Shown one piece after another: positions 1 through 64,000 of a stretch of DNA of 64,000 bases. The notes under the pieces were generated by a model. It made no database searches, was not told where the DNA came from, and worked only from the letters and a program-made list of their open reading frames with translations. The stretch lies in contig NZ_CP168151.1 of assembly GCF_026913205.2 (NCBI RefSeq), positions 1,178,001 to 1,242,000 on the forward strand, given 5' to 3'. The number at the start of each line of letters is the position of its first letter. The first letter of the stretch is position 1. The DNA comes from Lentilactobacillus sp. SPB1-3. Its GTDB lineage: Bacteria; Bacillota; Bacilli; Lactobacillales; Lactobacillaceae. The position numbers were made by a program, and so were the translations under genes.

Positions 1-806
1 TTGAATATTCCAACTTCATTTTCATAAACATCAATTGCCGCACCGGCAACCTTCTTTGAATCTAAAGCCCGAATCAATGCATCAGTATCAATTAAAGAAC
101 CTCTCGCAGGATTTAACACATATACTCCATCCTTCATTTTATTAAAGGTTTCATCATTGAGCATGTGTTCATTGTCCTTAGTGGCAGGTGCGTGTAACGA
201 AATGACATCGGACTTACTAAAAAGTTCATCTAAGGTATCAACGTACATTCCCTTTTTCTCTAATTCAGGACTATGGAACACATCATATGCTATGACCTTA
301 GCGCCAAATCCTTCATAAATTTTGATCACGGCTTTACCAATTCTTCCGGTTGCCACTACCCCAACTGTCATCTGATTTAGTTCATCAGCGATATCAGGTG
401 CCCAAGTCAAATCTCCATTAGCTTGTTTTCGATCAAAAGTATTAGTTCTTCTCAACAAACGCATTAATTGCGTAATAGTTAATTCTGCAATCGCTTCAGG
501 TGAATATGCTGGAACATTGGTAACTTTAATACCATTTCTCTTAGCAGCCTCAGCATCAATATTATCGACTCCGACGTTTCTAAGTGAAAGAAATTTGATA
601 CCGAATTCACCTAGTTTATCCAAAACAGATGCTGTGTATGGCTTTTGTTGATAAACCACCGCTCCATCTGCTCCATTTGCCAACTCAACTGTTGAATCAT
701 CCAATAATTTATCAGTTGAGACTACCTCAACATCAGGGTTTTCATCGCTCCATTTATCAAGATATGGTTTTTCATCATCTCGAATGCCATATGCAATAAT
801 CTTCAC
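1..806 (-). CDS. ldhD: D-lactate dehydrogenase (D-2-hydroxyacid dehydrogenase), 3' end cut by window
   Basis: Cytosolic NAD-dependent reduction of pyruvate to D-lactate, the fermentative end step, is the likely role. About 268 of the usual ~330 residues are visible because the gene runs off the left edge. The start is GTG (806-804), 8 nt after an AGGAGG. The Rossmann segment GVVATGRIG lies near residues 149-157, followed by the NAD-ribose-binding Asp in VIAYD (about 175). The catalytic Arg is in NPARG (about 235) and the catalytic Glu in VYENE (about 264). The catalytic His falls outside the window. Another D-2-hydroxyacid dehydrogenase, such as hydroxyisocaproate dehydrogenase, cannot be excluded, but the YENEVG ending and overall spacing fit D-LDH best. 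Confidence 0.9.
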   Translation of the reverse strand, partial: MKIIAYGIRDDEKPYLDKWSDENPDVEVVSTDKLLDDSTVELANGADGAVVYQQKPYTASVLDKLGEFGIKFLSLRNVGVDNIDAEAAKRNGIKVTNVPAYSPEAIAELTITQLMRLLRRTNTFDRKQANGDLTWAPDIADELNQMTVGVVATGRIGKAVIKIYEGFGAKVIAYDVFHSPELEKKGMYVDTLDELFSKSDVISLHAPATKDNEHMLNDETFNKMKDGVYVLNPARGSLIDTDALIRALDSKKVAGAAIDVYENEVGIF

Positions 807-835
807 AAGATCTACCTCCTTAAGTAGTTAAGATA

Positions 836-841
836 AGTATA
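836..841 (-). promoter_or_regulatory. Extended -10 promoter of ldhD
   Basis: On the minus strand TGT precedes TATACT, an extended -10, about 30 nt upstream of the ldhD GTG start. No convincing -35 hexamer sits 16-18 nt further up, as is usual for extended -10 promoters. Inferred from sequence only. Confidence 0.45.
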
Positions 842-862
842 ACATTGAAAGCGAATTCAGCA

Positions 863-1123
863 TTAGCTATGATTACGAATATAGCTGATTTTTTTCTGCC
901 GATTCATTTTTTTGAAATGATATTCAGCACTCATTGCATCATGTTTGGTGGAAAATTCTTCTGAGTACAAAATTTTAATTGGTTTATGTGCCTTGGTATA
1001 CTTGGCACCCTTGCCCGACTGATGGACTTCAAACCTGCGAATGACGTCATCAGTATAGCCAGTATAAAGAGTGTCGTCTTCGCAGAGTAATACATACATG
1101 TAGAATTTTTTATCGTTTTCCAT
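863..1123 (-). CDS. GIY-YIG nuclease superfamily protein (YhbQ/YazA-like)
   Basis: An 86-residue single-domain GIY-YIG protein. The motif appears as YVL (residues 10-12) and YTGYT (20-24), followed by a conserved Arg in DDVIRRF and the [10 protein letters not shown] segment typical of the YhbQ/YazA family. Bacterial members are small nucleases or nucleic-acid-binding proteins of uncertain cellular role. The gene starts inside the last codons of the upstream methyltransferase gene (14-nt overlap), so the two are translationally coupled. The same pairing occurs in Bacillus as yabB-yazA. Length is normal for the family. Confidence 0.85.
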
Positions 1124-1859
1124 AGAGCATCATCTCGATTGATTCAGAATAATGATCACCGTCGTGGACAATGACATCATCCAAAATTTTTACGCCGTTG
1201 TAGTGACCATCTTTAATTCCCGAAACTAATACCATATTAGCTAACTTTCCTTTGCTAGGTCGAACAAATTGCAATGATTTGGGCTCAATCCGGTGTTCTC
1301 GCATTGTAACTAAAATATCTGTTAATCTGTCTGGCCGATGCACCATAAAGAATTTTCCATTCATTTTCAATAAAGCACCAGCTGCTTGAACCACCTGTGA
1401 CAGATTAGTGGTAATTTCATGCCTCGCAATTGCTAAGTATTCATTGGGATTCTTTTCTGAAGTTTCGTAATTTAAAAAATAAGGTGGATTGACTGTCACT
1501 ACATCAACGGAGTCTTTCTTAACATAATTAGTCGTATTTTGAAGGTCATCATTAATAACAGTGATTTGGTCTTCCAAATTATTTAGTTTAACACTCCTAG
1601 ATGCCATGTCAGCCAATCTATCCTGTATTTCAACCTCGTATATTTTTGCATTAGTACGTTCACTAATGAAAAGTCCAACCGCACCATTGCCAGCACAAAG
1701 ATCAACAATTTTTTTAGTTTTATTTCTGGAAACAGCTGCGAATTCAGCCAGCAAGACGGCATCTAGTGAAAAAGAAAACACCTTGCTACTTTGAATGATG
1801 GAGATATTTTTACTATATAATTGATCAATTCTTTCATCATCTTTTAAGTAAGAGTTCAT
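1110..1859 (-). CDS. tRNA1(Val) (adenine-N6)-methyltransferase family (YabB/TrmN6)
   Basis: A class I SAM-dependent methyltransferase of 249 residues. The SAM-binding loop DLCAGNG is at about 53-59, and the amino-methyltransferase motif NPPYF at about 124-128 indicates methylation of an exocyclic adenine amine. The E. coli relative modifies A37 of tRNA1(Val). The substrate here is inferred by family and by the yabB-yazA neighbourhood. The ATG start is at 1859-1857 and the 3' end overlaps the GIY-YIG gene. Full length with all motifs present. Confidence 0.8.
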
Positions 1860-1908
1860 AATATAAAATCCTTTATATGTTATTGTTTATTAGGTTGACC
1901 AAGACATG

Positions 1909-1937
1909 TTGCCAAAACAAATCATTTTACGTAAAAT
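1909..1937 (+). promoter_or_regulatory. Sigma-A-type promoter of plsC
   Basis: TTGCCA (1909-1914), a 17-nt spacer and TAAAAT (1932-1937) lie 35 nt upstream of the plsC start in the gap between divergent genes. Confidence 0.5.
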
Positions 1938-1972
1938 AAGGCTATCGAATAGCAAGAAAGAAGGAAAACAGT

Positions 1973-2596
1973 TTGTTTTATTCATTTGCTCGCGTGGTAG
2001 TTAAAATTATCCTGTTTATAATTAACGGTAATGGTCACTACCTTAACAAAAATCGACTACCTAAGGGTAATTATATATTAGTTGGACCTCATCGAACTTG
2101 GTTTGATCCAATTTATTATGCAGTGGCAGCTAGCCCCCAAAAATTTAGTTTTATGGCAAAAAAAGAACTATTTAAAAATCCGATTTTAAGATACATCTTG
2201 GTCCATTCAAATGCCTTTCCAGTTAACAGAGAAAATCCTGGACCATCAGCTATCAAGCAGCCTGTTAGAATCTTAAGAAAACAAGATTTATCATTGATCT
2301 TATTTCCTTCAGGTACACGGCATTCAAGTGATTTAAAGGGTGGTGCCGCTTTGATTGCCCAATTGGCAAATGTACCTTTAGTTCCCACAGTGTATCAAGG
2401 TCCCTTAACTTTCAAACACTTACTTTCTAGAAAAAAAGTGATTGTTTCGTTTGGTGATCCCATCTACGTTGATAGAAAAACTAAGTTAGATGATAATGCA
2501 CAAAAAGAAATCGAACAACAATTGCAAGAAGCATTTGATAAGCTTGATGAAGAAGTTAATCCAGATTTTAAGTACATTGATGAATCTAAAAAATAA
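1973..2596 (+). CDS. plsC: 1-acyl-sn-glycerol-3-phosphate acyltransferase
   Basis: Transfers an acyl chain to lysophosphatidic acid to give phosphatidic acid for membrane lipid synthesis, at the inner face of the membrane. Of 207 residues, the catalytic HX4D motif is H40-D45 (HRTWFD), and the substrate-binding motif is FPSGTR (111-116, usually FPEGTR). A hydrophobic N-terminus (about 3-18) anchors it. The start is TTG (1973), preceded by an AAGGA. There is no ATG alternative before the catalytic motif. It stands alone between its own promoter and a strong terminator. Confidence 0.85.
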   Translation: MFYSFARVVVKIILFIINGNGHYLNKNRLPKGNYILVGPHRTWFDPIYYAVAASPQKFSFMAKKELFKNPILRYILVHSNAFPVNRENPGPSAIKQPVRILRKQDLSLILFPSGTRHSSDLKGGAALIAQLANVPLVPTVYQGPLTFKHLLSRKKVIVSFGDPIYVDRKTKLDDNAQKEIEQQLQEAFDKLDEEVNPDFKYIDESKK

Positions 2597-2601
2597 AAAA
2601 G

Positions 2602-2631
2602 CGGGATGAGCAATTACTCATCCCGTTTTTT
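2602..2631 (+). terminator. Bidirectional Rho-independent terminator between plsC and yneF
   Basis: A 9-bp stem (2602-2610 with 2617-2625, CGGGATGAG/CTCATCCCG) and 6-nt loop are flanked by A-rich and T-rich tracts. It can stop plsC on the plus strand and yneF on the minus strand. Confidence 0.9.
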
Positions 2632-2855
2632 TATTTTTTAGAATTTTGAGACTTCATCGAATTCATCATTTGGTGAAGTTTCTTTTGGGATGGTTTTTGT
2701 CCCATTTGAAGCATCATTTGTCGTAATTGATCTTCACTGAATGGTGGGTTTTCTTTTAAATATCTCTCCATGTATCTACGAGAAATAAAAAATCCGCCAA
2801 ACAATCCAGCAATTAACGCAATGATTACAATTAAAACCCACAGCCAAGTTGCCAA
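2631..2855 (-). CDS. YneF family (UPF0154) small membrane protein
   Basis: A 74-residue protein with one N-terminal membrane segment (about 4-26) and the family signature RRYMERYLKENPPFSEDQLRQM (about 27-48 region), followed by a Met/Gln/Lys-rich tail (MMLQMGQKPSQKKL). These are hallmarks of YneF of Firmicutes, whose function is unknown. The start is TTG (2855), 8 nt after AGGAGG. In Bacillus yneF lies in the same neighbourhood as lexA and ynzC, as here. Confidence 0.85.
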   Translation of the reverse strand: MATWLWVLIVIIALIAGLFGGFFISRRYMERYLKENPPFSEDQLRQMMLQMGQKPSQKKLHQMMNSMKSQNSKK

Positions 2856-2952
2856 AGTTTCGGCCTCCTTATTTACGTATCATCAATAATCTTACACAAA
2901 AATCGTGCAAATATAAAGATAATTTGGAAGAAAAACGAATTTAATCTTTAAG

Positions 2953-3240
2953 CTAATCGTCTCGCAGACCTTTTTTACGTTGAATCTTTTTGACTTTATC
3001 TGGTGTAACTTCTTTACCATTGTCATCAAAGACCTTCATCATTTCAATTTGTGACCTGAAGTTCTCTTTAAATCTAGCAACGTATTTCTTTCTTAAATCG
3101 GCCTGTTCCAACTTCTCAATTTCAGTTAATCCTTCCTCTTTAGCTTTTTTAGCTAATTCATTAATTCTAGGAACGATTTTTTTTAAAACTTCATCGCCAA
3201 TTTCTTCAACAGCGTGTTTTTTATTTTCTTCTTTAGTCAA
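2953..3240 (-). CDS. DUF896 (YnzC family) protein, divergent from lexA
   Basis: A 95-residue, highly charged cytosolic protein. The DUF896 core (ELAKKAKEEGLTEIEKLEQ, about 27-46, then LRKKYVARFKENFRSQIE) is clear. The DUF896 core lacks a known enzymatic function. The C-terminal tail is basic and acidic (KKIQRKKGLRDD). The start is TTG (3240), 7 nt after GGAGG. It is divergent from lexA over a shared SOS box. In B. subtilis ynzC lies in the LexA-controlled yneA-yneB-ynzC operon, so DNA-damage induction is likely here. The cell-division inhibitor gene yneA is not present. Confidence 0.85.
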   Translation of the reverse strand: MTKEENKKHAVEEIGDEVLKKIVPRINELAKKAKEEGLTEIEKLEQADLRKKYVARFKENFRSQIEMMKVFDDNGKEVTPDKVKKIQRKKGLRDD

Positions 3241-3279
3241 TTAAATTCCTCCAATAATTAAAAATGGCTCAACATAATA

Positions 3280-3293
3280 CGAACGTGTGTTTG
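3280..3293. promoter_or_regulatory. SOS (LexA/DinR) box between DUF896 gene and lexA
   Basis: CGAACGTGTGTTTG fits the Bacillus-type consensus CGAACRNRYGTTYG completely. It overlaps the lexA -35 hexamer (TTGAAA, 3291-3296) and lies directly upstream of a possible -10 (TATTAT on minus, 3274-3279) for the DUF896 gene. One LexA dimer could therefore control both directions. Confidence 0.85.
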
Positions 3294-3319
3294 AAAGCCA
3301 TAGTGGTTTATGTTACGAT
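3291..3319 (+). promoter_or_regulatory. lexA promoter
   Basis: TTGAAA (3291-3296), 17-nt spacer, extended -10 TGTTACGAT (TG at 3311-3312, hexamer 3314-3319). The -35 shares bases with the SOS box, as expected for autorepression. Confidence 0.6.
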
Positions 3320-3353
3320 TAGTGCAACAATAAAGAACGATGAGGTGTCTTCA

Positions 3354-3980
3354 ATGAAAACAACCCAAAGTAAACAAATAGAGATTTTACATTACATATG
3401 GGAAAAAGTAAACGAACATGGTTATCCACCTACAGTTCGTGAAATTGGTGAGGCTGTCAATCTTTCCTCTACCTCTACAGTTCACGGCCACATTGCTAGG
3501 TTAGAACGAAAAGGTTATCTTGTCAAAGACCCTTCAAAACCCAGAGCTTTGGAAGTCACCCAAGAAGGTATGAATGAGCTTGGGATTAGTCCCACTCAAA
3601 AACAGATTCCTATTCTTGGAACAGTAACCGCTGGTGAACCAATTCTTGCAGTCGAAGAAGCTACAGACTATTTCCCACTACCTAGTTCACTAAGTAACAG
3701 CGACCAACCGCTGTTTATGCTACAAATTCGTGGTGAAAGTATGATAAACACCGGAATTCTTGATGGAGATTTCGTTATCGTCCAAAAGCAATCTACAGCT
3801 GAAAACGGTGATATCGTCATTGCCATGACCGATGAAAACGAAGCAACCTGCAAGCGTTTCTTCAAAGAAAGTGATCACTTCAGATTACAACCAGAAAATG
3901 ATACTATGGCGCCAATAATCCTGAACCGAGTAAGTATCCTCGGCAAAGTTGTAAGCTTATTTAGAGGCGACATTTACTAA
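3354..3980 (+). CDS. lexA: LexA repressor (SOS regulator)
   Basis: Represses SOS genes and self-cleaves when RecA is activated. The protein has 208 residues from the ATG at 3354, which has a GAGGTG ribosome site. An upstream in-frame codon at 3264 is rejected because it precedes the promoter. The N-terminal winged-helix DNA-binding domain (about 1-70) includes [13 protein letters not shown] and [17 protein letters not shown]. The Ala-Gly cleavage site is in VTAGEPIL. The Ser of GESM and the Lys of ATCKRFF form the protease dyad. It is autoregulated through the SOS box at 3280-3293. Targets visible in this window are dinB and recA, and probably the divergent DUF896 gene. Confidence 0.95.
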
Positions 3981-3985
3981 TACTA

Positions 3986-4026
3986 ATAAACGGAATGAAT
4001 TGTTAATTCATTCCGTTTATTTTTTT
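3986..4026. terminator. Bidirectional terminator between lexA and mvaS
   Basis: A perfect 16-bp stem (3986-4001 with 4005-4020) and a 3-nt loop, followed by TTTTTT on the plus side. It serves the convergent lexA and mvaS genes. Confidence 0.9.
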
Positions 4027-5200
4027 AGAAATCAATGTTCATCTCTTGATCTCTGTAAATTAATTTATCATCTGAACGACCCTTAAGTACAAATCGAGAA
4101 GAATCACCGCTTAAATCGTTAGCAGTGTTCGCAGCATCTATTAGACCTTGTTTGTACATGGCCTCATATTCGGAAATGGTCAGTTGATTTCGATTATTTA
4201 TAATCTGATCAACGGCATGCTTCAATTTAGAGTTATCAAAATCTTGTAGGATACCAGCAAAAAACTCTCCTTGAGCTCCAGAACCATAACTAAACATACC
4301 GATCCTATCACCAGCAGATAAAGTATCTGAATTAGCAATTAATGAAATCAAACTTAAGTATAATGAACCCGTATATAAGTTACCAACACGTGAATTATAA
4401 ATAATTGATTCGTGAAATTCGTGCCAAATCGATTCCATCGAAGGATCATCTTCACCCGCAACAGAACGCAGTGCCTTAATACCCATCTTAGGATAAGGTA
4501 CGTGGAAGGTTAACGCGGAGAAATCATTGATTGTTAAATCAAATTTCTGTAAAAACTGTTTAAAAGTCCGATTAAAAAAATCAATATAGACATCATTAGA
4601 ATAATGGCCATCGACTTTAGCTTCCTTGGTATACCCTGGTCGCCAAAAGTCCATAACATTTTTCGAATAAAAAGTACTTCTACCATCAAATTGAATAATT
4701 TTTGGTTGGTTGGAAATCAGCATCACAACTGCCCCGCCACCCTGAGTAACTTCGCCAGAGGTATTTAATCCATAGCGAGCAATATCCGCACCAACAACTA
4801 TTACTTTGCGGTCAGGATGCAAAGTTATATAGTCAATGGCCATTTGTAATCCAGCAGTAGCTCCATAACAAGCCTGCTTGATCTCAAATGCCCGCGCATT
4901 ATCTGAAATACCTAATAAAGACTGTAAATACATTGAAGCGGCTTTTGAGTTATCAATCCCAGTTTCGGTTCCAAAAATGATCATATCAATAAGCTGCTTA
5001 TCCTCATCAGACAAAATGTTCGTTGCTGCGTTGGCGGCCATCGAAACAACATCTTGTGATGGAGGAATGACCGACTGTTGCTTTTGTCCGATTCCAACCA
5101 AGAATTTATTAGGATCTTGTTGCCGAGCCTTCGCTAAATCAACCATATCGATATAATAAGGTGCTGTATAGAATCCAACTTTTTCAATTCCCACACTCAT
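4025..5200 (-). CDS. mvaS: Hydroxymethylglutaryl-CoA synthase
   Basis: Condenses acetyl-CoA and acetoacetyl-CoA to HMG-CoA, the committed step of the mevalonate route to isoprenoids used by lactobacilli. The protein has 391 residues. The catalytic triad is visible: general base Glu79 (GTETG), nucleophile Cys111 (QACYGATAG) and His233 (TFHVPYPKMG), matching the numbering of staphylococcal and enterococcal enzymes. The ATG at 5200 is chosen because GGAGG lies just upstream. An in-frame TTG at 5215 would overlap that ribosome site. A hairpin with a U-rich tail sits immediately before the ribosome site (see 5225-5262). Confidence 0.95.
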   Translation of the reverse strand: MSVGIEKVGFYTAPYYIDMVDLAKARQQDPNKFLVGIGQKQQSVIPPSQDVVSMAANAATNILSDEDKQLIDMIIFGTETGIDNSKAASMYLQSLLGISDNARAFEIKQACYGATAGLQMAIDYITLHPDRKVIVVGADIARYGLNTSGEVTQGGGAVVMLISNQPKIIQFDGRSTFYSKNVMDFWRPGYTKEAKVDGHYSNDVYIDFFNRTFKQFLQKFDLTINDFSALTFHVPYPKMGIKALRSVAGEDDPSMESIWHEFHESIIYNSRVGNLYTGSLYLSLISLIANSDTLSAGDRIGMFSYGSGAQGEFFAGILQDFDNSKLKHAVDQIINNRNQLTISEYEAMYKQGLIDAANTANDLSGDSSRFVLKGRSDDKLIYRDQEMNIDF

Positions 5201-5224
5201 ACTGAATTCCTCCAAAAATAAAAC

Positions 5225-5262
5225 AAACTATGATTGCGATTTACTATCGCTCATCATAGTTT
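5225..5262 (-). terminator. Hairpin with U-rich tail just upstream of mvaS (terminator or attenuator)
   Basis: The outer stem of 10 bp (5225-5234 with 5253-5262) and inner GCGAT/ATCGC stem (5236-5240 with 5246-5250) form a long hairpin. On the minus strand it is followed by GTTTTATTTTT, which runs directly into the mvaS GGAGG. It may end transcription of the 82-aa gene upstream (stop at 5288), or act as an attenuator in the mvaS leader. A possible extended -10 (TGATAAACT) lies partly in the stem. Confidence 0.55.
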
Positions 5263-5287
5263 ATCAGCATATGTACCTAATTAGCTT

Positions 5288-5536
5288 CTATCTAAACTTA
5301 ATTTGGTATTTTTCTGTACCATTAATTGAATCAATAATCATACCGTCTTCGAATGATCCAGCAAATACAAAGCCCTCATGAAAACCGCCTACTGAAACGA
5401 ATGTCCATTGGATGGTTAGTGAATTGTTGTTAAGTACCGAACCACCAATTCGAATTCCGGATAATTGTCCAGTGGTTCCGTCTGAAATTTCTACTTCTTG
5501 ATTACCTAAATTTCCATTTACATATAAAGTTAACAT
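5288..5536 (-). CDS. Uncharacterised 82-residue protein, predicted beta-rich
   Basis: I do not recognise this protein. It has 82 residues, no signal peptide, no membrane segment, no Cys, and alternating hydrophobic/polar strands with many Gly and Asn (GNLGNQEVEISDGTTG near the start, then SLTIQWTFVSVGGFHEGFVFAG), suggesting a small beta fold. The ATG start (5536) has AGGAG 5 nt upstream, and codon use resembles its neighbours, so it looks like a real gene. It is upstream of and codirectional with mvaS, separated by the hairpin at 5225-5262, and divergent from the PspC-like gene. Confidence 0.65.
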   Translation of the reverse strand: MLTLYVNGNLGNQEVEISDGTTGQLSGIRIGGSVLNNNSLTIQWTFVSVGGFHEGFVFAGSFEDGMIIDSINGTEKYQIKFR

Positions 5537-5651
5537 TTAATCTCCTACCAATCGTTTTCTAGTGTAATAATATATCATACGAACTCAATAATTGCCATAA
5601 TCCCAGGGAAGCCTTAAACTTAAATTATAAAATGATTTGGGAGGGTAATTT

Positions 5652-5840
5652 ATGAAAATCAATATTCATCGCTCATCAAGCAATCGACTTTTAGCCGGTG
5701 TAATCGGTGGCATTAGTGAACATTTTAACTGGAATGCCAATCTTGTTCGAATCTTATTTGTATTGTTAGCGATTACCCCAATGTTCCCAGGAATTATTGT
5801 TTACTTAATTCTTTGGATCCTAATGGGAGATCCTGAATAA
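5652..5840 (+). CDS. PspC domain small membrane protein
   Basis: A 62-residue protein consisting of one PspC domain. A short basic N-terminus (KINIHRSSSNRLLAGVIGGI) is followed by HFNWNANLVRILFVLL, and then a second hydrophobic stretch (IIVYLILWILMGDPE). PspC-type proteins act in envelope stress responses in Firmicutes (for example LiaY-like), here inferred only from the family. GGGAGGG lies 6 nt before the ATG. Monocistronic, ending in a clear terminator. Confidence 0.85.
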   Translation: MKINIHRSSSNRLLAGVIGGISEHFNWNANLVRILFVLLAITPMFPGIIVYLILWILMGDPE

Positions 5841-5854
5841 AATATTTCAAAACT

Positions 5855-6508
5855 TTAACGCCCGTTGTTCTGGGCGTTTTTTAATTGCCATTTTGCCAGA
5901 AAATACCATAAGAAGGCCAACAAAAAAAATAATACAAAAAATAGCAGAAACAGTTGCAAGAATAAACTCTCAGGCAACATATTGATGACCGGATCTTTGT
6001 CTGGATCAAAAATCCAATCCTCATTCCTAAACAATAGTTCATGAAACCAAATGAATACTTGATTAAAATTTACCATCATCATTGCAACGACCATTATAAA
6101 GACGGTCACAACAATTTTGATAGGACTCATAATCAACCATGTCAATTTACTGCGCCACAAGTTGCGCCAACAGATAATCATTACCGGTATCAAAATTAAT
6201 AACACAACGTTATTAAGCATAATCAAATGCCTTACATCCCTAAAATGCAGCAGCCCTGCAGCTGAACTTCTAAAACATTTGAAATTCAGCTGCGATATAA
6301 AAGGATTTTGCAGGTAATCAATTATTCTTAAATATTCTTGATGCATCTGAGAAAAGGAAAGACCAGTGAGTGTTTTAAGGTTTTCAGTGTGCATATTAAT
6401 ATCAAATAGCCAAACTGAATTGACTGTTAAAAATATGGCCAAACTCATAGAAAATAAAATAACACACAGACCACTCAGCCACTGTTTCCTAGAAACACTT
6501 TTCATCAT
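5855..6508 (-). CDS. TIGR01906 family integral membrane protein
   Basis: About 217 residues with four hydrophobic segments: one N-terminal, two central (about 90-112 and 125-150) and one near the C-terminus (about 185-210). This family of unknown function is found in Lactobacillales next to the HAD phosphatase YutF. The ATG at 6508 is preferred because it overlaps the TGA stop of the upstream HAD gene (ATGA), indicating translational coupling. An upstream GTG at 6520 is possible. Last gene of the yunD-yutD-yutF cluster. Confidence 0.8.
   Translation of the reverse strand: MMKSVSRKQWLSGLCVILFSMSLAIFLTVNSVWLFDINMHTENLKTLTGLSFSQMHQEYLRIIDYLQNPFISQLNFKCFRSSAAGLLHFRDVRHLIMLNNVVLLILIPVMIICWRNLWRSKLTWLIMSPIKIVVTVFIMVVAMMMVNFNQVFIWFHELLFRNEDWIFDPDKDPVINMLPESLFLQLFLLFFVLFFLLAFLWYFLAKWQLKNAQNNGR
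5857..5882 (+). terminator. Terminator of the PspC gene
   Basis: AACGCCC (5857-5863) pairs with GGGCGTT (5872-5878), followed by a T run. The hairpin overlaps the last codons of the convergent membrane protein gene ending at 5855. Confidence 0.8.
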
Positions 6509-7284
6509 TTGAATTGCCACTCATCAAGAGAGTCTATCTGATAAGTTGGCTGAATCTCTTGTTGACTGACTTCTTCTTTAGTAGACAACCCTGAATATAC
6601 TAGCAAAGTATCGATTTCAGCGTTGATTCCCGCCTTAATATCAGTATTATAGTTATCTCCGACCATGATGACTTCATCTTTTGTTAAACCAATTCTTTGT
6701 AATGCACTGTTGATGATCATCGCATTTGGTTTACCGATCATTATCGGTTCTTGTTGCGTGGCATGTTCAACAAATTTAACAACTGTTCCGGCGCCAGGCA
6801 ACATGCCGCGCTCCTTAGGAATATTTGTATCTGGATTAGTCCCGATAAACTTCGATCCATTACGGATTGCCAAAACCGCTTCAGTCAGCTTTTCGTATGT
6901 CAAGTCAGAATCCAGCCCCACCACGACGAATTCGGGGTCGACTTTATTCAACTGAAATCCTTTGGCGAGAATTGACTGATATAATCCCATTTCACCGACG
7001 ATATAAACAGAACTTGCTCTGGGATCGTTGGTCTGGCTCTCCATATAATCAGCTGTAGCCATTCCAGAAGTATAAACATTTTCTTCACTGACATGAATGT
7101 CATGATTATTTTCTAAGTCGGCTACAACATCAACGGGTAACTTGGTCGAGTTATTGGTGACGAATAAAAACGGAATCGATTGCTTCTGCAATGATTCAAT
7201 GAATCTCTTTGCTGCAGGAATTCTTTTTTTACCCGCGTAAACAGTGCCATCTAAATCGATAAAATAGCCCTTGTACTTAGTCAT
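6505..7284 (-). CDS. TIGR01457 family HAD-type phosphatase (YutF, NagD-like)
   Basis: A 259-residue HAD-superfamily hydrolase of the NagD/p-nitrophenyl-phosphatase branch (subclass IIA). The catalytic motif I is FIDLDGTVY with Asp10 and Asp12. Motif II is FVTNNST, and motif III/IV is IMVGDNYNTDI near residues 216-226. The cap sequence GKPNAMI is typical. The natural substrate is unknown, probably a small sugar phosphate or nucleotide. GGAGA precedes the ATG. It is translationally coupled to the downstream membrane protein gene. Confidence 0.85.
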   Translation of the reverse strand: MTKYKGYFIDLDGTVYAGKKRIPAAKRFIESLQKQSIPFLFVTNNSTKLPVDVVADLENNHDIHVSEENVYTSGMATADYMESQTNDPRASSVYIVGEMGLYQSILAKGFQLNKVDPEFVVVGLDSDLTYEKLTEAVLAIRNGSKFIGTNPDTNIPKERGMLPGAGTVVKFVEHATQQEPIMIGKPNAMIINSALQRIGLTKDEVIMVGDNYNTDIKAGINAEIDTLLVYSGLSTKEEVSQQEIQPTYQIDSLDEWQFK

Positions 7285-7298
7285 ATCATTCTCCTAAA

Positions 7299-7883
7299 TT
7301 AATCTTTGTTTTCTTTAATAACAAACTTATGTTTATTGGACGACTTTTTCTCTTGTGTCACTGTTACATTTTTTCGTTTGTTGATTGGAGCTTTCTTTGC
7401 AGTAGTCTTTTGTTTAACGTAACCATTCTTTTGTGAATTTCTTCGACGATTGTTCTTTGAATTGTTGCTTCGCTTTCTTTTAGATCCGTCTTGATGACCT
7501 GAATTATTGCGACGAGTAATTGGTCTGGCCTCTAAATTATGAACTACAAAATATTTTGCACCAAAATTGACCAATTCCAATACATAATCAGTAATTTCAT
7601 TAGCGAAAGGTCCTTGAACGTTTGCTCGATCCACTTCAAAGAAGCCCTTCATCCTTAATTGATCATAACTATAATCACCAACAATATAATCATATTGACT
7701 AAATGCTGGATTATATCTTTGTCTGAAATCTTCAAAATCAAACGCATCTAAAAATTGTCTATCGATTTCATATTTATGATCATTAACGGTAAATTCTGTT
7801 TCAGATTCGCGAACAATTTTAGCCATTGGAGATTGTTGTTCATTTTTTTCAGCCAATAACTCTGCTAGTGCACTTTTTTCCAA
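7299..7883 (-). CDS. YutD family protein with long basic tail
   Basis: About 194 residues. The first ~105 form the YutD (DUF1027) domain, with PAFSQYDYIVGDYSYDQLRMKGF as the most recognisable stretch. The remainder is a Lys/Arg/Asn/Ser-rich, probably disordered tail beginning around RPITRRNNSG, suggestive of RNA or ribosome contact (inference). The start is taken as TTG at 7883, 8 nt after GGAGG. The GTG at 7892 overlaps that ribosome site. It sits between yunD and yutF as in other Firmicutes. Function unknown. Confidence 0.8.
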   Translation of the reverse strand: MEKSALAELLAEKNEQQSPMAKIVRESETEFTVNDHKYEIDRQFLDAFDFEDFRQRYNPAFSQYDYIVGDYSYDQLRMKGFFEVDRANVQGPFANEITDYVLELVNFGAKYFVVHNLEARPITRRNNSGHQDGSKRKRSNNSKNNRRRNSQKNGYVKQKTTAKKAPINKRKNVTVTQEKKSSNKHKFVIKENKD

Positions 7884-7901
7884 ATAATTCACCTCCGTTA
7901 A

Positions 7902-9299
7902 TTAATACTTATTTGGGGTCAATGGATAGTTTTTAGCTAAATAGTCGCCAAAAACATCCCGTAAGCTTTCATCATATAAAATTTCATTCTTACCAACAAT
8001 ATCGATGGTTGGGAAAAACGGCACAAACAAGTAGTGATCTGGCATGGCCACTTCGTAGGTCTCAATTGGGGAGACAGGTTCTTCATGAAATAACAACTGA
8101 CCGTTATCATTGAATCTAAGTCCACCATAGTGAAGTAGTCCAAAATACTTACCTCTAAATCCCATGCCCTTTTGTGGAAATTTAACCAAAAAATTGCGGT
8201 TCTTTTCCATTTCTTTCATTAACCGCCAAAGATCATAACCATTGAGTGTCACCTTCATCACATGCATGGCATGGGGCAGCATCTGATGTAATTGATTGCG
8301 ATCAATAACTCCTGCCGGCAAATTTGTTAAAAACAAACCTGAATTTAAGATGCCAATTTTAGTTTGTGCCTTATCCATTATTGCATGTAATCCTTCATCT
8401 ACCAAACGCGAGTGACCAATAAGGTTGGTGCCCATTTCAGTTGGAATACGAGCAATTTTATTCTTGGCAAGCAACATCTCACCTTGTTTTTCGTATCCTG
8501 AAATTTCTGAGGCATCTTCTGGTAACTCAGGTAAATCAGCTGTCTCGATGACCCTAGCTTTCTTTGAAATAACTCGATGATTCTCAAGCTCAAGTGTGAT
8601 TTCGCCAATATAATGCCCCCACTTTTCAGCGGCAGCTAAAATCGATTGGTTAACTTTCTCTCCATGAACCAAAAGATGATGGGTATGAGAACCAATAATT
8701 ACTGTTAAATCAGGAAATTTCCTTGCTAAAATTCTATCCTGATTAATTCCTAAATGACTCAATAAAACAACGATATCATACTTACCCTTATTTTGAGCTA
8801 ACAATTTTGGAATCACTTTTTCAGGTTCAATGGGTTGCCACCCTAAGATTGGATAAGTTAATGAATATGGAGCTGTCATCCCGAGAATTAATACTCTTGT
8901 ACCCTGTTCTGTCTTAATAATTTTATCAGGTTTTGCCCATGTTGGATAAACATTATTTTTGGCATTTAAAATATTGCCTAATACCACATCAAAATTGGCG
9001 TCCTTATATAATTCATCCAATTGGTCATGCGTATTAGTTAACCCCTCATTGTTACCGATTGTGACTGCATCATAATGAATTTGATTGAGCAATTCGACAT
9101 TGGCTGTACCATTAGTAACTTCAGTTAATGGATGAGCTCGATCCAAAGCGTCTCCTAAATCAACGGTTATAACGGAAGATCCTTTATATTGATTCAAAAT
9201 TTGCTGGCGTTCAGAAATCAAATATCGTCTGATTCTTGGCCAATTTTCTAAATGAGAATGTAAATCATTTGTATGCAAAATCGTCAATCGTTCTTTCAT
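7902..9299 (-). CDS. Metallophosphatase/5'-nucleotidase family protein (YunD)
   Basis: A calcineurin-like phosphoesterase with a 5'-nucleotidase C-terminal domain, 465 residues. The metal-binding motifs are HTNDLHSH near the start, DLGDALDR, a GNNEG in the place of the usual GNHE, LSHLG and GSHTHHL. No signal peptide is seen, so a cytosolic nucleotide hydrolase is likely, in contrast to secreted UshA. The ATG at 9299 has AAGGAA at suitable distance, and a GTG at 9311 is too close to it. The gene follows another metallophosphoesterase gene with almost no gap. Confidence 0.85.
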   Translation of the reverse strand: MKERLTILHTNDLHSHLENWPRIRRYLISERQQILNQYKGSSVITVDLGDALDRAHPLTEVTNGTANVELLNQIHYDAVTIGNNEGLTNTHDQLDELYKDANFDVVLGNILNAKNNVYPTWAKPDKIIKTEQGTRVLILGMTAPYSLTYPILGWQPIEPEKVIPKLLAQNKGKYDIVVLLSHLGINQDRILARKFPDLTVIIGSHTHHLLVHGEKVNQSILAAAEKWGHYIGEITLELENHRVISKKARVIETADLPELPEDASEISGYEKQGEMLLAKNKIARIPTEMGTNLIGHSRLVDEGLHAIMDKAQTKIGILNSGLFLTNLPAGVIDRNQLHQMLPHAMHVMKVTLNGYDLWRLMKEMEKNRNFLVKFPQKGMGFRGKYFGLLHYGGLRFNDNGQLLFHEEPVSPIETYEVAMPDHYLFVPFFPTIDIVGKNEILYDESLRDVFGDYLAKNYPLTPNKY

Positions 9300-9307
9300 A
9301 CTATGTG

Positions 9308-9916
9308 TCACTTCCTTTTTGCAAAATCAATTTCCTTTTGTTCAACTATTTTTTCAATTTGAGCTGAAGAAAGTGGTGTTCCAAAAGGAACCTTTTCTCC
9401 AAGATAATCCAATTCTGGGCTATCAATACCGACATTAATGTCCTCTTTAATTGGCACAGCATAATGATGGATATGACCGTGCAAATTAATAATTTGTTTA
9501 ACAATGCCCATCATCATTGGATAGTGCGTTAAATAATATTGCCGATGGTTCATCTTAATTAAAGCACCAACATCGTGAAACTCGAATTTCATGCCATCGC
9601 CTACTGAATGATTATAGTGCTCTAAATACTTAAATAAATCTCTGGAATCATGATTCCCCTTGATTAGGACTAGGCGCCCATTAAGCTGATCTAATACTTC
9701 AAAAATTTGTTCATATGCAGCTTTAGCTGGCCTAGTATGAAGCATAGCAATGTCTCCAAGGTGATATACAATATCATTTTCACCAACTGTTTTATTCCAA
9801 TTATCAATGATCGTGTTATTCATCTCTTCGACGTTTGCAAATGGTCTTGGAGCAAAATCACTCATACCTAATAACTGTTCATGAAAAAAGTGTGTATCTG
9901 ATGTAAAGTATTGCAT
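9308..9916 (-). CDS. Metallophosphoesterase family protein
   Basis: A 202-residue single-domain calcineurin-like phosphoesterase. The motifs are SDTHFFH (Asp7, His9), HLGDIAML, GNHD followed by SRD, and HGHIHH. Similar proteins are annotated as phosphoesterases of unknown substrate, often found on phage and bacterial chromosomes. It is full length, has a GGAGA ribosome site before its ATG, and heads the yunD-yutD-yutF cluster. Confidence 0.85.
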   Translation of the reverse strand: MQYFTSDTHFFHEQLLGMSDFAPRPFANVEEMNNTIIDNWNKTVGENDIVYHLGDIAMLHTRPAKAAYEQIFEVLDQLNGRLVLIKGNHDSRDLFKYLEHYNHSVGDGMKFEFHDVGALIKMNHRQYYLTHYPMMMGIVKQIINLHGHIHHYAVPIKEDINVGIDSPELDYLGEKVPFGTPLSSAQIEKIVEQKEIDFAKRK

Positions 9917-9997
9917 TTTATCGTCTCCAATGCTGTCTTATACAACAATGATAACACCTGGTTATTGGCCTGTAATCTAAAATGCCAGCGATTTTAA

Positions 9998-10055
9998 GCG
10001 ACAAAAAAGGTACTGGAGCAACTAAGACATCTCCAGTACCTTGTATATTTGTCGC
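9998..10055 (-). terminator. Terminator of the amino acid permease gene
   Basis: A 10-bp stem (10009-10018 with 10031-10040, GGTACTGGAG/CTCCAGTACC) is followed on the minus strand by TTTTTT. An outer GCGACAAA/TTTGTCGC pair (9998-10005 with 10048-10055) extends it. Confidence 0.8.
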
Positions 10056-10072
10056 ATGGTTATGTTAAATTA

Positions 10073-11446
10073 TTAATTCTGTTTTACCCGATCTGAAAAT
10101 ACTTTGAATAAATATAAAGCTAATAGCCAAGCAACTGAACCGATTAAAGCAATTAGTGTCTCAGTTTTAAATAGTAAGATGATGCCTACAAACACCAAAA
10201 ATGCTAAAACGAAATAATCTGAAATTGGATAAAAAGGCATTTTAAATACGAGTTGATTCTCAGAATTATTTTTCTTAACTGACTTGCGATATTTGAGATG
10301 GGCAATTACGATTGCCCCCCAAACAAACAAGAAACAGGTAGTGGCAACACTAGAAATAAAACTGAATACATTTCCAGGCATAAATACACTGACAATTACC
10401 ACTAAAGCAATGACTAAGGTTGAAAATACGATAGCATTAACTGGTATTTGTCGTTTTGATAGCTTACCAATTATCTTACCAAATTTGGATTTACTTTCGA
10501 ACGTCAACGAAAATAACATTCTACCAGTCGTAAAAATCGAACTATTACATGCTGATAATGCCGCAGTTAGCACAACAAAATTAATAATCATTGCAGCAGA
10601 ATTAACACCAATTCCTGAAAATACTTGCACAAATGGACTGCTGGTTGGGGAGATATGCTGCCAAGGGAAAATACTCATAAGTGCTAGTAATGAACCCACA
10701 TAAAACAGAATAACCCTCATAGGAACTTCGTTGATACTTTTAGGAATAATCACATCTGGATCCTGTGTCTCAGATGCTGTCATCCCGATCATCTCAATAC
10801 CCGCAAAACTAAACAAAACCATTTGAAATGATAACAAGAAGCCAGAAACATGATGAGGAAACATGCCACCTCGGCTAATATTTCCTATCGATGCATATCC
10901 GTACGGAGTCTTGTAATGAATAACTACCAAGACAACTCCAACAATGATTAACGCTATGATAGCCACAACCTTAATCATCGCGAACCAAAATTCAGTTTCA
11001 CCAAATGCCGCAACTGCAAAAATATTAATCAGAAACAAAACCAATAATATTATCAATCCTGTTAACCAGACTGGCATCTTTGGAAACCAAAATTGAATAT
11101 ATAGACCAGAAGCCGTGACCTCTGCCATCGCGATTGCTACCCAACATGTCCAGTATGTCCAACCAATGACAAAATGGGCCTTGTCACCCATATATTTTTT
11201 TATGAAATGAACAAACGAGTTACTATTTACATCTGATACTAATAACTCACCGAGCGCTCGCATTAACAAAAAACAAGCAATACCAGCTATTATGTAAGCA
11301 AATATGATTGCTGGTCCTGCTAAATGAATAGATTGGCCAGCACCAAGAAACAATCCGGTACCAATTGTACCGCCCAATGCAATCAACTGAACATGTCGAT
11401 TCTTCAATCCTCGCGACAACTGTTCATCTTCACCATTAGATTGCAA
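10073..11446 (-). CDS. Amino acid permease (APC superfamily, AAT family)
   Basis: A 457-residue integral membrane transporter with about 12 hydrophobic segments. The AAT-family signature follows a short hydrophilic N-terminus: LSRGLKNRHVQLIALGGTIG at about 10-29, then GTGLFLGAG. Family members import amino acids by proton symport. The sequence resembles the CycA branch (D-Ala/D-Ser/Gly) as well as general permeases, so the substrate is left open. The TTG start (11446) lies 7 nt after GGAGGTG. Monocistronic with its own promoter and terminator. Confidence 0.85.
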   Translation of the reverse strand: MQSNGEDEQLSRGLKNRHVQLIALGGTIGTGLFLGAGQSIHLAGPAIIFAYIIAGIACFLLMRALGELLVSDVNSNSFVHFIKKYMGDKAHFVIGWTYWTCWVAIAMAEVTASGLYIQFWFPKMPVWLTGLIILLVLFLINIFAVAAFGETEFWFAMIKVVAIIALIIVGVVLVVIHYKTPYGYASIGNISRGGMFPHHVSGFLLSFQMVLFSFAGIEMIGMTASETQDPDVIIPKSINEVPMRVILFYVGSLLALMSIFPWQHISPTSSPFVQVFSGIGVNSAAMIINFVVLTAALSACNSSIFTTGRMLFSLTFESKSKFGKIIGKLSKRQIPVNAIVFSTLVIALVVIVSVFMPGNVFSFISSVATTCFLFVWGAIVIAHLKYRKSVKKNNSENQLVFKMPFYPISDYFVLAFLVFVGIILLFKTETLIALIGSVAWLLALYLFKVFSDRVKQN

Positions 11447-11489
11447 AAATCCACCTCCGAAATAATTACCTATTTAAAGTTACTATGTT

Positions 11490-11519
11490 ATTGTATCATT
11501 TATTTTTAATAAATATCAA
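11490..11519 (-). promoter_or_regulatory. Promoter of the amino acid permease
   Basis: On the minus strand TTGATA (11519-11514), an 18-nt spacer and extended -10 TGATACAAT (hexamer 11495-11490). The -35 abuts the ackA terminator stem. Confidence 0.6.
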
Positions 11520-11547
11520 AAAAGCCGTGAGTTTACTCACGGCTTTT
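11519..11547. terminator. ackA terminator
   Basis: An AAGCCGTGAG/CTCACGGCTT stem (about 11520-11531 with 11536-11547) and a 4-nt loop, with a T run on the minus side and TTTT on the plus side. It ends the comG-ytxK-ackA direction of transcription. Confidence 0.9.
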
Positions 11548-11555
11548 GATTTATA

Positions 11556-12746
11556 TTATTTACGTAATCTTTCGATGTCTCGAACGATCATTAATTCTTC
11601 ATCAGTAGGAATTAATAATGTCTTCACAGTTGCATCATCAGTACTAATATCTCTTTCGACACCACGAACATTGTTCTTTTCTGGGTCAACTTTGATACCA
11701 AAGTATGATAATTGATCAGTAACTTCTTGTCTTAAAGTGATACTATTTTCACCAATACCTGCAGTAAATACCAAGGCATCGATACCACCCATTTCGGCTA
11801 CATAACTACCAACGTATCTTACCACGCGATTCATGAACATATCACGTGCAAGATGAGCACGATGATTATCATTTTGTGCTTCTTCGACTTCACGCATATC
11901 AGCTGAAACACCAGAAATTCCAATCAAACCTGATTTATTATTTAAGATATCAATCATGTCATCATAATTGGTGATATTTTCTTTATCCATAATGTATTGA
12001 AGTAACGAAGGATCTACGTCCCCTGAACGAGTCGCCATGGTAATTCCGGCAACTGGAGAAAAGCCCATTGATGTATCATATGACTTACCATCTTTGATTG
12101 CGTCGATAGATGCTCCCGCACCAAGATGCAATACAACAAGTTTTAAGTCTTCAAGAGGTTTGCCAAGCATATCAGCTGCTCTTTGTGAGACATAACGGTA
12201 ACTTGTACCATGCGCACCATATTTTCTTGCCTTGTGTTTTTCATAATATTCATAAGGCAAGCTGTACATATAGTTAATTTCAGGTAATGTAGTGTGGAAT
12301 GAAGTATCGAACACAGCCACACTGATAACATCAGGCAAGATTTTCTTAAATGCCTTGATTCCCAAAACATTAGCTGGTTCGTGTAAAGGAGCAAATTCTC
12401 TCAATGATTCGATTTCGCCCAAAGTCTTATTATCAATAATTACAGAATCAGTGAAGTACTCACCACCTGCAACTACACGATGACCAACACCGGTAATTTC
12501 GTTGAAACTTTCTAAAATTTTTAAACTAATTAATTTATCAAGCAACAATTTAATTGCTTCATCATGGTTTTCAATATCTAATGTATCGGTGTATTTTTGA
12601 CCATCGCCATACTTGATTTCAACATCTGAACTGCCAAGACCAATTCTTTCAATGGCTCCCAAAGCTAACAACTTTTCGTTTGGCATCTCAAAAAGTTTGA
12701 ATTTTAATGTAGAACTTCCAGCATTAATAGCAATCGATTTTCCCAT
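11556..12746 (-). CDS. ackA: Acetate kinase
   Basis: Converts acetyl phosphate and ADP to acetate and ATP, giving substrate-level ATP in the cytosol. The protein has 396 residues, normal for the family. The ASKHA signature NAGSSTLKFKLFEM begins at about residue 8. The substrate-pocket Arg lies in GHRVVAGG, signature 2 is GAHGTSYRYVS, and the phosphate-binding loop is HLGAGASI. GFSPVAGITMATRSGDVDP and FTAGIGENS complete the active site. GAGGAG precedes the ATG. Only 21 nt separate it from ytxK, so cotranscription is likely, as in Bacillus-type comG-ytxK-ackA neighbourhoods. Confidence 0.95.
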   Translation of the reverse strand: MGKSIAINAGSSTLKFKLFEMPNEKLLALGAIERIGLGSSDVEIKYGDGQKYTDTLDIENHDEAIKLLLDKLISLKILESFNEITGVGHRVVAGGEYFTDSVIIDNKTLGEIESLREFAPLHEPANVLGIKAFKKILPDVISVAVFDTSFHTTLPEINYMYSLPYEYYEKHKARKYGAHGTSYRYVSQRAADMLGKPLEDLKLVVLHLGAGASIDAIKDGKSYDTSMGFSPVAGITMATRSGDVDPSLLQYIMDKENITNYDDMIDILNNKSGLIGISGVSADMREVEEAQNDNHRAHLARDMFMNRVVRYVGSYVAEMGGIDALVFTAGIGENSITLRQEVTDQLSYFGIKVDPEKNNVRGVERDISTDDATVKTLLIPTDEELMIVRDIERLRK

Positions 12747-12767
12747 AATAGTAATTACTCCTCAATT

Positions 12768-13739
12768 TTATTTGGACATATTATTTTTACGCCACTCATC
12801 AATTTCAGTAAGGAAATTTTGAACTCCCTTAGCGTCTTTGAATGACGGAAATTCACCTAACATAACTGGTTCAGCCTGCTTAGCATCGCCACCGACCTTC
12901 TGCAAAATTAAAATCGACTTTTGAGCCGTTTCGTTTGCAAATAAATCCTTTGGTAGATTAAGCAATCCCTGTAAATAAACTTTGCCTTGCATCCATTTTA
13001 GCAAAGATTTGGCTTCATCGGACTTAAATATTGCAGATGGAACGAGAAAAATTCCCACTCCACCATCCGCTAGATGATTTGCTGCCATCTCAAGAAACAA
13101 ATGATGAACGAAAGAATGGCCTTTTTCTGCCTTTGTTTCGAAATTAGCAACATTTTCATCAATTGGATAATAGCCGATTGGTAAATCTGAAACAATTAGA
13201 TCTACCTTGGGAACCATCACGTCGGTGATTGCATCTTCGTGATACAAGTCAGCTTGAATCTGTTGAAGCTCAAATGAACTGGCAGCAATTTCAAACATGG
13301 CATCATCATTTTCTAATCCATAGGGATGAGCTTCAACATTAATATTGTTGGTTAGGCCATTGATTACAGTAGTTAATAAGTTTCCTGTTCCCATTGCTGG
13401 ATCCAGGATACTAAGGGACTGGCGATTTTCTAATAATCCAGAAGCGATATAACTTACTACGTCACCAATTGTATCTGGAGTTAACTGATAATTAGCTTGC
13501 AATTGATCCGCCTTTGAAACTTTCAAAATCATCATTTGCAAAGCCTTACGCATCGTATTCGGTTCGTATTCGATTTGATCAAACTTATCGATTTCGGTCT
13601 GAATTCTCTTTGCATCAGCATCACTGATTTCTCCACCTTGAGGAGAACCATCAAGAATATCACCCAATGCTTCTATCAGCGCATCCACCGATGACGAATC
13701 TCTGGTATTTTTTACAATTCCAGTAATCGTATCGAACAC
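12768..13739 (-). CDS. YtxK family N6-adenine-like DNA methyltransferase homologue
   Basis: A class I SAM-dependent methyltransferase related to type I restriction M subunits. The SAM motif is DPAMGTGNLL, and the catalytic motif, normally NPPY, is SDLPIGYY, as in other YtxK proteins, so the methylation target is unknown. It is encoded right after the comG operon. The GTG at 13739 is the first standard start, but it has no ribosome site and removes part of the first helix. The open frame continues upstream as LSDEQITKIFN, and a CTG at 13772 lies 9 nt after AAAAGGGG. That CTG is a plausible real start (inference). Confidence 0.75.
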   Translation of the reverse strand: MFDTITGIVKNTRDSSSVDALIEALGDILDGSPQGGEISDADAKRIQTEIDKFDQIEYEPNTMRKALQMMILKVSKADQLQANYQLTPDTIGDVVSYIASGLLENRQSLSILDPAMGTGNLLTTVINGLTNNINVEAHPYGLENDDAMFEIAASSFELQQIQADLYHEDAITDVMVPKVDLIVSDLPIGYYPIDENVANFETKAEKGHSFVHHLFLEMAANHLADGGVGIFLVPSAIFKSDEAKSLLKWMQGKVYLQGLLNLPKDLFANETAQKSILILQKVGGDAKQAEPVMLGEFPSFKDAKGVQNFLTEIDEWRKNNMSK

Positions 13740-13781
13740 ATTAAAAATTTTGGTAATCTGTTCATCACTCAGCTTACTCAG

Positions 13782-13828
13782 CCCCTTTTCACAAGTATTT
13801 GTACTGTTAAATACTACCAGAAAAGGGG
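13782..13828 (-). promoter_or_regulatory. Hairpin enclosing the putative ytxK Shine-Dalgarno
   Basis: CCCCTTTTC (13782-13790) pairs with GAAAAGGGG (13820-13828), and an inner AGTATTT/AAATACT stem (13794-13800 with 13809-13815) closes an 8-nt loop. On the minus strand the 3' arm carries AAAAGGGG, the only good ribosome site before ytxK. No U run follows, so this is not a normal terminator. Confidence 0.6.
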
Positions 13829-13867
13829 TATGAAATTCAAGATAGATATTAGTTCACAAAGTCTATT

Positions 13868-14041
13868 TTAACGGTAACTTTCGACTAATTCGCCGATATT
13901 GCTATGTTGATGATAAAAACCCGTTACTTGAATAATTAAACAGAAAGTGATGATAGTGGCAAATATAATTGCGACGACCGTTAAATAACCTGATTGCTGT
14001 TCATTTCTTTGAAGAAACCAAAGCTCGATATCTCTCACCAT
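13868..14041 (-). CDS. comGG: ComGG-like minor pseudopilin, short
   Basis: Last gene of the comG operon by position. The product from ATG 14041 is 57 residues. It has a hydrophobic segment (SGYLTVVAIIFATIITFCLIIQV) preceded by a charged N-terminus, as in ComGG, and no classical prepilin cleavage motif. Only about 18 residues follow the membrane segment, much shorter than usual ComGG. Another frame just beyond encodes KVTVKIDFVN before a stop, which resembles a pseudopilin C-terminus, so a frameshift is possible. The start is uncertain because the frame stays open upstream within comGF. Confidence 0.55.
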   Translation of the reverse strand: MVRDIELWFLQRNEQQSGYLTVVAIIFATIITFCLIIQVTGFYHQHSNIGELVESYR

Positions 14042-14423
14042 TTTCAAAAATGACCGTAATTTCCGGTCTATCCTTTGCCTTGCTGAATTCAATTTTCTTA
14101 ACATTTTGAACGAGCGGAATGTATCCATTAGTTTCACCTGCTAACGTGACGATGTTTTTAACTTTTTTAATCCGATAATACTTGTTATTCGATTTACTAT
14201 CTAACAAAATTCCTTGTTTCTTTGGATTCTCAAATTTGAATTTAAATTTGTCATTTTCTATCAAACTAATAAATCTATAAAAAGAAATTTGCTGATAGTT
14301 CGCGGGGGTGTTCACAATTTTTAAATTCCACAACAAAATACCAAAACTAAATATGATAATTGCCATACTAACAATTGTTTCAGCAAGTAAAAAACCACCG
14401 CTATGGTTTCTTATTTTTGGCAT
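14001..14423 (-). CDS. comGF: ComGF minor pseudopilin
   Basis: A 140-residue component of the competence pseudopilus used for DNA uptake. A short basic leader ending in GG precedes a hydrophobic N-helix (FLLAETIVSMAIIIFSFGILL), typical of type IV prepilins processed by ComC. The C-terminal part (KKIEFSKAKDRPEITVIFENGERYR) matches the ComGF family. The start is the ATG at 14423, preceded by GAGGTGG. Overlaps both neighbouring comG genes, indicating coupled translation. Confidence 0.8.
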   Translation of the reverse strand: MPKIRNHSGGFLLAETIVSMAIIIFSFGILLWNLKIVNTPANYQQISFYRFISLIENDKFKFKFENPKKQGILLDSKSNNKYYRIKKVKNIVTLAGETNGYIPLVQNVKKIEFSKAKDRPEITVIFENGERYRALVSSKK

Positions 14424-14595
14424 TCGCCACCACCTCATATTTAATTCGACTTTGCTCTAAACGAAGATGGTCTTGGACATTTTGTTGATATATTTCATGA
14501 CTGATCATTAGGTACAAACTACTGAATAAAGTTATGATAGTTAATCCTATCAATGAATCAATCAAGGTAAATCCTGATAGATTATTTTTCCTCAA
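14401..14595 (-). CDS. comGE: ComGE-like minor pseudopilin
   Basis: A 64-residue prepilin-like protein. The leader RKNNLSG is followed by FTLIDSLIGLTIITLFSSLYL, with the prepilin peptidase site after the Gly. The chosen start is TTG at 14595, 8 nt after GGGGAGG. Longer in-frame starts at up to 14655 would bury the prepilin motif behind a long leader and are rejected. It is positioned fifth in the comG operon, overlapping comGD by 14 nt and comGF by 23 nt. Confidence 0.7.
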   Translation of the reverse strand: MRKNNLSGFTLIDSLIGLTIITLFSSLYLMISHEIYQQNVQDHLRLEQSRIKYEVVANAKNKKP

Positions 14596-15022
14596 TAACG
14601 AAGCCTCCCCAACCCAATTGAATTTTTTGTTTATACACAACTTGATTAAAATCATTTAACCAGCGAATACTTTGTGGACTTGAAAAGCCACTATCTGTAA
14701 TGATAATTTCCTTATGGTTATTAGGATGAATAGTCGGGGGATACCTAATTTTAAAGCCATCTGTTTTAGAACGATATTCGTAAAAATGAATTTCATTTTT
14801 ATCACTTTCAATTGAAATTTTAGTCATCGAATGCTTAAGCAAACAATGATTTTGCACAGTTTTAAAACATCGATTATATTCTTCAAAAAATACTCGTTCA
14901 GATAATTTTCTCTGACGTAACGCGGTCCCAAAACTAATAGTCAATCCAAGAATTAGTGAAGTCACCATTAACACCACAACACTCTCCGCCACGGTAAATC
15001 CCGACCTATTTAACAACTTCAT
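14582..15022 (-). CDS. comGD: ComGD minor pseudopilin
   Basis: A 146-residue pseudopilin. The leader KLLNRSG and the processing site before FTVAESVVVLMVTSLILGL are clear, with the conserved Glu5 of mature pilins in VAES. The C-terminal half (SIRWLNDFNQVVYKQKIQLGWGGFVIEEK) is beta-rich as in the family. The ATG at 15022 is preferred because it gives a short leader. A GTG at 15043 is also open. Translation is probably coupled to comGC, which ends at 15006. Confidence 0.8.
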   Translation of the reverse strand: MKLLNRSGFTVAESVVVLMVTSLILGLTISFGTALRQRKLSERVFFEEYNRCFKTVQNHCLLKHSMTKISIESDKNEIHFYEYRSKTDGFKIRYPPTIHPNNHKEIIITDSGFSSPQSIRWLNDFNQVVYKQKIQLGWGGFVIEEK

Positions 15023-15335
15023 TGTTCTTAATTTCAATTCCACTTGCTTGGGCTTCTTTTAGCTGCTTTTGACTAAGGTAGCCTTTTTTCTGTAAATCAA
15101 TCAAAGTAACTTTAGATTGATTGGGAAACTCGGTCTCGTACGCATCAAATTGAGATTGAACCACGGATACCATGGCATTTGCATGAATCCCTTGTGCATG
15201 TTTACGTTGGTTAGATAAATTGGGGATGATAATTAAAATCAACAGCGAAATTATAAAAAGAACTATTGTCATCTCAATCAACGTAAATCCGCCTGCTTGT
15301 TTCTTGATTTTATTGTTTAAAATTGTCTTTTTCAT
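15006..15335 (-). CDS. comGC: ComGC major competence pseudopilin
   Basis: Main subunit of the transformation pseudopilus on the cell surface. It has 109 residues from ATG 15335, 11 nt after AAGGAG. A longer open frame upstream lies inside comGB and is rejected. A basic leader (KKTILNNKIKKQAGG) is followed by FTLIEMTIVLFIISLLILIII with the mature Glu5. The soluble domain ends in KKGYLSQKQLKEAQASGIEIKN. It would be cleaved and N-methylated by ComC, which is not in this window. Confidence 0.9.
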   Translation of the reverse strand: MKKTILNNKIKKQAGGFTLIEMTIVLFIISLLILIIIPNLSNQRKHAQGIHANAMVSVVQSQFDAYETEFPNQSKVTLIDLQKKGYLSQKQLKEAQASGIEIKNNEVVK

Positions 15336-15337
15336 TC

Positions 15338-16363
15338 TTAATAAATCTCCTTCAATGAGCCATAAATCGGCATCAATAGTTGGTAATATGCCAATACAAT
15401 TGCTACACCAATGGCGCAAAACATTACAGGCTGCACCAAGTTGATCAATCGGTCGACTCTTCTCGAAAATTCCTCAAAATGCTTCTGGGAATAAGCGTTC
15501 ATTGATTGGGCAATTTGTGGGGTCGTTAAGCCAGTATTAAAAAAATTGATCATCTCTTTTGAAATAAAGGCATATTTTGACACAACGATCTTGATGTCTA
15601 CACCATCAACCAATTCTCGGTTTAACGAGGTACCTAAATTGTGTAGCAATGAATTCCTTTCAAAGGTGTTTAACAATTCAATAATTTCTTTACTAGGTAG
15701 ACCATTTCTTAACATAACAGCCAAATTACCAGCTAAATAATAATTTATATATGACTGCATTACTTGACCCACCAACGGAAATCGAATTAAAATCGCCATC
15801 TTTTGAATCTTAGTTTTTTGCTTAACCTCATATGCTGCAGTTCCAAGTATTATCAAGAACATAAAAATCACACACCATGTAAATAAATTATGTGAATCCA
15901 CTGAAGTATTGGTAGTAGCGATTTCGGAAACACTTGGCATAATCACGACTTTAATTCCCACGACTAATAACGTGAGCATACCCAATAAAAAGAATGGATA
16001 AAGCAGAATTTCTTGAATTTTTTTCATTTGTCGTTGTCTTGCTTCAAAGAACCGACCTAGTTCGGTCAAAGTTACCGACAGTTGCCCATGACGTTCAGCC
16101 ACCATAAGTTGTTGATATGTTTCCACGTCAATAAAAGGTCTAACACTGAGTGCAAACTGCATCCCATTAGACAAATCATTTGCAATTTGACTGACTGCCT
16201 TAGCAAGTTTAGGCTCCGTCTCAACCGTGAATTCAAGAGCATGATCAAGTGAAAAACCTGAAGCAATTAAATTCCCGACATTTTTGAAGAAATAAGCTTT
16301 GGTATTAATCGGCCACTTATCCGAATTCATAGCGTTCAGCTTCCACATCAGTGATTTCACCAT
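15338..16363 (-). CDS. comGB: ComGB pseudopilus platform membrane protein
   Basis: A type II secretion GspF-domain membrane protein of 341 residues that anchors pseudopilus assembly. Two GspF repeats are visible: GNLIASGFSLDHALEF near the start and MLRNGLPSKEIIELL in the second half. There are hydrophobic segments at about 120-140, 165-185 and 312-335. The ATG at 16363 is supported by AGGGGG 6 nt upstream. It overlaps comGA by 47 nt. Works with the ComGA ATPase and the ComGC pilin. Confidence 0.9.
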   Translation of the reverse strand: MVKSLMWKLNAMNSDKWPINTKAYFFKNVGNLIASGFSLDHALEFTVETEPKLAKAVSQIANDLSNGMQFALSVRPFIDVETYQQLMVAERHGQLSVTLTELGRFFEARQRQMKKIQEILLYPFFLLGMLTLLVVGIKVVIMPSVSEIATTNTSVDSHNLFTWCVIFMFLIILGTAAYEVKQKTKIQKMAILIRFPLVGQVMQSYINYYLAGNLAVMLRNGLPSKEIIELLNTFERNSLLHNLGTSLNRELVDGVDIKIVVSKYAFISKEMINFFNTGLTTPQIAQSMNAYSQKHFEEFSRRVDRLINLVQPVMFCAIGVAIVLAYYQLLMPIYGSLKEIY

Positions 16364-17273
16364 TTGTGACCCCCTGTTTTAAATACATTTGCCACTCATG
16401 CCAATCGTAACTAAGATGCTTTAGTTCCTTGGCAGAATGACTGATTAATAAACCTTGCTTTGCACCATCAACTGTCTCCAATATTCTTTGATATGCAACT
16501 CCAGTTAGAGCCTGATCAATAAATTGCTGCTCAATTCCAAGATTTTGTAACCGCTGAATAACCCCAGTTGGACTTTGGGAATGAACCGTTGTAAGTACTA
16601 AATGTCCTGATAAAGCGGCTTGAATCGCCGCGTTTGCGGTCTGATTATCTCTGATTTCACCAACAATAAATACGTCCGGTCTATGACGAAGTCCCACTTT
16701 TATTAATTCAGAATAATTTAATCCAGCGGCCTCATTTATTTGAAGCTGTAAAAAAGATTGATTATTCAACTCAACAGGATCCTCAATTGTCATGATTACC
16801 TGTTCTTTGCTCAACTCGGAGGCTAATTTATAGATTGTAGTTGTCTTTCCAGAACCAGTTGGGCCGGCAAATACAATCATTCCCCGCCGATCGCACAAAC
16901 TGCGAACATTGGAATATTCACATCCATTTAGAAAATGGATATCATCTGACTCGCTGTCATAAATCACCCTCATAACAAGTGATTCATTACCTTCCACATC
17001 TCCTACAGTAGACAAACGAATTGGGTATTTTTGCCACATAATTCTTCCCATTTGTGGCCGACGTTTTTCACTAACTACCATCTTGGCAGCATACTTTAAA
17101 CAGTTAATTATTTGATTTGCATTATTAATATTAACGTTGTCATATCCGGTCAAACCGTGGCTAGTACGCATTGCTATCCGATATTCTTGACCTTCACAAA
17201 GAAAATAAATGTCAGAACTTTTCTTTTCAGTGGCGATCGTTAACATGTTTTCAATATATTTTTCAATTTCCAT
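16317..17273 (-). CDS. comGA: ComGA competence ATPase
   Basis: A GspE/PilB-type secretion ATPase of 318 residues that powers pseudopilus assembly for DNA uptake. Walker A GPTGSGKT is at about 137-144, followed by the Asp box (IMTIEDPVE), the GspE signature LRHRPDVFIVGEIRD and the His box (TVHSQS). It lacks the N-terminal extension of full PilB, which is normal for ComGA. The ATG at 17273 lies 8 nt after GAGG. A GTG at 17282 overlaps that ribosome site. First gene of the operon. Confidence 0.9.
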   Translation of the reverse strand: MEIEKYIENMLTIATEKKSSDIYFLCEGQEYRIAMRTSHGLTGYDNVNINNANQIINCLKYAAKMVVSEKRRPQMGRIMWQKYPIRLSTVGDVEGNESLVMRVIYDSESDDIHFLNGCEYSNVRSLCDRRGMIVFAGPTGSGKTTTIYKLASELSKEQVIMTIEDPVELNNQSFLQLQINEAAGLNYSELIKVGLRHRPDVFIVGEIRDNQTANAAIQAALSGHLVLTTVHSQSPTGVIQRLQNLGIEQQFIDQALTGVAYQRILETVDGAKQGLLISHSAKELKHLSYDWHEWQMYLKQGVTNGEITDVEAERYEFG

Positions 17274-17295
17274 AAAATTCACCTCGCAACAGTTA

Positions 17296-17305
17296 ATTAC
17301 GTAAT
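17296..17305 (-). promoter_or_regulatory. Possible ComX/SigH-type box upstream of comGA
   Basis: The palindrome ATTACGTAAT lies about 23 nt upstream of the comGA ATG. On the minus strand it is preceded by a T-rich tract. This resembles the layout of a T-rich -25 region plus a TACGAATA-like box in streptococcal com promoters, but the match is partial. No sigma-A promoter is evident in this short gap. Confidence 0.3.
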
Positions 17306-17328
17306 TTCATGAAAAAAACAACAAAAAA

Positions 17329-17352
17329 AGCCAACCTTTTTCAAGGTTGGCT
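17329..17352 (-). terminator. yebC terminator
   Basis: A 10-bp stem (17329-17338 with 17343-17352, AGCCAACCTT/AAGGTTGGCT) with 4-nt loop, followed on the minus strand by TTTTTTT. It separates yebC from the comG operon. Confidence 0.9.
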
Positions 17353-17367
17353 AAAAATATATATTTT

Positions 17368-18105
17368 TTATTCTTCTGATTCAGGCAAAACGGCTGCTTC
17401 ATAAACGTCTTGCACATCATCATTGTCTTCAAGCTCGTCGATCAAACCAGTGTATTGTGAAATCTTATCTGCAGGAACTTCAGTAGTTGTTTCTGGGAAC
17501 AAACGAACTTCTGCAGTTTCCAAATTGTAACCTTTGGCTTGAAGTGCATCACGAGCACTTGCTAAAGATTGTGAGTCAGTGAAGATTTCAAACATGTCAT
17601 CAGTAGTTTGCATGTCATCAGCACCAGCATCTAAGGCGTCCATTAACATAGTGTCTTCATCAGTATCAAGGTCTTCACGAAGGATTTCAATAATTCCCTT
17701 ACGATCGAACATATATGAAACCGAACCACTAGCACCAAGAGAACCACCATGATGAGTGAATGCTGAACGAACAGCAGCTGCAGTACGGTTCTTGTTATCT
17801 GTCAATGCAGAAACCATGATTGCAGTACCGCCTGGTCCATATCCTTCATAAGTGATTTCTTCGAACTTAGCTCCACCAACACCTGATGCCTTATCAATAG
17901 CGCGTTGAACGTTATCTTTAGGCATGTTAGCTGCACGAGCTTTGTCCATTACCAAACGAAGTTGTGGGTTATTGTCTGGATCAGGATCACCTGCTTTAGC
18001 GGCTTGGTACAAGTCACGAGAAATCTTTTGGAAAATTTTTCCACGTTTTGCATCCTGAGCGTTTTTACGACCTTGAATATTATGCCATTTTGAATGTCCT
18101 GACAT
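17368..18105 (-). CDS. yebC: YebC/PmpR family (TACO1-like) protein
   Basis: A 245-residue cytosolic protein of the YebC/TACO1 family, with the diagnostic N-terminus [22 protein letters not shown] (split over residues 1-22) and the middle motif TYEGYGPGG. Members were first described as transcription regulators. Later work shows roles in translation of polyproline stretches by some members. Which role applies here cannot be told from sequence. It has a sigma-A promoter upstream and a terminator downstream, so it is monocistronic. Confidence 0.9.
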
Positions 18106-18159
18106 TTCCTTAACAACTCTTTTCTAAAATTAATTTAGTTACTGTTTACATACCCTATG

Positions 18160-18188
18160 AGTTTACCAAATTAAGCGCCCCGTTTCAA
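18160..18188 (-). promoter_or_regulatory. yebC promoter
   Basis: On the minus strand TTGAAA (18188-18183), 17-nt spacer, TAAACT (18165-18160), ending about 55 nt before the yebC ATG. Confidence 0.6.
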
Positions 18189-18225
18189 GGACACCAGTTA
18201 ATTAGTCTCTTTCCTACGGTATTTA

Positions 18226-18462
18226 TTAGTCAATTACGTTTTCATGACTGATAAAACTCGCAATTAACTTACCCATGTAACCAGGTGATTCTTTCATCCC
18301 TCTATGCAACCAATTTAAAGACAGATTAATGACAGCACCACTCATAAAATCATTCCAATAATCTTGATTCATTCTACTGATTTCATCGGTATAACTACCT
18401 GTAATACCAACCTTTGAACCAAAATAGTAACAAAAAATCTTCAGGTTCAACCGGCATTTCAC
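18226..18462 (-). pseudogene. C-terminal fragment of a TetR/AcrR family regulator (likely remnant)
   Basis: A 78-codon open frame whose second half (DYWNDFMSGAVINLSLNWLHRGMK then ESPGYMGKL) looks like the ligand-binding C-terminus of lactobacillar TetR-type regulators. The DNA-binding helix-turn-helix domain is absent. The frame is closed by a stop just upstream, and the three minus-strand frames across 18463-18720 carry no HTH that I can see. The nominal GTG start has no ribosome site. Most likely a decayed regulator gene. Possible homology only to the last ~45 residues. Confidence 0.5.
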
Positions 18463-18756
18463 AAAACCAAAAAGATCAAATCATTCAAAAACAATATAAC
18501 AAAGTGATTGCCAATCAAAAGCGACCATTATCTGCCACTATAAAGAACAGCATTCATAAGCAAATTACCACCTCTGTGACTAAAGAAATCAATAATCAAA
18601 ACAAATTGATCAATCAGATTATTCATTATGTTCAGGTGACAAGTCATAATGAATTAACCCATGCGTTCATCCGACCATATCAATTGGCAATTCCATTTTT
18701 GGTCTTGCAAGCTTGATTAGCCTACTTTTTTACAAGAAAAGGATTTAAAAATAAAA
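18463..18756. other. Gene-poor stretch, no supported gene
   Basis: About 290 bases between the TetR fragment and the ccpA terminator. A 100-codon plus-strand frame (18414-18716) crosses it but has no ATG, no ribosome site and a low-complexity Asn/Gln/Lys/Ser composition, and it overlaps the TetR fragment. It looks like the remains of a lost or rearranged gene. No repeats or insertion-sequence ends are seen. Confidence 0.4.
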
Positions 18757-18787
18757 ACGCAGCTCAGATAAATAAGCTGCGTTTTTT
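18757..18787. terminator. Bidirectional terminator downstream of ccpA
   Basis: An AACGCAGCT/AGCTGCGTT stem with a 10-nt loop, flanked by TTTTTATTTTT on the minus side and TTTTTT on the plus side. Confidence 0.85.
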
Positions 18788-18798
18788 AGTATCAATCT

Positions 18799-19800
18799 TT
18801 ATTTAGTTGAATCACGTTTCATCAAACCATAAGGCAAAATCACGTTTTTATCATCAATCGGTTCATCATTCATCAATTTAGTTAACAAACGCATTGCAAC
18901 CGCACCAATATCATAAAGTGGCTGTGTGATTGATGACATCTTAGGTCTAACCATTTCAGTTAGCTTAGTATCGTTACTAGTGATAACTTCAAAGTCGCTA
19001 GGTACATTAACACCTGCATCAGTCATACCATTCACAATTCCGGCAGCCAATTCATCATCAGTCACCATAGCAGCAGTAGCTTTTGCTGATGCCAAAGCGG
19101 GCTGTAAAAGGGTTCCAGTTTTGTATGAACTATCAGTTTCAAAAACTAACTTATCATCAAATGGAATGCCAACTTCTTTAAGTGCTTGCTTGTATCCTTT
19201 CAATCGATACTTACTGTTGATTGGTTGACTTAATGGTCCACAAACAAACGCAACCCGTTTGTTGCCTCGGTCAATCAAGCTCTTAACTTCTTCTTGAACA
19301 GCGGCAGCATAATCAATATTCACGCTGGGTTGAATTTGTTCTTCATCGATCGAACCTGCTAATACGATTGGTGTTTTAGTACGTTTGAATTCTTCTCTTA
19401 ATTCTTCGGTGATATTATTACCCATGAAAATAATTCCATCAACCTGTTTAGATAAAAGCGTGTTTAAAACAGTAACTTCTTTTTCACCATTCGAATCTGA
19501 ACTGGTTAAAATGATGTTGTACTTATACATAGTAGCAACATCATCAATTCCTCGAGCAAGTGCAGAGAAGTACAGATTAGTTACATCCGGCATAATTACA
19601 CCGACAGTTGTCGTCTTTTTACTTGCCAAGCCACGAGCAACGGCGTTGGGACGGTAGTCTAGTTTATCGATAACATCCAAGACTTTTTTTCTAGTAGCTG
19701 GTTTTACGTTGTTATTCCCGTTAACAACACGAGAAACCGTCGCCATTGACACATTGGCTTCACGAGCAACGTCATAAATTGTTACAGTTTGTTTATCCAT
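18799..19800 (-). CDS. ccpA: Catabolite control protein A
   Basis: A LacI-family regulator that, with HPr-Ser-P, binds cre sites for carbon catabolite repression and activation. It has 333 residues from ATG 19800 (AAGGAAGGG 9 nt upstream). An in-frame start at 19827 is rejected. The N-terminal helix-turn-helix is TIYDVAREANVSMATVSRVVNG (about 5-26) with the hinge helix YRPNAVARGLA. The periplasmic-binding-like core follows (GVIMPDVTNLYFS, VAFVCGPL). It is divergent from pepQ, a layout typical of lactobacilli. A perfect cre just upstream of its promoter suggests autoregulation. Confidence 0.95.
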   Translation of the reverse strand: MDKQTVTIYDVAREANVSMATVSRVVNGNNNVKPATRKKVLDVIDKLDYRPNAVARGLASKKTTTVGVIMPDVTNLYFSALARGIDDVATMYKYNIILTSSDSNGEKEVTVLNTLLSKQVDGIIFMGNNITEELREEFKRTKTPIVLAGSIDEEQIQPSVNIDYAAAVQEEVKSLIDRGNKRVAFVCGPLSQPINSKYRLKGYKQALKEVGIPFDDKLVFETDSSYKTGTLLQPALASAKATAAMVTDDELAAGIVNGMTDAGVNVPSDFEVITSNDTKLTEMVRPKMSSITQPLYDIGAVAMRLLTKLMNDEPIDDKNVILPYGLMKRDSTK

Positions 19801-19860
19801 AAGTGATAGCCCTTCCTTTGAAGACACAATATGTTTTCATTTGTTTTCAAAACATTATCA

Positions 19861-19889
19861 AATATAACAAAATTTTTCTCTCATAGCAA
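19861..19889 (-). promoter_or_regulatory. ccpA promoter
   Basis: On the minus strand TTGCTA (19889-19884), 17-nt spacer, extended -10 TGTTATATT (hexamer 19866-19861). Confidence 0.65.
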
Positions 19890-19891
19890 TT

Positions 19892-19905
19892 TGAAAACGT
19901 TTTCA
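19892..19905. promoter_or_regulatory. Catabolite responsive element (cre) between ccpA and pepQ
   Basis: TGAAAACGTTTTCA is a perfect palindrome and matches the cre consensus TGWAANCGNTNWCA at every position. It sits 2 nt upstream of the ccpA -35 and about 70 nt upstream of the pepQ -10, so CcpA could affect both divergent genes. Confidence 0.85.
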
Positions 19906-19972
19906 TTATAAATGATAAACTAAGATTGATATTTTTTCAAGAGGAATAGCCATCCCCTATTTTCACGTATGC

Positions 19973-19978
19973 TATACT
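19973..19978 (+). promoter_or_regulatory. pepQ -10 element
   Basis: TATACT 30 nt upstream of the pepQ start. No good -35 is visible at 16-18 nt. Confidence 0.45.
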
Positions 19979-20008
19979 GAAATCACTATATATAAGGGAG
20001 TGTTTTGA

Positions 20009-21106
20009 TTGAGCAAGATTGAACAAATACAAAATTGGCTTTCAGATAATCATAATTCTGCAGCTTTGATCACTGATCCTAAAACAATTCAATACTTGAC
20101 TGGATTCTACAGTGACCCAGTTGAACGAGTATTGATGATGGTTGTTTTTAGAGATAGCGATCCATTCATTTTTGGGCCTGCCCTAGAAGTTGAAGCTATT
20201 AAGGATACTGGTTTCACAGGTCCTGTATATGGTTACTTAGATCATGAAAATCCTTGGAAAATGATTGCCGATCAAATTGACAGCCGAAAACTCAATGAAA
20301 AAGATTTCGCCATTGAAAAAACAGCTTTAACAGTTGATAGATTTGAACAACTCAAAAAAGTGTTGTCAACTGCATCATTTACAAACGATATTACCCCATT
20401 TATTGAAAAAATGCGGTTGATTAAATCAGATGATGAAATTGAAAAATTAAACGTCGCTGGAGAATGGGCCGACTTCGCTTTCAAAGTTGGTTTTGAAGCC
20501 GTGAAAAAAGGTGTTCCAGAATCAGCTGTTGCTGCTGAACTCGAATACGCATTAAAGAAAAAAGGTATTATGGAAATGAGTTTTGATACCTTAATTCAAG
20601 CCGGTGCCCATGCTGCTGAACCTCATGGAGCTACATCAGGTAATTTGATCAGCGACAATCAGCTTGTACTTTTTGATCTTGGAACCGTTTGGGAAGGTTA
20701 CATCAGTGATGCTTCAAGAACTGTTGCGGTTGGTAAACCCGACGATAAATCAATGGATATTTATAATGTTTGTCTTGAAGCACAATTAACAGCGCAAGAT
20801 GCTGCCAAGCCAGGAATCACAGCGGCTGAACTTGACAAAGTTGCTCGAGACGTAATCGATAAGGCCGGCTACGGTGAATACTTTATTCATCGACTTGGCC
20901 ATGGAATGGGTATGAGCGAACACGAATTTCCTTCAATCATGGAAGGAAACGACATGGTCCTTCAAACAGGTATGTGTTTCTCAATTGAACCAGGAATTTA
21001 TATTCCAAATGTTGCAGGTGTCAGAATTGAAGACTGTGTTCACATCACAGATTCTGGTTGTGAACCATTTACTCACACTACTAAAGAATTACAATACGTG
21101 GATTAA
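20009..21106 (+). CDS. pepQ: Xaa-Pro dipeptidase (prolidase)
   Basis: A cytosolic dimetal M24 peptidase that splits dipeptides ending in Pro, important for growth on casein-derived peptides. It has 365 residues. The N-terminal creatinase-like domain spans about 1-130. The five metal ligands of the pita-bread fold are visible as Asp223 (FDLGT), Asp234 (SDASRT), His298 (LGHGMGMSEHE), Glu327 (IEPGIYI) and Glu341 (RIEDC). The TTG start at 20009 is preceded by AAGGGAG. It is divergent from ccpA, so control by the intergenic cre is plausible. Confidence 0.95.
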   Translation: MSKIEQIQNWLSDNHNSAALITDPKTIQYLTGFYSDPVERVLMMVVFRDSDPFIFGPALEVEAIKDTGFTGPVYGYLDHENPWKMIADQIDSRKLNEKDFAIEKTALTVDRFEQLKKVLSTASFTNDITPFIEKMRLIKSDDEIEKLNVAGEWADFAFKVGFEAVKKGVPESAVAAELEYALKKKGIMEMSFDTLIQAGAHAAEPHGATSGNLISDNQLVLFDLGTVWEGYISDASRTVAVGKPDDKSMDIYNVCLEAQLTAQDAAKPGITAAELDKVARDVIDKAGYGEYFIHRLGHGMGMSEHEFPSIMEGNDMVLQTGMCFSIEPGIYIPNVAGVRIEDCVHITDSGCEPFTHTTKELQYVD

Positions 21107-21114
21107 TCATTTAA

Positions 21115-21155
21115 AAAAAGCAGTTTAGAAAATTAATTTTCTAAACTGCTTTTTT
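21115..21155. terminator. Bidirectional terminator between pepQ and ytxH-like gene
   Basis: A near-perfect palindrome centred at 21135 (AGCAGTTTAGAAAATT and its complement) with A and T tracts on both sides. Confidence 0.9.
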
Positions 21156-21166
21156 GTTCGTTATTA

Positions 21167-21568
21167 TTAAAATACAGTGACTGTCCCATCAGGATAGATC
21201 ATAACAGTATCTGTCAATTCATAACCATCACTATCATCAAAAACCTCTTTAGGATCAACGACAATATCAACTTGACTGTCATCTTCGTCAAAATCGTCAT
21301 TGGTCTGGTTATTCTTAAAAGAATCCATGGTTGTCTTTGCTTTTTGGGAAGACTGTTTCATTTGTTCAGAAATTATCTCGCGTGCATCATAGATTGCATC
21401 TTCAGCATAAAATGCGTAGTCGACTGCACAATCTCTTAAATCTTCTGCACGATTCTTAATTTCTTGTTTAAGTTGTTTTTTATTATCTTCATCTAATCTC
21501 TGATAAGCGGCGTAAATTCCGGCACCAAGTAATCCAGCAAAGATTCCGCCAGTAAATTTCTTTCCCAT
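21167..21568 (-). CDS. YtxH-like general stress protein
   Basis: A 133-residue protein with a glycine-rich N-terminal hydrophobic segment (GGIFAGLLGAGIYAAY, about 6-21) followed by a charged helical region and an acidic C-terminal part (NDDFDEDDSQVDIVVD). This organisation resembles YtxH of Bacillus. The adjacent upstream gene is a DUF948 protein (YtxG-like), so the pair matches ytxGH. Function unknown. GGGG lies 8 nt before the ATG, and the two genes are 11 nt apart. Confidence 0.7.
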   Translation of the reverse strand: MGKKFTGGIFAGLLGAGIYAAYQRLDEDNKKQLKQEIKNRAEDLRDCAVDYAFYAEDAIYDAREIISEQMKQSSQKAKTTMDSFKNNQTNDDFDEDDSQVDIVVDPKEVFDDSDGYELTDTVMIYPDGTVTVF

Positions 21569-21579
21569 ACCATCAACCC

Positions 21580-21993
21580 CTAGTCTGTATTTTTACTACT
21601 TTTACGATTTCTAAATGCCTTCCATGCGGCCTTAGAGAAAGCCCCAGCAACACCAGCCTTAGCGGTTGAACTACCAGAACTCTTAACTCTTTGAGTAAGG
21701 TTTTTAGTAGCTTCATTAAGATCTGAAACACTTTCACCTAAATCGGCAGCTGCCTGAAATACTGGCGTAGTTATATTCAATTTTTCATCAATATCCTTCA
21801 CCAAAGTATTTGATGTTGCCATGATTTTATCAGTTTGCTTAGCAATAACATCAACGTTACTGGTAACCGATTTTATTGTTACATTTACTTCTGAAATTGT
21901 TCTTGCAATCTTCATTAAGAACAAACCAATAAAAAGTACTAATAATAAAAATGCGACTGCAGCGATTAAGCCTGCAATTTGCCCTGCTGTCAT
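21580..21993 (-). CDS. DUF948 (YtxG-like) membrane-anchored protein
   Basis: A 137-residue protein with one N-terminal membrane segment (GLIAAVAFLLLVLFIGLFLMKI, about 8-29) and a long helical part with heptad-like VTSNVDVIAKQTDKI and LGESVSDLNEATKNL, typical of DUF948. The C-terminus is basic (KAAWKAFRNRKSSKN). AAGGAGG lies 7-8 nt before the ATG. It probably forms an operon with the YtxH-like gene. Related pairs belong to general stress regulons in Bacillus, but no SigB system is expected in lactobacilli. Confidence 0.8.
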   Translation of the reverse strand: MTAGQIAGLIAAVAFLLLVLFIGLFLMKIARTISEVNVTIKSVTSNVDVIAKQTDKIMATSNTLVKDIDEKLNITTPVFQAAADLGESVSDLNEATKNLTQRVKSSGSSTAKAGVAGAFSKAAWKAFRNRKSSKNTD

Positions 21994-22137
21994 AATGGGT
22001 CCTCCTTATACGACGATTTACATTTAGAATAGCATTAGGCCAATAAAATAACAATGAAATTGTCTAAAACTGTATTTAAAATTAGCACTTCATTTGTTAC
22101 GATTAAGAATGAATATCATAATTAAGGATGGTTAACT

Positions 22138-23004
22138 TTGAAAACATTTAATCAGTTAGTATCTCAACATAAATTTCCCAATATTGGTAAATACTTTGAC
22201 TGGGACAAAATTTTAGATTCCATCATAAAAAACACGCTTCTCATTATAATTGTTATTATATTTTTATTGATAATCAATCGCATTGGCAAAGCCACCATTC
22301 ACCATCTATTTAAACAGTATCGAAAGAGATACTCTCAAAATGTCACAGAAAAACGAATTTTAACATTTCAGACATTATCATTAAACGCTTTTTCATATAT
22401 AATTTGGTTTCTACTATTTTATTGGATACTATCAATTATTGGTATTCCTGTTGGAACTTTAATTGCCAGTGCTGGAATATTTTCTTTAGCAATTGGTCTT
22501 GGTGCTCAAGGATTCGTGACAGATATCGTTAGTGGATTCTTTATCTTGCTCGAAAAACAAATCGAGGTTGGCGAATACGTTAATATCAACAATGTTCAAG
22601 GCACAGTTAGTGCAGTCGGGATCAGAACGACTCAAGTAATTGCTGATGATGGTACCTTGAATTTTATACCAAATCGAAGCATTCAAACCATTGCCAACAT
22701 GTCACGAAACAACATGGTGGCAAAAATTCAAATTCAAATCACACCAGAGACTGACATCAATAAAGCTATTTCATTGATTGAAGAGGTTAATCAAAAACAA
22801 GCCAAAAATTACCCAGATATTGTCAGTGACCCCACGGTTGTTGGAGTTGTGTCCTTACCCAACAACCAGCTTGCTATTCAAATCAATATGACTACTAAAA
22901 ACGGGGCTCAATACCATATCCAACATGATTTTCTGGGATTATATCTACAATTACTACGTGAAAACGACATTAAGCTTGGAACGAGTCCAATCAATTATAA
23001 ATAA
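22138..23004 (+). CDS. Small-conductance mechanosensitive channel family protein (MscS)
   Basis: A 288-residue MscS-type channel that would open under membrane tension to release solutes. There are three hydrophobic segments (about 28-47, 82-100 and 102-120). The pore-lining helix is followed by the family signature GLGAQGFVTDIVSGFFIL (about 119-136) and the beta domain (EVGEYVNINNVQGTVSAVGIRTT). The TTG start at 22138 has AAGGATGG upstream. Monocistronic, with a terminator downstream shared with cbpB. Confidence 0.9.
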   Translation: MKTFNQLVSQHKFPNIGKYFDWDKILDSIIKNTLLIIIVIIFLLIINRIGKATIHHLFKQYRKRYSQNVTEKRILTFQTLSLNAFSYIIWFLLFYWILSIIGIPVGTLIASAGIFSLAIGLGAQGFVTDIVSGFFILLEKQIEVGEYVNINNVQGTVSAVGIRTTQVIADDGTLNFIPNRSIQTIANMSRNNMVAKIQIQITPETDINKAISLIEEVNQKQAKNYPDIVSDPTVVGVVSLPNNQLAIQINMTTKNGAQYHIQHDFLGLYLQLLRENDIKLGTSPINYK

Positions 23005-23010
23005 AATAAA

Positions 23011-23044
23011 AAGCATTACCCAAAAATGGGTAATGCTTTTTATT
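23011..23044. terminator. Bidirectional terminator between mscS-like gene and cbpB
   Basis: An 11-bp stem (23011-23021 with 23028-23038, AAGCATTACCC/GGGTAATGCTT) with a T run on the plus side and A-rich sequence on the other. It overlaps the last codon of cbpB. Confidence 0.85.
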
Positions 23045-23540
23045 TTCCAGAACTGGCTTCATCCTCATTCCGGTTGTACGCCGGCAAAGCAACATAATTA
23101 TCAGTAAAGTTATGAGTTAGATAATTAAACTGTTTCATAATCTCTCTTCTAGTACAGATTCCGAGAAACTTATTGTTGTCATCTACTACCGGCAAGAAAT
23201 TTTCATCTTCTAAATAATGCATAATTATTTCGATATCATCAGGATCTTTCACTACCGGGACACCGGTTTGCATAACATCCTTAACTAGTAAATCATGAAG
23301 TGGTTCACTTGATATCTCTTCGTTGGTCAACATCTTTTCGGTAATCATCTGCAAAGATAGCATCCCTTTAAACTGATTATCATTATTCAATACTGGAATC
23401 TTAGCGTATTTTACTTTGGTAAGTACTAAGAAGCTATGACTAAGTTTGGCGTTTTCATTCACAGTGGCCACTAAGTCAGCATCGATCATTGGCTGTCGCT
23501 CACTCTTCCTTAAAACAGCTTCAATTGGCTTATCAATCAT
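23040..23540 (-). CDS. cbpB: CBS-domain protein, c-di-AMP-binding CbpB family
   Basis: A 166-residue protein with two CBS motifs (about 25-85 and 95-150; KIPVLNNDNQFKGMLSL and FLPVVDDNNKFLGICTRREIM). Homologues CbpB/DarB bind cyclic di-AMP and, when unbound, stimulate the (p)ppGpp synthetase Rel in Listeria and Bacillus. The assignment rests on domain layout and on the conserved lactobacillar order murI-rdgB-yfcE-cbpB. AAAGGAG lies before the ATG. It is last in that operon. Confidence 0.8.
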   Translation of the reverse strand: MIDKPIEAVLRKSERQPMIDADLVATVNENAKLSHSFLVLTKVKYAKIPVLNNDNQFKGMLSLQMITEKMLTNEEISSEPLHDLLVKDVMQTGVPVVKDPDDIEIIMHYLEDENFLPVVDDNNKFLGICTRREIMKQFNYLTHNFTDNYVALPAYNRNEDEASSGK

Positions 23541-23554
23541 TAATATAAACTCCT

Positions 23555-24082
23555 TTATAAATCACGACGGTCAAACTGAAAATGCAAATCTGGAACTAAA
23601 TGCATCTCACGATTATAGTAATCTACAACAAATTCTTTTGGCGTAATTTCGATGGTACAGAACGTCCCACCAATACTTTGAAATTCTCCTCGAGGTTGAG
23701 AAATACTTCCGGGATTAACCAGCAACACTCCTGAGCTAGCAGTACACATTAACTGATGAGTATGGCCAAACAAAACTAAGCCAGCACCTTTTGCCTCAGC
23801 AGTTAAAACTAAATTCAAGAAACTCGAGTTAACATTTTTTAGATGGCCATGGGTTTGATAAATAGTGACATCATCTAATGGGACGAGTCTCTCGATTGGA
23901 AAATCCTCGAAGTCCATATTACCCTTAACTACCAAGAACTGGTCTACCAGGTCAGATTCCTTGGATAATTCTGAATCTCCGCAGTGAAAAAAATAATCAA
24001 CTTGTCCCACAAATTCAGCGTGAATATCTCTTAAAATCTGTTGATCACCGTGATTATCACTGACAACTAAAATTTTGTTCAT
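23555..24082 (-). CDS. YfcE/MJ0936 family phosphodiesterase
   Basis: A 175-residue single-domain metallophosphoesterase. The metal motifs are SDNHGD (about 7-12), HCGDSEL, KGNMDFE, QTHGH and FGHTHQL near residue 110, all typical of the YfcE branch, which hydrolyses phosphodiesters in vitro with unknown natural substrate. The ATG at 24082 is favoured by GAGG 7 nt upstream and overlaps the rdgB stop (ATGA). A TTG at 24088 is less likely. Part of the murI-rdgB-yfcE-cbpB operon. Confidence 0.85.
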   Translation of the reverse strand: MNKILVVSDNHGDQQILRDIHAEFVGQVDYFFHCGDSELSKESDLVDQFLVVKGNMDFEDFPIERLVPLDDVTIYQTHGHLKNVNSSFLNLVLTAEAKGAGLVLFGHTHQLMCTASSGVLLVNPGSISQPRGEFQSIGGTFCTIEITPKEFVVDYYNREMHLVPDLHFQFDRRDL

Positions 24083-24672
24083 GACCAAGCCTCATCTAAT
24101 TTAGCAACTAATTGCTTGATGGCCCGACCACGATGACTAATCATGTTTTTCTCGTCAACCGTCATCTCAGCCATTGATTTTTGACTATCAGGAACCAAGA
24201 AATAAGGATCATATCCAAATCCGTTGTCCCCTCTTGCCTCCGTAAGTATTTGGCCATTCACGATACCTTCAGCCGTCATCTTATCACCTTCCGGAGATAA
24301 ATATACCAAGACAGTCTTAAAATAAGCTGAACGATCTTTGCCTTTTAATTCACGCATTAACTTACTATTATTTGCAGCATCGTCGTGATCCCCAGCGTAG
24401 CGAGCGGAATGGATCCCTGGCTCTCCATTTAATGAGTCAACAACTAAGCCAGAATCATCAGCAACAACTGGTTTATTAACTACTTTCATAACTGCTCGGG
24501 CCTTGATTTCTGCATTCTCTTCAAACGAATTACCATTTTCATTAATTGGTCCAACTTCAGCATAATCGTTAAGAGAACTGATTTTGACATCAAACTTAGA
24601 TAAAGCAGATTTAATTTCAGAGATTTTATGTTGATTTTGAGAAGCGATAATAATTTCAGTGGGTTTATTCAT
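24079..24672 (-). CDS. rdgB: XTP/dITP diphosphatase (RdgB/HAM1)
   Basis: Removes non-canonical purine triphosphates (XTP, dITP) from the nucleotide pool. It has 197 residues from ATG 24672 (GAGG 7 nt upstream). The family signatures are IIIASQNQHKISEI at the start, SLNDYAEVGPINENGNSFEENAEIKA (substrate/metal Glu), VADDSGLVVDSLNGEPGIHSARYAG, GDNGFGYDPYF and MISHRGRA, all present. It is translationally coupled to yfcE by an ATGA overlap. Confidence 0.95.
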   Translation of the reverse strand: MNKPTEIIIASQNQHKISEIKSALSKFDVKISSLNDYAEVGPINENGNSFEENAEIKARAVMKVVNKPVVADDSGLVVDSLNGEPGIHSARYAGDHDDAANNSKLMRELKGKDRSAYFKTVLVYLSPEGDKMTAEGIVNGQILTEARGDNGFGYDPYFLVPDSQKSMAEMTVDEKNMISHRGRAIKQLVAKLDEAWS

Positions 24673-24727
24673 AGTCTTTCCTCTATTCAAATTAAACAAT
24701 TATATTCTTAATTGCGTGTCCGTCGTC

Positions 24728-24736
24728 ATTATAACA
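24728..24736 (-). promoter_or_regulatory. Extended -10 promoter before rdgB
   Basis: On the minus strand TGTTATAAT, a textbook extended -10, lies about 55 nt upstream of rdgB and downstream of the murI terminator, so the rdgB-yfcE-cbpB genes can be transcribed separately from murI. Confidence 0.5.
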
Positions 24737-24848
24737 AATTACAACTCATGAGAAGCGCAGATCAAAAATAATTCACTTTTTTCAAACAATTTTCGAAATT
24801 TTTGAGCTTGATACAATCTGAGGGCTCCCATAAATGTTCAGAAAAAAA

Positions 24849-24874
24849 GAATTGGTAGATAATTCCACCAATTC
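24849..24874 (-). terminator. murI terminator
   Basis: GAATTGGT (24849-24856) pairs with ACCAATTC (24867-24874), followed by TTTTTTT on the minus strand. Confidence 0.8.
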
Positions 24875-24880
24875 CTAACT

Positions 24881-25669
24881 TTATAATTCAATATGATCAG
24901 CAGTAATTTTACTTTCCAGAAAATTATCTGCAACTTTAACAAAGTCATCCACGTTGCCTGTTGTATAAAAAGTATCAGCAACATTTTGTTTCAAACTCGT
25001 TAGTGCATCTTTTTTAGTTAACAAGTCTGCAACCTGTGTAGCCGTCGCTACTCCAGGATCTACCAACGTTACGCCAGGTAAAGCAGCCGCTACTTCTGCA
25101 CTGATTACAGGAAAATGAGTACATCCTAAAATCATTGTATCAATATCGGAATCTTTAAATGAACCTAACTGTTGTGAAACCAAATCAAATGAATGAGCAC
25201 TTCCTGCTTCACCATTTTCTACTAAACTAACAAAATCTGGGCATCCTTGTGAGATAACTTCAAAATCTCCAGCATTTTTTATGATTCGTTCATAATCACC
25301 AGATTTAACAGTTCCATTGGTAGCAATAACCCCAATGGAATGATTCTTAGATGTTGACAGAGCAGTATCTGCACCCGGTTGAATGACACCAATTACAGGA
25401 ATTGGTAGTTCGTCTTTCAAACGCTCGTATGCAGCAGCAGTGGCCGTATTACAAGCAATCACCATCGCTTTAACATCCTGGTCAACAAAATAGTCAGCGA
25501 TTCTTCTGGTCAATTCATAAACTTGTTCAGCCGACTTTTCACCATAAGGTAAATTAGCTTGGTCCCCAACATAAATAAATTGTTCATTTGGCAAGACTTT
25601 TTGCAATTGATCATACACGGTCAATCCGCCAATACCGGAGTCCATAACTCCAATTTTTCTATTATCCAT
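24881..25669 (-). CDS. murI: Glutamate racemase
   Basis: Makes D-glutamate from L-glutamate for peptidoglycan. It has 262 residues. The N-terminal loop is MDSGIGGLTV (Asp and Ser at about 10-11), and the two catalytic Cys are in ACNTATAA (about 73) and GCTHFP (about 184). YVGDQANLPYG binds substrate. The ATG at 25669 has GAAGTG upstream. Its promoter is visible. In lactobacilli it typically opens the murI-rdgB-yfcE-cbpB cluster. Confidence 0.95.
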   Translation of the reverse strand: MDNRKIGVMDSGIGGLTVYDQLQKVLPNEQFIYVGDQANLPYGEKSAEQVYELTRRIADYFVDQDVKAMVIACNTATAAAYERLKDELPIPVIGVIQPGADTALSTSKNHSIGVIATNGTVKSGDYERIIKNAGDFEVISQGCPDFVSLVENGEAGSAHSFDLVSQQLGSFKDSDIDTMILGCTHFPVISAEVAAALPGVTLVDPGVATATQVADLLTKKDALTSLKQNVADTFYTTGNVDDFVKVADNFLESKITADHIEL

Positions 25670-25699
25670 CGAATCACTTCTTTACTTAGTCTACTTATA

Positions 25700-25728
25700 A
25701 TTATCAAACATTTCTTAAAGACATTCAA
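25700..25728 (-). promoter_or_regulatory. murI promoter
   Basis: On the minus strand TTGAAT (25728-25723), 17-nt spacer, GATAAT (25705-25700). Confidence 0.55.
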
Positions 25729-25757
25729 CCAATGACTTTGTTTATTGAAAAATATTG

Positions 25758-25763
25758 TATAAT
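25758..25763 (+). promoter_or_regulatory. -10 element of yslB
   Basis: A perfect TATAAT 37 nt before the yslB ATG. The -35 is poor (TTGTTT is only 14 nt away). Confidence 0.5.
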
Positions 25764-25799
25764 ATTTATATTAAATTTCGAATCAATGGAGATTAGAAA

Positions 25800-26306
25800 A
25801 TGAATAGCAAAACATACGAACAAATGCTTAACGATCCTGAATTATCACATCTTCTTGGACAAACCCTTCTTCGCGATGATTTGCTTACAGAAATTCTTGG
25901 TGATGAAGCTCACGAAATTCTTTATTGGGCCGGCAAACGGTTGGGACGAAATTATCGTTTAAAGTCAGTCGATGACATTATCAATTTCTTTGCACAATTT
26001 GGATTTGGAAATCTTGCATTAACCAAAGAATCGAAAAACCAAATGGACTTTGAAATTACCGGTGAAATCATCAAAACTCGCTTGAGTAACGATGCTGATG
26101 CCGATTTTCAACTTGAATGCGGTTTGATAGCCCAACTAGTTGAATTTATTTCTAACAAGCAATCAGAGGCAGAAAACATTAAACGGAATATTAAAAAGGG
26201 CATTATCACAATCCGAGTTTCATCAAGCGATGAACAACCAATCGATGCCATTATTCCCGATGATTTTTTTGAAATTAAACATGCAGATGCTGCCGATACT
26301 GAATAA
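25800..26306 (+). CDS. YslB family (DUF2507) protein
   Basis: A 168-residue soluble protein. The family core LLRDDLLTEILGDEAHEILYWAGKRLGR (about 23-50) and FFAQFGFGNL are present. The rest (FQLECGLIAQLVEFISNK) fits DUF2507, found next to glutamate racemase genes in Bacilli. It is structurally related to 4-vinyl-reductase/V4R-like ligand-binding folds, but the function is unknown. GGAG lies 8 nt before the ATG. Divergent from murI and ended by its own terminator. Confidence 0.85.
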   Translation: MNSKTYEQMLNDPELSHLLGQTLLRDDLLTEILGDEAHEILYWAGKRLGRNYRLKSVDDIINFFAQFGFGNLALTKESKNQMDFEITGEIIKTRLSNDADADFQLECGLIAQLVEFISNKQSEAENIKRNIKKGIITIRVSSSDEQPIDAIIPDDFFEIKHADAADTE

Positions 26307-26318
26307 CAACCTAAATAA

Positions 26319-26352
26319 AAAACGGGTAGACCACTAAGGTCTACCCGTTTTT
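26319..26352. terminator. Bidirectional terminator between yslB and trxA
   Basis: A 14-bp stem (about 26319-26332 with 26338-26351, AAAACGGGTAGACC and complement) and T runs on both strands. Confidence 0.9.
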
Positions 26353-26354
26353 AT

Positions 26355-26666
26355 TTAATCAGTATATTGATCAAGAATCTTCTTTAATTGTTCTTTTGAG
26401 TGGTAGCCAACTACAGTATCCACTACATCACCGTCTTTTTTAATTAACAGTGTTGGAATGCTCATAATTCCAAATGATTGCGGTGTATCAGGATTAGCAT
26501 CAACATCCATTTTGTTGAATGTTACGTTATCCATTTCCGTAGCCAATTCCTCGACAACTGGTGATTGCATTCTACATGGACCACACCATGTTGCCCAAAA
26601 ATCAGTTAGCGTTACGCCTTGAGCAGTATCGCTTTCAAATGTTTTATCAGTTGTTTCACTTACCAT
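26355..26666 (-). CDS. trxA: Thioredoxin
   Basis: Cytosolic disulfide reductase keeping protein thiols reduced. It has 103 residues with the active site FWATWCGPCRM (Cys28, Cys31) and the cis-Pro loop IMSIPTLL. AAAAGGAGG precedes the ATG. Own promoter upstream, downstream of mutS2. Standard length and complete. Confidence 0.95.
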   Translation of the reverse strand: MVSETTDKTFESDTAQGVTLTDFWATWCGPCRMQSPVVEELATEMDNVTFNKMDVDANPDTPQSFGIMSIPTLLIKKDGDVVDTVVGYHSKEQLKKILDQYTD

Positions 26667-26697
26667 AAAAGCTACCTCCTTTTAAGTTACTCATATA

Positions 26698-26725
26698 ATC
26701 ATACCAACAATTAACTAAAAATCAA
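26698..26725 (-). promoter_or_regulatory. trxA promoter
   Basis: On the minus strand TTGATT (26725-26720), 16-nt spacer, extended -10 TGGTATGAT (hexamer 26703-26698). Confidence 0.6.
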
Positions 26726-26744
26726 GTTAATTGCCTACAACACA

Positions 26745-29111
26745 TTATTTGAACTTCACAACTGTGGAACCATCACCACCAGCATTAGGGGCTGAATAGC
26801 CAAAACTAGCTACCCGAGGATGACTCTTCAAGAAGTCGTTAACTCCACTTCTGAGGGCTCCAGTCCCCTTACCATGAATGATAGTAACCGTTGGGTAACC
26901 TGCTAATAATGCTGAATCAATATATTGGTCTAATCGACTCATCGCTTCTTCATATCTTTCGCCCCTTAAATCCAAGGTTGGTGAAATACCACTTGAACGA
27001 GTCCGCGAAACCCGTGGACGATACTTAGATTTTTCTTCTGGAGTAGCTTGACCCTTCTCTAAATCATTAGGATCAATCTTCATCTTCAAGATACCTAATT
27101 GAACTTCCCAAGATCCATCCCGTTGCTTCTCAATCAATGTCCCGCGTTGACCGTAGGATTTAACCAACACTTCATCACCCTTACGAAAATCATGCTTTTT
27201 CTTTTCTCGTTTAAGGACTTTGTTCTTCTTAAGGTTTGGTTCTACTTCTAATGCGTTCAAAGCGCCTTTAGCATCCATTAATTCATTTTCTTTAACAGCT
27301 GCTTGGCCGGCACGAGCTTGCTTCTTGTGAAGATCATCAATAATTTCATCAGCTTGTTGCTTAGCTTTGTCAACCACCTGATTAGCTTCGACCCGAGCAT
27401 TTTCTATCAACTTTTCTTTACTATTTTGATATTTATCAAATTGCTCTTTTAATTCACTATGAAGTTCCTCAGCTGAATTCAATTGACTTTCTAAGTCCTC
27501 GGCCTCAATTCTGGCTCGCCTAGTTTGCTCAGTCAACTCAGAAATCATATTGTTGATATCTTGATTAGTATCGTCTGTGAACGATCTAGCCTTATCAATA
27601 ATTAACTGTGGCAAACCCAATTTTTCCGCAATGTTTAACGCATTACTTTGTCCAGGAACACCAATCATTAGTCGATATGTGGGCTTCAACGTTTCGACAT
27701 CAAATTCCATAGAAGCATTAATGGTATTTGGACGATCATATGCAAATGCCTTTAACTCTGGATAATGGGTTGTCGCAATCAACTCAGATGACTTGTCAGC
27801 GATGGCATCAATAATAGCCATAGCCAGTGCAGCACCTTCCTTAGGATCGGTTCCGGCACCAAGTTCATCTAACAAAACTAATGATCGATCAGTTATCTGA
27901 TCAAGAATAGAAATAATATTATCCAAATGTGAAGAGAAAGTACTCAAATTGGCCTCAATTGATTGATCATCGCCAATATCAGCGAACACATCATCAAAAA
28001 TTCCAATTTGGCTCTCTTCATTAGCAGTAATAAATAAACCTGACTGACCCATTAATTGAATTAAGCCAATAGTTTTGATCGTAATGGTTTTACCACCGGT
28101 GTTTGGTCCAGTGACAATAATGGAACGGTAATCACTACCAATGGCAATATCGTTTGGAACGACCTTATTGATGTCAATTAACGGATGACGAGCCTTACGT
28201 AATTTAACTTCATTATTGTTAGACAATATTGGTAATGTTGCCTTAACACTGTGAGCGTACTTAGCTTTACCGTTCACGAAATCTAAGTGGCCCATCAAGT
28301 GCATATTTTCCTTTAAAGTTTCTGTATATGGTCTAAGACTCTCAGTTAATTCGATTAAAATTTTTCGTTCTTCTTCACGTTCAGATAGTTGTAATCGTCG
28401 CAACTCATTGTTACTCTCGACAACACCACTTGGTTCAACATACAAGGTTTGCCCCGAAGCACTTTGGTCATGAACGATTCCGCCAAATTTTTGTTTATAT
28501 TCAGCTTTAATGGGAATAACAAAACGATCATCACGAACCGTAATAATTGTTTCACTCAAATACTTGGAATCAGGACCTTTGATGAACTTATCCATTCTAG
28601 AACGGATATTAGTTTGCGTTCTTTGAATTGATCTGCGAATCGATCTTAATTCACTGGATGCACCATCCAAAATACGACCATCGTCATCAACCGATCTGAC
28701 CAGGTTGGCAGTGATTTCCGGCATCAAATCTAATTGTTCAACTAATTGGTCGATTAATCTAAGTGTCACTTGATTCGTTTTTAAATCGTCAAAGAAATCT
28801 ACAACCACTTTCAATGAAACTAACAATTTCTTAATTTGGGCTAATTCCGTCCCTGACAATGAAGCATTTTCAATATTCAATCGCTTCAAAAATGGTGCTA
28901 TTTCAGTCAAATTAGGAATTGGAATCTCGCCCTTTAGTCTGACAATGTCAGCCCCATCGGCAGTTTCCTTCAGCCATTCATTAACTTGATCATAATCAGA
29001 GCTAGGCGTCAGTGTTGCTAGTTGATCACGACCAGCATCTGTAACCAAGAATGTATTAATTTGATCTTTTATTTTACTGTATTCAAGTGTTGTGAATACT
29101 TTAGAGTTCAA
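26745..29111 (-). CDS. mutS2: MutS2 (RqcU) ATPase/Smr endonuclease
   Basis: A 788-residue MutS-family ATPase that lacks mismatch-recognition domains. The core/lever region spans about 1-310, and Walker A GPNTGGKT is near residue 335. FDDVFADIGDDQSIEANLSTFSSH and LLDELGAGTDP form the Walker B region. A long coiled coil occupies about 520-640, followed by a KOW-like segment. The C-terminal Smr domain (TLDLRGERYEEAM, IIHGKGTGALR) is a nuclease. In Bacillus it acts in ribosome rescue, and elsewhere it suppresses recombination. The TTG start has AGGGG 8 nt upstream. Confidence 0.95.
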   Translation of the reverse strand: MNSKVFTTLEYSKIKDQINTFLVTDAGRDQLATLTPSSDYDQVNEWLKETADGADIVRLKGEIPIPNLTEIAPFLKRLNIENASLSGTELAQIKKLLVSLKVVVDFFDDLKTNQVTLRLIDQLVEQLDLMPEITANLVRSVDDDGRILDGASSELRSIRRSIQRTQTNIRSRMDKFIKGPDSKYLSETIITVRDDRFVIPIKAEYKQKFGGIVHDQSASGQTLYVEPSGVVESNNELRRLQLSEREEERKILIELTESLRPYTETLKENMHLMGHLDFVNGKAKYAHSVKATLPILSNNNEVKLRKARHPLIDINKVVPNDIAIGSDYRSIIVTGPNTGGKTITIKTIGLIQLMGQSGLFITANEESQIGIFDDVFADIGDDQSIEANLSTFSSHLDNIISILDQITDRSLVLLDELGAGTDPKEGAALAMAIIDAIADKSSELIATTHYPELKAFAYDRPNTINASMEFDVETLKPTYRLMIGVPGQSNALNIAEKLGLPQLIIDKARSFTDDTNQDINNMISELTEQTRRARIEAEDLESQLNSAEELHSELKEQFDKYQNSKEKLIENARVEANQVVDKAKQQADEIIDDLHKKQARAGQAAVKENELMDAKGALNALEVEPNLKKNKVLKREKKKHDFRKGDEVLVKSYGQRGTLIEKQRDGSWEVQLGILKMKIDPNDLEKGQATPEEKSKYRPRVSRTRSSGISPTLDLRGERYEEAMSRLDQYIDSALLAGYPTVTIIHGKGTGALRSGVNDFLKSHPRVASFGYSAPNAGGDGSTVVKFK

Positions 29112-29128
29112 TTATTTCGCCCCTTTTT

Positions 29129-29605
29129 CTAAGCGTTATCAACTACATGATCAATTTGTTGTGGCGCAGACCTTACAATGTATTTGGCAACGTAAGACTC
29201 TTGATATTGTTCCTTGACAGGCTCGCTAAATAGTAAAAGTAAATTTAATCCTGCAAAGACAAATAAATAGGCTACTAATAGCCTAATTACACCACCAAAA
29301 ATCGCATTTACCTGTTTTAAAACTACAATTCTCGTGGCTGGACTAATTACTCTCTTCAATAACATAATTACCCGCCAAACTAGTGTATAAATAATTAAAA
29401 ATGAAATCCAATATACCAGTCTGTGCTGATCAGTTAAATTAAATTGATTAACTATCCAATCAGAGACATTGGCAGTGTATCGCCAAGCAAGTGCCAAAGC
29501 AAATATAAAGCCAACTAAATTCAAAAATTCGGCAACAAATCCCCGACGGTATCCAGCAGTAAAGCTCAATACCAGAATGGCAACAATGATTAAATCTAAA
29601 ATCAT
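29129..29605 (-). CDS. cvpA: CvpA family membrane protein
   Basis: A 158-residue protein with four hydrophobic segments, beginning LIIVAILVLSFTAGYRRGFVAEFLNLVGF, the colicin-V-production-protein signature. Required for colicin V production in E. coli; in Firmicutes the gene regularly lies between zapA and mutS2 as here. Its cellular role in lactobacilli is unclear. AGGAG precedes the ATG. It is 2 nt from zapA, so cotranscribed. Confidence 0.85.
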   Translation of the reverse strand: MILDLIIVAILVLSFTAGYRRGFVAEFLNLVGFIFALALAWRYTANVSDWIVNQFNLTDQHRLVYWISFLIIYTLVWRVIMLLKRVISPATRIVVLKQVNAIFGGVIRLLVAYLFVFAGLNLLLLFSEPVKEQYQESYVAKYIVRSAPQQIDHVVDNA

Positions 29606-29607
29606 CT

Positions 29608-29865
29608 TTACTTCTCCTGATCTACCGCAGAGCCTGATCGTTTCGCCGCATCTTCCTTCATTGATAATTGATTGGAGATAGCATTAAAAGCTGTCAAAAT
29701 TGCGCGATCATCTTTGCTAGTGTTAGGTAATTGTTCCTTAATTTGTGTTAATTGTTCATTTAACAAATCAGCGGTAGCCTGCATATGTTCATATGAGCCG
29801 GAACCAATGAAGATATATGGCTTACCATCAATCGTTGCCTTAAACCTTCTCTTTTCATTTTCCAA
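29608..29865 (-). CDS. zapA: Cell division protein ZapA
   Basis: An 85-residue FtsZ-ring stabiliser. The N-terminal beta-hairpin (RFKATIDGKPYIFIGSGSYEHMQATADLLNEQL) is followed by a helix, and the C-terminus is shorter than in Gram-negative ZapA, as in Bacillus. The TTG start (29865) is 9 nt after AGGAG. No better start exists. First gene of zapA-cvpA-mutS2, a conserved order in Firmicutes. Confidence 0.85.
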   Translation of the reverse strand: MENEKRRFKATIDGKPYIFIGSGSYEHMQATADLLNEQLTQIKEQLPNTSKDDRAILTAFNAISNQLSMKEDAAKRSGSAVDQEK

Positions 29866-29898
29866 GAATTTTCACTCCTAAACTCAATTAAAAAAGAC

Positions 29899-29925
29899 TG
29901 GGAGTCGAAAAAATTTCTACTCCCA
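29899..29925 (-). terminator. yrzB terminator
   Basis: TGGGAGT/ACTCCCA stem (29899-29905 with 29919-29925), then a T run (TCTTTTTTT) on the minus strand. Confidence 0.75.
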
Positions 29926-29939
29926 ATCCATTTTAACAA

Positions 29940-30251
29940 CTATTCTTCTTTGTTATCTTCGTCATCATCACCGTGAAGGAAAGTATTTAAAACTTCCTCA
30001 ATCATGTCCCATTCTTCATCAGTTTCAATTAACTGAAGTTCTCCACCTTGGGGATCTGATGGATCATCATCCTTAGGTAATGCATAAGCTTGAATATCAA
30101 CTTCTTCATCATCGCTTTTACCAGTTGGGTAAATCAAGATGTATGATTTATCGAAATCCTCTGATTTAAATGTGAATAAGACATCATATAATTGTTCGTC
30201 GCCGTTTTCGTCAACTAGCGTAATTTGTTGTTGAATAGGTTCATCTGCCAT
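29940..30251 (-). CDS. DUF1292 (YrzB family) protein
   Basis: A 103-residue very acidic protein. ITLVDENGDEQLYDVLFTFKSEDFDKSYILIYP (about 10-42) is the DUF1292 core, and the C-terminus is Asp/Glu-rich (HGDDDEDNKEE). Function unknown, but the order alaS-yrzL-yrrK-yrzB is conserved in Bacilli and is complete here. AAGGGG precedes the ATG. Last gene of that operon, followed by a terminator. Confidence 0.9.
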   Translation of the reverse strand: MADEPIQQQITLVDENGDEQLYDVLFTFKSEDFDKSYILIYPTGKSDDEEVDIQAYALPKDDDPSDPQGGELQLIETDEEWDMIEEVLNTFLHGDDDEDNKEE

Positions 30252-30266
30252 TAATATAGTACCCCT

Positions 30267-30701
30267 TTATATTTGTGTTAGTTTTCCTTTACGATCTAGG
30301 TAATTCTGTAGAATCAAACTAGCCGCAAGCTTATCAATAACTTTTTTCCGTTTCTTCCGTGAGACGTCAGCCTCTTCGGTAAGCATTCTTTGTGCTTCCA
30401 CAGTAGTCAAACGTTCATCTTCAAAATCAACTGGCAATTTGAATTTATCACTCAGCATCTTGCCATATTCTTGCGAAGCTCGAGCGCGATCACCGAGGGT
30501 ATTATTCATGTTTTTGGGCAAGCCAAGAACAAAACCACCGATTTGAAGTTCGTCAACAAGCTCTGCGATTCGGTCTAAACCAAACTCGCCCTCATCTTCA
30601 TTAATTCGCACGATTTCAACACCTTGCGAAGTCCAGCCAAATGCATCACTAACTGCAACACCAACGGTCTTGGAACCAACATCTAGACCCATTATCTTCA
30701 T
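30267..30701 (-). CDS. ruvX: Putative pre-16S rRNA nuclease / Holliday junction resolvase YqgF
   Basis: A 144-residue RNase H-fold protein. The first metal motif is [16 protein letters not shown] (Asp6). [19 protein letters not shown] and [17 protein letters not shown] provide the second acidic residues, and [13 protein letters not shown] the third. The E. coli homologue matures the 5' end of 16S rRNA; a resolvase role is also proposed. The ATG follows the ireB stop directly. Complete. Confidence 0.9.
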
Positions 30702-30980
30702 TTAATTCGTTTCCTTACTTTCGTTGGGATGATTATCTAGATAAAAGCGCACTAGTTCTTCGATAATCTCATCACGTTCATGACGACGAATTAAATTCCT
30801 AGCGTCAAGATTACGGGGAATGTATGCAGGATCACCTGAAATCAAATAACCCACAATTTGGTTATATGGATTATAACCCTTTTCCTCTAAGGAGCGGTAC
30901 ACCGTTAACAACGTATCCCGAACATCCTTTTTCTGATCATCACTGAAATCAAAAAACATGGTTTTATCTAATGAGTTCAT
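30702..30980 (-). CDS. ireB: IreB family regulatory phosphoprotein (UPF0297, YrzL)
   Basis: A 92-residue small protein with the diagnostic [20 protein letters not shown] at the N-terminus and [21 protein letters not shown] in the middle. In Enterococcus IreB is phosphorylated on N-terminal Thr residues by the PASTA kinase IreK and modulates envelope stress resistance. Thr6 in this copy could be the site. The ATG at 30980 is 8 nt after GAGG. A GTG at 30989 overlaps that site. Placed between alaS and ruvX as usual. Confidence 0.9.
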
Positions 30981-31074
30981 ATAATTCACCTCTATGACTA
31001 AAAGTCATTTGAATTAATTTTAACCGATAAGCTTGGAAACTACAATCATGGTAACCAAATTGTTTGAAAATAAA

Positions 31075-33717
31075 TTATTGTTCACTTAACCAATCAACTG
31101 CATCATTCATTGCGGCTTCTAGACCAGCAGGCTTTTTACCACCAGCTTGTGCCATGTTAGGTCGGCCACCACCGCCACCTTGAATGTTTTTGGAGATTGC
31201 TTTAATCAAATTAGCAGAAGATAAACCAGCAGAGACGCCATCTTCACTAGTTGCTACGATCAAGTTAGCCTTATCGCCCTTACCAGTACCAAGAACTAAG
31301 ACATCAGAAAGCTTCTTATCACGCCATGTATCAGCCAATTGTCTCAATTGATCCATTCCTGAGTCTTTGATTACCCCAGTAATAATCGTGTACTTACCAG
31401 CGGTTTGAGCATTTCCGAAGACATCCTGAGCTTGTTGAGCAGCCATCTTAGCTTCTAATGAAGCTTGTTTTTGTTCAAGTTCTTTTACTTGTTGTTGAAG
31501 TTGATCAACTCGATTAGTAACTTCTTTAATTTGAGTAACCTTAAGTTTCCCAGCGATTTGTTTTAAAGTATGTTCTTCATCATTTAAGAATTCGAAGGCT
31601 TCCTTTGAGGTAACTGCTTCAATTCTTCTAACTCCAGCACCGACACCAGATTCAGATAAAATCTTGAACAAGCCTAACTCGTTAGTGTTCTTAACGTGAG
31701 TACCACCACAGAATTCAATAGAGAAATCACCGATGCTAACAACCCGAACTTGGTCACCATATTTTTCACTGAAAAGTGCAATGGCACCCATCTTTTTACC
31801 GGTCTCTGGATCAGTAATAGTTGTTTTCACATCAAGCTCTTTAAAGATTTGTTCATTAACTAGATCTTCAACTCGTTGTAAATCTTCAGAAGTAACTGAA
31901 CCGAAATGGTTAAAGTCAAATCTAAGATAACCAGGTTCAACTAATGAACCTGCTTGTTGAGTATGACCGCCAAGAACATTTCTTAGCGCTTGGTCCAATA
32001 AATGAGTAGCTGTATGATTTTTCTCAACCTTACTATGGAAAGCTTCATCAACCTTAAGAATGTATGTTGCACCCTTCTTCAAAGGTTGTAATAAGTTAAC
32101 TGTGTGCAAGTTTTGACCATTAGGAGCGTGTTGAACATCAATGACTTCAGCAACTTTGTCACCATCTTCATTGAAAATATCACCCTTATCAGCGACTTGG
32201 CCACCCATTTCAGCATAGAATGGTGTTTTATCAAAAATAACTTCAGCTTCGCCGGACTTAGTTTCTTCAACTAATTTTTCATTCTCAATTAGAACAACTG
32301 CCTTGGCATCATTGACTTCTAATTGATTATAACCAACATACTCACTTTGATCCTTAATTTCAATTAATAAATCTCTCTGAACGCCCATTGATTTAGCATT
32401 GCTACGAGCACTACGAGCACGGTCTTTTTGTTTTTGCATTTCTGCGCTAAATCCATCTTCATCAACCTTTATACCTGCGTCAGCAGCAGATTCTTGAGTT
32501 AATTCTAATGGGAAACCATAAGTATCGTAAAGTTTGAATGCTGTTGCACCATCAATCATGTTAGAACCATTTTGTTTGGCAGCTTCAATAACTTCGTTCA
32601 ATAGCTTCAAACCACCAGCCAAAGTTTCGTTGAAACGATCTTCCTCAGACTGAACCACTTTAGAGATGTAATCGCTTTGTTCCAAAACTTCTGGATAATG
32701 AGATTTTAAAGTCTCACCAACAATTGGAACCAGTTTATAAAGGAATGATTCATTGATTCCGAGCTTTTGTCCGTTGACAATAGCACGTCTGATAAGTCGA
32801 CGAATAACATATCCGCGACCTTCATTAGAAGGAATCGCACCATCACCAATGGCCACAGTAATAGCTCTGGCATGGTCAGCAATCACTCTAAAACTTTGAT
32901 CAAGCTTATGGTCTTTGCCATATTGTTTGTTATCACTTAATTTCTCTGCTTCATGAATCATTGGCAAAAATAAGTCTGTTTCAAAATTAGTTTTAGCATT
33001 TTGGAAAATAGAAACGACACGTTCTAATCCCATTCCCGTATCAATGTTCTTTCTTGGAAGAGGTTCATAAGTACCTTCTGGAGTATGGTTGAATTGTGAG
33101 AATACAATGTTCCAAACTTCTAGATAGCGCTCATTTTCACCGCCAGGATAATTTTCTGGATCATCTGCGGCAAGATTGTTAAATGATTCTCCACGGTCAT
33201 AGAAAATTTCTGAATCAGGCCCTGAAGGTCCTTGACCAATGTCCCAAAAATTATCTTCAACTTCGATGATGTGATCCGGAGAAACACCAACTTCTTCCCA
33301 GAATTTTTTGGCATCAGTATCTTTAGGATAAACAGTCATATAAAGTTTATCAGGATCCCAACCAAACCAATCAGGAGAAGTTAATAATTCAAATGCCCAA
33401 GTGATAGCTTCTTTTTTGAAGTAATCACCGACTGAAAAGTTACCAAGCATTTCAAATAAAGTGTGATGTCGGGGTGTCTTACCAACGTTTTCAATATCAT
33501 TTGTACGAATTGATTTTTGAGAACTCGTCATTCGAGGATTCTTTGGAACAACAGATCCATCGAAATACTTTTTCATCGTGGCAACTCCAGAGTTGATCCA
33601 CAATAATGTTGGGTCATCAACCGGAATCAGTGAAGCACTGGGTTCAATTGAATGTCCCTTTTCTTTGAAAAATTCCAAATACATTTGGCGAATTTGGCCA
33701 CTCGATAATTCTTTCAT
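31075..33717 (-). CDS. alaS: Alanyl-tRNA synthetase
   Basis: Charges tRNA-Ala and edits mischarged Ser/Gly. It has 880 residues. The class II catalytic core begins [21 protein letters not shown], with [11 protein letters not shown] and [25 protein letters not shown]-like motif 2. The editing domain motifs HTATHLL and CGGTHV bind zinc. A C-terminal coiled coil and the DHHA1 domain ([13 protein letters not shown]) complete the enzyme. The ATG at 33717 lies 10 nt after AAGGAG, and the open frame continuing to 33738 is leader. Expression is controlled by the upstream T-box. Confidence 0.97.
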   Translation of the reverse strand: [880 protein letters not shown]

Positions 33718-33950
33718 TGTATAATTTCTCCTTACCAAAAATAAAACACCGTTGCATTTAGAAGAGACGCCTCATTAAGGACGCGGTACCACTCTAATTG
33801 CAACGATGTTTCGTAACCACTTTTTATTTCCTATAACGTAGGATTTGCGTTTGACATTAATTTGAAGATAGCATTCAACGAGGTCAGTAGTTTTTCTCAT
33901 CAACCAAAACTTTTCTTAAAAAGACCATAGCTAAACATGTTCTTCAGTCA
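33718..33950 (-). ncRNA. T-box riboswitch leader of alaS
   Basis: The leader carries the T-box sequence AGAGTGGTACCGCG (minus strand, 33795-33782), which pairs with uncharged tRNA acceptor ends. A terminator stem of 13 bp with one mismatch (33750-33762 with 33793-33805) is followed by TTTTATTTTT, and it competes with the antiterminator. In stem I a GCT triplet within GAATGCTATC (around 33872) is placed like a specifier and reads Ala, in agreement with the gene. High tRNA-Ala charging should terminate transcription. Confidence 0.9.
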
Positions 33951-33955
33951 CAAAA

Positions 33956-33984
33956 ATTATACTTTTTTGCCAATAATCTGTCAA
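33956..33984 (-). promoter_or_regulatory. alaS promoter
   Basis: On the minus strand TTGACA (33984-33979), exactly 17 nt, TATAAT (33961-33956): a perfect consensus promoter driving the T-box leader. Confidence 0.9.
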
Positions 33985-33992
33985 TAATCGCT

Positions 33993-35351
33993 CTAACGAT
34001 AACGCGTTGAGCTTTGCTTCTTTTGCTTTCGCTTAGCACGTTGTTCTTCACGCTTCTTAACTCGACGATCCATTTCGTCTTTACGAGCAAGATTCATCTT
34101 AATTCGGCGTTTATACCCAGGCTTGATGTTCTTTTTCTTCTTCTTGATCATTCCGATCATTGTGGGATCAAGTTTCTCTTGCTTCTTCTTATGAGTAGCA
34201 CGACGATTACGATCATATGTGTCAATTACTTCATGATCCTTAACCGCTTTAGGCTTAAATTTGATACCCATAGTTTCCAATTCACTGATCTCATCCTCTT
34301 CATCAGGGGTGTAGAGAGTAATGGAAATTCCTGACATACCGTTACGACCAGTTCTTCCAACACGGTGAATAAAGAACTCTAAATCATCTGGAATATCATC
34401 ATTGATAACGTGAGAAACTCCTTCGATATCAATTCCTCGAGAAGCCAAATCAGTAGCAACAACGAATTGAAATTCAAGTTTCTTGATTCGACGCATTATT
34501 TGTTTACGTTCTCGAGGTTGAATTCCACCATGAATCATGGCAACTTTTAAGCCCTGACCCTTCAAGAACGCAGCAATTTCTTCAACTCGATTTTTGGTAT
34601 TAGCAAATACTAACGCTAAGTATGGTTCACCGATGGTCAACAATTCATAAATCAACCGGTTCTTATCTTTTCCCTTTGTAGAAATCAACCAGTTATCAAT
34701 CGTTGGACTGATAATTGTGGAAACTGGAATTTCTTCTACGACCGGATTGTTCATGTACTTCTTCAAAAAGATGTTTACCTTTTGAGGAATAGTTGCTGAG
34801 AATACCATCATTTGAACTTCTTTACCGAAGCTGCTAGCAATCTTATCAACGATATCCAAGAATCCCATGTCCAAAGTCATGTCAGCTTCATCAACAACAA
34901 ATTGATGAGCGTTATGAATATCGAGATGTTGACCAGCAATCAAGTCCCAGATTCTTCCGGGGGTACCAATAACGATATCTGGTTGTTCATGCTTTAATTT
35001 TTCAATTTGGCGATTCTTATCAGTTCCACCAACGTATGATCCGATGGTGATTTGAGTATCAGAATGATTAGCAAGTTGCTTAGCATCCTCGATTATTTGG
35101 TAAGCCAATTCCCGACTAGGTGTAGTAATAACGGCCTGAGTCTTATCTGAATTTGGATCCAATTTATTAAAAATAGGTAGTAAGAACGCATGCGTCTTAC
35201 CACTACCAGTGGCTGATTGTCCCACTAAATCTCTGCCTGACATAACAATTGGAATTAACTTTGTCTGAGCAGATGTAGGTTGTTTAAAACCTTTTTCTTT
35301 TAAGGCTGCCATTAAAAATGGTTTGAGATTAAAATCTGAAAATTCTGTCAT
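33993..35351 (-). CDS. DEAD-box ATP-dependent RNA helicase (CshB-like)
   Basis: A 452-residue RNA helicase. The Q motif is FKQPTSAQ, motif I SATGSGKT, motif Ia TPSRELA, motif II DEAD (in VDEADMTLDMGF), motif III SAT, and motif VI HRVGRTGR. After about residue 370 comes a strongly basic, probably disordered tail (KKKKKNIKPGYKRRIKMN and RAKRKQKKQ), as in cold-shock helicases of the CshB type that unwind mRNA or assist ribosome assembly. AGGAG precedes the ATG. Follows nrnA by 8 nt, so both are likely in one transcript. Confidence 0.9.
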   Translation of the reverse strand: MTEFSDFNLKPFLMAALKEKGFKQPTSAQTKLIPIVMSGRDLVGQSATGSGKTHAFLLPIFNKLDPNSDKTQAVITTPSRELAYQIIEDAKQLANHSDTQITIGSYVGGTDKNRQIEKLKHEQPDIVIGTPGRIWDLIAGQHLDIHNAHQFVVDEADMTLDMGFLDIVDKIASSFGKEVQMMVFSATIPQKVNIFLKKYMNNPVVEEIPVSTIISPTIDNWLISTKGKDKNRLIYELLTIGEPYLALVFANTKNRVEEIAAFLKGQGLKVAMIHGGIQPRERKQIMRRIKKLEFQFVVATDLASRGIDIEGVSHVINDDIPDDLEFFIHRVGRTGRNGMSGISITLYTPDEEDEISELETMGIKFKPKAVKDHEVIDTYDRNRRATHKKKQEKLDPTMIGMIKKKKKNIKPGYKRRIKMNLARKDEMDRRVKKREEQRAKRKQKKQSSTRYR

Positions 35352-35359
35352 ATATTCTC

Positions 35360-36307
35360 CTATTTGCTTTCGGAAACTAATGTATCTAACTTCTTCATAA
35401 ATTCGTTAATTTGTTCTGCATTCTCTACGACTGCACCACTTGCTAATTCGTGGCCGCCACCGCCATACTCTTTGGCCAATTCATTAATTGCTGGTCCCTT
35501 TGATCTCAAGCGAATTCTAAATCCGCCATCCTTTTGTTGAACAAAGATTGCCCAAGCATCCACATCAGTAATTCTTCCTGGCAATGGCACAATAGCAGAT
35601 GTGCTTTCATCCCCAAGATTAAATGGTTCGAGTACTTCATCAGTTAATACCAAATAAGCAGCACCACTATCAAGAATATTTAAATTCGAGTATACATATG
35701 CAGAAAGGCGAGCCAGCGGAATATCGATTTCATCCTCGATTTGATTTACTTCGGCTGCGCTGAAGCTATGACCGGTTAATTTACTAGCAACCTCGAATGT
35801 ATGAGAAGAAGTGGCAGGATACATAAATCTACCTGTATCGCCAACAATTCCAGCATAAAGGACTCTCGCAGCGTTATCAGTCATTTTTAATTCATCACTA
35901 TTAGCATCAAAGAAGTCATAGATGAGTTCCGATGTACTTGATGCTTGATCTTCGATCCATTGAATATCACCAAAGGCATCATCATTTGGATGATGATCGA
36001 TCTTGATCATGGCCTTACCAGTTGAATAACGCTCATCATCAACCCGAGGCTGATTAGCGGTGTCAACTATAATTACCAAGGCATCTTTGTACTGATCATC
36101 TGTAACTTCATCAACTTTACCTATCCAGTCAAAACTGGCATATTGCTTACCAACACAGAAAATATTTTTTTCTGGGAAAGAAGCTTTCAAAATTTCAGCT
36201 AAACCCATTTGTGAACCGATCGCATCAGGATCGGGACGTTTATGTCGATGAATAATTATTGTCTGATATTGCTTAATTAATTCGAGAATTTGTTTTTTTT
36301 CAACCAT
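35360..36307 (-). CDS. nrnA: Bifunctional oligoribonuclease / pAp phosphatase NrnA
   Basis: A DHH/DHHA1 phosphoesterase of 315 residues that degrades 2-5 nt RNA (and pGpG/pApA-type dinucleotides) and dephosphorylates pAp. The DHH motifs are HRHKRPDPDAIGSQ (about 20-33), IVDTAN, and IDHHPNDDAFG. The C-terminal DHHA1 substrate motif is GGGGHELASGA. Complete. GAGAGG lies before the ATG. Its presence beside RNA helicase and, further on, RNase Y fits an RNA decay role. Confidence 0.9.
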   Translation of the reverse strand: MVEKKQILELIKQYQTIIIHRHKRPDPDAIGSQMGLAEILKASFPEKNIFCVGKQYASFDWIGKVDEVTDDQYKDALVIIVDTANQPRVDDERYSTGKAMIKIDHHPNDDAFGDIQWIEDQASSTSELIYDFFDANSDELKMTDNAARVLYAGIVGDTGRFMYPATSSHTFEVASKLTGHSFSAAEVNQIEDEIDIPLARLSAYVYSNLNILDSGAAYLVLTDEVLEPFNLGDESTSAIVPLPGRITDVDAWAIFVQQKDGGFRIRLRSKGPAINELAKEYGGGGHELASGAVVENAEQINEFMKKLDTLVSESK

Positions 36308-36377
36308 CGTTATTACCTCTCGCCTTTTAATAGAACACTTTAGTATATCTTATTTGATTAAGAATGTTAAAGCAAAC

Positions 36378-37466
36378 TTACTTAAATAAGTCTAAATTTT
36401 CATAACTTAAGTCATCAAGGTTTGTAATCGTAATTCCGAGTAGCCGAACACCCCTGTCAGGACTGACTTCCGGAACTTCTTCCAATAATTCAGTAGCCAG
36501 AGAAAAAAATTCAGTTTCATCATTATTAATATATCGGTCAAAGCTAATTCTTTTTGTATAAGTAACAAAGTCAGAGAATCTAATTTTTAATACTAATGTT
36601 TTGCCATGCTTTTTTTGTTTAATGACTTCCCTCGCAACCAGCTGAGAAATTTTGCTCAATGCAGTTTGCACCTCATCATCAGTAACTAGAACAGTTCCGT
36701 ACGTTCTTTCCTTGCCGATTGATTTTCTAATTCGATTGGCCTCAACAGGACGGTTATCAATTCCGCGAGCCCGTTCATACAAAACGTGGCCGAATTTACC
36801 AAAATATTTAATTAAATCCAATTGCTCCCATTCTAACAAATCAGCCCCATTATTAATTCCTAACTCATGCATCTTAGGAACCGTTTTTTTACCAACTCCA
36901 CGAAATTTTTTAATTGATAGGTTGGCCAAAAATTCTAAAGCATCTTTATGGTCAATAATCGTAATTCCCGCAGGTTTAGCATAATCAGAGGCTTCCTTAG
37001 CCAAAAATTTGGAATACGATACCCCCACTGAACAAGTTAGCTTAGTTCTTTGCCAAATTTTAGTTTGGATCTCTCTAGCAACTTGGATCGGATCATCTAT
37101 TTCAAGCTTATTTTTAGTGACATCTAAATAAGCCTCATCCAGCGCATAAGACTCAACAATGTCAGTATACTCATTAAACACTTCATGAATAATTGCAGAG
37201 TATTTTCGGTAAAAATCAAATCCAGAAAATCGAAAAACTGCATTTGGGCATAACTTTAGTGCTTCCATGGAACTCATCGCAGAATGAATACCATACTTGC
37301 GAGCATTATAACTAGCCGTTGCCACCACACCATGACCACCAGTTTTTCTGGGATCTTGTGCAACAACCAACGGCTTATTTTTTAAAGTTGGATCCAACAA
37401 CTCCTCGATTGAGGCATAGAAGGCGTCCATATCAACATGAATTATTTTACGATTTTTATTTTTCAT
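36378..37466 (-). CDS. dinB: DNA polymerase IV (Y-family, SOS-inducible)
   Basis: An error-prone translesion polymerase of about 362 residues. The palm-domain motifs are IHVDMDAFYASIE near the start and YALDEAYLDVT (the catalytic acidic pair) at about 110. GIDNRPVEANRIRKSIGKERT marks the little-finger linker. The start is uncertain among TTG 37475, ATG 37472 and ATG 37466; the last is at best distance from a GAG. The promoter has an SOS box between -35 and -10, so it is directly repressed by LexA. The predicted transcript has a very short leader. Confidence 0.93.
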   Translation of the reverse strand: MKNKNRKIIHVDMDAFYASIEELLDPTLKNKPLVVAQDPRKTGGHGVVATASYNARKYGIHSAMSSMEALKLCPNAVFRFSGFDFYRKYSAIIHEVFNEYTDIVESYALDEAYLDVTKNKLEIDDPIQVAREIQTKIWQRTKLTCSVGVSYSKFLAKEASDYAKPAGITIIDHKDALEFLANLSIKKFRGVGKKTVPKMHELGINNGADLLEWEQLDLIKYFGKFGHVLYERARGIDNRPVEANRIRKSIGKERTYGTVLVTDDEVQTALSKISQLVAREVIKQKKHGKTLVLKIRFSDFVTYTKRISFDRYINNDETEFFSLATELLEEVPEVSPDRGVRLLGITITNLDDLSYENLDLFK

Positions 37467-37484
37467 TATCATCAACTCATAGTT

Positions 37485-37513
37485 AGTTTACAAGAACGTG
37501 TGTTCTTTTACAA
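37485..37513 (-). promoter_or_regulatory. dinB promoter
   Basis: On the minus strand TTGTAA (37513-37508), 17-nt spacer, TAAACT (37490-37485). The spacer is filled by the SOS box. Confidence 0.65.
37493..37506. promoter_or_regulatory. SOS (LexA) box of dinB
   Basis: AGAACGTGTGTTCT: the core GAAC-N4-GTTC is symmetric. It lies wholly in the spacer between the dinB -35 and -10. Confidence 0.85.
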
Positions 37514-37518
37514 GCAAA

Positions 37519-37542
37519 AAAAATAAGCATTTCTGCTTATTT
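37519..37542 (-). terminator. yajC terminator
   Basis: AAATAAGCA/TGCTTATTT stem (37521-37529 with 37534-37542), 4-nt loop, then TTTTTTTT-rich sequence on the minus strand, directly in front of the dinB promoter. Confidence 0.85.
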
Positions 37543-37548
37543 TCTTAA

Positions 37549-37971
37549 TTATTTAGTTTCATCTGAATTGTTGTCTTCTGGTTGATCAGAAGATGCTGTT
37601 TTACTGCTATCAGTTGATTCAGAATCATTAGCAACAGTTTGATCATCAGCAGGTTGTGCTGGTTCACTTACAGTGGCATTGTTGCTAGCAGCTGGTGCTG
37701 CAACAGCAGGTTGTTTGATTTGAGCAATTGCACTTAAATCAAATACCAAGTAGATACCATCACAATCAAGTGTAACTGTTTTTTCTGTATTATTTATTTC
37801 ATCAACAACCCCGTGTAAACGGCCAATTGTAACAACTTGGTCCCCAGGCTTTACCCGAGAAAGTTCCTCACGACGCTTTTGTTCTTGCTTACGTTGTGGT
37901 CGAATCATAAAGAAATACATTAAACCAAATAACACAACAATCATTAAGATTGAGTATACTGAACTATTCAA
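37549..37971 (-). CDS. yajC: Preprotein translocase subunit YajC
   Basis: A 140-residue protein with one N-terminal membrane segment (VYSILMIVVLFGLMYFFMI, about 5-23) followed by the YajC hallmark RPQRKQEQKRREELSRVKPGDQVVTIGRLHG. After residue 90 there is an unusual Ala/Ser/Asp/Glu-rich acidic tail, likely disordered. Accessory to SecDF in protein export. The TTG start (37971) lies 6 nt after GGGGTG. Located downstream of queA-tgt as in most bacteria. Confidence 0.9.
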   Translation of the reverse strand: MNSSVYSILMIVVLFGLMYFFMIRPQRKQEQKRREELSRVKPGDQVVTIGRLHGVVDEINNTEKTVTLDCDGIYLVFDLSAIAQIKQPAVAAPAASNNATVSEPAQPADDQTVANDSESTDSSKTASSDQPEDNNSDETK

Positions 37972-38034
37972 TTATTTCACCCCACTTATTCTCATACTTT
38001 CAACTTTAACAAATTAACTCGAAAAGGTCTACAC

Positions 38035-39189
<1,155 letters not shown>

Positions 39190-39195
39190 CTAAAA

Positions 39196-40236
39196 TTAAT
39201 GAATGTACATAGCATCCCCAAAACTAAAGAATCGATACTTTTCTTCAATTGCGTGATGATATGCATTCAAAATATTATCTTTACCAGTAAATGAAGCGAC
39301 TAGCATAACCAGAGTCGACTTTGGCAAATGAAAGTTCGTAATAAATGAATCGACGACTTTCCATTCGTAACCTGGCTTAATAAAAATATCAGTCCAGCCT
39401 GAATCAGCTTTGATTGCACCATTAAATTTTGAGCCAATTGTTTCCAAAGTACGAATTGAAGTCGTCCCAGTGGCAACGATTTTACCACCACCATCTCGCA
39501 CAGCATTTAAAGCTTCAGCGGCTTCATCACTTAATCGATAAAATTCACTGTGCATCTTATGGTCCTCAATGTTTTCTTCATCCACCGGCCTAAAAGTTCC
39601 TAAACCAACATGAAGTGTTAAGTAGACTAGCTTGACACCTTTGTCTTCTGCTTTCTGTAAAAGCTCTTTAGTCCAATGAAGACCCGCGGTTGGTGCAGCA
39701 GCGGAGCCCATTTCCTGGGCATATACGGTTTGGTATCGGTCAGGATCGGATAACTTTTCTTTAATATATGGCGGAAGTGGTGTTTCACCAAGCTCATTTA
39801 AGATTTCAATGAAAATACCGTCGTACTTGAATTCGATTTCTCGACCACCGTGATCTAATTCTTTAGTAACAACCGCAGTGAGTTTTCCATCCCCAAAAGA
39901 AACTGTGGAACCAACTTTGAATTTACGCGCTGGCTTCATCAATGTCTCCCATCGATCCCCTTCGATGTTGTGTAATAGGAGAACTTCAACATGACCACCA
40001 GTGTCCTTCTTTTCGCCATATATCCTAGCTGGCATTACTTTAGAGTTATTCATCACTAGAGCATCACCAGGATTTAAGTAATCCAGGATATCATAAAAAT
40101 GACGGTCTTCGGTTGCTCCTGTCTGACGATCTAAGACTAATAATCTAGATGTATCTCGATTTTTAATTGGAGTTTGCGCAATTAATTCCTGTGGTAAATC
40201 ATAGTTAAAATCTTCGAGAGTATATTTGTTTTCCAA
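39196..40236 (-). CDS. queA: S-adenosylmethionine:tRNA ribosyltransferase-isomerase
   Basis: Adds the epoxy-cyclopentane ring from SAM to preQ1-tRNA to make epoxyqueuosine. It has 346 residues. The N-terminal motif is [19 protein letters not shown], followed by [24 protein letters not shown] and VGLGTFRPV, all family signatures. The TTG at 40236 is preferred, 8 nt after GGAGG and matching the normal family N-terminus. The ATG at 40251 would overlap that ribosome site. In line with ruvAB upstream and tgt downstream, the usual Firmicutes order. Confidence 0.95.
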
Positions 40237-40258
40237 CTCGTCTTCCTCCATGGATTAG

Positions 40259-41278
40259 CTATTTATTAGGATTTTCAGGATATCCCAGATGTTCATATCC
40301 CTTTGCAGTTACCATTCGGCCGCGGGCAGTTCTTTTAAGAAGGCCAATTTGCATTAAATATGGTTCATACATTTCAGCAATCGTATCAGTTTCTTCGCCA
40401 ATGTTGGCAGCTAACGTGTTTAAACCAACAGGACCGCCATCATAATATTCAATCATCGTTTTTAATAGTTTCAAATCAGTGTCATCTAAACCAAGATTAT
40501 CTACTTTTAATAAGTTCAATGCGTATCGGACAATCTCAATATCAATGCCATCTTTACTTGAAACTTGTGCGAAATCTCTGATTCGTTTTAACAACCGATT
40601 AGCAATTCTGGGCGTTCCCCGTGACCTTAAAGCAACTTCATAAGCCGCGTCACTAGAAATTGCAATCTTAAAAATATCCGCCGTTCGTTTAACGATGTTA
40701 TCGAGCTCCTCAGGGCTGTAATACTTCATATGGGCAACTATCCCAAACCGATCCCTTAACGGTGCTGAGAGAGCGCCTGCTTGCGTTGTCGCACCAATAA
40801 GGGTAAATGGAGGCAACGGAAAGTGAACTGGGTGTGCACTAGGCCCTTGACCAACGATAATGTCGACGAAGAAGTCCTCCATTGCAGAATAGAGCATTTC
40901 CTCAACGATTTTTGGTAATCGGTGAATTTCGTCAATAAATAAAACATCACCGGGCTGAAGTTCATTTAGAATTGAAAGTAAATCTCCCGGTTTATCAATG
41001 GCGGGACCACTGGTTGTCCGAATATTTACCTTCATTTCATTGGCAATGACCATAGCTAAAGTGGTTTTACCTAGTCCTGGTGGGCCATAGAGTAACACAT
41101 GATCTAATGACTCTTCTCGCTGAGTTGCTGCTTGAATGTAAACCTGTAGTTCATTTTTAATATCGGATTGACCAATGTATTGATTCAATAGCTGTGGTCG
41201 CAACGACATTTCAATTGCTTCTTCATCAGGATTCTCAACGTCAGAAGATATTATTCGTTCATCATTTGTATCACTCAA
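40259..41278 (-). CDS. ruvB: Holliday junction DNA helicase RuvB
   Basis: A hexameric AAA+ motor that drives branch migration with RuvA. It has 339 residues. Walker A GPPGLGKT is at about 65-72 and Walker B FIDEIHR, with sensor GATTQAG and the winged-helix C-domain ([16 protein letters not shown]). The TTG start (41278) is 9 nt after AGGAGG. Follows ruvA by 13 nt. Confidence 0.97.
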
Positions 41279-41291
41279 AGAAATTCACCTC

Positions 41292-41897
41292 CTACTTCAT
41301 TAATAATTTAAGACCTAAGCTTAGATATTCGTCAGTTGATAGGCCCTCTTCGACCGCCATTTCATCTTCAATCCCGCTAACTTGTTTAGAAGAATAACCA
41401 AGCGCCGAAAGAGCTAGAATGGCGTCGCGTAATTCCGTACTCTGTTGCTTATTGGTGGCATGAGATTCTTCAACAGGATCGTCAAATAAGCTAGCTTCAA
41501 TGTCACCAAGCTTGCCTTGTAAGTCTAAGATGATTTGTTGGGCTGTCTTCTTACCAACCCCAGGAAATTTAGTTAAGAATTTAGCATTTCCTTCGTTGAC
41601 CGCACTGATTAATCCAGTTCGGTCATTCCCAGCTAGGATTGCCAATGCACTCTTAGGACCAATGCCTGAAACAGCAATTAATTTTAAAAACAATTGTTTA
41701 TCTTTAGCATCAAAGAAGCCAAAGAGCAGCAAAGCATTTTCACTCACTGACTGGTATACATAAACCCGCACATCCGGTGTGCCCACCTCAAAATGGTATG
41801 GGTCAGCCGTATAGATGTAGTATCCAATTCCACCTGTTTGAACAACAATATGGTCTGGAGCAACATCTACGATCATTCCTTGAATAAATTCAAACAT
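41292..41897 (-). CDS. ruvA: Holliday junction DNA helicase RuvA
   Basis: A 201-residue DNA-binding partner of RuvB. The OB fold is at 1-64, and the helix-hairpin-helix motifs AVSGIGPKSALAIL (about 72-85) and FPGVGKKTAQQIILDL (about 108-123) bind DNA. The C-terminal domain III (RDAILALSALGYSSKQV) contacts RuvB. AGGGGA precedes the ATG. No SOS box was found in the 52-nt gap after mutL or nearby, although ruvAB is SOS-controlled in many bacteria. Confidence 0.95.
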   Translation of the reverse strand: MFEFIQGMIVDVAPDHIVVQTGGIGYYIYTADPYHFEVGTPDVRVYVYQSVSENALLLFGFFDAKDKQLFLKLIAVSGIGPKSALAILAGNDRTGLISAVNEGNAKFLTKFPGVGKKTAQQIILDLQGKLGDIEASLFDDPVEESHATNKQQSTELRDAILALSALGYSSKQVSGIEDEMAVEEGLSTDEYLSLGLKLLMK

Positions 41898-41949
41898 GGT
41901 ATTCCCCTGTCTCTAAAATTTGTCCATTAAATTGTATCACATTAGCATT

Positions 41950-43914
41950 TTAAATCATTGATTCCTTGGTGTTATGTGGGTCTTGAATTCTCTTAAACAT
42001 TTTTTCAATATCTTCATTGGTGAATTTAACCAAAACTGGTCGACCATGAGGACAATTATATGGATTTTCACATTCAGGTAGTCGTTTTAGTAGGGCTTTG
42101 GCTTGTCGCTCGTCAAGATGATGGTTAGCTTTGATTGCTCGCTTACAACTCATCATAATGGCTGTTTTTTCTCGAAATGCAGCAACCGAAATCTTTTGAT
42201 CATTCAAAATCCAATCAATCATCTCTTTGAGCGTTGATTCTTCTTGCCCTTCCTTAAACCACATTGGATGATGATGCACAATAAAACTGTTTTGACCAAA
42301 ATCTTCCAGATAAATACCTAATTCTTGGAGAATAGATAATTTTTCCGTAATTAACAGATAGTCAGTAGTTGAGTAATCTAGAATGATTGGTACCAATAAA
42401 TTCTGCTGGTCAGGACTTACCTCGCCAATTTTCTGACGATAATATTCATAGTTAACTCTTTCTTGCGCAGCATGCTGATCAACTAAAAACATCCCTTCAG
42501 CGGTTTCCGCAATCAAATAAGTACCATGAACTTGACCGATATAATTTAAATCAGGAAATCCTGATTCAAAGTGATTTTCATCAATCTCTGCCAAACGTTC
42601 TTGTTGTGGCTTTAAAGGTTGAGAGTCATTAGCAATTGATAATTCTGATGGCGCTTGAATATCCACAAAAACTGGCAATGAGTCCGGCTCATTAGCTAAC
42701 CGGCCTTCAAATGCATGTACTTCAGAAGTATCTAGCTCACGTCTGTCATTAACGATGATTGGTTCTGTTAATTCATCCGGCAACTCATAAGGCCGAGAAT
42801 CCTCTTCAGTAACTTTGACCGGCTGGGTAACAGTACTTGAAGCAGTTTCATTCGTATCCACCAAAGTCGTTTCAACAACAGAGCTTGTCGGTACAGACTG
42901 TTTGAATGATTCAGCTGCGTCAGGAATCAGTCGCTTATCTGCCAAAGCCGTTGAGATAGCCTGATAAACAAGTCTTGATATTGCAGTCTCATTGCTGATA
43001 CGGACTTCTTGTTTTGTTGGATGAACATTAACATCAATCAATGCTGGATCGACATTCACTTCAATTACAGAAATTGGGTATCGCCCAATCATTAGTTTTG
43101 AACCATATCCAGAAATAACGGCTTTTGTTAACCCGAAATTCTTAATGTATCGGCCATTCAAAATCAAGGATATATAGTTTCTAGAAGCGCGAGTTAATTC
43201 TGGTAAACTTACGTATCCATTAACCTGAATGTCTAAATCACTGGCGGATATCTTAACCATCTTACTAACCGTCTTCATTCCATAAATCGCTCCTAACACC
43301 TGTAAGAGGTTATCTCGACCAGATGTTCTTAACAATTCTTTACCGTTGCTAGTGAGCGAAAATGCGACCTCTGGATGACTAACAGCCAAACGGTTCACCA
43401 TGTCTGAAATTCGAGCTAATTCAGTGTTAGGGGAGCTCATATATTTTAGTCGGGCTGGAGTGTTATAAAACAGCGAAGAAACCTCGATAGTAGTTCCCTT
43501 GCGGGCCTCAGCTGGTTTTTCACTGACTAATTTGCCACCCTGGTAATCAACTTCCACACCTTCGTTACCCGTGGAAGTTTGCATCCTAACCTTAGCAACT
43601 GATGAAATAGATGGTAATGCTTCTCCTCGAAAGCCTAAACTTCTAACTCGAAACAAGTCTCGTTGCTCACTGATCTTACTAGTTGCGTGACGTAAAAAGG
43701 CAGTTTTTACCTCAGTAGGATCTATCCCATCGCCATCATCAACTATCTTAATTAGCTTTAAGCCAGAATTTTCAATAGTTATATTGATTTCAGTACTATT
43801 GGCGTCAATCGCATTTTCAACTAGTTCTTTCACTACTGAAGCTGGCCGTTCAACCACTTCTCCAGCAGCAATTTGATTAGCTAGTATAGTTGGTAATTCA
43901 TGGATTTTTGCCAT
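41950..43914 (-). CDS. mutL: DNA mismatch repair protein MutL
   Basis: About 654 residues. The N-terminal GHKL ATPase motifs are ELVENAIDANST, DDGDGI and GFRGEALPSI. The linker (about 340-450) is acidic and variable. The C-terminal endonuclease metal motif DQHAAQERVNYEY is present along with a CPHGRPV zinc-binding-type motif, so this MutL is a nicking enzyme, as usual where MutH is absent. The ATG at 43914 follows AGGTGA. It is adjacent to mutS. Confidence 0.95.
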   Translation of the reverse strand: MAKIHELPTILANQIAAGEVVERPASVVKELVENAIDANSTEINITIENSGLKLIKIVDDGDGIDPTEVKTAFLRHATSKISEQRDLFRVRSLGFRGEALPSISSVAKVRMQTSTGNEGVEVDYQGGKLVSEKPAEARKGTTIEVSSLFYNTPARLKYMSSPNTELARISDMVNRLAVSHPEVAFSLTSNGKELLRTSGRDNLLQVLGAIYGMKTVSKMVKISASDLDIQVNGYVSLPELTRASRNYISLILNGRYIKNFGLTKAVISGYGSKLMIGRYPISVIEVNVDPALIDVNVHPTKQEVRISNETAISRLVYQAISTALADKRLIPDAAESFKQSVPTSSVVETTLVDTNETASSTVTQPVKVTEEDSRPYELPDELTEPIIVNDRRELDTSEVHAFEGRLANEPDSLPVFVDIQAPSELSIANDSQPLKPQQERLAEIDENHFESGFPDLNYIGQVHGTYLIAETAEGMFLVDQHAAQERVNYEYYRQKIGEVSPDQQNLLVPIILDYSTTDYLLITEKLSILQELGIYLEDFGQNSFIVHHHPMWFKEGQEESTLKEMIDWILNDQKISVAAFREKTAIMMSCKRAIKANHHLDERQAKALLKRLPECENPYNCPHGRPVLVKFTNEDIEKMFKRIQDPHNTKESMI

Positions 43915-43923
43915 TCTGCTCAC

Positions 43924-46536
43924 CTAGTCCTTTTTTATCCTCTGCTGCCATTTATATACTTGATTCATAATTTCCATTGGTGTTTTCGACATCAAGTCTA
44001 GTTGTTTGATTTGATTGATAACAGTTGCCTGCTTTTCATCAACCTGATCCATTGGGAACAACGAAATTTGTTCTTCCTCAGCATGACCGTTATTGATTGA
44101 TGTTTCGACTTGCGGTTCATTCGTCGCTGCTTTAGCATCCAATGTTTGATCATCGTTATTCTGCAAATTATCCAAAATCGTTTCAGCTCTGCCCAATAAC
44201 GTTTGTGGCAAACCAGCCAACTTGGCCACGTGAATACCATATGACTTATCAGCGGGGCCCATTTGAATTTTATGGAGAAATACTAATTCGCCATTAGCTT
44301 CAGTCGCTCCAACATGCACATTTTTTAACTGTTTCAAAGTTTGATCCAAAACAGTTAATTCATGATAATGAGTCGAGAATAATGTCTTGGCACCAATGTT
44401 ATTGTGCACATATTCAATAATTGCTTGAGCAATTGCCATTCCATCATAAGTTGCAGTTCCTCGACCGATTTCATCAAACAAAATCAAACTATTAGGTGTC
44501 GCATGTTTAATAGCATCATCTGCCTCTTGCATCTCAACCATGAAAGTACTCTGTCCAGATATTAAATCATCTGCAGCACCGATTCGTGTGAAAATCTGGT
44601 CGAAAATTGGCATTTTGGCACTCTTAGCTGGCACAAAGCAGCCAATTTGATTCATGATGACCGTTAACGCCAATTGACGCATGTAAGTACTCTTACCAGA
44701 CATGTTAGGACCAGTGATCAATAAAACGTTCGTATCATCATCCAACTGGACGTCGTTAGGAACATACTGCTGATGTCCCAATACTTTTTCAACAACTGGA
44801 TGGCGACCGTCTATGATGTCAACTTCATGACCTTTGATTAAAGTTGGTTTAACAAATCGATACTCTTCTGACACAGCCGCAAAGCTTTGTAGTACGTCAA
44901 CCACAGCAATGGCATCAGCAAGTCGTTGAATGTCACGAATAGCTGCCTTAATCTGATCTCGAACTTCAACAAATAATTTATACTCTAAATTTTTACTCTG
45001 CTCCTGAGCTTCAAGAATCATAGTTTCTTTTTCTTTTAACTCAGGCGTGGAAAATCTTTCAGAATTTGAAAGAGTTTGTTTTCTTTGATAACGATTCTCA
45101 GGAATCTTGTTTAAATTACTTTTTGTAACTTCGATATAATAGCCAAAAACGTGATTAAAGCCAACTTTTAGCGTACTGATTCCGGTAATTTGACGCTCTT
45201 TAGCCTCTAAGTCAGCTAACCATCGTTGAGCATTGTTAGTTGCATCACGATACTGATCCAACTGTTCGTTATACCCATCTTTAATGACCCCACCGTCCGT
45301 CACGGAAATTGGTGGTTCGTCAGCGATTGCCCGATCAATTAGATCAACAATATTATCCAATGGCACTAATTCTTTTAATAAATCATCAAAATCACTAGTG
45401 GCAACTTGTTCCAATATATATTGAACCTTAGGAACTTGCATTAAAGATGACTTCAATTGAATCAAATCACGACCATTCACGCTACCAAACGCCACTCTAC
45501 CAGATAAACGCTCTAGATCATAAACGCTAACTAATTCGTCTTGTAACTGATTACGCTCAAAAAAATGATCAACTAATACTTCAACGATATTTTGCCGTTG
45601 CTCGATTTTAGCCTCGTTAACAAGTGGGCGTTCGATCCATTGCTTGAGCATCCGGCCACCCATCGCGGTTTTAGTTTGATCAAGAAGCCACAACAAAGTA
45701 CCTCGCTTTTTGCCAGTACGAATGTTTCTAACCAGCTCTAGGTTATATTGAGAATTATGATCCATCTCTAGGAAATCAGATGGTTCATACATTTCTGCAC
45801 GTTTTAAGTGATCAAGACTCCGCTTTTGAGTAGTTTCAATATATGAAAGCAGCAGTTTTACTACCTGCTTCACTACTTCATTATCAATATCCTGGCTTAA
45901 ATAACTAGTAGCTGAGTTAGTCGGTAAAATTTCTTGATGAGAAATCAAAATTCCCAACTTCGTCAATGTTTCAGAAATTTCTGTGGGTAAGTTATCACTT
46001 AAGACAACTGTTTCTTTACTGGATAAAGAAACCACTTCATTAACTATTTCATCAGTTGTGCTTAAATCGGCCGCTTTTAGTTCACCAGTTGATAAATCAG
46101 CGTATGCAAAGCCATAATGCTGACTGCCACTATCGTATGTCAGAGCAGTTAAATAGTTATTGTCCTTCGCGTTTTGACTGCCCGTTTGAAATTGGGTTCC
46201 TGGTGTCACTAACTGAATTACTTCTCGCTTAACCATTCCCTTAGCCAACTTAGGATCTTCCATTTGTTCACAAATTGCGACTTTATATCCTTGATCAACT
46301 AAAATGTCGATATAATTTTGAACTGCTTTATGTGGCACTCCACACATTGGTACAGGGTTTTTAGAACTCTTATTTCGGTTAGTCAGCGTCAATTCCAGGA
46401 TTTGTGATCCCTTGATGGCATCTTCATTGAACATTTCATAGAAATCACCTAGTCGATAAAATAAAAATGCATCAGGATACTGATCCTTAATTTTTTGATA
46501 CTGCTCCATCATCGGAGTAACTTCAGTTTTTGCCAA
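43924..46536 (-). CDS. mutS: DNA mismatch repair protein MutS
   Basis: An 870-residue mismatch sensor. The N-terminal [11 protein letters not shown] contains the Phe and Glu that probe mispairs (with GXFYE as the family core). The connector, lever and clamp follow, then the ATPase with [13 protein letters not shown] (near residue 610), [14 protein letters not shown] and [15 protein letters not shown]-terminal acidic linker with a beta-clamp-like motif (QISLFPM) is visible. The TTG start (46536) is 7 nt after AAGGAGAG. In operon with mutL. Confidence 0.97.
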
Positions 46537-46548
46537 TCTAAACTCTCC

Positions 46549-47346
46549 TTAATCCCAGCCATTCTCCATTCGATTGATGGTTTCAATATGAGTGGCATTA
46601 CCTGTTTTTTCATCAATGTCGATAATACAACCACTGATAATTCCTTGACTATCTTCATCAACTTGGAATCGAGCTGGTCGTTGATTAATAAATCTATTTA
46701 TAACACTTTTTTCCTTCATGCCAAGCATTCCGTTCGCTGGACCGGTCATCCCTGCATCAGTCAAAAAGGCGGTTTTCCCATTTAAAATTCTAGCATCATT
46801 AGTTTGTACGTGGGTATGCGTACCAACAACTGCAGATACTTTACTGCTTAAGTACTTAGCAAATCCTAACTTTTCGCTAGTCGCTTCAGCATGAAAATCA
46901 ATAAAGAATGCGTCAGCATCGCCATTCAGTTCATCAACTAATTCATTTGCTTGTGTGAAAGGATCATCCAAATTATCCAAGAAAACGCGACCCTGAAAAT
47001 TCATAACAGCTAATCTGAAACCATTCACATTAATAATCGTATATCCTCGTCCGGGAACATCGTTTCCAGGAAAATTATATGGACGAATCAATCGTTTCGC
47101 GTCATCAATGAAATCAGTTAGCTCTGGGTTACCCCAAGCGTGATTTCCAAGAGTAACCACGTCAACTCCTGACGACATCATTTTTTTATAACCACTTAGG
47201 TTGATTCCTCTTCCCATTGGTGTTGAATTTTCACCATTCACAATAGTGACTTGAGGTCGATGTTCCTGTTTTAAACTAGGAACATAATCTTGAATCATTT
47301 TTATTCCTTTATTTCCAACAACATCCCCGATGAAAAGAATCCGCAT
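46549..47346 (-). CDS. YmdB family metallophosphodiesterase (TIGR00282)
   Basis: A 265-residue enzyme. The dimetal motifs are FIGDVVGNKG (Asp8), VTIVNGENST (Glu/Asn), TLGNHAWGN and DFHAEATSEK, plus GTHTHVQTND. B. subtilis YmdB hydrolyses 2',3'-cyclic AMP and affects biofilm and motility genes. The order rny-ymdB is conserved in Firmicutes, suggesting a link with RNA degradation. GAGGA precedes the ATG. It is 12 nt upstream of mutS. Confidence 0.9.
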   Translation of the reverse strand: MRILFIGDVVGNKGIKMIQDYVPSLKQEHRPQVTIVNGENSTPMGRGINLSGYKKMMSSGVDVVTLGNHAWGNPELTDFIDDAKRLIRPYNFPGNDVPGRGYTIINVNGFRLAVMNFQGRVFLDNLDDPFTQANELVDELNGDADAFFIDFHAEATSEKLGFAKYLSSKVSAVVGTHTHVQTNDARILNGKTAFLTDAGMTGPANGMLGMKEKSVINRFINQRPARFQVDEDSQGIISGCIIDIDEKTGNATHIETINRMENGWD

Positions 47347-47422
47347 GCTTTAATTCCTCATTACTTTCTATCAATCCAATTTAGTTTAATTAACAGTTAC
47401 GATTTTACCATTTATAAAAGAA

Positions 47423-47449
47423 AAAAGACCAGTCAACAACTGATCTTTT
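47423..47449 (-). terminator. rny terminator
   Basis: A GATCAGT-type stem (about 47423-47433 with 47439-47449) followed by TTTTTTC on the minus strand. It overlaps the rny stop codon. Confidence 0.7.
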
Positions 47450-49028
47450 ACTTTGCGTATTCAACTGATCTGACTTCTCGAATTACCGTGACTTTAATAT
47501 GTCCCGGATACTTCATTTCAGATTCAATTTTTTGTTTAATGTTTCTTGAAAGTGCAATTGCCTGAATATCTGAAACCTCATTTGGTTTAGCAATCACTCT
47601 GATCTCTCGACCAGCTTGGATAGCGTAACTCTTTTTAACTTCATCAAAACTATCAGTGATTTTTTCCAAACTATCTAGACGATGAACAAAGCTTTCCAAA
47701 GATTCGCTGTATGCACCTGGTCTAGAAATTGCAATTTTTTCTGCTACAGCAACCAATTCAGAAATAATAAATTCTGGTTGATTACCTTCATGGTAAGCAG
47801 CAATGGAATCAATGACCACTGCGCTTTCATGATATTTCTTCGCTAAATCTACACCAACATCGACATGTGAACCTTCAACGCCGCTGTCAGTGGCTTTACC
47901 TATATCGTGTAATAATCCTGCGCGTTTAGCTAAAGTAACATCCTCACCTAATTCAGACGCTAATGCGCCAGTTAATCTAGCAACCTCAATTGAATGACTC
48001 AGCAAATTCTGACCATTAACAATCTTGAAGTTTAACTGACCAACTAGCTTAATCATGTCAGGACCCATGGAATGGATTCCTAGCTCGAACAGCGCTTCTT
48101 CACCAATTTCTTGGATTCTCTGTTCAAGTTCCTTACGGCTCTTATCAACCATCTCTTCAATCCGAGCTGGATGAATTCGACCATCTTTGATCAATTTTTC
48201 GAGAGTCATTTTGGCAACTTCTCTTCTAATTGGATCAAAGCCACTGAGGACAACCGCTTCCGGAGTATCATCGATAATCAAATCGACTCCAGTAAGGGTT
48301 TCAAAAGTTCGAATATTACGGCCTTCACGACCAATAATTCTACCCTTCATATCTTCGTTAGGCAGGTTAACAACTGTGACAGTTGTTTCAGAAACGACAT
48401 CCGCCGAACTTTGTTGAATTGCATCAACGATTAAGTTTTTGGCATTTTCATCAGCTTCAGCAGCAGCTTTATCATAGCTTGCTTTGACCATGCGAGCCTT
48501 TTCATCTGCTAACTGTGCATCAGTTTCCTTCAAAATCAGATCTCGTGCTTGTTCGCTTGATAATCCAGCTACCTTTTCAATCTCTGATTGCCGCGCTTCA
48601 ATAAGTGAGTTTGCTTCTTTTTGTTGTAACAGTAACTGCTGTTGTTCTTTATTAATTTTTTGCTCTTTCCGGTTAAGACTGTTCTCCCGTTTTTCAAAAG
48701 AATTATCTTTTCTGTCCAGAGCCTCTTCACGTTGCAACAATCTATCTTCCTGCTTTTGAAGTTCTGAACGACGTTTTTTCAATTCGTTCTCAACGTTACT
48801 TCGATAACGATGATTGTCTTCTTGGGCAGTTAATTTTGCTTCCTTAACTAATGTATCAGCCTGCTTTTTGGCTTCTGCAATAATTTCGTTAGCACTACTG
48901 TTAGTAGCTTGTTCTTCACGTAATTGATTCTTCTTTTGGATGTTTGTGCCCATCCGAAAACTAATAAATCCAACAATACCAACAACAAGAATAGCGATGA
49001 TTGCGAGGATTATTCCAGCCAAATTCAT
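47448..49028 (-). CDS. rny: Ribonuclease Y
   Basis: The membrane-anchored endoribonuclease that starts bulk mRNA decay in Firmicutes. It has 526 residues. An N-terminal membrane helix (about 3-23) precedes a long charged coiled coil (about 30-200, with [21 protein letters not shown]). The KH domain ([15 protein letters not shown]) and the HD domain ([10 protein letters not shown] with later His) follow. TGGAGGTG precedes the ATG. Transcribed from its own promoter, downstream of recA. Confidence 0.97.
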
Positions 49029-49108
49029 GGCTTCACCTCCAAATCATCATAAAATGATTATAGTATTAACCAATAATAAGATGTTATTTGATTATTGACA
49101 CAACTATC

Positions 49109-49137
49109 ATTCTAATGTGTTGTTGTGACAGTGTCAA
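49109..49137 (-). promoter_or_regulatory. rny promoter
   Basis: On the minus strand TTGACA (49137-49132), exactly 17 nt, TAGAAT (49114-49109). A second TATAAT lies nearer the gene (49062-49057) without a good -35. Confidence 0.7.
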
Positions 49138-49180
49138 TCATCTTATAGTTTTAACTAACCTATTATTACAATAATCAAAA

Positions 49181-49208
49181 AAGCGCTGATCAAAATAGAT
49201 CAGTGCCT
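49181..49208 (-). terminator. recA terminator
   Basis: GCGCTGATC (49183-49191) pairs with GATCAGTGC (49198-49206), with TTTTTT on the minus strand. Confidence 0.85.
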
Positions 49209-49240
49209 TTTTAGCATAATTTAATAACTAAATGATTATA

Positions 49241-50314
49241 TTATTTATCAGTATCTAAATCTAATGTTTCATCTTCAACAGTTGCATCAGTTTTTGCTTT
49301 ACCACTGCTACCATCATCATCCACATCAGGAATACCATATGCATCACGAACCTTAGTTTTAACCTCTGCATAAATGTCAGGATGATCAACTAAGTATGCC
49401 TTAGCATTTTCACGACCTTGGCCAATTCGTTCCTCACCATATGAGTACCATGAACCGGATTTATTAACGATATCCTTTTCAACAGCCATATCAATTAATT
49501 CTCCAGATTGAGAAACACCTTGACCGTACATAATATCAACTTCAGCACGTTTAAATGGTGGCGCAACCTTGTTCTTAACCACTTTGATTCTAACTCGGTT
49601 ACCAATGATATCAGTACCATCTTTGATTTGTTCTGCTCTTCTAACTTCAAGTCTGATAGTTGAATAGAACTTCAATGCTCGTCCACCAGGAGTTGTTTCA
49701 GGGTTTCCGAACATAACACCAACTTTTTCACGAATTTGGTTAATGAATAACGCAATTGTTTTAGTTTTATTAATCGTTCCAGATAATTTACGAAGTGCTT
49801 GTGACATCAATCTAGCTTGAAGTCCAACATGGGTATCACCCATTTCTCCTTCGATTTCAGCACGAGGAACTAAAGCAGCAACTGAATCAATAACTACGAT
49901 ATCAATTGCTCCACTAGTTACCAAAGCATCTGTAATTTCTAGTCCTTGTTCACCTGTATCAGGTTGAGACAATAGTAAGTCATCGATATTTACGCCTAAA
50001 TGAGTGGCATAAACTGGATCAAGTGCATTTTCAGCATCAATATACGCTGCAGTTCCTCCACGCTTTTGAACTTCGGCAACTGCATGCAATGCCACCGTAG
50101 TTTTACCAGAACTTTCAGGTCCATAAATTTCAACGATTCGTCCCCGAGGGTATCCACCTACTCCTAAAGCTTCATCTAAAGCTAAAGAACCAGTTGGAAC
50201 AGTTGAGATTTGAGTATCGGCTTTATCGCCCATTCGCATGATGGAGCCCTTACCGAACTCTTTTTCAATACCCTTTAAAGCCTTATCTAAGGCAGCTTTT
50301 CTTTGGTCAGCCAT
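49241..50314 (-). CDS. recA: Recombinase RecA
   Basis: The strand-exchange ATPase of homologous recombination; it triggers LexA self-cleavage and handles transforming DNA. It has 357 residues. Walker A GPESSGKT is at about 65-72. Also seen are [23 protein letters not shown], the L1/L2 DNA loops ([28 protein letters not shown]) and an acidic C-terminal tail. GGGAGG lies 7 nt before the ATG. Promoter with an SOS box just upstream. Confidence 0.98.
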
Positions 50315-50355
50315 TCGTTACCTCCCATTTTCCGTCAGGAAATGATTACTAGTTC

Positions 50356-50384
50356 ACTATACTAATGATTCATCAAAAAATCAA
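50356..50384 (-). promoter_or_regulatory. recA promoter
   Basis: On the minus strand TTGATT (50384-50379), 17-nt spacer, TATAGT (50361-50356). Confidence 0.7.
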
Positions 50385-50392
50385 CAAAAATG

Positions 50393-50406
50393 CGAACAAA
50401 AGTTCG
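50393..50406. promoter_or_regulatory. SOS (LexA) box of recA
   Basis: CGAACAAAAGTTCG: perfectly symmetric outer halves of the Bacillus-type SOS box. It lies 9 nt upstream of the recA -35, just after the cinA stop codon. Confidence 0.85.
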
Positions 50407-50407
50407 T

Positions 50408-50878
50408 TTATTTTTCAATTTCTGACAAGATCAACTTTAAACCTTGATTCACACACTCTTCTCGAATTTCATTTCTAGAACCGCTAAATTTGAATTCACG
50501 AGAATATACTTGGTCATTCGGTAAAGCAATACCAATATAAACAGTCCCAGCGGCTTTACCTTCTAATAAATCTGGTCCAGCAGCTCCGGTAAAAGAAATC
50601 CCGATATCTTTTTGAAGAATAGTTTTGGCTTGGCTTGCCATCCAAACGGCAGTCGGACCGCTAACAACACCATAAGTATCAATAACTTCTTTGGGGATAC
50701 CTAAAACTTGTTCCTTAACCTCATTCGAATACGTCACGAAGCCACCTTCAAAAATGGTTGAGACCCCCGGAACTTCTCCAATAGTGCTTTGAAAAAGACC
50801 AGCAGTTAAGCTTTCGGCTGCAGTGATTGTAATATTTTTATCAATTAATAATTGAACAAGTTGTTCTTGAATTGTCAT
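50408..50878 (-). CDS. CinA C-terminal domain protein (PncC-type nicotinamide-nucleotide amidase)
   Basis: A 156-residue protein containing only the CinA C-terminal domain (ITAAESLTAGLFQSTIGEVPGVSTIFEGGFVTYS, GVVSGPTAVWMA, SFTGAAGPD). This domain deamidates nicotinamide mononucleotide in NAD recycling. The N-terminal molybdopterin-binding-like domain found in full CinA (~410 residues) is absent. The ATG at 50878 is 7 nt after GGAGG. Extending to 50941 would cross the pgsA terminator. The position directly upstream of recA is that of the competence-linked cinA. Confidence 0.88.
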   Translation of the reverse strand: MTIQEQLVQLLIDKNITITAAESLTAGLFQSTIGEVPGVSTIFEGGFVTYSNEVKEQVLGIPKEVIDTYGVVSGPTAVWMASQAKTILQKDIGISFTGAAGPDLLEGKAAGTVYIGIALPNDQVYSREFKFSGSRNEIREECVNQGLKLILSEIEK

Positions 50879-50911
50879 GTTTGCGCCTCCTAAAGTTATA
50901 GATACGAAAAA

Positions 50912-50935
50912 AAGAAGATAATAGCTTATCTTCTT
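50912..50935 (-). terminator. pgsA terminator
   Basis: AAGAAGATAA (50912-50921) pairs with TTATCTTCTT (50926-50935), 4-nt loop, followed by TTTTTTT on the minus strand. It separates pgsA from cinA. Confidence 0.85.
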
Positions 50936-50946
50936 TTGCAAAATTT

Positions 50947-51528
50947 TTAAAAAGAATCTGAAAAGATACTACGATTTTGTACAAAGTAATCAATTCCTGA
51001 GTAAATCGTGAAAAATAAACAGATGTATAGCAAGATTTGTCCGATTGGGAAATTGATTGCTGTAAAGAATACATTGTTTAAAAGCAAGAATATGATAGCC
51101 AACATCTGAGTAGTTGTTTTAATTTTTCCAGGCCAAGCGGCAGCAATGACTTCTCCGTCATTTTCAACCACAATTAATCGCAGACCCGTCACTGCCAACT
51201 CTCGACAGACGATGATAGCAATTACCCAAGCGGGAGCCATATTTAATTCCACCAAGAAGATAAATGCAGTCATAACTAACATTTTGTCGGCTAGTGGATC
51301 AGCAAATTTACCAAAATTGGTAACCAAATGGTTTCTTCGAGCTATTTGACCATCCAAAAAATCAGTGATCGAAGCCACAATAAAAATCAGCGTAGCTATC
51401 AGACGAGCACCTGTTAGTACCGTTCCACCAACCGCAAATGAGCCCATTGTAATCGGAGTTGCTAACACTAAGATAAAAAATGGAATCAATATAATTCTAA
51501 AAATGGTTAATTTATTAGGTAAATTCAT
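50947..51528 (-). CDS. pgsA: CDP-diacylglycerol-glycerol-3-phosphate 3-phosphatidyltransferase
   Basis: Makes phosphatidylglycerol-phosphate, the first committed step to PG. A 193-residue membrane protein. The CDP-alcohol phosphotransferase motif is complete: DG-x2-AR-x8-G-x3-D-x3-D in FLDGQIARRNHLVTNFGKF then ADPLADK. There are about five membrane segments. GGGG lies 7 nt before the ATG. Follows rodZ by about 20 nt in the conserved yfmF-yfmH-rodZ-pgsA order. Confidence 0.95.
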   Translation of the reverse strand: MNLPNKLTIFRIILIPFFILVLATPITMGSFAVGGTVLTGARLIATLIFIVASITDFLDGQIARRNHLVTNFGKFADPLADKMLVMTAFIFLVELNMAPAWVIAIIVCRELAVTGLRLIVVENDGEVIAAAWPGKIKTTTQMLAIIFLLLNNVFFTAINFPIGQILLYICLFFTIYSGIDYFVQNRSIFSDSF

Positions 51529-51549
51529 TTTAATTCCCCATATCTTTAA

Positions 51550-52554
51550 TTAATATCCAGTAGTGGTACCTGTACCAGTTGTATCAGAATTTGTACCAGT
51601 TGTACCGTCAGTGGTAGTCCCATTTGTCGTGTTATCAGTTGTTGATGATGTGTTGTTAGAACTATTAAATTGCAAAACTACGTTTCTAACTTGGCTGGTT
51701 GAACTAGGAAGCTTCATTTGCTTACCAGAAACAGAAATATTAGTTGCTGGAGCATTACCAGAGTTAATTGTGACTGATGAAGTTCCCGATGGCAATGTCA
51801 CAGTGTGACTTTTACCAGAGGCCAATGTATTCTGCCATAACGAACTACCATCTGCTGTTACAGAAATCCAAGCAGAGGTGTCAGCACCATTTGCCTTAAC
51901 AACGGCTAATTTGATGGCAGGAGTCTTTTTAGCACCTTTAACTTGGTAGGTAACATCGCTGCCAGAAGCTGAAAGTTGTTTGAATGTGACTGCCTTGGAA
52001 CTGGTTGTAGTTGCTTTCTTGGCTGGTGCCTTCTTAGTACTACTTGAAGAATTAGTTTTTGCACTTGAATCTGAACCGGAAACTGATACTTTACTAGTTT
52101 CAATTTCCGTCTTATTCGTATTGTGTGTGCTTTTTGCAGCAGCTACCCAGATTGCGATCAAAATAATTAATACGATAATTGAAACAACCACGATTGGAAT
52201 ATAGCGTCTGATTTTTTCACTTCGTTCATCAGCTTTTCTTTGCACAGAACGAGTTTGCGGATTATCATCATTCACCCGATCAACATATTCTGGAGCCTCA
52301 GTGTCTGGTAAATTATGATTAAATTCATTTAACAGTTCCTGTCCATTAAGTCCAACAGAATCTGCGTATTGCTTTACAAATGCCCGGACGTAAAAATCTC
52401 CAGGTAGTGCATCAAAATCGTTCTCTTCAATTGCCATCAAGTAACGTTTTTGAATTTTAGTGTTCTTTTGCAGATCATCAAGAGTGTATCCTTTGGCAAC
52501 TCTTGCATCGTGCAATTTTTGTCCAATTGTTTCAGATTGGTTTTCGTTATCCAT
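51550..52554 (-). CDS. rodZ: RodZ-like cell shape protein (YmfM)
   Basis: A membrane protein of 334 residues linking the MreB cytoskeleton to wall synthesis. The cytoplasmic helix-turn-helix domain (IGQKLHDARVAKGYTLDDLQKNTKI, then LPGDFYVRAFVKQYAD) covers about 1-75. A single membrane segment (IPIVVVSIIVLIILIAIWVA) is near 120-139. A Ser/Thr/Lys-rich linker, a beta-rich C-terminal domain (DUF4115-like) and a low-complexity Thr/Gly/Asn tail follow. GGAG precedes the ATG. An extended -10 promoter is found upstream. Confidence 0.88.
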   Translation of the reverse strand: MDNENQSETIGQKLHDARVAKGYTLDDLQKNTKIQKRYLMAIEENDFDALPGDFYVRAFVKQYADSVGLNGQELLNEFNHNLPDTEAPEYVDRVNDDNPQTRSVQRKADERSEKIRRYIPIVVVSIIVLIILIAIWVAAAKSTHNTNKTEIETSKVSVSGSDSSAKTNSSSSTKKAPAKKATTTSSKAVTFKQLSASGSDVTYQVKGAKKTPAIKLAVVKANGADTSAWISVTADGSSLWQNTLASGKSHTVTLPSGTSSVTINSGNAPATNISVSGKQMKLPSSTSQVRNVVLQFNSSNNTSSTTDNTTNGTTTDGTTGTNSDTTGTGTTTGY

Positions 52555-52586
52555 ACTGACTCTCCATTGCTTTTTTTATCATTATT

Positions 52587-52598
52587 TTCAGTATATCA
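52587..52598 (-). promoter_or_regulatory. Extended -10 promoter upstream of rodZ
   Basis: On the minus strand TGATATACT (hexamer 52595-52590), about 35 nt before the rodZ ATG. It may give rodZ-pgsA transcription independent of yfmF-yfmH. Confidence 0.45.
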
Positions 52599-52633
52599 TA
52601 TGATTTCCATCAAATTTGACACTTAAAAATTAT

Positions 52634-53917
52634 TTAAACTTTCTTTCCAATTGTCACACAGCCTGGCGTATAATTTGCCAAAAAGTCAGCGCTAATTTGC
52701 TTAATATCTTCAAGCGTCAACTTGCTAATTACTTCAATTTCATCATATACCGTTTGCGGACCATCCCCAAACCCATAAAATTGATTGGTAATGGCCTCAG
52801 GTGAATCCATCATCGCAATATAATTGCCAAGCAGTTCTCGCTTTTGTAGTTCAAACTCTTCTTGTTTGGTATCAATTAGTGCAGGTATCTGATCAACAAT
52901 ATCATGTAACTTACCAACAAGTTGTTCAGGATTATCTGTATCTCCAGCTAGCATCACAAATTCAAACCCTCGCTCGACTTCTACTTCAAATGAGAACGAG
53001 TCATCAATAATTCCTTGATGATACAGATCATCATACTGGACAGAATTTTCGGAAAAGAACAAGTTCATCAATAAGCTCAACCCTAATTCGTCTTTTAGAC
53101 TGATAGTTGATTGACCCTTCTTTAAGTTAATATTGCCACGAAGAGTAAATGATGCTTTAGGTCTTGAAACATCCATCGATAAAATGCGTGTTTCACCTGT
53201 TTCATTCTTTGGCTGAGGATTAATGAATTTGACATCCATATCTCGCTTAGGGTACTTCGCTTGGTTAGTTTTAACTAATTCCATGATTTCATCGGGTATT
53301 AAATTACCGCTAATCATTAAAGTCATATTTTCTGGACGGTAAAACGTGTCATAGGCCAAATTTAAATCATCAACTGTGATTTCTGATAACGATTCTTCCG
53401 AACCGGCAATATCATCAGCCAGAGCAGTACCGGGATACATCGATTGCACACTGGTAGTAAATAGTTGGTTATCTGGATCATTCTTGTACATATTAATTTC
53501 TTGAGCAATAATCCCTTTTTCGCGATTTACTTTTTCTTCAGTGAAATAAGGTTGCATTACAAAATCGAGAAGTAACTCTAAGTTTTCGTTAACGTTGTCT
53601 GTTGAAGAAAACACATAGTTTGTTTTGGTGAATGAGGTGTAGGCATTAGAACGACCGCCATTTTTATTAAACAATTCAAACACGTCATAGTCTTTCTTAT
53701 CAAACATTTTGTGTTCCAAAAAATGTGCGATTCCTGCCGGCTGATTAATCAGCTTGCCGTCCCTAACAAAGCTTGTATCTGCAGAACCATAGTTAACACT
53801 CAAGACAGCAGAAGTTCGTTTAAATCCAGCCATAGGGTTAAGAAAAACCTTCAATCCATTTGGCAACGTTTCAGATAAAATTTGCTCATCAAAATTTGGA
53901 TAATTAATTGTCTTCAT
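52634..53917 (-). CDS. yfmH: M16 family metallopeptidase YfmH (EF-P modification-associated)
   Basis: About 427 residues. The inverted zinc motif HxxEH is intact (HFLEHKMF, near residue 68), with the downstream Glu in the QEINMYKND region. This makes it the catalytic partner of a two-subunit M16 peptidase. In NCBI family naming, YfmF and YfmH are associated with 5-aminopentanol modification of EF-P in Bacillus. The ATG at 53917 follows GGTGAG. It overlaps yfmF by 14 nt, so they are translated together. Confidence 0.88.
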   Translation of the reverse strand: MKTINYPNFDEQILSETLPNGLKVFLNPMAGFKRTSAVLSVNYGSADTSFVRDGKLINQPAGIAHFLEHKMFDKKDYDVFELFNKNGGRSNAYTSFTKTNYVFSSTDNVNENLELLLDFVMQPYFTEEKVNREKGIIAQEINMYKNDPDNQLFTTSVQSMYPGTALADDIAGSEESLSEITVDDLNLAYDTFYRPENMTLMISGNLIPDEIMELVKTNQAKYPKRDMDVKFINPQPKNETGETRILSMDVSRPKASFTLRGNINLKKGQSTISLKDELGLSLLMNLFFSENSVQYDDLYHQGIIDDSFSFEVEVERGFEFVMLAGDTDNPEQLVGKLHDIVDQIPALIDTKQEEFELQKRELLGNYIAMMDSPEAITNQFYGFGDGPQTVYDEIEVISKLTLEDIKQISADFLANYTPGCVTIGKKV

Positions 53918-55181
53918 CGCGCTCACCATTGCCCTTCAAAGAATAGACCGCCCTTAGTTTTAACTTATTAGCTAATTCAATCAGTGCTTCAGTCCTAACG
54001 GCATTGACACCATCAATATACTTAGCATCATCTGTATCTTCATTAACAATTTCCTTAATGAATAATTTTCCTAATTGAGAACCTAAAGAATCAGCACTTG
54101 ATTTTCTTTGATCGATCAATGATTGTTTAATTCCATCAACTACTGCATTGTCAATGTTTCCACCAGCAATTTTATCAATTGACTCAGCCACTAATTTCTC
54201 AACTAAAGCTTGATTTTGAGGTAAAATCCCCGCTGAAACAGTTAGCGAGCCATTTAACGAATTATATGAAGATGAAATATCATAAGCGAGACTCTGCTTT
54301 TCACGTACATCAGTAAACAATACAGATTGAGGCGAACCTCCAAGTAATTGATTAAAAATTACAGCTGGAAAGTATAATGGATCACCGGAATAAACTGGTA
54401 ATTCATAACCCATGGTTAAAACGGTTTGCTCAATATCCAAACTCTTTTCGTCACGAAGAACCTGACTGCTTTCTGGTAATTTAACAAACGGGTCCAAACG
54501 TTCAAATTTATGATTTGAATCAGGCAAAATCTGCCTTAATTCATCAACAAAATCCGATTCTACGTGCCCACCAACAAACGCCATTACATTAGCATTTACT
54601 AGTAACCATTGATAGAACTCATAAACTGCAACAGAATCTAAACTTGATAACTGGTCTGTTGTACCATACAAGAAGCTGCCATGATTGATATCATTTGGAA
54701 ACATCAATTTTTGCAACTGAATATTAGCGTAGTAATCACGATCCTCAATGATTGAGTTGAAGTAGTTTAACAAGTTGGCTTTATGCAATTCGAAGAAGGT
54801 TTCTTCAAATCGATTATTATCAGTTAAAGGATGGTTAATAACTTCATCTAGAAAGCCAATAATTGCTGTACCGACATGCTGATTATCAGGTAAGTACTTA
54901 TCGTTAGGAAAACTAATATTGATTCTTAGCGTGTGAATATCGCCATAACGAAGCACAGTGACTCCAAAGCTAGCACCAAACATGCGGGATAGTTGTCTGG
55001 AAACTTCGGTTTCACTAGAGTACTTTTGAGTTGCATTGCCTAATAATTCACTCAACATTGCCATCTTAGCGAAATTTTTAGCATCCGATTTCAAATTAAA
55101 ATAAATCGAAAGTTTAGTATTTTTAAATTTATCAGTGTCGTAAGTAACAATTTTTAAGTTGTCTGATTTATTTTTGTCCAC
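53904..55181 (-). CDS. yfmF: M16 family peptidase-like protein YfmF (non-catalytic partner)
   Basis: About 425 residues with the M16 fold but no HxxEH: the corresponding stretch reads LSELLGNATQKYSSE, so zinc binding is lost and the protein probably forms the inactive half of the YfmF-YfmH peptidase. The GTG at 55181 is the likely start, 6 nt after AAGGAGG. The frame continues to 55214 with no ribosome site. First gene of the yfmF-yfmH-rodZ-pgsA cluster. Confidence 0.87.
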   Translation of the reverse strand: MDKNKSDNLKIVTYDTDKFKNTKLSIYFNLKSDAKNFAKMAMLSELLGNATQKYSSETEVSRQLSRMFGASFGVTVLRYGDIHTLRINISFPNDKYLPDNQHVGTAIIGFLDEVINHPLTDNNRFEETFFELHKANLLNYFNSIIEDRDYYANIQLQKLMFPNDINHGSFLYGTTDQLSSLDSVAVYEFYQWLLVNANVMAFVGGHVESDFVDELRQILPDSNHKFERLDPFVKLPESSQVLRDEKSLDIEQTVLTMGYELPVYSGDPLYFPAVIFNQLLGGSPQSVLFTDVREKQSLAYDISSSYNSLNGSLTVSAGILPQNQALVEKLVAESIDKIAGGNIDNAVVDGIKQSLIDQRKSSADSLGSQLGKLFIKEIVNEDTDDAKYIDGVNAVRTEALIELANKLKLRAVYSLKGNGERDEDN

Positions 55182-55265
55182 AAGCATCCTCCTTGGATGA
55201 ATCACAGATTTCATACTAAATTAACCGCGTGAAAATCTCAACCGTATTTTGACAAATAAATAAAA

Positions 55266-55303
55266 AAAGAGCAACTTATGAAGCTCTGTCTAAGTTACTC
55301 TTT
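55266..55303 (-). terminator. Terminator of the amino acid ABC transporter operon
   Basis: An imperfect 13-bp stem (55266-55278 with 55291-55303; one internal mismatch) followed by TTTTTTT on the minus strand. Confidence 0.8.
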
Positions 55304-55306
55304 GGG

Positions 55307-56164
55307 TTATTTATCTTCTTTTACTAATGGCGATGACACTTTTTGACCGAACCACTTTTGATCAATTCGTTTTAGTTTCCCATCTTTAGCTAATCGCTTT
55401 AGACCTTCATTAATCTTAAGTCTTAACTTGGTATCACCTTTGCGAATTCCGACTGCGTAAGATTCTTTCGGGAATTCACTCTTAACGATTTTATATGATA
55501 ACCGATTTGATTGGTGAGCAATGTAGTAATCAGCATAAATACTATCGATCAACAATCCCTGAATTCTATTGGAGTTCAAGTCAATAAAGGCATCTGTAAA
55601 TGAATCATATAGAACTGGTGAATTGCCTTTAATTCGATCCTTTAACAACTTAGGTTGATTATCAATATCCATTGCCCCTGCAGAACCTGTTTGCACCCCA
55701 GCAACTTTGCCTTTCATGTCGGCAAAACTATTTATGTTGTTTCGTTTTTTAGTAACCAGTATTTGATCATTAATTAAGTAAGGTGTACTAAAATCGATTT
55801 GTTTTGATCGCTCTGGAGTAATCGACAAACCATTCCAAATTAAATCAATTGTCCCATTTCTCAACTCAGTGATATTCATGGACCAGTCAATTGGTTGAAA
55901 ATCTACTTTAATACCATATTGTTTAAAAACTGCTTTTGCTAGGTCGACATCATAGCCAACAATTTTGCCACTCTTGGTTTGATAACCCATGGGCACAAAA
56001 CTATCGTCCAAACCAATGACGATGCGTTTACTTTTCTTAACAGTTGCCCACGTGTCTGGACGAGTCTCTAATTTTTGTCTTGACTCGATTCGGCAACCAG
56101 ATAAAAACATTGGCATTAGCAACAAGACGATTGCCAGCATGCTTTTGACGAATTTTCTTTTCAT
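55307..56164 (-). CDS. Amino acid ABC transporter substrate-binding lipoprotein
   Basis: A 285-residue type II periplasmic-binding-like protein, surface anchored. The signal peptide (KRKFVKSMLAIVLLLMPMF) ends in lipobox LSGC with Cys24. The SBP_bac_3 domain is shown by GLDDSFVPMGYQTKSGKIVGYDVDLAKAV and LIWNGLSITPERSKQIDFSTPY. These features are typical of polar amino acid (Gln/Asp/Cys/His-type) binders; the ligand is not evident. Last gene of the permease-ATPase-binding protein operon under the doubled T-box. Confidence 0.92.
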   Translation of the reverse strand: MKRKFVKSMLAIVLLLMPMFLSGCRIESRQKLETRPDTWATVKKSKRIVIGLDDSFVPMGYQTKSGKIVGYDVDLAKAVFKQYGIKVDFQPIDWSMNITELRNGTIDLIWNGLSITPERSKQIDFSTPYLINDQILVTKKRNNINSFADMKGKVAGVQTGSAGAMDIDNQPKLLKDRIKGNSPVLYDSFTDAFIDLNSNRIQGLLIDSIYADYYIAHQSNRLSYKIVKSEFPKESYAVGIRKGDTKLRLKINEGLKRLAKDGKLKRIDQKWFGQKVSSPLVKEDK

Positions 56165-56168
56165 CCAA

Positions 56169-56807
56169 TCATCCCTTCAACTGTTCAACTCGCAAAATAT
56201 TATCAGCTATTTTTTCGGCGAAATCCATATCATGGGTTACAACGATTTGTGTCATACCTTGTTGCTTCAAATCAATAATGATATTAGCAACTTCATCACG
56301 TAACTCCGGATCCAACGCTGAAGTTGGTTCATCATAGCAAAGGACCTTCGGATTCATGGCTAAAGCTCTAACGATGGCTACTCGCTGCTTTTGACCACCA
56401 GAAAGTTGGTAGGGATAAAGATTTTCCTTACCAGCCAAGCCTAATCTAGCCAATAAATCTTTGGCATCTTGTTTTACGGTTTCCGTGTTGGCTCCCTTAA
56501 CTAATCTTGGGGCGAGGGTAATATTATCTAGCACAGTTAAATTAGGAAATAATTGATAATCTTGAAAGACGACGCCGATAATCATATTTTGTGGATTTGC
56601 ATCGGTTGGATCAAATTCCTGATCGTCCCAATAAAAGCTTCCAGAGTCAACTCGTTCCAATCCAGTAATACAACGCAATAAGGTTGTTTTTCCGGCACCA
56701 GAAGGACCAACCACTGACAAAATATCTTGATCATTTACTTTGACGGATAAATTGTTGATAATCGTGCGACTACCAAATCGCTTAACTAAATTTTTAACTT
56801 CTAACAT
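56169..56807 (-). CDS. Amino acid ABC transporter ATP-binding protein
   Basis: A 212-residue cytosolic ATPase of the polar amino acid uptake family. Walker A GPSGAGKTTLL (about 33-43), Q-loop FQDYQLFPNLTV, signature LSGGQKQRVAI and Walker B VLCYDEPTSALD are all intact, with the switch His in VVTHDMDFA. The ATG at 56807 follows GGGGTG. It is in operon with permease and binding protein (gaps of 11 and 4 nt). Confidence 0.93.
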   Translation of the reverse strand: MLEVKNLVKRFGSRTIINNLSVKVNDQDILSVVGPSGAGKTTLLRCITGLERVDSGSFYWDDQEFDPTDANPQNMIIGVVFQDYQLFPNLTVLDNITLAPRLVKGANTETVKQDAKDLLARLGLAGKENLYPYQLSGGQKQRVAIVRALAMNPKVLCYDEPTSALDPELRDEVANIIIDLKQQGMTQIVVTHDMDFAEKIADNILRVEQLKG

Positions 56808-56818
56808 CGATAACACCC

Positions 56819-57472
56819 CTATCTCCAAACACTAGATTTCTTTTCAATTAATCGTAAAACAACGGTACATACAGCTGTTAGCAATAGATAAATCACACCT
56901 GCAAACAGCAGTGGTAACAAGGTAACATCTCTAGCACTGGCAACGTTTCCGGCTCTTAGCAAATCTCCTAAGCCAATTACGTAAACCAATGAAGAATCCT
57001 TGATCAAGTTAATGACCTCATTACCAATTGAAGGTAAAACAATCTTGAAGACTTGAGGAATAACGATGTATCTAATCGTCTGCCAATAGGTTAGACGTAA
57101 TACTCGTGCACTTTCAAATTGTCCTTTAGGGATGGCTTGAAAGCCTCCTCTAAAGATTTCGGCGAAGTAAGCTGTGTAATTCAAAATAAAAGCAAACAGT
57201 GCGGCTTCATATCTTGGAAAAACAATTGCGAATGGGTGCATCAATGGCAACCCATAAAATACAATAATTAATTGCAACAACAGTGGTGTTCCCCGCATCA
57301 ACCAAACATAAAAATTAATTAACCAAACCAAGGGTTTAAATTTGCTGATCATGCCCAGACCGACAATCGCTCCTAATGGAACTGCGGCTATCAGTGTCCA
57401 AAAGAATACTGACAAAGTCATTTTAGTACCAGATAATAGCGCTGGTAATATTTGTCCTAAATAATTTAACAT
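56819..57472 (-). CDS. Amino acid ABC transporter permease
   Basis: A 217-residue membrane subunit of the HisM/GlnP family. There are about five hydrophobic segments. The permease coupling loop is EIFRGGFQAIPKGQFESARVL (EAA motif, about 115-135), and RGTPLLLQLIIVFYGLP precedes it. The ATG at 57472 has GGAGG 8 nt upstream. The open frame to 57550 lies in the T-box leader and is rejected. First gene of the transporter operon. Confidence 0.92.
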   Translation of the reverse strand: MLNYLGQILPALLSGTKMTLSVFFWTLIAAVPLGAIVGLGMISKFKPLVWLINFYVWLMRGTPLLLQLIIVFYGLPLMHPFAIVFPRYEAALFAFILNYTAYFAEIFRGGFQAIPKGQFESARVLRLTYWQTIRYIVIPQVFKIVLPSIGNEVINLIKDSSLVYVIGLGDLLRAGNVASARDVTLLPLLFAGVIYLLLTAVCTVVLRLIEKKSSVWR

Positions 57473-57493
57473 AATAAATTCCTCCATAAAAAA

Positions 57494-57525
57494 GTCCCCT
57501 TGGTAAATAAACATACCAAGAGGAC
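57494..57525 (-). terminator. Second T-box terminator
   Basis: GTCCCCTTGGTA (57494-57505) pairs with TACCAAGAGGAC (57514-57525), one G-U pair, then TTTTTT on the minus strand, directly before the permease ribosome site. Confidence 0.85.
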
Positions 57526-57580
57526 GATGGTTTTCGCGGTTCCACCTCAATTTGTAACGTATTCACATACATTACCTCAA

Positions 57581-57598
57581 GAAGTTTAGTTATTTAAA
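57581..57598. repeat. Inverted repeat arm B in T-box leader
   Basis: GAAGTTTAGTTATTTAAA, exact reverse complement of 57691-57708, 92 nt apart. In the RNA the two could pair and enclose the whole first antiterminator/terminator module. Confidence 0.8.
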
Positions 57599-57606
57599 AC
57601 AAAAAA

Positions 57607-57638
57607 CGCCCTCTTAGGCTACTAAGCCTAAGAGGGCG
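57607..57638 (-). terminator. First T-box terminator
   Basis: CGCCCTCTTAGGC (57607-57619) pairs with GCCTAAGAGGGCG (57626-57638), 13 bp and 6-nt loop, then TTTTTT on the minus strand. Confidence 0.9.
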
Positions 57639-57690
57639 AATAATACCGCGGTTCCACCTCATATTTGTCTACAATTGCAGACCTCAAGAG

Positions 57691-57708
57691 TTTAAATAAC
57701 TAAACTTC
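57691..57708. repeat. Inverted repeat arm A in T-box leader
   Basis: TTTAAATAACTAAACTTC on the plus strand, exact reverse complement of 57581-57598. In the RNA it is the 5' arm, lying just before the first CTTGAGGT. Confidence 0.8.
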
Positions 57709-57882
57709 AGCAATAACGTGCTCACCGTTCTTCCCTACACCATTACTGGTTTCAAGAAAATAACTCCCAGATGTGAACTAAGCTAGCTTAACACCCCATT
57801 TTCAGCTTTCAAGGGCTCTCTGTCGTTAAACGTCACTTAGATTTCTGATCAACGTTTTTATTCATGTCAAAATGTTAACTAA

Positions 57883-57911
57883 ATAATACTTAATGTCTTT
57901 CCATTCGTCAA
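57883..57911 (-). promoter_or_regulatory. Promoter of the doubled T-box leader
   Basis: On the minus strand TTGACG (57911-57906), 17-nt spacer, TATTAT (57888-57883), placed immediately after the minD stop codon. Confidence 0.7.
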
Positions 57912-57919
57912 GACATTAA

Positions 57920-58726
57920 TTAATTCTTTTTAAACCAACCAGTAAATTTTTGCCAGAAAGAAGGAGCAGATTCTTCCTTCATTTCCATCAATGGTACGGA
58001 TTCACCCGTAATTCGACGAGCAATATCACGATATCCTTGACCAGCAGGGTTATCAGAATCTAACACAATTGGTTCACCACGATTAGAGGTTGAAATAACC
58101 GCATCATCATCAAAGACGATTCCTAATAATTCCACGCCTAAATGATGAGTGATTTCATCAATATCCATTACCGAACCGTCTTTCATCATATGAGTTCTGA
58201 TCCGGTTAATGATCAATAATGGTTCCTCTTGAAGTGGATGAGTTTCTAATAATCCTACGACTCTATCAGCATCACGAACAGCTGAAATTTCTGGTGTGGT
58301 AACAATCAATGCTCCATCAGCACCAGCAATCGCATTCATGAACCCAGTCTCAATTCCGGCAGGACAATCAATTAAAACGTAATCGAAATCAGGTTTTAAT
58401 TCATCAACAATCTCAACCACTTGATCGGCAGTCAAAGCAGTTTTATCTGCGTTTTGGGCGGCAGGCAATAAATAAAGCATGTCGTCAAATCGCTTATCTT
58501 TGACCAAAGCCTGAGCTAACTTGGCTCTTCCTGAAGCAACATCGACGATGTCATACATAATTCGATTATCTAATCCTAATACAACATCAAGGTTTCTCAA
58601 TCCGATATCTAAATCCATTAAAACTACTTTTTTACCCATCATGGCAAGTGCAGTTCCGATATTGGCAGATGAAGTCGTTTTACCGACTCCACCCTTTCCT
58701 GAGGTGATAACTAACGCTTTACCCAT
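57920..58726 (-). CDS. minD: Septum site-determining protein MinD
   Basis: The membrane-associated ParA-type ATPase that positions division together with MinC. It has 268 residues. The deviant Walker A is GKGGVGKTT (about 10-18), followed by DLDIGLRNLD and IDCPAGIETGF. The C-terminal amphipathic membrane-targeting helix is FWQKFTGWFKKN. The ATG at 58726 has GGAGG 8 nt upstream. It overlaps minC by 8 nt. minE is absent as in most Bacilli. Confidence 0.96.
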   Translation of the reverse strand: MGKALVITSGKGGVGKTTSSANIGTALAMMGKKVVLMDLDIGLRNLDVVLGLDNRIMYDIVDVASGRAKLAQALVKDKRFDDMLYLLPAAQNADKTALTADQVVEIVDELKPDFDYVLIDCPAGIETGFMNAIAGADGALIVTTPEISAVRDADRVVGLLETHPLQEEPLLIINRIRTHMMKDGSVMDIDEITHHLGVELLGIVFDDDAVISTSNRGEPIVLDSDNPAGQGYRDIARRITGESVPLMEMKEESAPSFWQKFTGWFKKN

Positions 58727-59408
58727 TATTGATTCCTCCAATCTGGTTAAAGAACTTTGGGTTGATCTCACTTACATTTTCAACTTCGCCATAATCCAAA
58801 ATATGCAAATCATTAACATATGCAACCGTTGAACTGTTGATCTTGTCGCTATGAGGTGAATCATCTAGAATTTCAAATTGCTCACCAATTCTCACTTGTT
58901 GAGCGTTATGTACATCCCCAATGATCAATTTATCTTCAGCATTGGGGTATCCAGCTTGAATAATTCCAGCAACACTACCAAGCACAAACAAATTACCACT
59001 AACGAATAGTTTACCACCTTCGTGAACGTCCCCTAAGAAGAGAACATCCCCAGTAACTGTTTCAACTTGCCCATTCCGGATTGTTTTATCAAGAATATGA
59101 ACAGTTTGTTGCTCAATCATTCGTCTGGATTCTTCTTTTGTTACTACTTCTGAAATAATCTTATGAATTGAAAAATCAGGATAATCCGCAAATACTTTTT
59201 CAATCTCTGAACGTTCTTCAGCACTAAATAACCGTTTTCCAGTTGTTACCTCAAAAGCAATCTTTTGCGGTTTAGTGGATGCTGTTTGAGTTTTTAAACC
59301 ATCCAGTAATTTGACTAATGATTTAAAAATATCGTCGTATGCGGCACGATCACTCAAAATTATTTCATAGCCATCATTACTACCTTTTAATACTGCTGCG
59401 TCTGCCAA
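58719..59408 (-). CDS. minC: Septum formation inhibitor MinC
   Basis: A 229-residue FtsZ antagonist recruited by MinD. The N-terminal MinC_N domain covers about 1-100. The beta-helical C-domain (GDVLFLGDVHEGGKLFVSGNLFVLGSVAGIIQAG, about 119-152) binds MinD. The TTG start (59408) is preceded by GGGGGT about 9 nt upstream. It is in the mreBCD-minCD cluster, the standard lactobacillar arrangement. Confidence 0.93.
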   Translation of the reverse strand: MADAAVLKGSNDGYEIILSDRAAYDDIFKSLVKLLDGLKTQTASTKPQKIAFEVTTGKRLFSAEERSEIEKVFADYPDFSIHKIISEVVTKEESRRMIEQQTVHILDKTIRNGQVETVTGDVLFLGDVHEGGKLFVSGNLFVLGSVAGIIQAGYPNAEDKLIIGDVHNAQQVRIGEQFEILDDSPHSDKINSSTVAYVNDLHILDYGEVENVSEINPKFFNQIGGINNG

Positions 59409-59434
59409 CGTTGATCTACCCCCTATAATTCCAA

Positions 59435-59962
59435 TTATCGTCTGCGTTCAGCATATAACGACTCGATTGGAAAATAACAAATCGCAAAGAAAAACAAGTT
59501 CAATGCCAAAGTTGGCGCCAACGCATTTACCAAAAAGGTCGTAGCAGATGGATCAACTTGGCCGACAAAAATATTAGCTAAGAAATTCAAACTGATAGCT
59601 ATGGTAATGTCGATAAAAAACACTAAAAATCCACTAAAGAAATTACGTGGCATTAGCTCGTAAATTGACTGACCAATATAAACCACCAGTGGGAATACAA
59701 ACACGTATACCCCAAGTAAACCAGTGTAATAAAGGTCAAACACAAAACCAATAATAGCTGCCCACACGATTACGTGAGTAGTTTTTAATGAGTTGGTAAA
59801 AAAAGCTGTCATACTCAACCACATTAAAGTTAAATATGGAACCATTGAATTCGGAGTGGCGTATAGCCAATTAGAAAACACCTGACTGATTGAACCATCC
59901 AAATAGAACATCAGCACTAAACCAATCACAAAGACAACAGAAACCGGAATTCTTCTTCTCAC
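59435..59962 (-). CDS. mreD: Rod shape-determining protein MreD
   Basis: A 175-residue integral membrane protein with five or six hydrophobic segments and a basic N-terminus (RRRIPVSVVFVIGLVLMFYLDG). It is part of the rod complex that guides sidewall peptidoglycan synthesis. The GTG at 59962 is chosen, 8 nt after GGGGG. A TTG at 59977 overlaps that site. Follows mreC immediately. Confidence 0.88.
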   Translation of the reverse strand: MRRRIPVSVVFVIGLVLMFYLDGSISQVFSNWLYATPNSMVPYLTLMWLSMTAFFTNSLKTTHVIVWAAIIGFVFDLYYTGLLGVYVFVFPLVVYIGQSIYELMPRNFFSGFLVFFIDITIAISLNFLANIFVGQVDPSATTFLVNALAPTLALNLFFFAICYFPIESLYAERRR

Positions 59963-59977
59963 TATACCAGCCCCCAA

Positions 59978-60826
59978 TTACTTTTTAACTGCAACAGTAA
60001 CTATTTGAATATCGTGTAAGTCAGCTGCTGGTTTAATGTGGATTTTTTTAGCTAGACCATAATCGTCCTTGCTAACGTTATCAACTTTACCAATGTAAAT
60101 ACCTTGAGGAATCACTCCACCAAGTCCTGATGTTGATACGCTATCACCCTTGGCAATATTAGTCTTAGAAGTGATATTACCCATAGTTAATTCACCAGTA
60201 TCGTCACTATAACCAGTGATAATTCCGTTTAAGGATTTTCCGCCTGTAGCATTTATTTGAACGGCAAATCGGTTCGAATTTTCAGAAGTATTAGAAATTA
60301 ACACAACTTTACTGTTAGTTTTATTAACCTCTGAAACAGTTCCAATAAGACCCTTACCAGCGATAACCGGCATATTCTTCTTGATTCCGGCTGCTTGACC
60401 CTTGTTAATTATCAATTGGCTAGCCCAAGATGAAGGTGTTCTGGCAATCACTGCGGCGTTGATCTTGTTGTAACTAGTCATCGTTTCACCAACTCTTAAT
60501 TGACGTTTAAGTTGTTGGTTTTCCTTTTCCAATGCTTGATCTTTAACCTGAGTTTGAACTAATTGATCAACTTTTGATTTCAATTGTTCGTTTTCTTGGT
60601 ACGTATTTAACAAATTCTTCATCGATACGAACCCATCTTGAATTCCATTCATAGGTGTGGAAACAAAACGATCACCAAAACCAACGATATCATTCCCAAA
60701 TTGTTGAACGATTGGTGGCGTGCTGCGCTTATTACGCACAGACACAGATAAGGTCATCAATCCGAAACTAACGATCAAGCATATAATAATTATTACCAAC
60801 TTTCGGTTGGAAAAGAACTTTTGCAT
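59978..60826 (-). CDS. mreC: Rod shape-determining protein MreC
   Basis: About 282 residues. One membrane segment (LVIIIICLIVSFGLMTLSV, about 9-27) is followed by an extracellular coiled coil (about 65-105) and a beta domain with AVIARTPSSWASQLIINKGQAAGIKKNMPVI and the GLIGTVSEVN motif. Links MreB to extracellular wall enzymes. The ATG at 60826 lies 5 nt after GGAGG. A small hairpin separates it from mreB. Confidence 0.94.
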   Translation of the reverse strand: MQKFFSNRKLVIIIICLIVSFGLMTLSVSVRNKRSTPPIVQQFGNDIVGFGDRFVSTPMNGIQDGFVSMKNLLNTYQENEQLKSKVDQLVQTQVKDQALEKENQQLKRQLRVGETMTSYNKINAAVIARTPSSWASQLIINKGQAAGIKKNMPVIAGKGLIGTVSEVNKTNSKVVLISNTSENSNRFAVQINATGGKSLNGIITGYSDDTGELTMGNITSKTNIAKGDSVSTSGLGGVIPQGIYIGKVDNVSKDDYGLAKKIHIKPAADLHDIQIVTVAVKK

Positions 60827-60858
60827 AATTGCCTCCATCAGCTAATCGTTCATAAAAT

Positions 60859-60883
60859 AAGCCCTAAGATTAACCTAAGGCTT
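60859..60883 (-). terminator. Weak intercistronic hairpin between mreB and mreC
   Basis: A 10-bp stem with G-U pairs (60859-60868 with 60874-60883) and 5-nt loop, followed by only ATTTTAT on the minus strand. It could attenuate mreC-mreD-minCD relative to mreB, or be an RNA-processing site. Confidence 0.45.
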
Positions 60884-60897
60884 AAACGACACTATTA

Positions 60898-61902
60898 TTA
60901 TTTTTTCTTGATTACGTTAATGTTCTTCAATGATTCACCCGTTCCAACAGCTACACAATCCAATGGATCATTAGCGATAGTTACAGGAACTTGAGTTTCA
61001 TCAGCGATTACTTCAGAAAGGTTCTTCAAAAGTGCACCACCACCAGTAAGAACGATACCATGATCAATAACATCGGCAGCAATTTCTGGAGAAGTTTCTT
61101 CCAATGTTTCTTTGACTGTTTCGATAATTTCTTCAACAGACTCTGAAATGGCCGAATTAACATCTGAACCACTAACCTCAACAGTTGTAGGCAATCCGCT
61201 AACTAAGTCACGACCACGAATAGCAACTGGAGATAATTCCTTAGCGGCCTCAGCAGAAGCTGAACCAATATCCCACTTCAATTGTTCTGCAGTTCTTTCA
61301 CCGATCAACAAGTTATACTTTTGACGAACATAACCGATAATCGCATCGTTTAACTTGTCTCCAGCCATTCTTACTGAACGACTTGAAACAATTCCACCTA
61401 ATGAAATCGTTGCAACATCAGTGGTACCGCCACCGATATCAACAACCATTGATCCAGTTGGATCCATAACTGGCAAACCAGCTCCAATTGCTGCAGCGAA
61501 AGGTTCTTCAATGACATAAGCATCTCTAGCACCCGCCACACGAGTAGCATCGATTACTGCTCGCTTTTCGACAGCAGTAATACCAGTTGGAACACAAACC
61601 ATTACATAAGGTTTTCCAGATGAATGACCTAATGCCTTTTCAATAAAGTATTTCATCATTGCAACAGTTGTATCGTAATCTGCAATAACTCCATCTTTCA
61701 TTGGTCTTACTGCTTGAATACTACCGGGAGTTCTTCCAATCATTGCTCTAGCTTCTTCACCGACTGCAATGATTTCACCATCTTTTGTACCCTTAGCGAC
61801 AACTGATGGTTCACGAAGGACAATCCCCTTACCATCAACGTAAACGATCGTGTTAGCAGTACCCAGATCGATTCCGATATTTTTTTCTCCTAATCCGAAC
61901 AC
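60898..61902 (-). CDS. mreB: Cell shape-determining protein MreB
   Basis: A bacterial actin of 334 residues that organises sidewall synthesis. The nucleotide-binding phosphate 1 motif is [14 protein letters not shown]. The phosphate 2 motif is [13 protein letters not shown] and the adenosine motif [12 protein letters not shown]. The GTG at 61902 gives the normal family N-terminus ([17 protein letters not shown]) and follows an AGGGATGG. The TTG at 61920 is less likely. Begins the mreBCD-minCD gene run. Confidence 0.95.
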
Positions 61903-61972
61903 GGTATTCCATCCCTTCAATTCATAAAAAAGTTTTTATTAGTTAATTTGCAATTTAATCTTTAACGAAATA

Positions 61973-61981
61973 AGTATAGCA
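61973..61981 (-). promoter_or_regulatory. Extended -10 promoter of mreB
   Basis: On the minus strand TGCTATACT (hexamer 61978-61973), about 70 nt before mreB in the gap after folC. Confidence 0.5.
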
Positions 61982-62039
61982 TATCAAAGTCAAAAATAAA
62001 TTGTTTCCAAAAAATCAACGTATTATCTTAAAACAAACC

Positions 62040-63362
62040 TTAAATTTGCTCATGATATTTTAGCAAATAGGCTCTAACTTCTGAAATAAAGTACAACGAA
62101 CCAGTTACTAACAATAGGTCATCAGAATTCATTTTTTCCTCAGCTTTCATAATCGCTGACTTGAAATCTGGTTGATAAGTAACAGCGACTTTTTTATTAG
62201 CTTCTTGTTTTTCAACCAGATTTGCGTCGAATAATTTCCGATTCATTGGTGTTTGGAATGTGGTTAAAGTAATTTCAGCATTCTTAACCTGCGCCATCTC
62301 ACTAACTATTTCTTGGGCCTGCTTATCAGCTAACACAGCAATTATCATATAAATCTTGCCTTTAGAGTAACTATTATTCAACAATGTTGTGAGCTGCTTT
62401 GCTGCAGGGACATTATGAGCACCATCAATAACTATCGTAGGGTTAGTTGATATGCGTTCAAATCTACCTGCCCACTGCGCATTAGCAACTCCTTTAAGCA
62501 CACTGCTGATTGCCGCTTTCTTCTTCAACAATTTGCAATATACAAAATACAATGAAATCGCAATCGCTGCGTTCTGAGCTTGATAATCACCTAACAGTTG
62601 TGACGTCAACTGTATGTCAGCGTCGAATCCAGAATATTCAAATGACTGTTGCCAGTTGTCTACTTTAGGAGTAGAAACATCAAATTCTTTTCCCAAAGTA
62701 AATAGTTGACTGTCATGGTTGGCAGCTGTTTTAGCAATGACTTTCAAAGGATCACTTTCCAACTTGCCAATGACCACGGGTACATTAGGTTTAATTATTC
62801 CTGCCTTTTGAGCTGCAATCTCGCTCAAGGTATTACCTAAAATTTGCATATGATCGTACCCAATTGATGTAATTGCTGATGCAAGTGGTGTAACCACATT
62901 AGTAGAATCATACAGACCACCTAATCCAACTTCTACAAGGACAATATCAGCATGCCCTTCAGCAAAATAAGAAAACATCATTGCGGTGATGATTTCAAAC
63001 TCGGTTGGGCCACCCTCAGGCAATGTGTCGTCTAATTGATCAACCACAGGTTTAACTAGGTTGGCTAACCTAAGAATTTCATCATCAGCAATTGGTTGGC
63101 CATCAACGCTAATGCGTTCATTGAACTTAATCAAAAACGGTGAAGTATAAGTTCCAACGGAATAGCCATCCGCTTGCAGAATGTTTCGCAAATAAGTTAG
63201 CGTTGAGCCCTTACCATTAGTTCCTGCAATGTGAATTGCCTGAATTTTTTGATGTGGGTTGCCAAGTAATTCTAAAAACCGATTCATTCTATCAAGTGTT
63301 GGAATTTTTTTAAACTTGGTTCGGCCATGAATAAAAGCCAATGCCTCTTCATAAGTTTTCAA
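62040..63362 (-). CDS. folC: Folylpolyglutamate synthase / dihydrofolate synthase
   Basis: A Mur-ligase-family enzyme that adds glutamates to folates (and may make dihydrofolate). It has 440 residues. The ATP loop is GTNGKGST (about 47-54), followed by TSPFLIKFNERI, VEVGLGGLYDSTNV (Glu and metal binding), GYDHMQILGNTLSEIAAQKAGIIK and the C-terminal IVIDGAHNVPA. The TTG start (63362) lies 8 nt after AAGGGG. Located downstream of valS as in other lactobacilli. Confidence 0.94.
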   Translation of the reverse strand: MKTYEEALAFIHGRTKFKKIPTLDRMNRFLELLGNPHQKIQAIHIAGTNGKGSTLTYLRNILQADGYSVGTYTSPFLIKFNERISVDGQPIADDEILRLANLVKPVVDQLDDTLPEGGPTEFEIITAMMFSYFAEGHADIVLVEVGLGGLYDSTNVVTPLASAITSIGYDHMQILGNTLSEIAAQKAGIIKPNVPVVIGKLESDPLKVIAKTAANHDSQLFTLGKEFDVSTPKVDNWQQSFEYSGFDADIQLTSQLLGDYQAQNAAIAISLYFVYCKLLKKKAAISSVLKGVANAQWAGRFERISTNPTIVIDGAHNVPAAKQLTTLLNNSYSKGKIYMIIAVLADKQAQEIVSEMAQVKNAEITLTTFQTPMNRKLFDANLVEKQEANKKVAVTYQPDFKSAIMKAEEKMNSDDLLLVTGSLYFISEVRAYLLKYHEQI

Positions 63363-63382
63363 ATAAATTACCCCTTAAAAAG

Positions 63383-63413
63383 AGCCGTAACAAAACCAAT
63401 TTGTTACGGCTCC
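63383..63413 (-). terminator. valS terminator
   Basis: A perfect 13-bp stem (63383-63395 with 63401-63413, GAGCCGTAACAAA and complement), 5-nt loop, then TTTTTAAGG on the minus strand. The folC ribosome site follows directly. Confidence 0.88.
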
Positions 63414-63450
63414 GTTATTAATAACTTTTAATAACGTACAACACAGTTTA

Positions 63451-64000
63451 TTATAGTTGGCTTTCGATTTGAGATAAACGTTGCTTAGCAGCAGACAACT
63501 TGTTTTGGTAATCAGCTTGCTTTTCACGTTCCTTTTCAACAACGTCCTCAGGAGCATTATCGACAAAACGAGCATTGCCTAATTTCTTTTCAACTCGTGT
63601 TACCTCGGCCTCAAAGTTTTTAACTTCTTTAGCAACTCGGTCTCGTTCTTCACCAAGGTCAACTAATTCTGCCAAAGGAACATAGATAGTAGCATCAGTG
63701 ATCACAGATGTCATTGCTAAATCAGGGGCTTGAATTTCATCAGCAATTTGCAATTCTTTATCGTGAGTGAAGCGATCAATGTAAGGTTTGTTTTCTTCGA
63801 AAATGGCCTTCAAAGTTGCACTCTTAGTTGAAATCAACAAATCAATTGGTGATGACATAGGTGCATTGGCCTCTGAACGAATATTTCTAACTGCCTTGAT
63901 CAAATCGATCAATGAATCCATGTCTGATTCAGCTTTAGGATCATTCAAGTTATCATCGACAACTGGATATGCCGCCTTAACGATGGTATCGCCTTCGTGT
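63451..64000 (-). CDS. valS: Valyl-tRNA synthetase, C-terminal part (5' end outside window)
   Basis: The last 182 residues of valyl-tRNA synthetase. The frame is open to the right edge (HEGDTIVKAAYPVVDDN at the edge). The anticodon-binding region continues (SLIDLIKAVRNIRSEANAP), and the C-terminal coiled-coil arm (LVDLGEERDRVAKEVKNFEAEV to the end KQRLSQIESQL) is diagnostic of ValRS. Charges tRNA-Val. The catalytic core and start are not in the window. Any T-box would also lie outside. Confidence 0.93.
   Translation of the reverse strand, partial: HEGDTIVKAAYPVVDDNLNDPKAESDMDSLIDLIKAVRNIRSEANAPMSSPIDLLISTKSATLKAIFEENKPYIDRFTHDKELQIADEIQAPDLAMTSVITDATIYVPLAELVDLGEERDRVAKEVKNFEAEVTRVEKKLGNARFVDNAPEDVVEKEREKQADYQNKLSAAKQRLSQIESQL

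Follow-up and report, generated by a model that had tools for sequence, protein, structure and literature searches.

In T-box leaders, stem I binds a tRNA by its specifier, and stem III and the antiterminator test the 3′ end of that tRNA; when the tRNA is uncharged, the terminator is avoided. The family model RF00230 comprises stem I with the specifier, the F-box, stem III, the T-box and the antiterminator/terminator, with an amino-acid gene downstream. The leader described here shares this architecture, but it adds a stem III/T-box/terminator module without a stem I, and either of two 3′ partners is available to the 5′ strand of its linker hairpin. Partially tandem T-boxes are on record, their modes of action being given as unknown, and no bridging helix or hand-over is described in the part of that source used here (PMC7583486). 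For the histidine transporter, the part of a survey that concerns us reports His T-boxes at hisYZX importers in Lactobacillales, with tandem T-boxes in five Enterococcus species and single ones in most genomes (PMC9413887), and excerpts of a second paper place paired T-boxes at artQ-glnQ-artP (PMC12452182); both are doubled T-boxes at the same kind of operon as ours. The former survey searched with RF00230 (PMC9413887), whose cut-off the second module of our leader misses. Two systems with other ligands or architectures are comparable in part. The c-di-GMP riboswitch Bc1 also combines one aptamer with two serial terminators, but it senses another ligand, and the portion of the paper considered reports neither a duplicated antiterminator module nor an alternative arm (PMC11218506). 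In the yxjA purine riboswitch, co-transcriptional strand exchange likewise underlies regulation, but one aptamer is coupled to one expression platform, as far as the cited part of the source goes (PMC9756952).

The bare partial duplication of a T-box is thus already in print. The new part is the alternative helix, here called A:B, with the hand-over anatomy that it suggests; we found no description of such a helix in the open-access literature. It provides a concrete, testable anatomy for partially tandem T-boxes, with the pairing checked in 172 leaders, and it may be the reason for the low numbers of doubled T-boxes at this operon in surveys based on the Rfam model. If true, nature would here use a single riboswitch sensor for two expression platforms, one after the other, with strand displacement as the link between them.

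The window, i.e., the whole 64,000-nucleotide stretch of the Lentilactobacillus sp. SPB1-3 chromosome that was analysed, carries on its minus strand, in 5′ to 3′ order, a promoter-like site, an RF00230 T-box leader, terminator 1, a second stem III (stem III-2), T-box 2, terminator 2 and the start of a permease gene at 57472. The promoter-like TTGACG-17-TATTAT pair (57883-57911) is a consensus match only (10/12 positions), and it is weak evidence because a mean of 1.4 such pairs is expected per shuffle. The RF00230 covariance model aligned a full T-box at 57861-57629 over model positions 1-219, scoring 98 bits against a gathering cut-off of 93. Within it lie the sole stem I, the tRNA sensor (57764-57861, inner end approximate), and the specifier codon CAC (His) at 57773-57775, assigned by alignment to the T-box consensus and by conservation in relatives. 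They are followed by the CGGTGAGCACGTTA region at 57714-57727, which we take to be stem IIA/B (F-box) and whose C[GA]TTA motif is present in 173/174 leaders. Module 1 then consists of stem III (57667-57682; fold and Rfam alignment), T-box sequence 1, AGGTGGAACCGCG (57647-57659; sequence and Rfam alignment), antiterminator 1 (57631-57660; Rfam alignment) and terminator 1 with its T tract (57601-57638; terminator search), the hairpin of which has 14 pairs at 57638-57607. Module 2 repeats stem III (57554-57575; fold and covariance-model alignment), the same AGGTGGAACCGCG sequence as T-box 2 (57535-57547; sequence and covariance-model alignment) and a terminator with a T tract (57488-57525; terminator search), with 12 hairpin pairs at 57525-57494.

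In both modules, CTTGAGGT precedes the stem III hairpin and then the T-box, which agrees with the proposal of the first-pass annotation that the stem III/antiterminator/terminator unit was duplicated. CCTCTT is common to the 3′ strand of the antiterminator and the 5′ strand of the terminator in each module, making the two structures mutually exclusive by sequence. The same annotation had described two T-box cores and two terminators served by a single stem I and had proposed a covariance search, in which a second stem I would have changed its model. Terminators numbered two against a mean of 0.2 in shuffles, and in the RF00230 search module 2 with its surroundings scored 42 bits, below the cut-off of 93, with 74 stem I model positions skipped, which indicates that there is no second stem I. 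A full tandem T-box, with two complete leaders each having a stem I, was discarded for the same reason; the locus has one sensor and more than one T-box/terminator module, i.e., it is a partially tandem T-box. The genome (1.93 Mb) holds 29 T-box matches, and only in this leader do two cores lie within 120 nt of each other.

Arms A (57691-57708) and B (57581-57598) on the minus strand are exact reverse complements of 18 nt, separated by 92 nt and flanking module 1, exactly as the earlier reading had it. A chance inverted repeat was rejected by comparison with dinucleotide shuffles of the 521-nt region: among 2000 of them, an inverted repeat of at least 12 nt (loop of at least 40) arose in 28 and one of at least 10 nt in 304; lengths above 12 nt were pooled in this count. 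Beyond that earlier reading, we found that arm A takes part in a local hairpin that arm B would have to displace, that the specifier is that of histidine and that the layout is widespread. The local hairpin, hairpin A (AGTTTAG-TTAT-TTAAACT; 57689-57706, minus strand), is found in the fold and kept in relatives, is preceded by the F-box (CGTTA) and followed by stem III of module 1, and competes with the long-range helix. Arm A doubles as its 5′ strand and loop. Of hairpin A, just the 3′ strand recurs ahead of stem III-2, as arm B, which is lengthened to complement the loop as well and which in the window also matches part of the first 3′ strand. The single 5′ strand therefore has two possible partners. 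The arms are assigned on the inverted repeat together with the comparative pairing tests described below.

Our comparative analysis was based on doubled leaders collected from Lactobacillales. Three copies (L113, L128 and L134) were dropped, three further copies were later removed (177 to 174 leaders), and L166 and L229 were left out for lack of an anchor (174 to 172). In a test on 59 leaders, from which L055 and L061 (other layout) and L130 (arms same as L039) had been dropped, the A:B duplex had a mean energy of -20.9 kcal/mol with the own partner against -12.7 kcal/mol with permuted partners, and none of 20000 permutations was as good. L061 seems to have its own F-box and a full hairpin in module 2, yet its A/B duplex is still strong. 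In 153/173 anchored leaders, the first pair of the helix is 8-12 nt downstream of CGTTA, and the register of the helix is conserved among relatives. Across 134 distinct arm combinations, columns 12-20 were 78-96% Watson-Crick, and columns 16, 17, 19, 20 and 21 displayed all four Watson-Crick pairs, each at least 5 times; the outer columns 10 and 22 reached 44% and 66%, respectively. Mutual information in columns 12-21 ranged from 0.57 to 1.15 bits against a shuffled maximum of 0.17.

The arms had been predicted to pair and to show compensatory changes in relatives, and both were observed. Parsimony reconstruction on the maximum-likelihood permease tree (n = 112) gave 267 pair-state changes, of which 76 were two-sided changes from one Watson-Crick pair to another, 61 were one-sided with pairing kept and 69 were pair-breaking. 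Slid controls, in which the partner was moved by 1-3 positions, gave 4-7 two-sided changes, while swapped and re-optimised controls gave a mean of 45 and a maximum of 57, i.e., at most 9.9% of changes against 28% observed. The fraction paired was 90.5% with the own partner, 33-46% when slid and at most 74.4% when swapped. Pairing registers in these tests were optimised per sequence. When the partner was exchanged for the one from the nearest different relative, the own partner was better in 84 cases, worse in 22 and tied in 6 (n = 112); by duplex energy, it was better in 123, worse in 46 and tied in 3 (n = 172). Between the window leader and a near relative (L111), two pairs are compensated (T-A to C-G and T-A to A-T), one G-C has become G-T and one pair is broken.

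What we consider, as far as sequences can tell, the sharpest test of A:B pairing concerns the loop of the hairpin. Hairpins of the A type in the 172 leaders have a median stem of 7 bp and a loop of 3-5 nt in 155. Of the loop bases, 88% find a partner in the B arm of the same leader, against a mean of 43% and a maximum of 47.6% in 200 swaps, and all loop bases are paired in 114/172 leaders. These values bear on the idea that the duplication of the module simply copied the 3′ strand of hairpin A, leaving a complementarity by descent only. Arm B does resemble that strand; the copied strand, though, lacks the loop, which is matched too, and the two-sided changes exceed all controls. We rejected a passive remnant on the permease-tree changes and the loop pairing, and consider it barely credible. 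In 662/694 cells, the shared 5′ strand pairs with B as well as with its local partner, and 19 inferred changes are compensated in all three strands, to which gene conversion between the two 3′ strands could have contributed. A hairpin of the same kind scores at least 5 in 13/15 single-core relatives, and hairpin A therefore probably predates the duplication of the module. Taken at the level of covariation, A:B pairing is well supported, and it has been demonstrated in this sense for the His importers of Lactobacillales; its regulatory effect is what we infer from it.

RNA folding predictions were in line with a switch in the window leader. The leader folds better than all of 100 shuffles (z = -7.6), and its minimum free energy structure includes all 18 arm pairs, with a mean pair probability of 0.95. 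When A:B pairs were penalised, hairpin A formed instead at -127.2 versus -130.0, i.e., 2.8 kcal/mol weaker. At equilibrium and without tRNA, the probability of hairpin A was 0.80 before B is made, and that of A:B was 0.998 afterwards. In the same calculation on 172 leaders, a probability of 0.5 was exceeded by hairpin A before B in 128, by A:B afterwards in 128, and by both in 91. Since only 91/172 predict the whole switch and 44/172 stay at or below 0.5 for A:B, the helix may, in some species, need tRNA or the co-transcriptional order, or may not form. RNAalifold recovered the helix in 24 Lentilactobacillus leaders (11/18 pairs); on a MAFFT alignment of 43 diverse leaders, the helix was not recovered.

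The closeness of the two states in the window leader (2.8 kcal/mol) and the 44 leaders in which A:B is not favoured at equilibrium would suit a tRNA-controlled choice, in which hairpin A and module 1 gain stability from the bound tRNA, and A:B forms only once the tRNA leaves or is charged, so that helix formation itself is the regulated event. Against it, 128/172 leaders favour A:B above 0.5 without tRNA, at 0.998 in the window, and we regard such a choice as quite unlikely.

The reading that we prefer, with a probability of roughly 0.58, is a histidine-specific partially tandem T-box in which one sensor would be handed over to a second terminator by strand displacement. In a first step, tRNA-His would be bound by stem I through CAC, with hairpin A as the connection between the stem II/F-box region and module 1; in that module, the 3′ end of the tRNA would be tested by stem III together with antiterminator 1, and terminator 1 would be avoided if the tRNA is uncharged. 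With terminator 1 behind the RNA polymerase, arm B would emerge and use the hairpin A loop as its toehold; it would then displace the 3′ strand of the hairpin to form the longer A:B helix, the pairing that covaries. The spent module 1 would be looped out, and stem III-2 and antiterminator 2 would take its place relative to stem I. Finally, at terminator 2, the same sensor, perhaps still with the same tRNA, would undergo a second test. Testing twice in series with a single sensor should reduce leak and make the response steeper; the anatomy fits the suggestion, made in the first-pass annotation, of two checkpoints giving a tighter or sharper response. That toehold strand displacement hands the sensor from one transcription checkpoint to the next as a form of proofreading in which one bound tRNA is checked more than once is a more tentative proposal, to which we give slightly less than even odds.

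The spacing of the two modules is central to this proposal. A hairpin with a T tract follows core 1 in 170/172 leaders and core 2 in 172/172, and the distance from the helix to the T-box core is equal within 1 nt between modules in 127/172. From these equal distances we infer that module 2 would sit via the A:B helix where module 1 sat via hairpin A. The same feature bears on a possible insulator, with the A:B helix sequestering module 1 and so preventing mispairing or competition for the tRNA end, and with module 2 acting as a fail-safe terminator without re-docking. Module 1 is exactly enclosed by the helix, and both modules share stretches (direct repeat D1) able to cross-pair with each other's partners, which speaks for an insulator; it would, however, need neither the 5′ strand of hairpin A nor the equal spacing to the T-box core. 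Mainly because of the equal distances, from which a putative three-dimensional arrangement is read off the sequence, we prefer the hand-over and hold an insulator to be unlikely. Readthrough transcripts of T-box leaders are known to be processed, and an 18-bp helix is a plausible ribonuclease target, so that the long helix might also be a ribonuclease substrate or shield after readthrough. However, helix length varies widely among leaders and the complementarity tracks the loop of hairpin A; processing requires neither, and we consider an element of RNA processing or stability very improbable.

Downstream of the leader, protein searches identified an amino-acid ABC transporter permease (56819-57472), an ABC ATPase (56169-56810) and a solute-binding protein, SBP_bac_3 (55307-56164), all on the minus strand, which together are predicted to form an amino-acid (histidine) ABC importer. 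A permease, an ATPase and a type-3 solute-binding protein under a His T-box correspond to the hisYZX importer layout. None of the NCBIfam histidine models scored above cut-off for the importer proteins, and the substrate assignment thus relies on the specifier and on the published survey, as far as its relevant part goes (PMC9413887). CAC was found by regular expression near the specifier place in 165/177 doubled leaders; by eye, 11 of the 12 misses also have CAC, and in the remaining one, L166, another T-box lies upstream of an APC-type permease. L166 combines doubled cores with a nearly complementary arm pair of ~15 nt and is a possible independent case of an arm-paired doubled T-box.

Two further features of these His T-boxes were observed. 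The T-box base facing the tRNA discriminator (UGGN; 57541 and 57653 in the window) is G in only 7/354 module copies of the 177 doubled leaders, and the tRNA-His of the window genome appears to carry C73, which probably pairs with an encoded G-1; these T-boxes seem to avoid pairing with the tRNA discriminator. The specifier loop (57773-57845) of the window leader and its near relatives is without the AGUA/GAA letters of most other leaders (AGAAATCTAAG vs AGAAGAGTAG), and for this reason its S-turn may have been lost.

Our genome scans used a pattern of two T-box cores 85-115 nt apart, which is too close for a second stem I. Doubled cores were present in 163/397 Lactobacillaceae genomes from 18/40 genera, and in 60/395, 11/398 and 23/299 genomes in the scans of the order, class and phylum, respectively. 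The 60 genomes of the order scan were 32 of the window's family and 28 of a second family (f3), which we take for Enterococcaceae because an Enterococcus leader (L076) has the same layout; module identities between Lactobacillaceae and this family were 0.54-0.58. Among 80 loci found through the permease, T-box cores lay close upstream in 56, with 39 doubled, 15 single and 2 set aside (L055 and L061), the former because, by eye, it has a single core and a false match in the specifier region. Conversely, tblastn placed the window's permease, whole or in part, downstream of 166/174 distinct doubled leaders. In the tblastn-negative cases, inspection by eye revealed the same permease in longer stretches (L178 and L210) or a type-3 solute-binding protein, directly downstream in L220 and L226 and ~1.7 kb downstream in L215; L186 (at a contig end) and L212 were read in their original short stretch only, and the last is the APC permease leader L166. 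Two genomes (G349 and G245) have two doubled leaders each, the second ones (L258 and L259) preceding a solute-binding protein gene.

Doubled T-boxes also occur elsewhere in Bacillota, with 22 further genomes in the phylum scan and 31/63 genomes in the class of one of them (G1208). From these, a second set of 47 distinct leaders (among L285-L339) was assembled. In many of the 47, CCGTTA is followed by a GGRTATCGG...CCYGTAYCC hairpin, and CCYGTAYCC occurs once more ahead of stem III-2, i.e., there is one 5′ strand with two 3′ copies. By eye, the downstream proteins resemble DAHP synthases, symporters and CoA ligases, and 7/47 leaders contain GAAGTTC[GA]CTC, the specifier of which would be TTC (Phe). 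Basal pairing is nearly perfect in this set, but this is no evidence because the motifs themselves served as anchors. In random swaps, the own duplex was better (-22.4 vs -18.7 kcal/mol; 0/20000 as good). After 8/47 leaders were dropped, loop pairing in the remaining 39, of which 35 have a local 3′ strand, was 66% with the own partner against 60% when swapped (18/2000 as good), and in the strict covariation test, the nearest-relative swap, the own partner was better in 20 leaders, worse in 26 and tied in 1 (n = 47). Since loop pairing is hardly above the swaps and the nearest-relative swap is reversed, the likeness to the His leaders appears to be one of layout only, and we treat it as a lead and not as a second proof. 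The layout may represent a second case of hand-over, which our tests as a whole do not support so far.

A further family of Bacilli (f14) contributed eight doubled leaders (L276-L283) with no room for a second stem I, in which no linker hairpin or consistent arms were seen by eye. Their best A/B duplexes ranged from -5.4 to -24.7 kcal/mol without a shared place. By eye, these doubled T-boxes are apparently located upstream of aromatic amino-acid genes.
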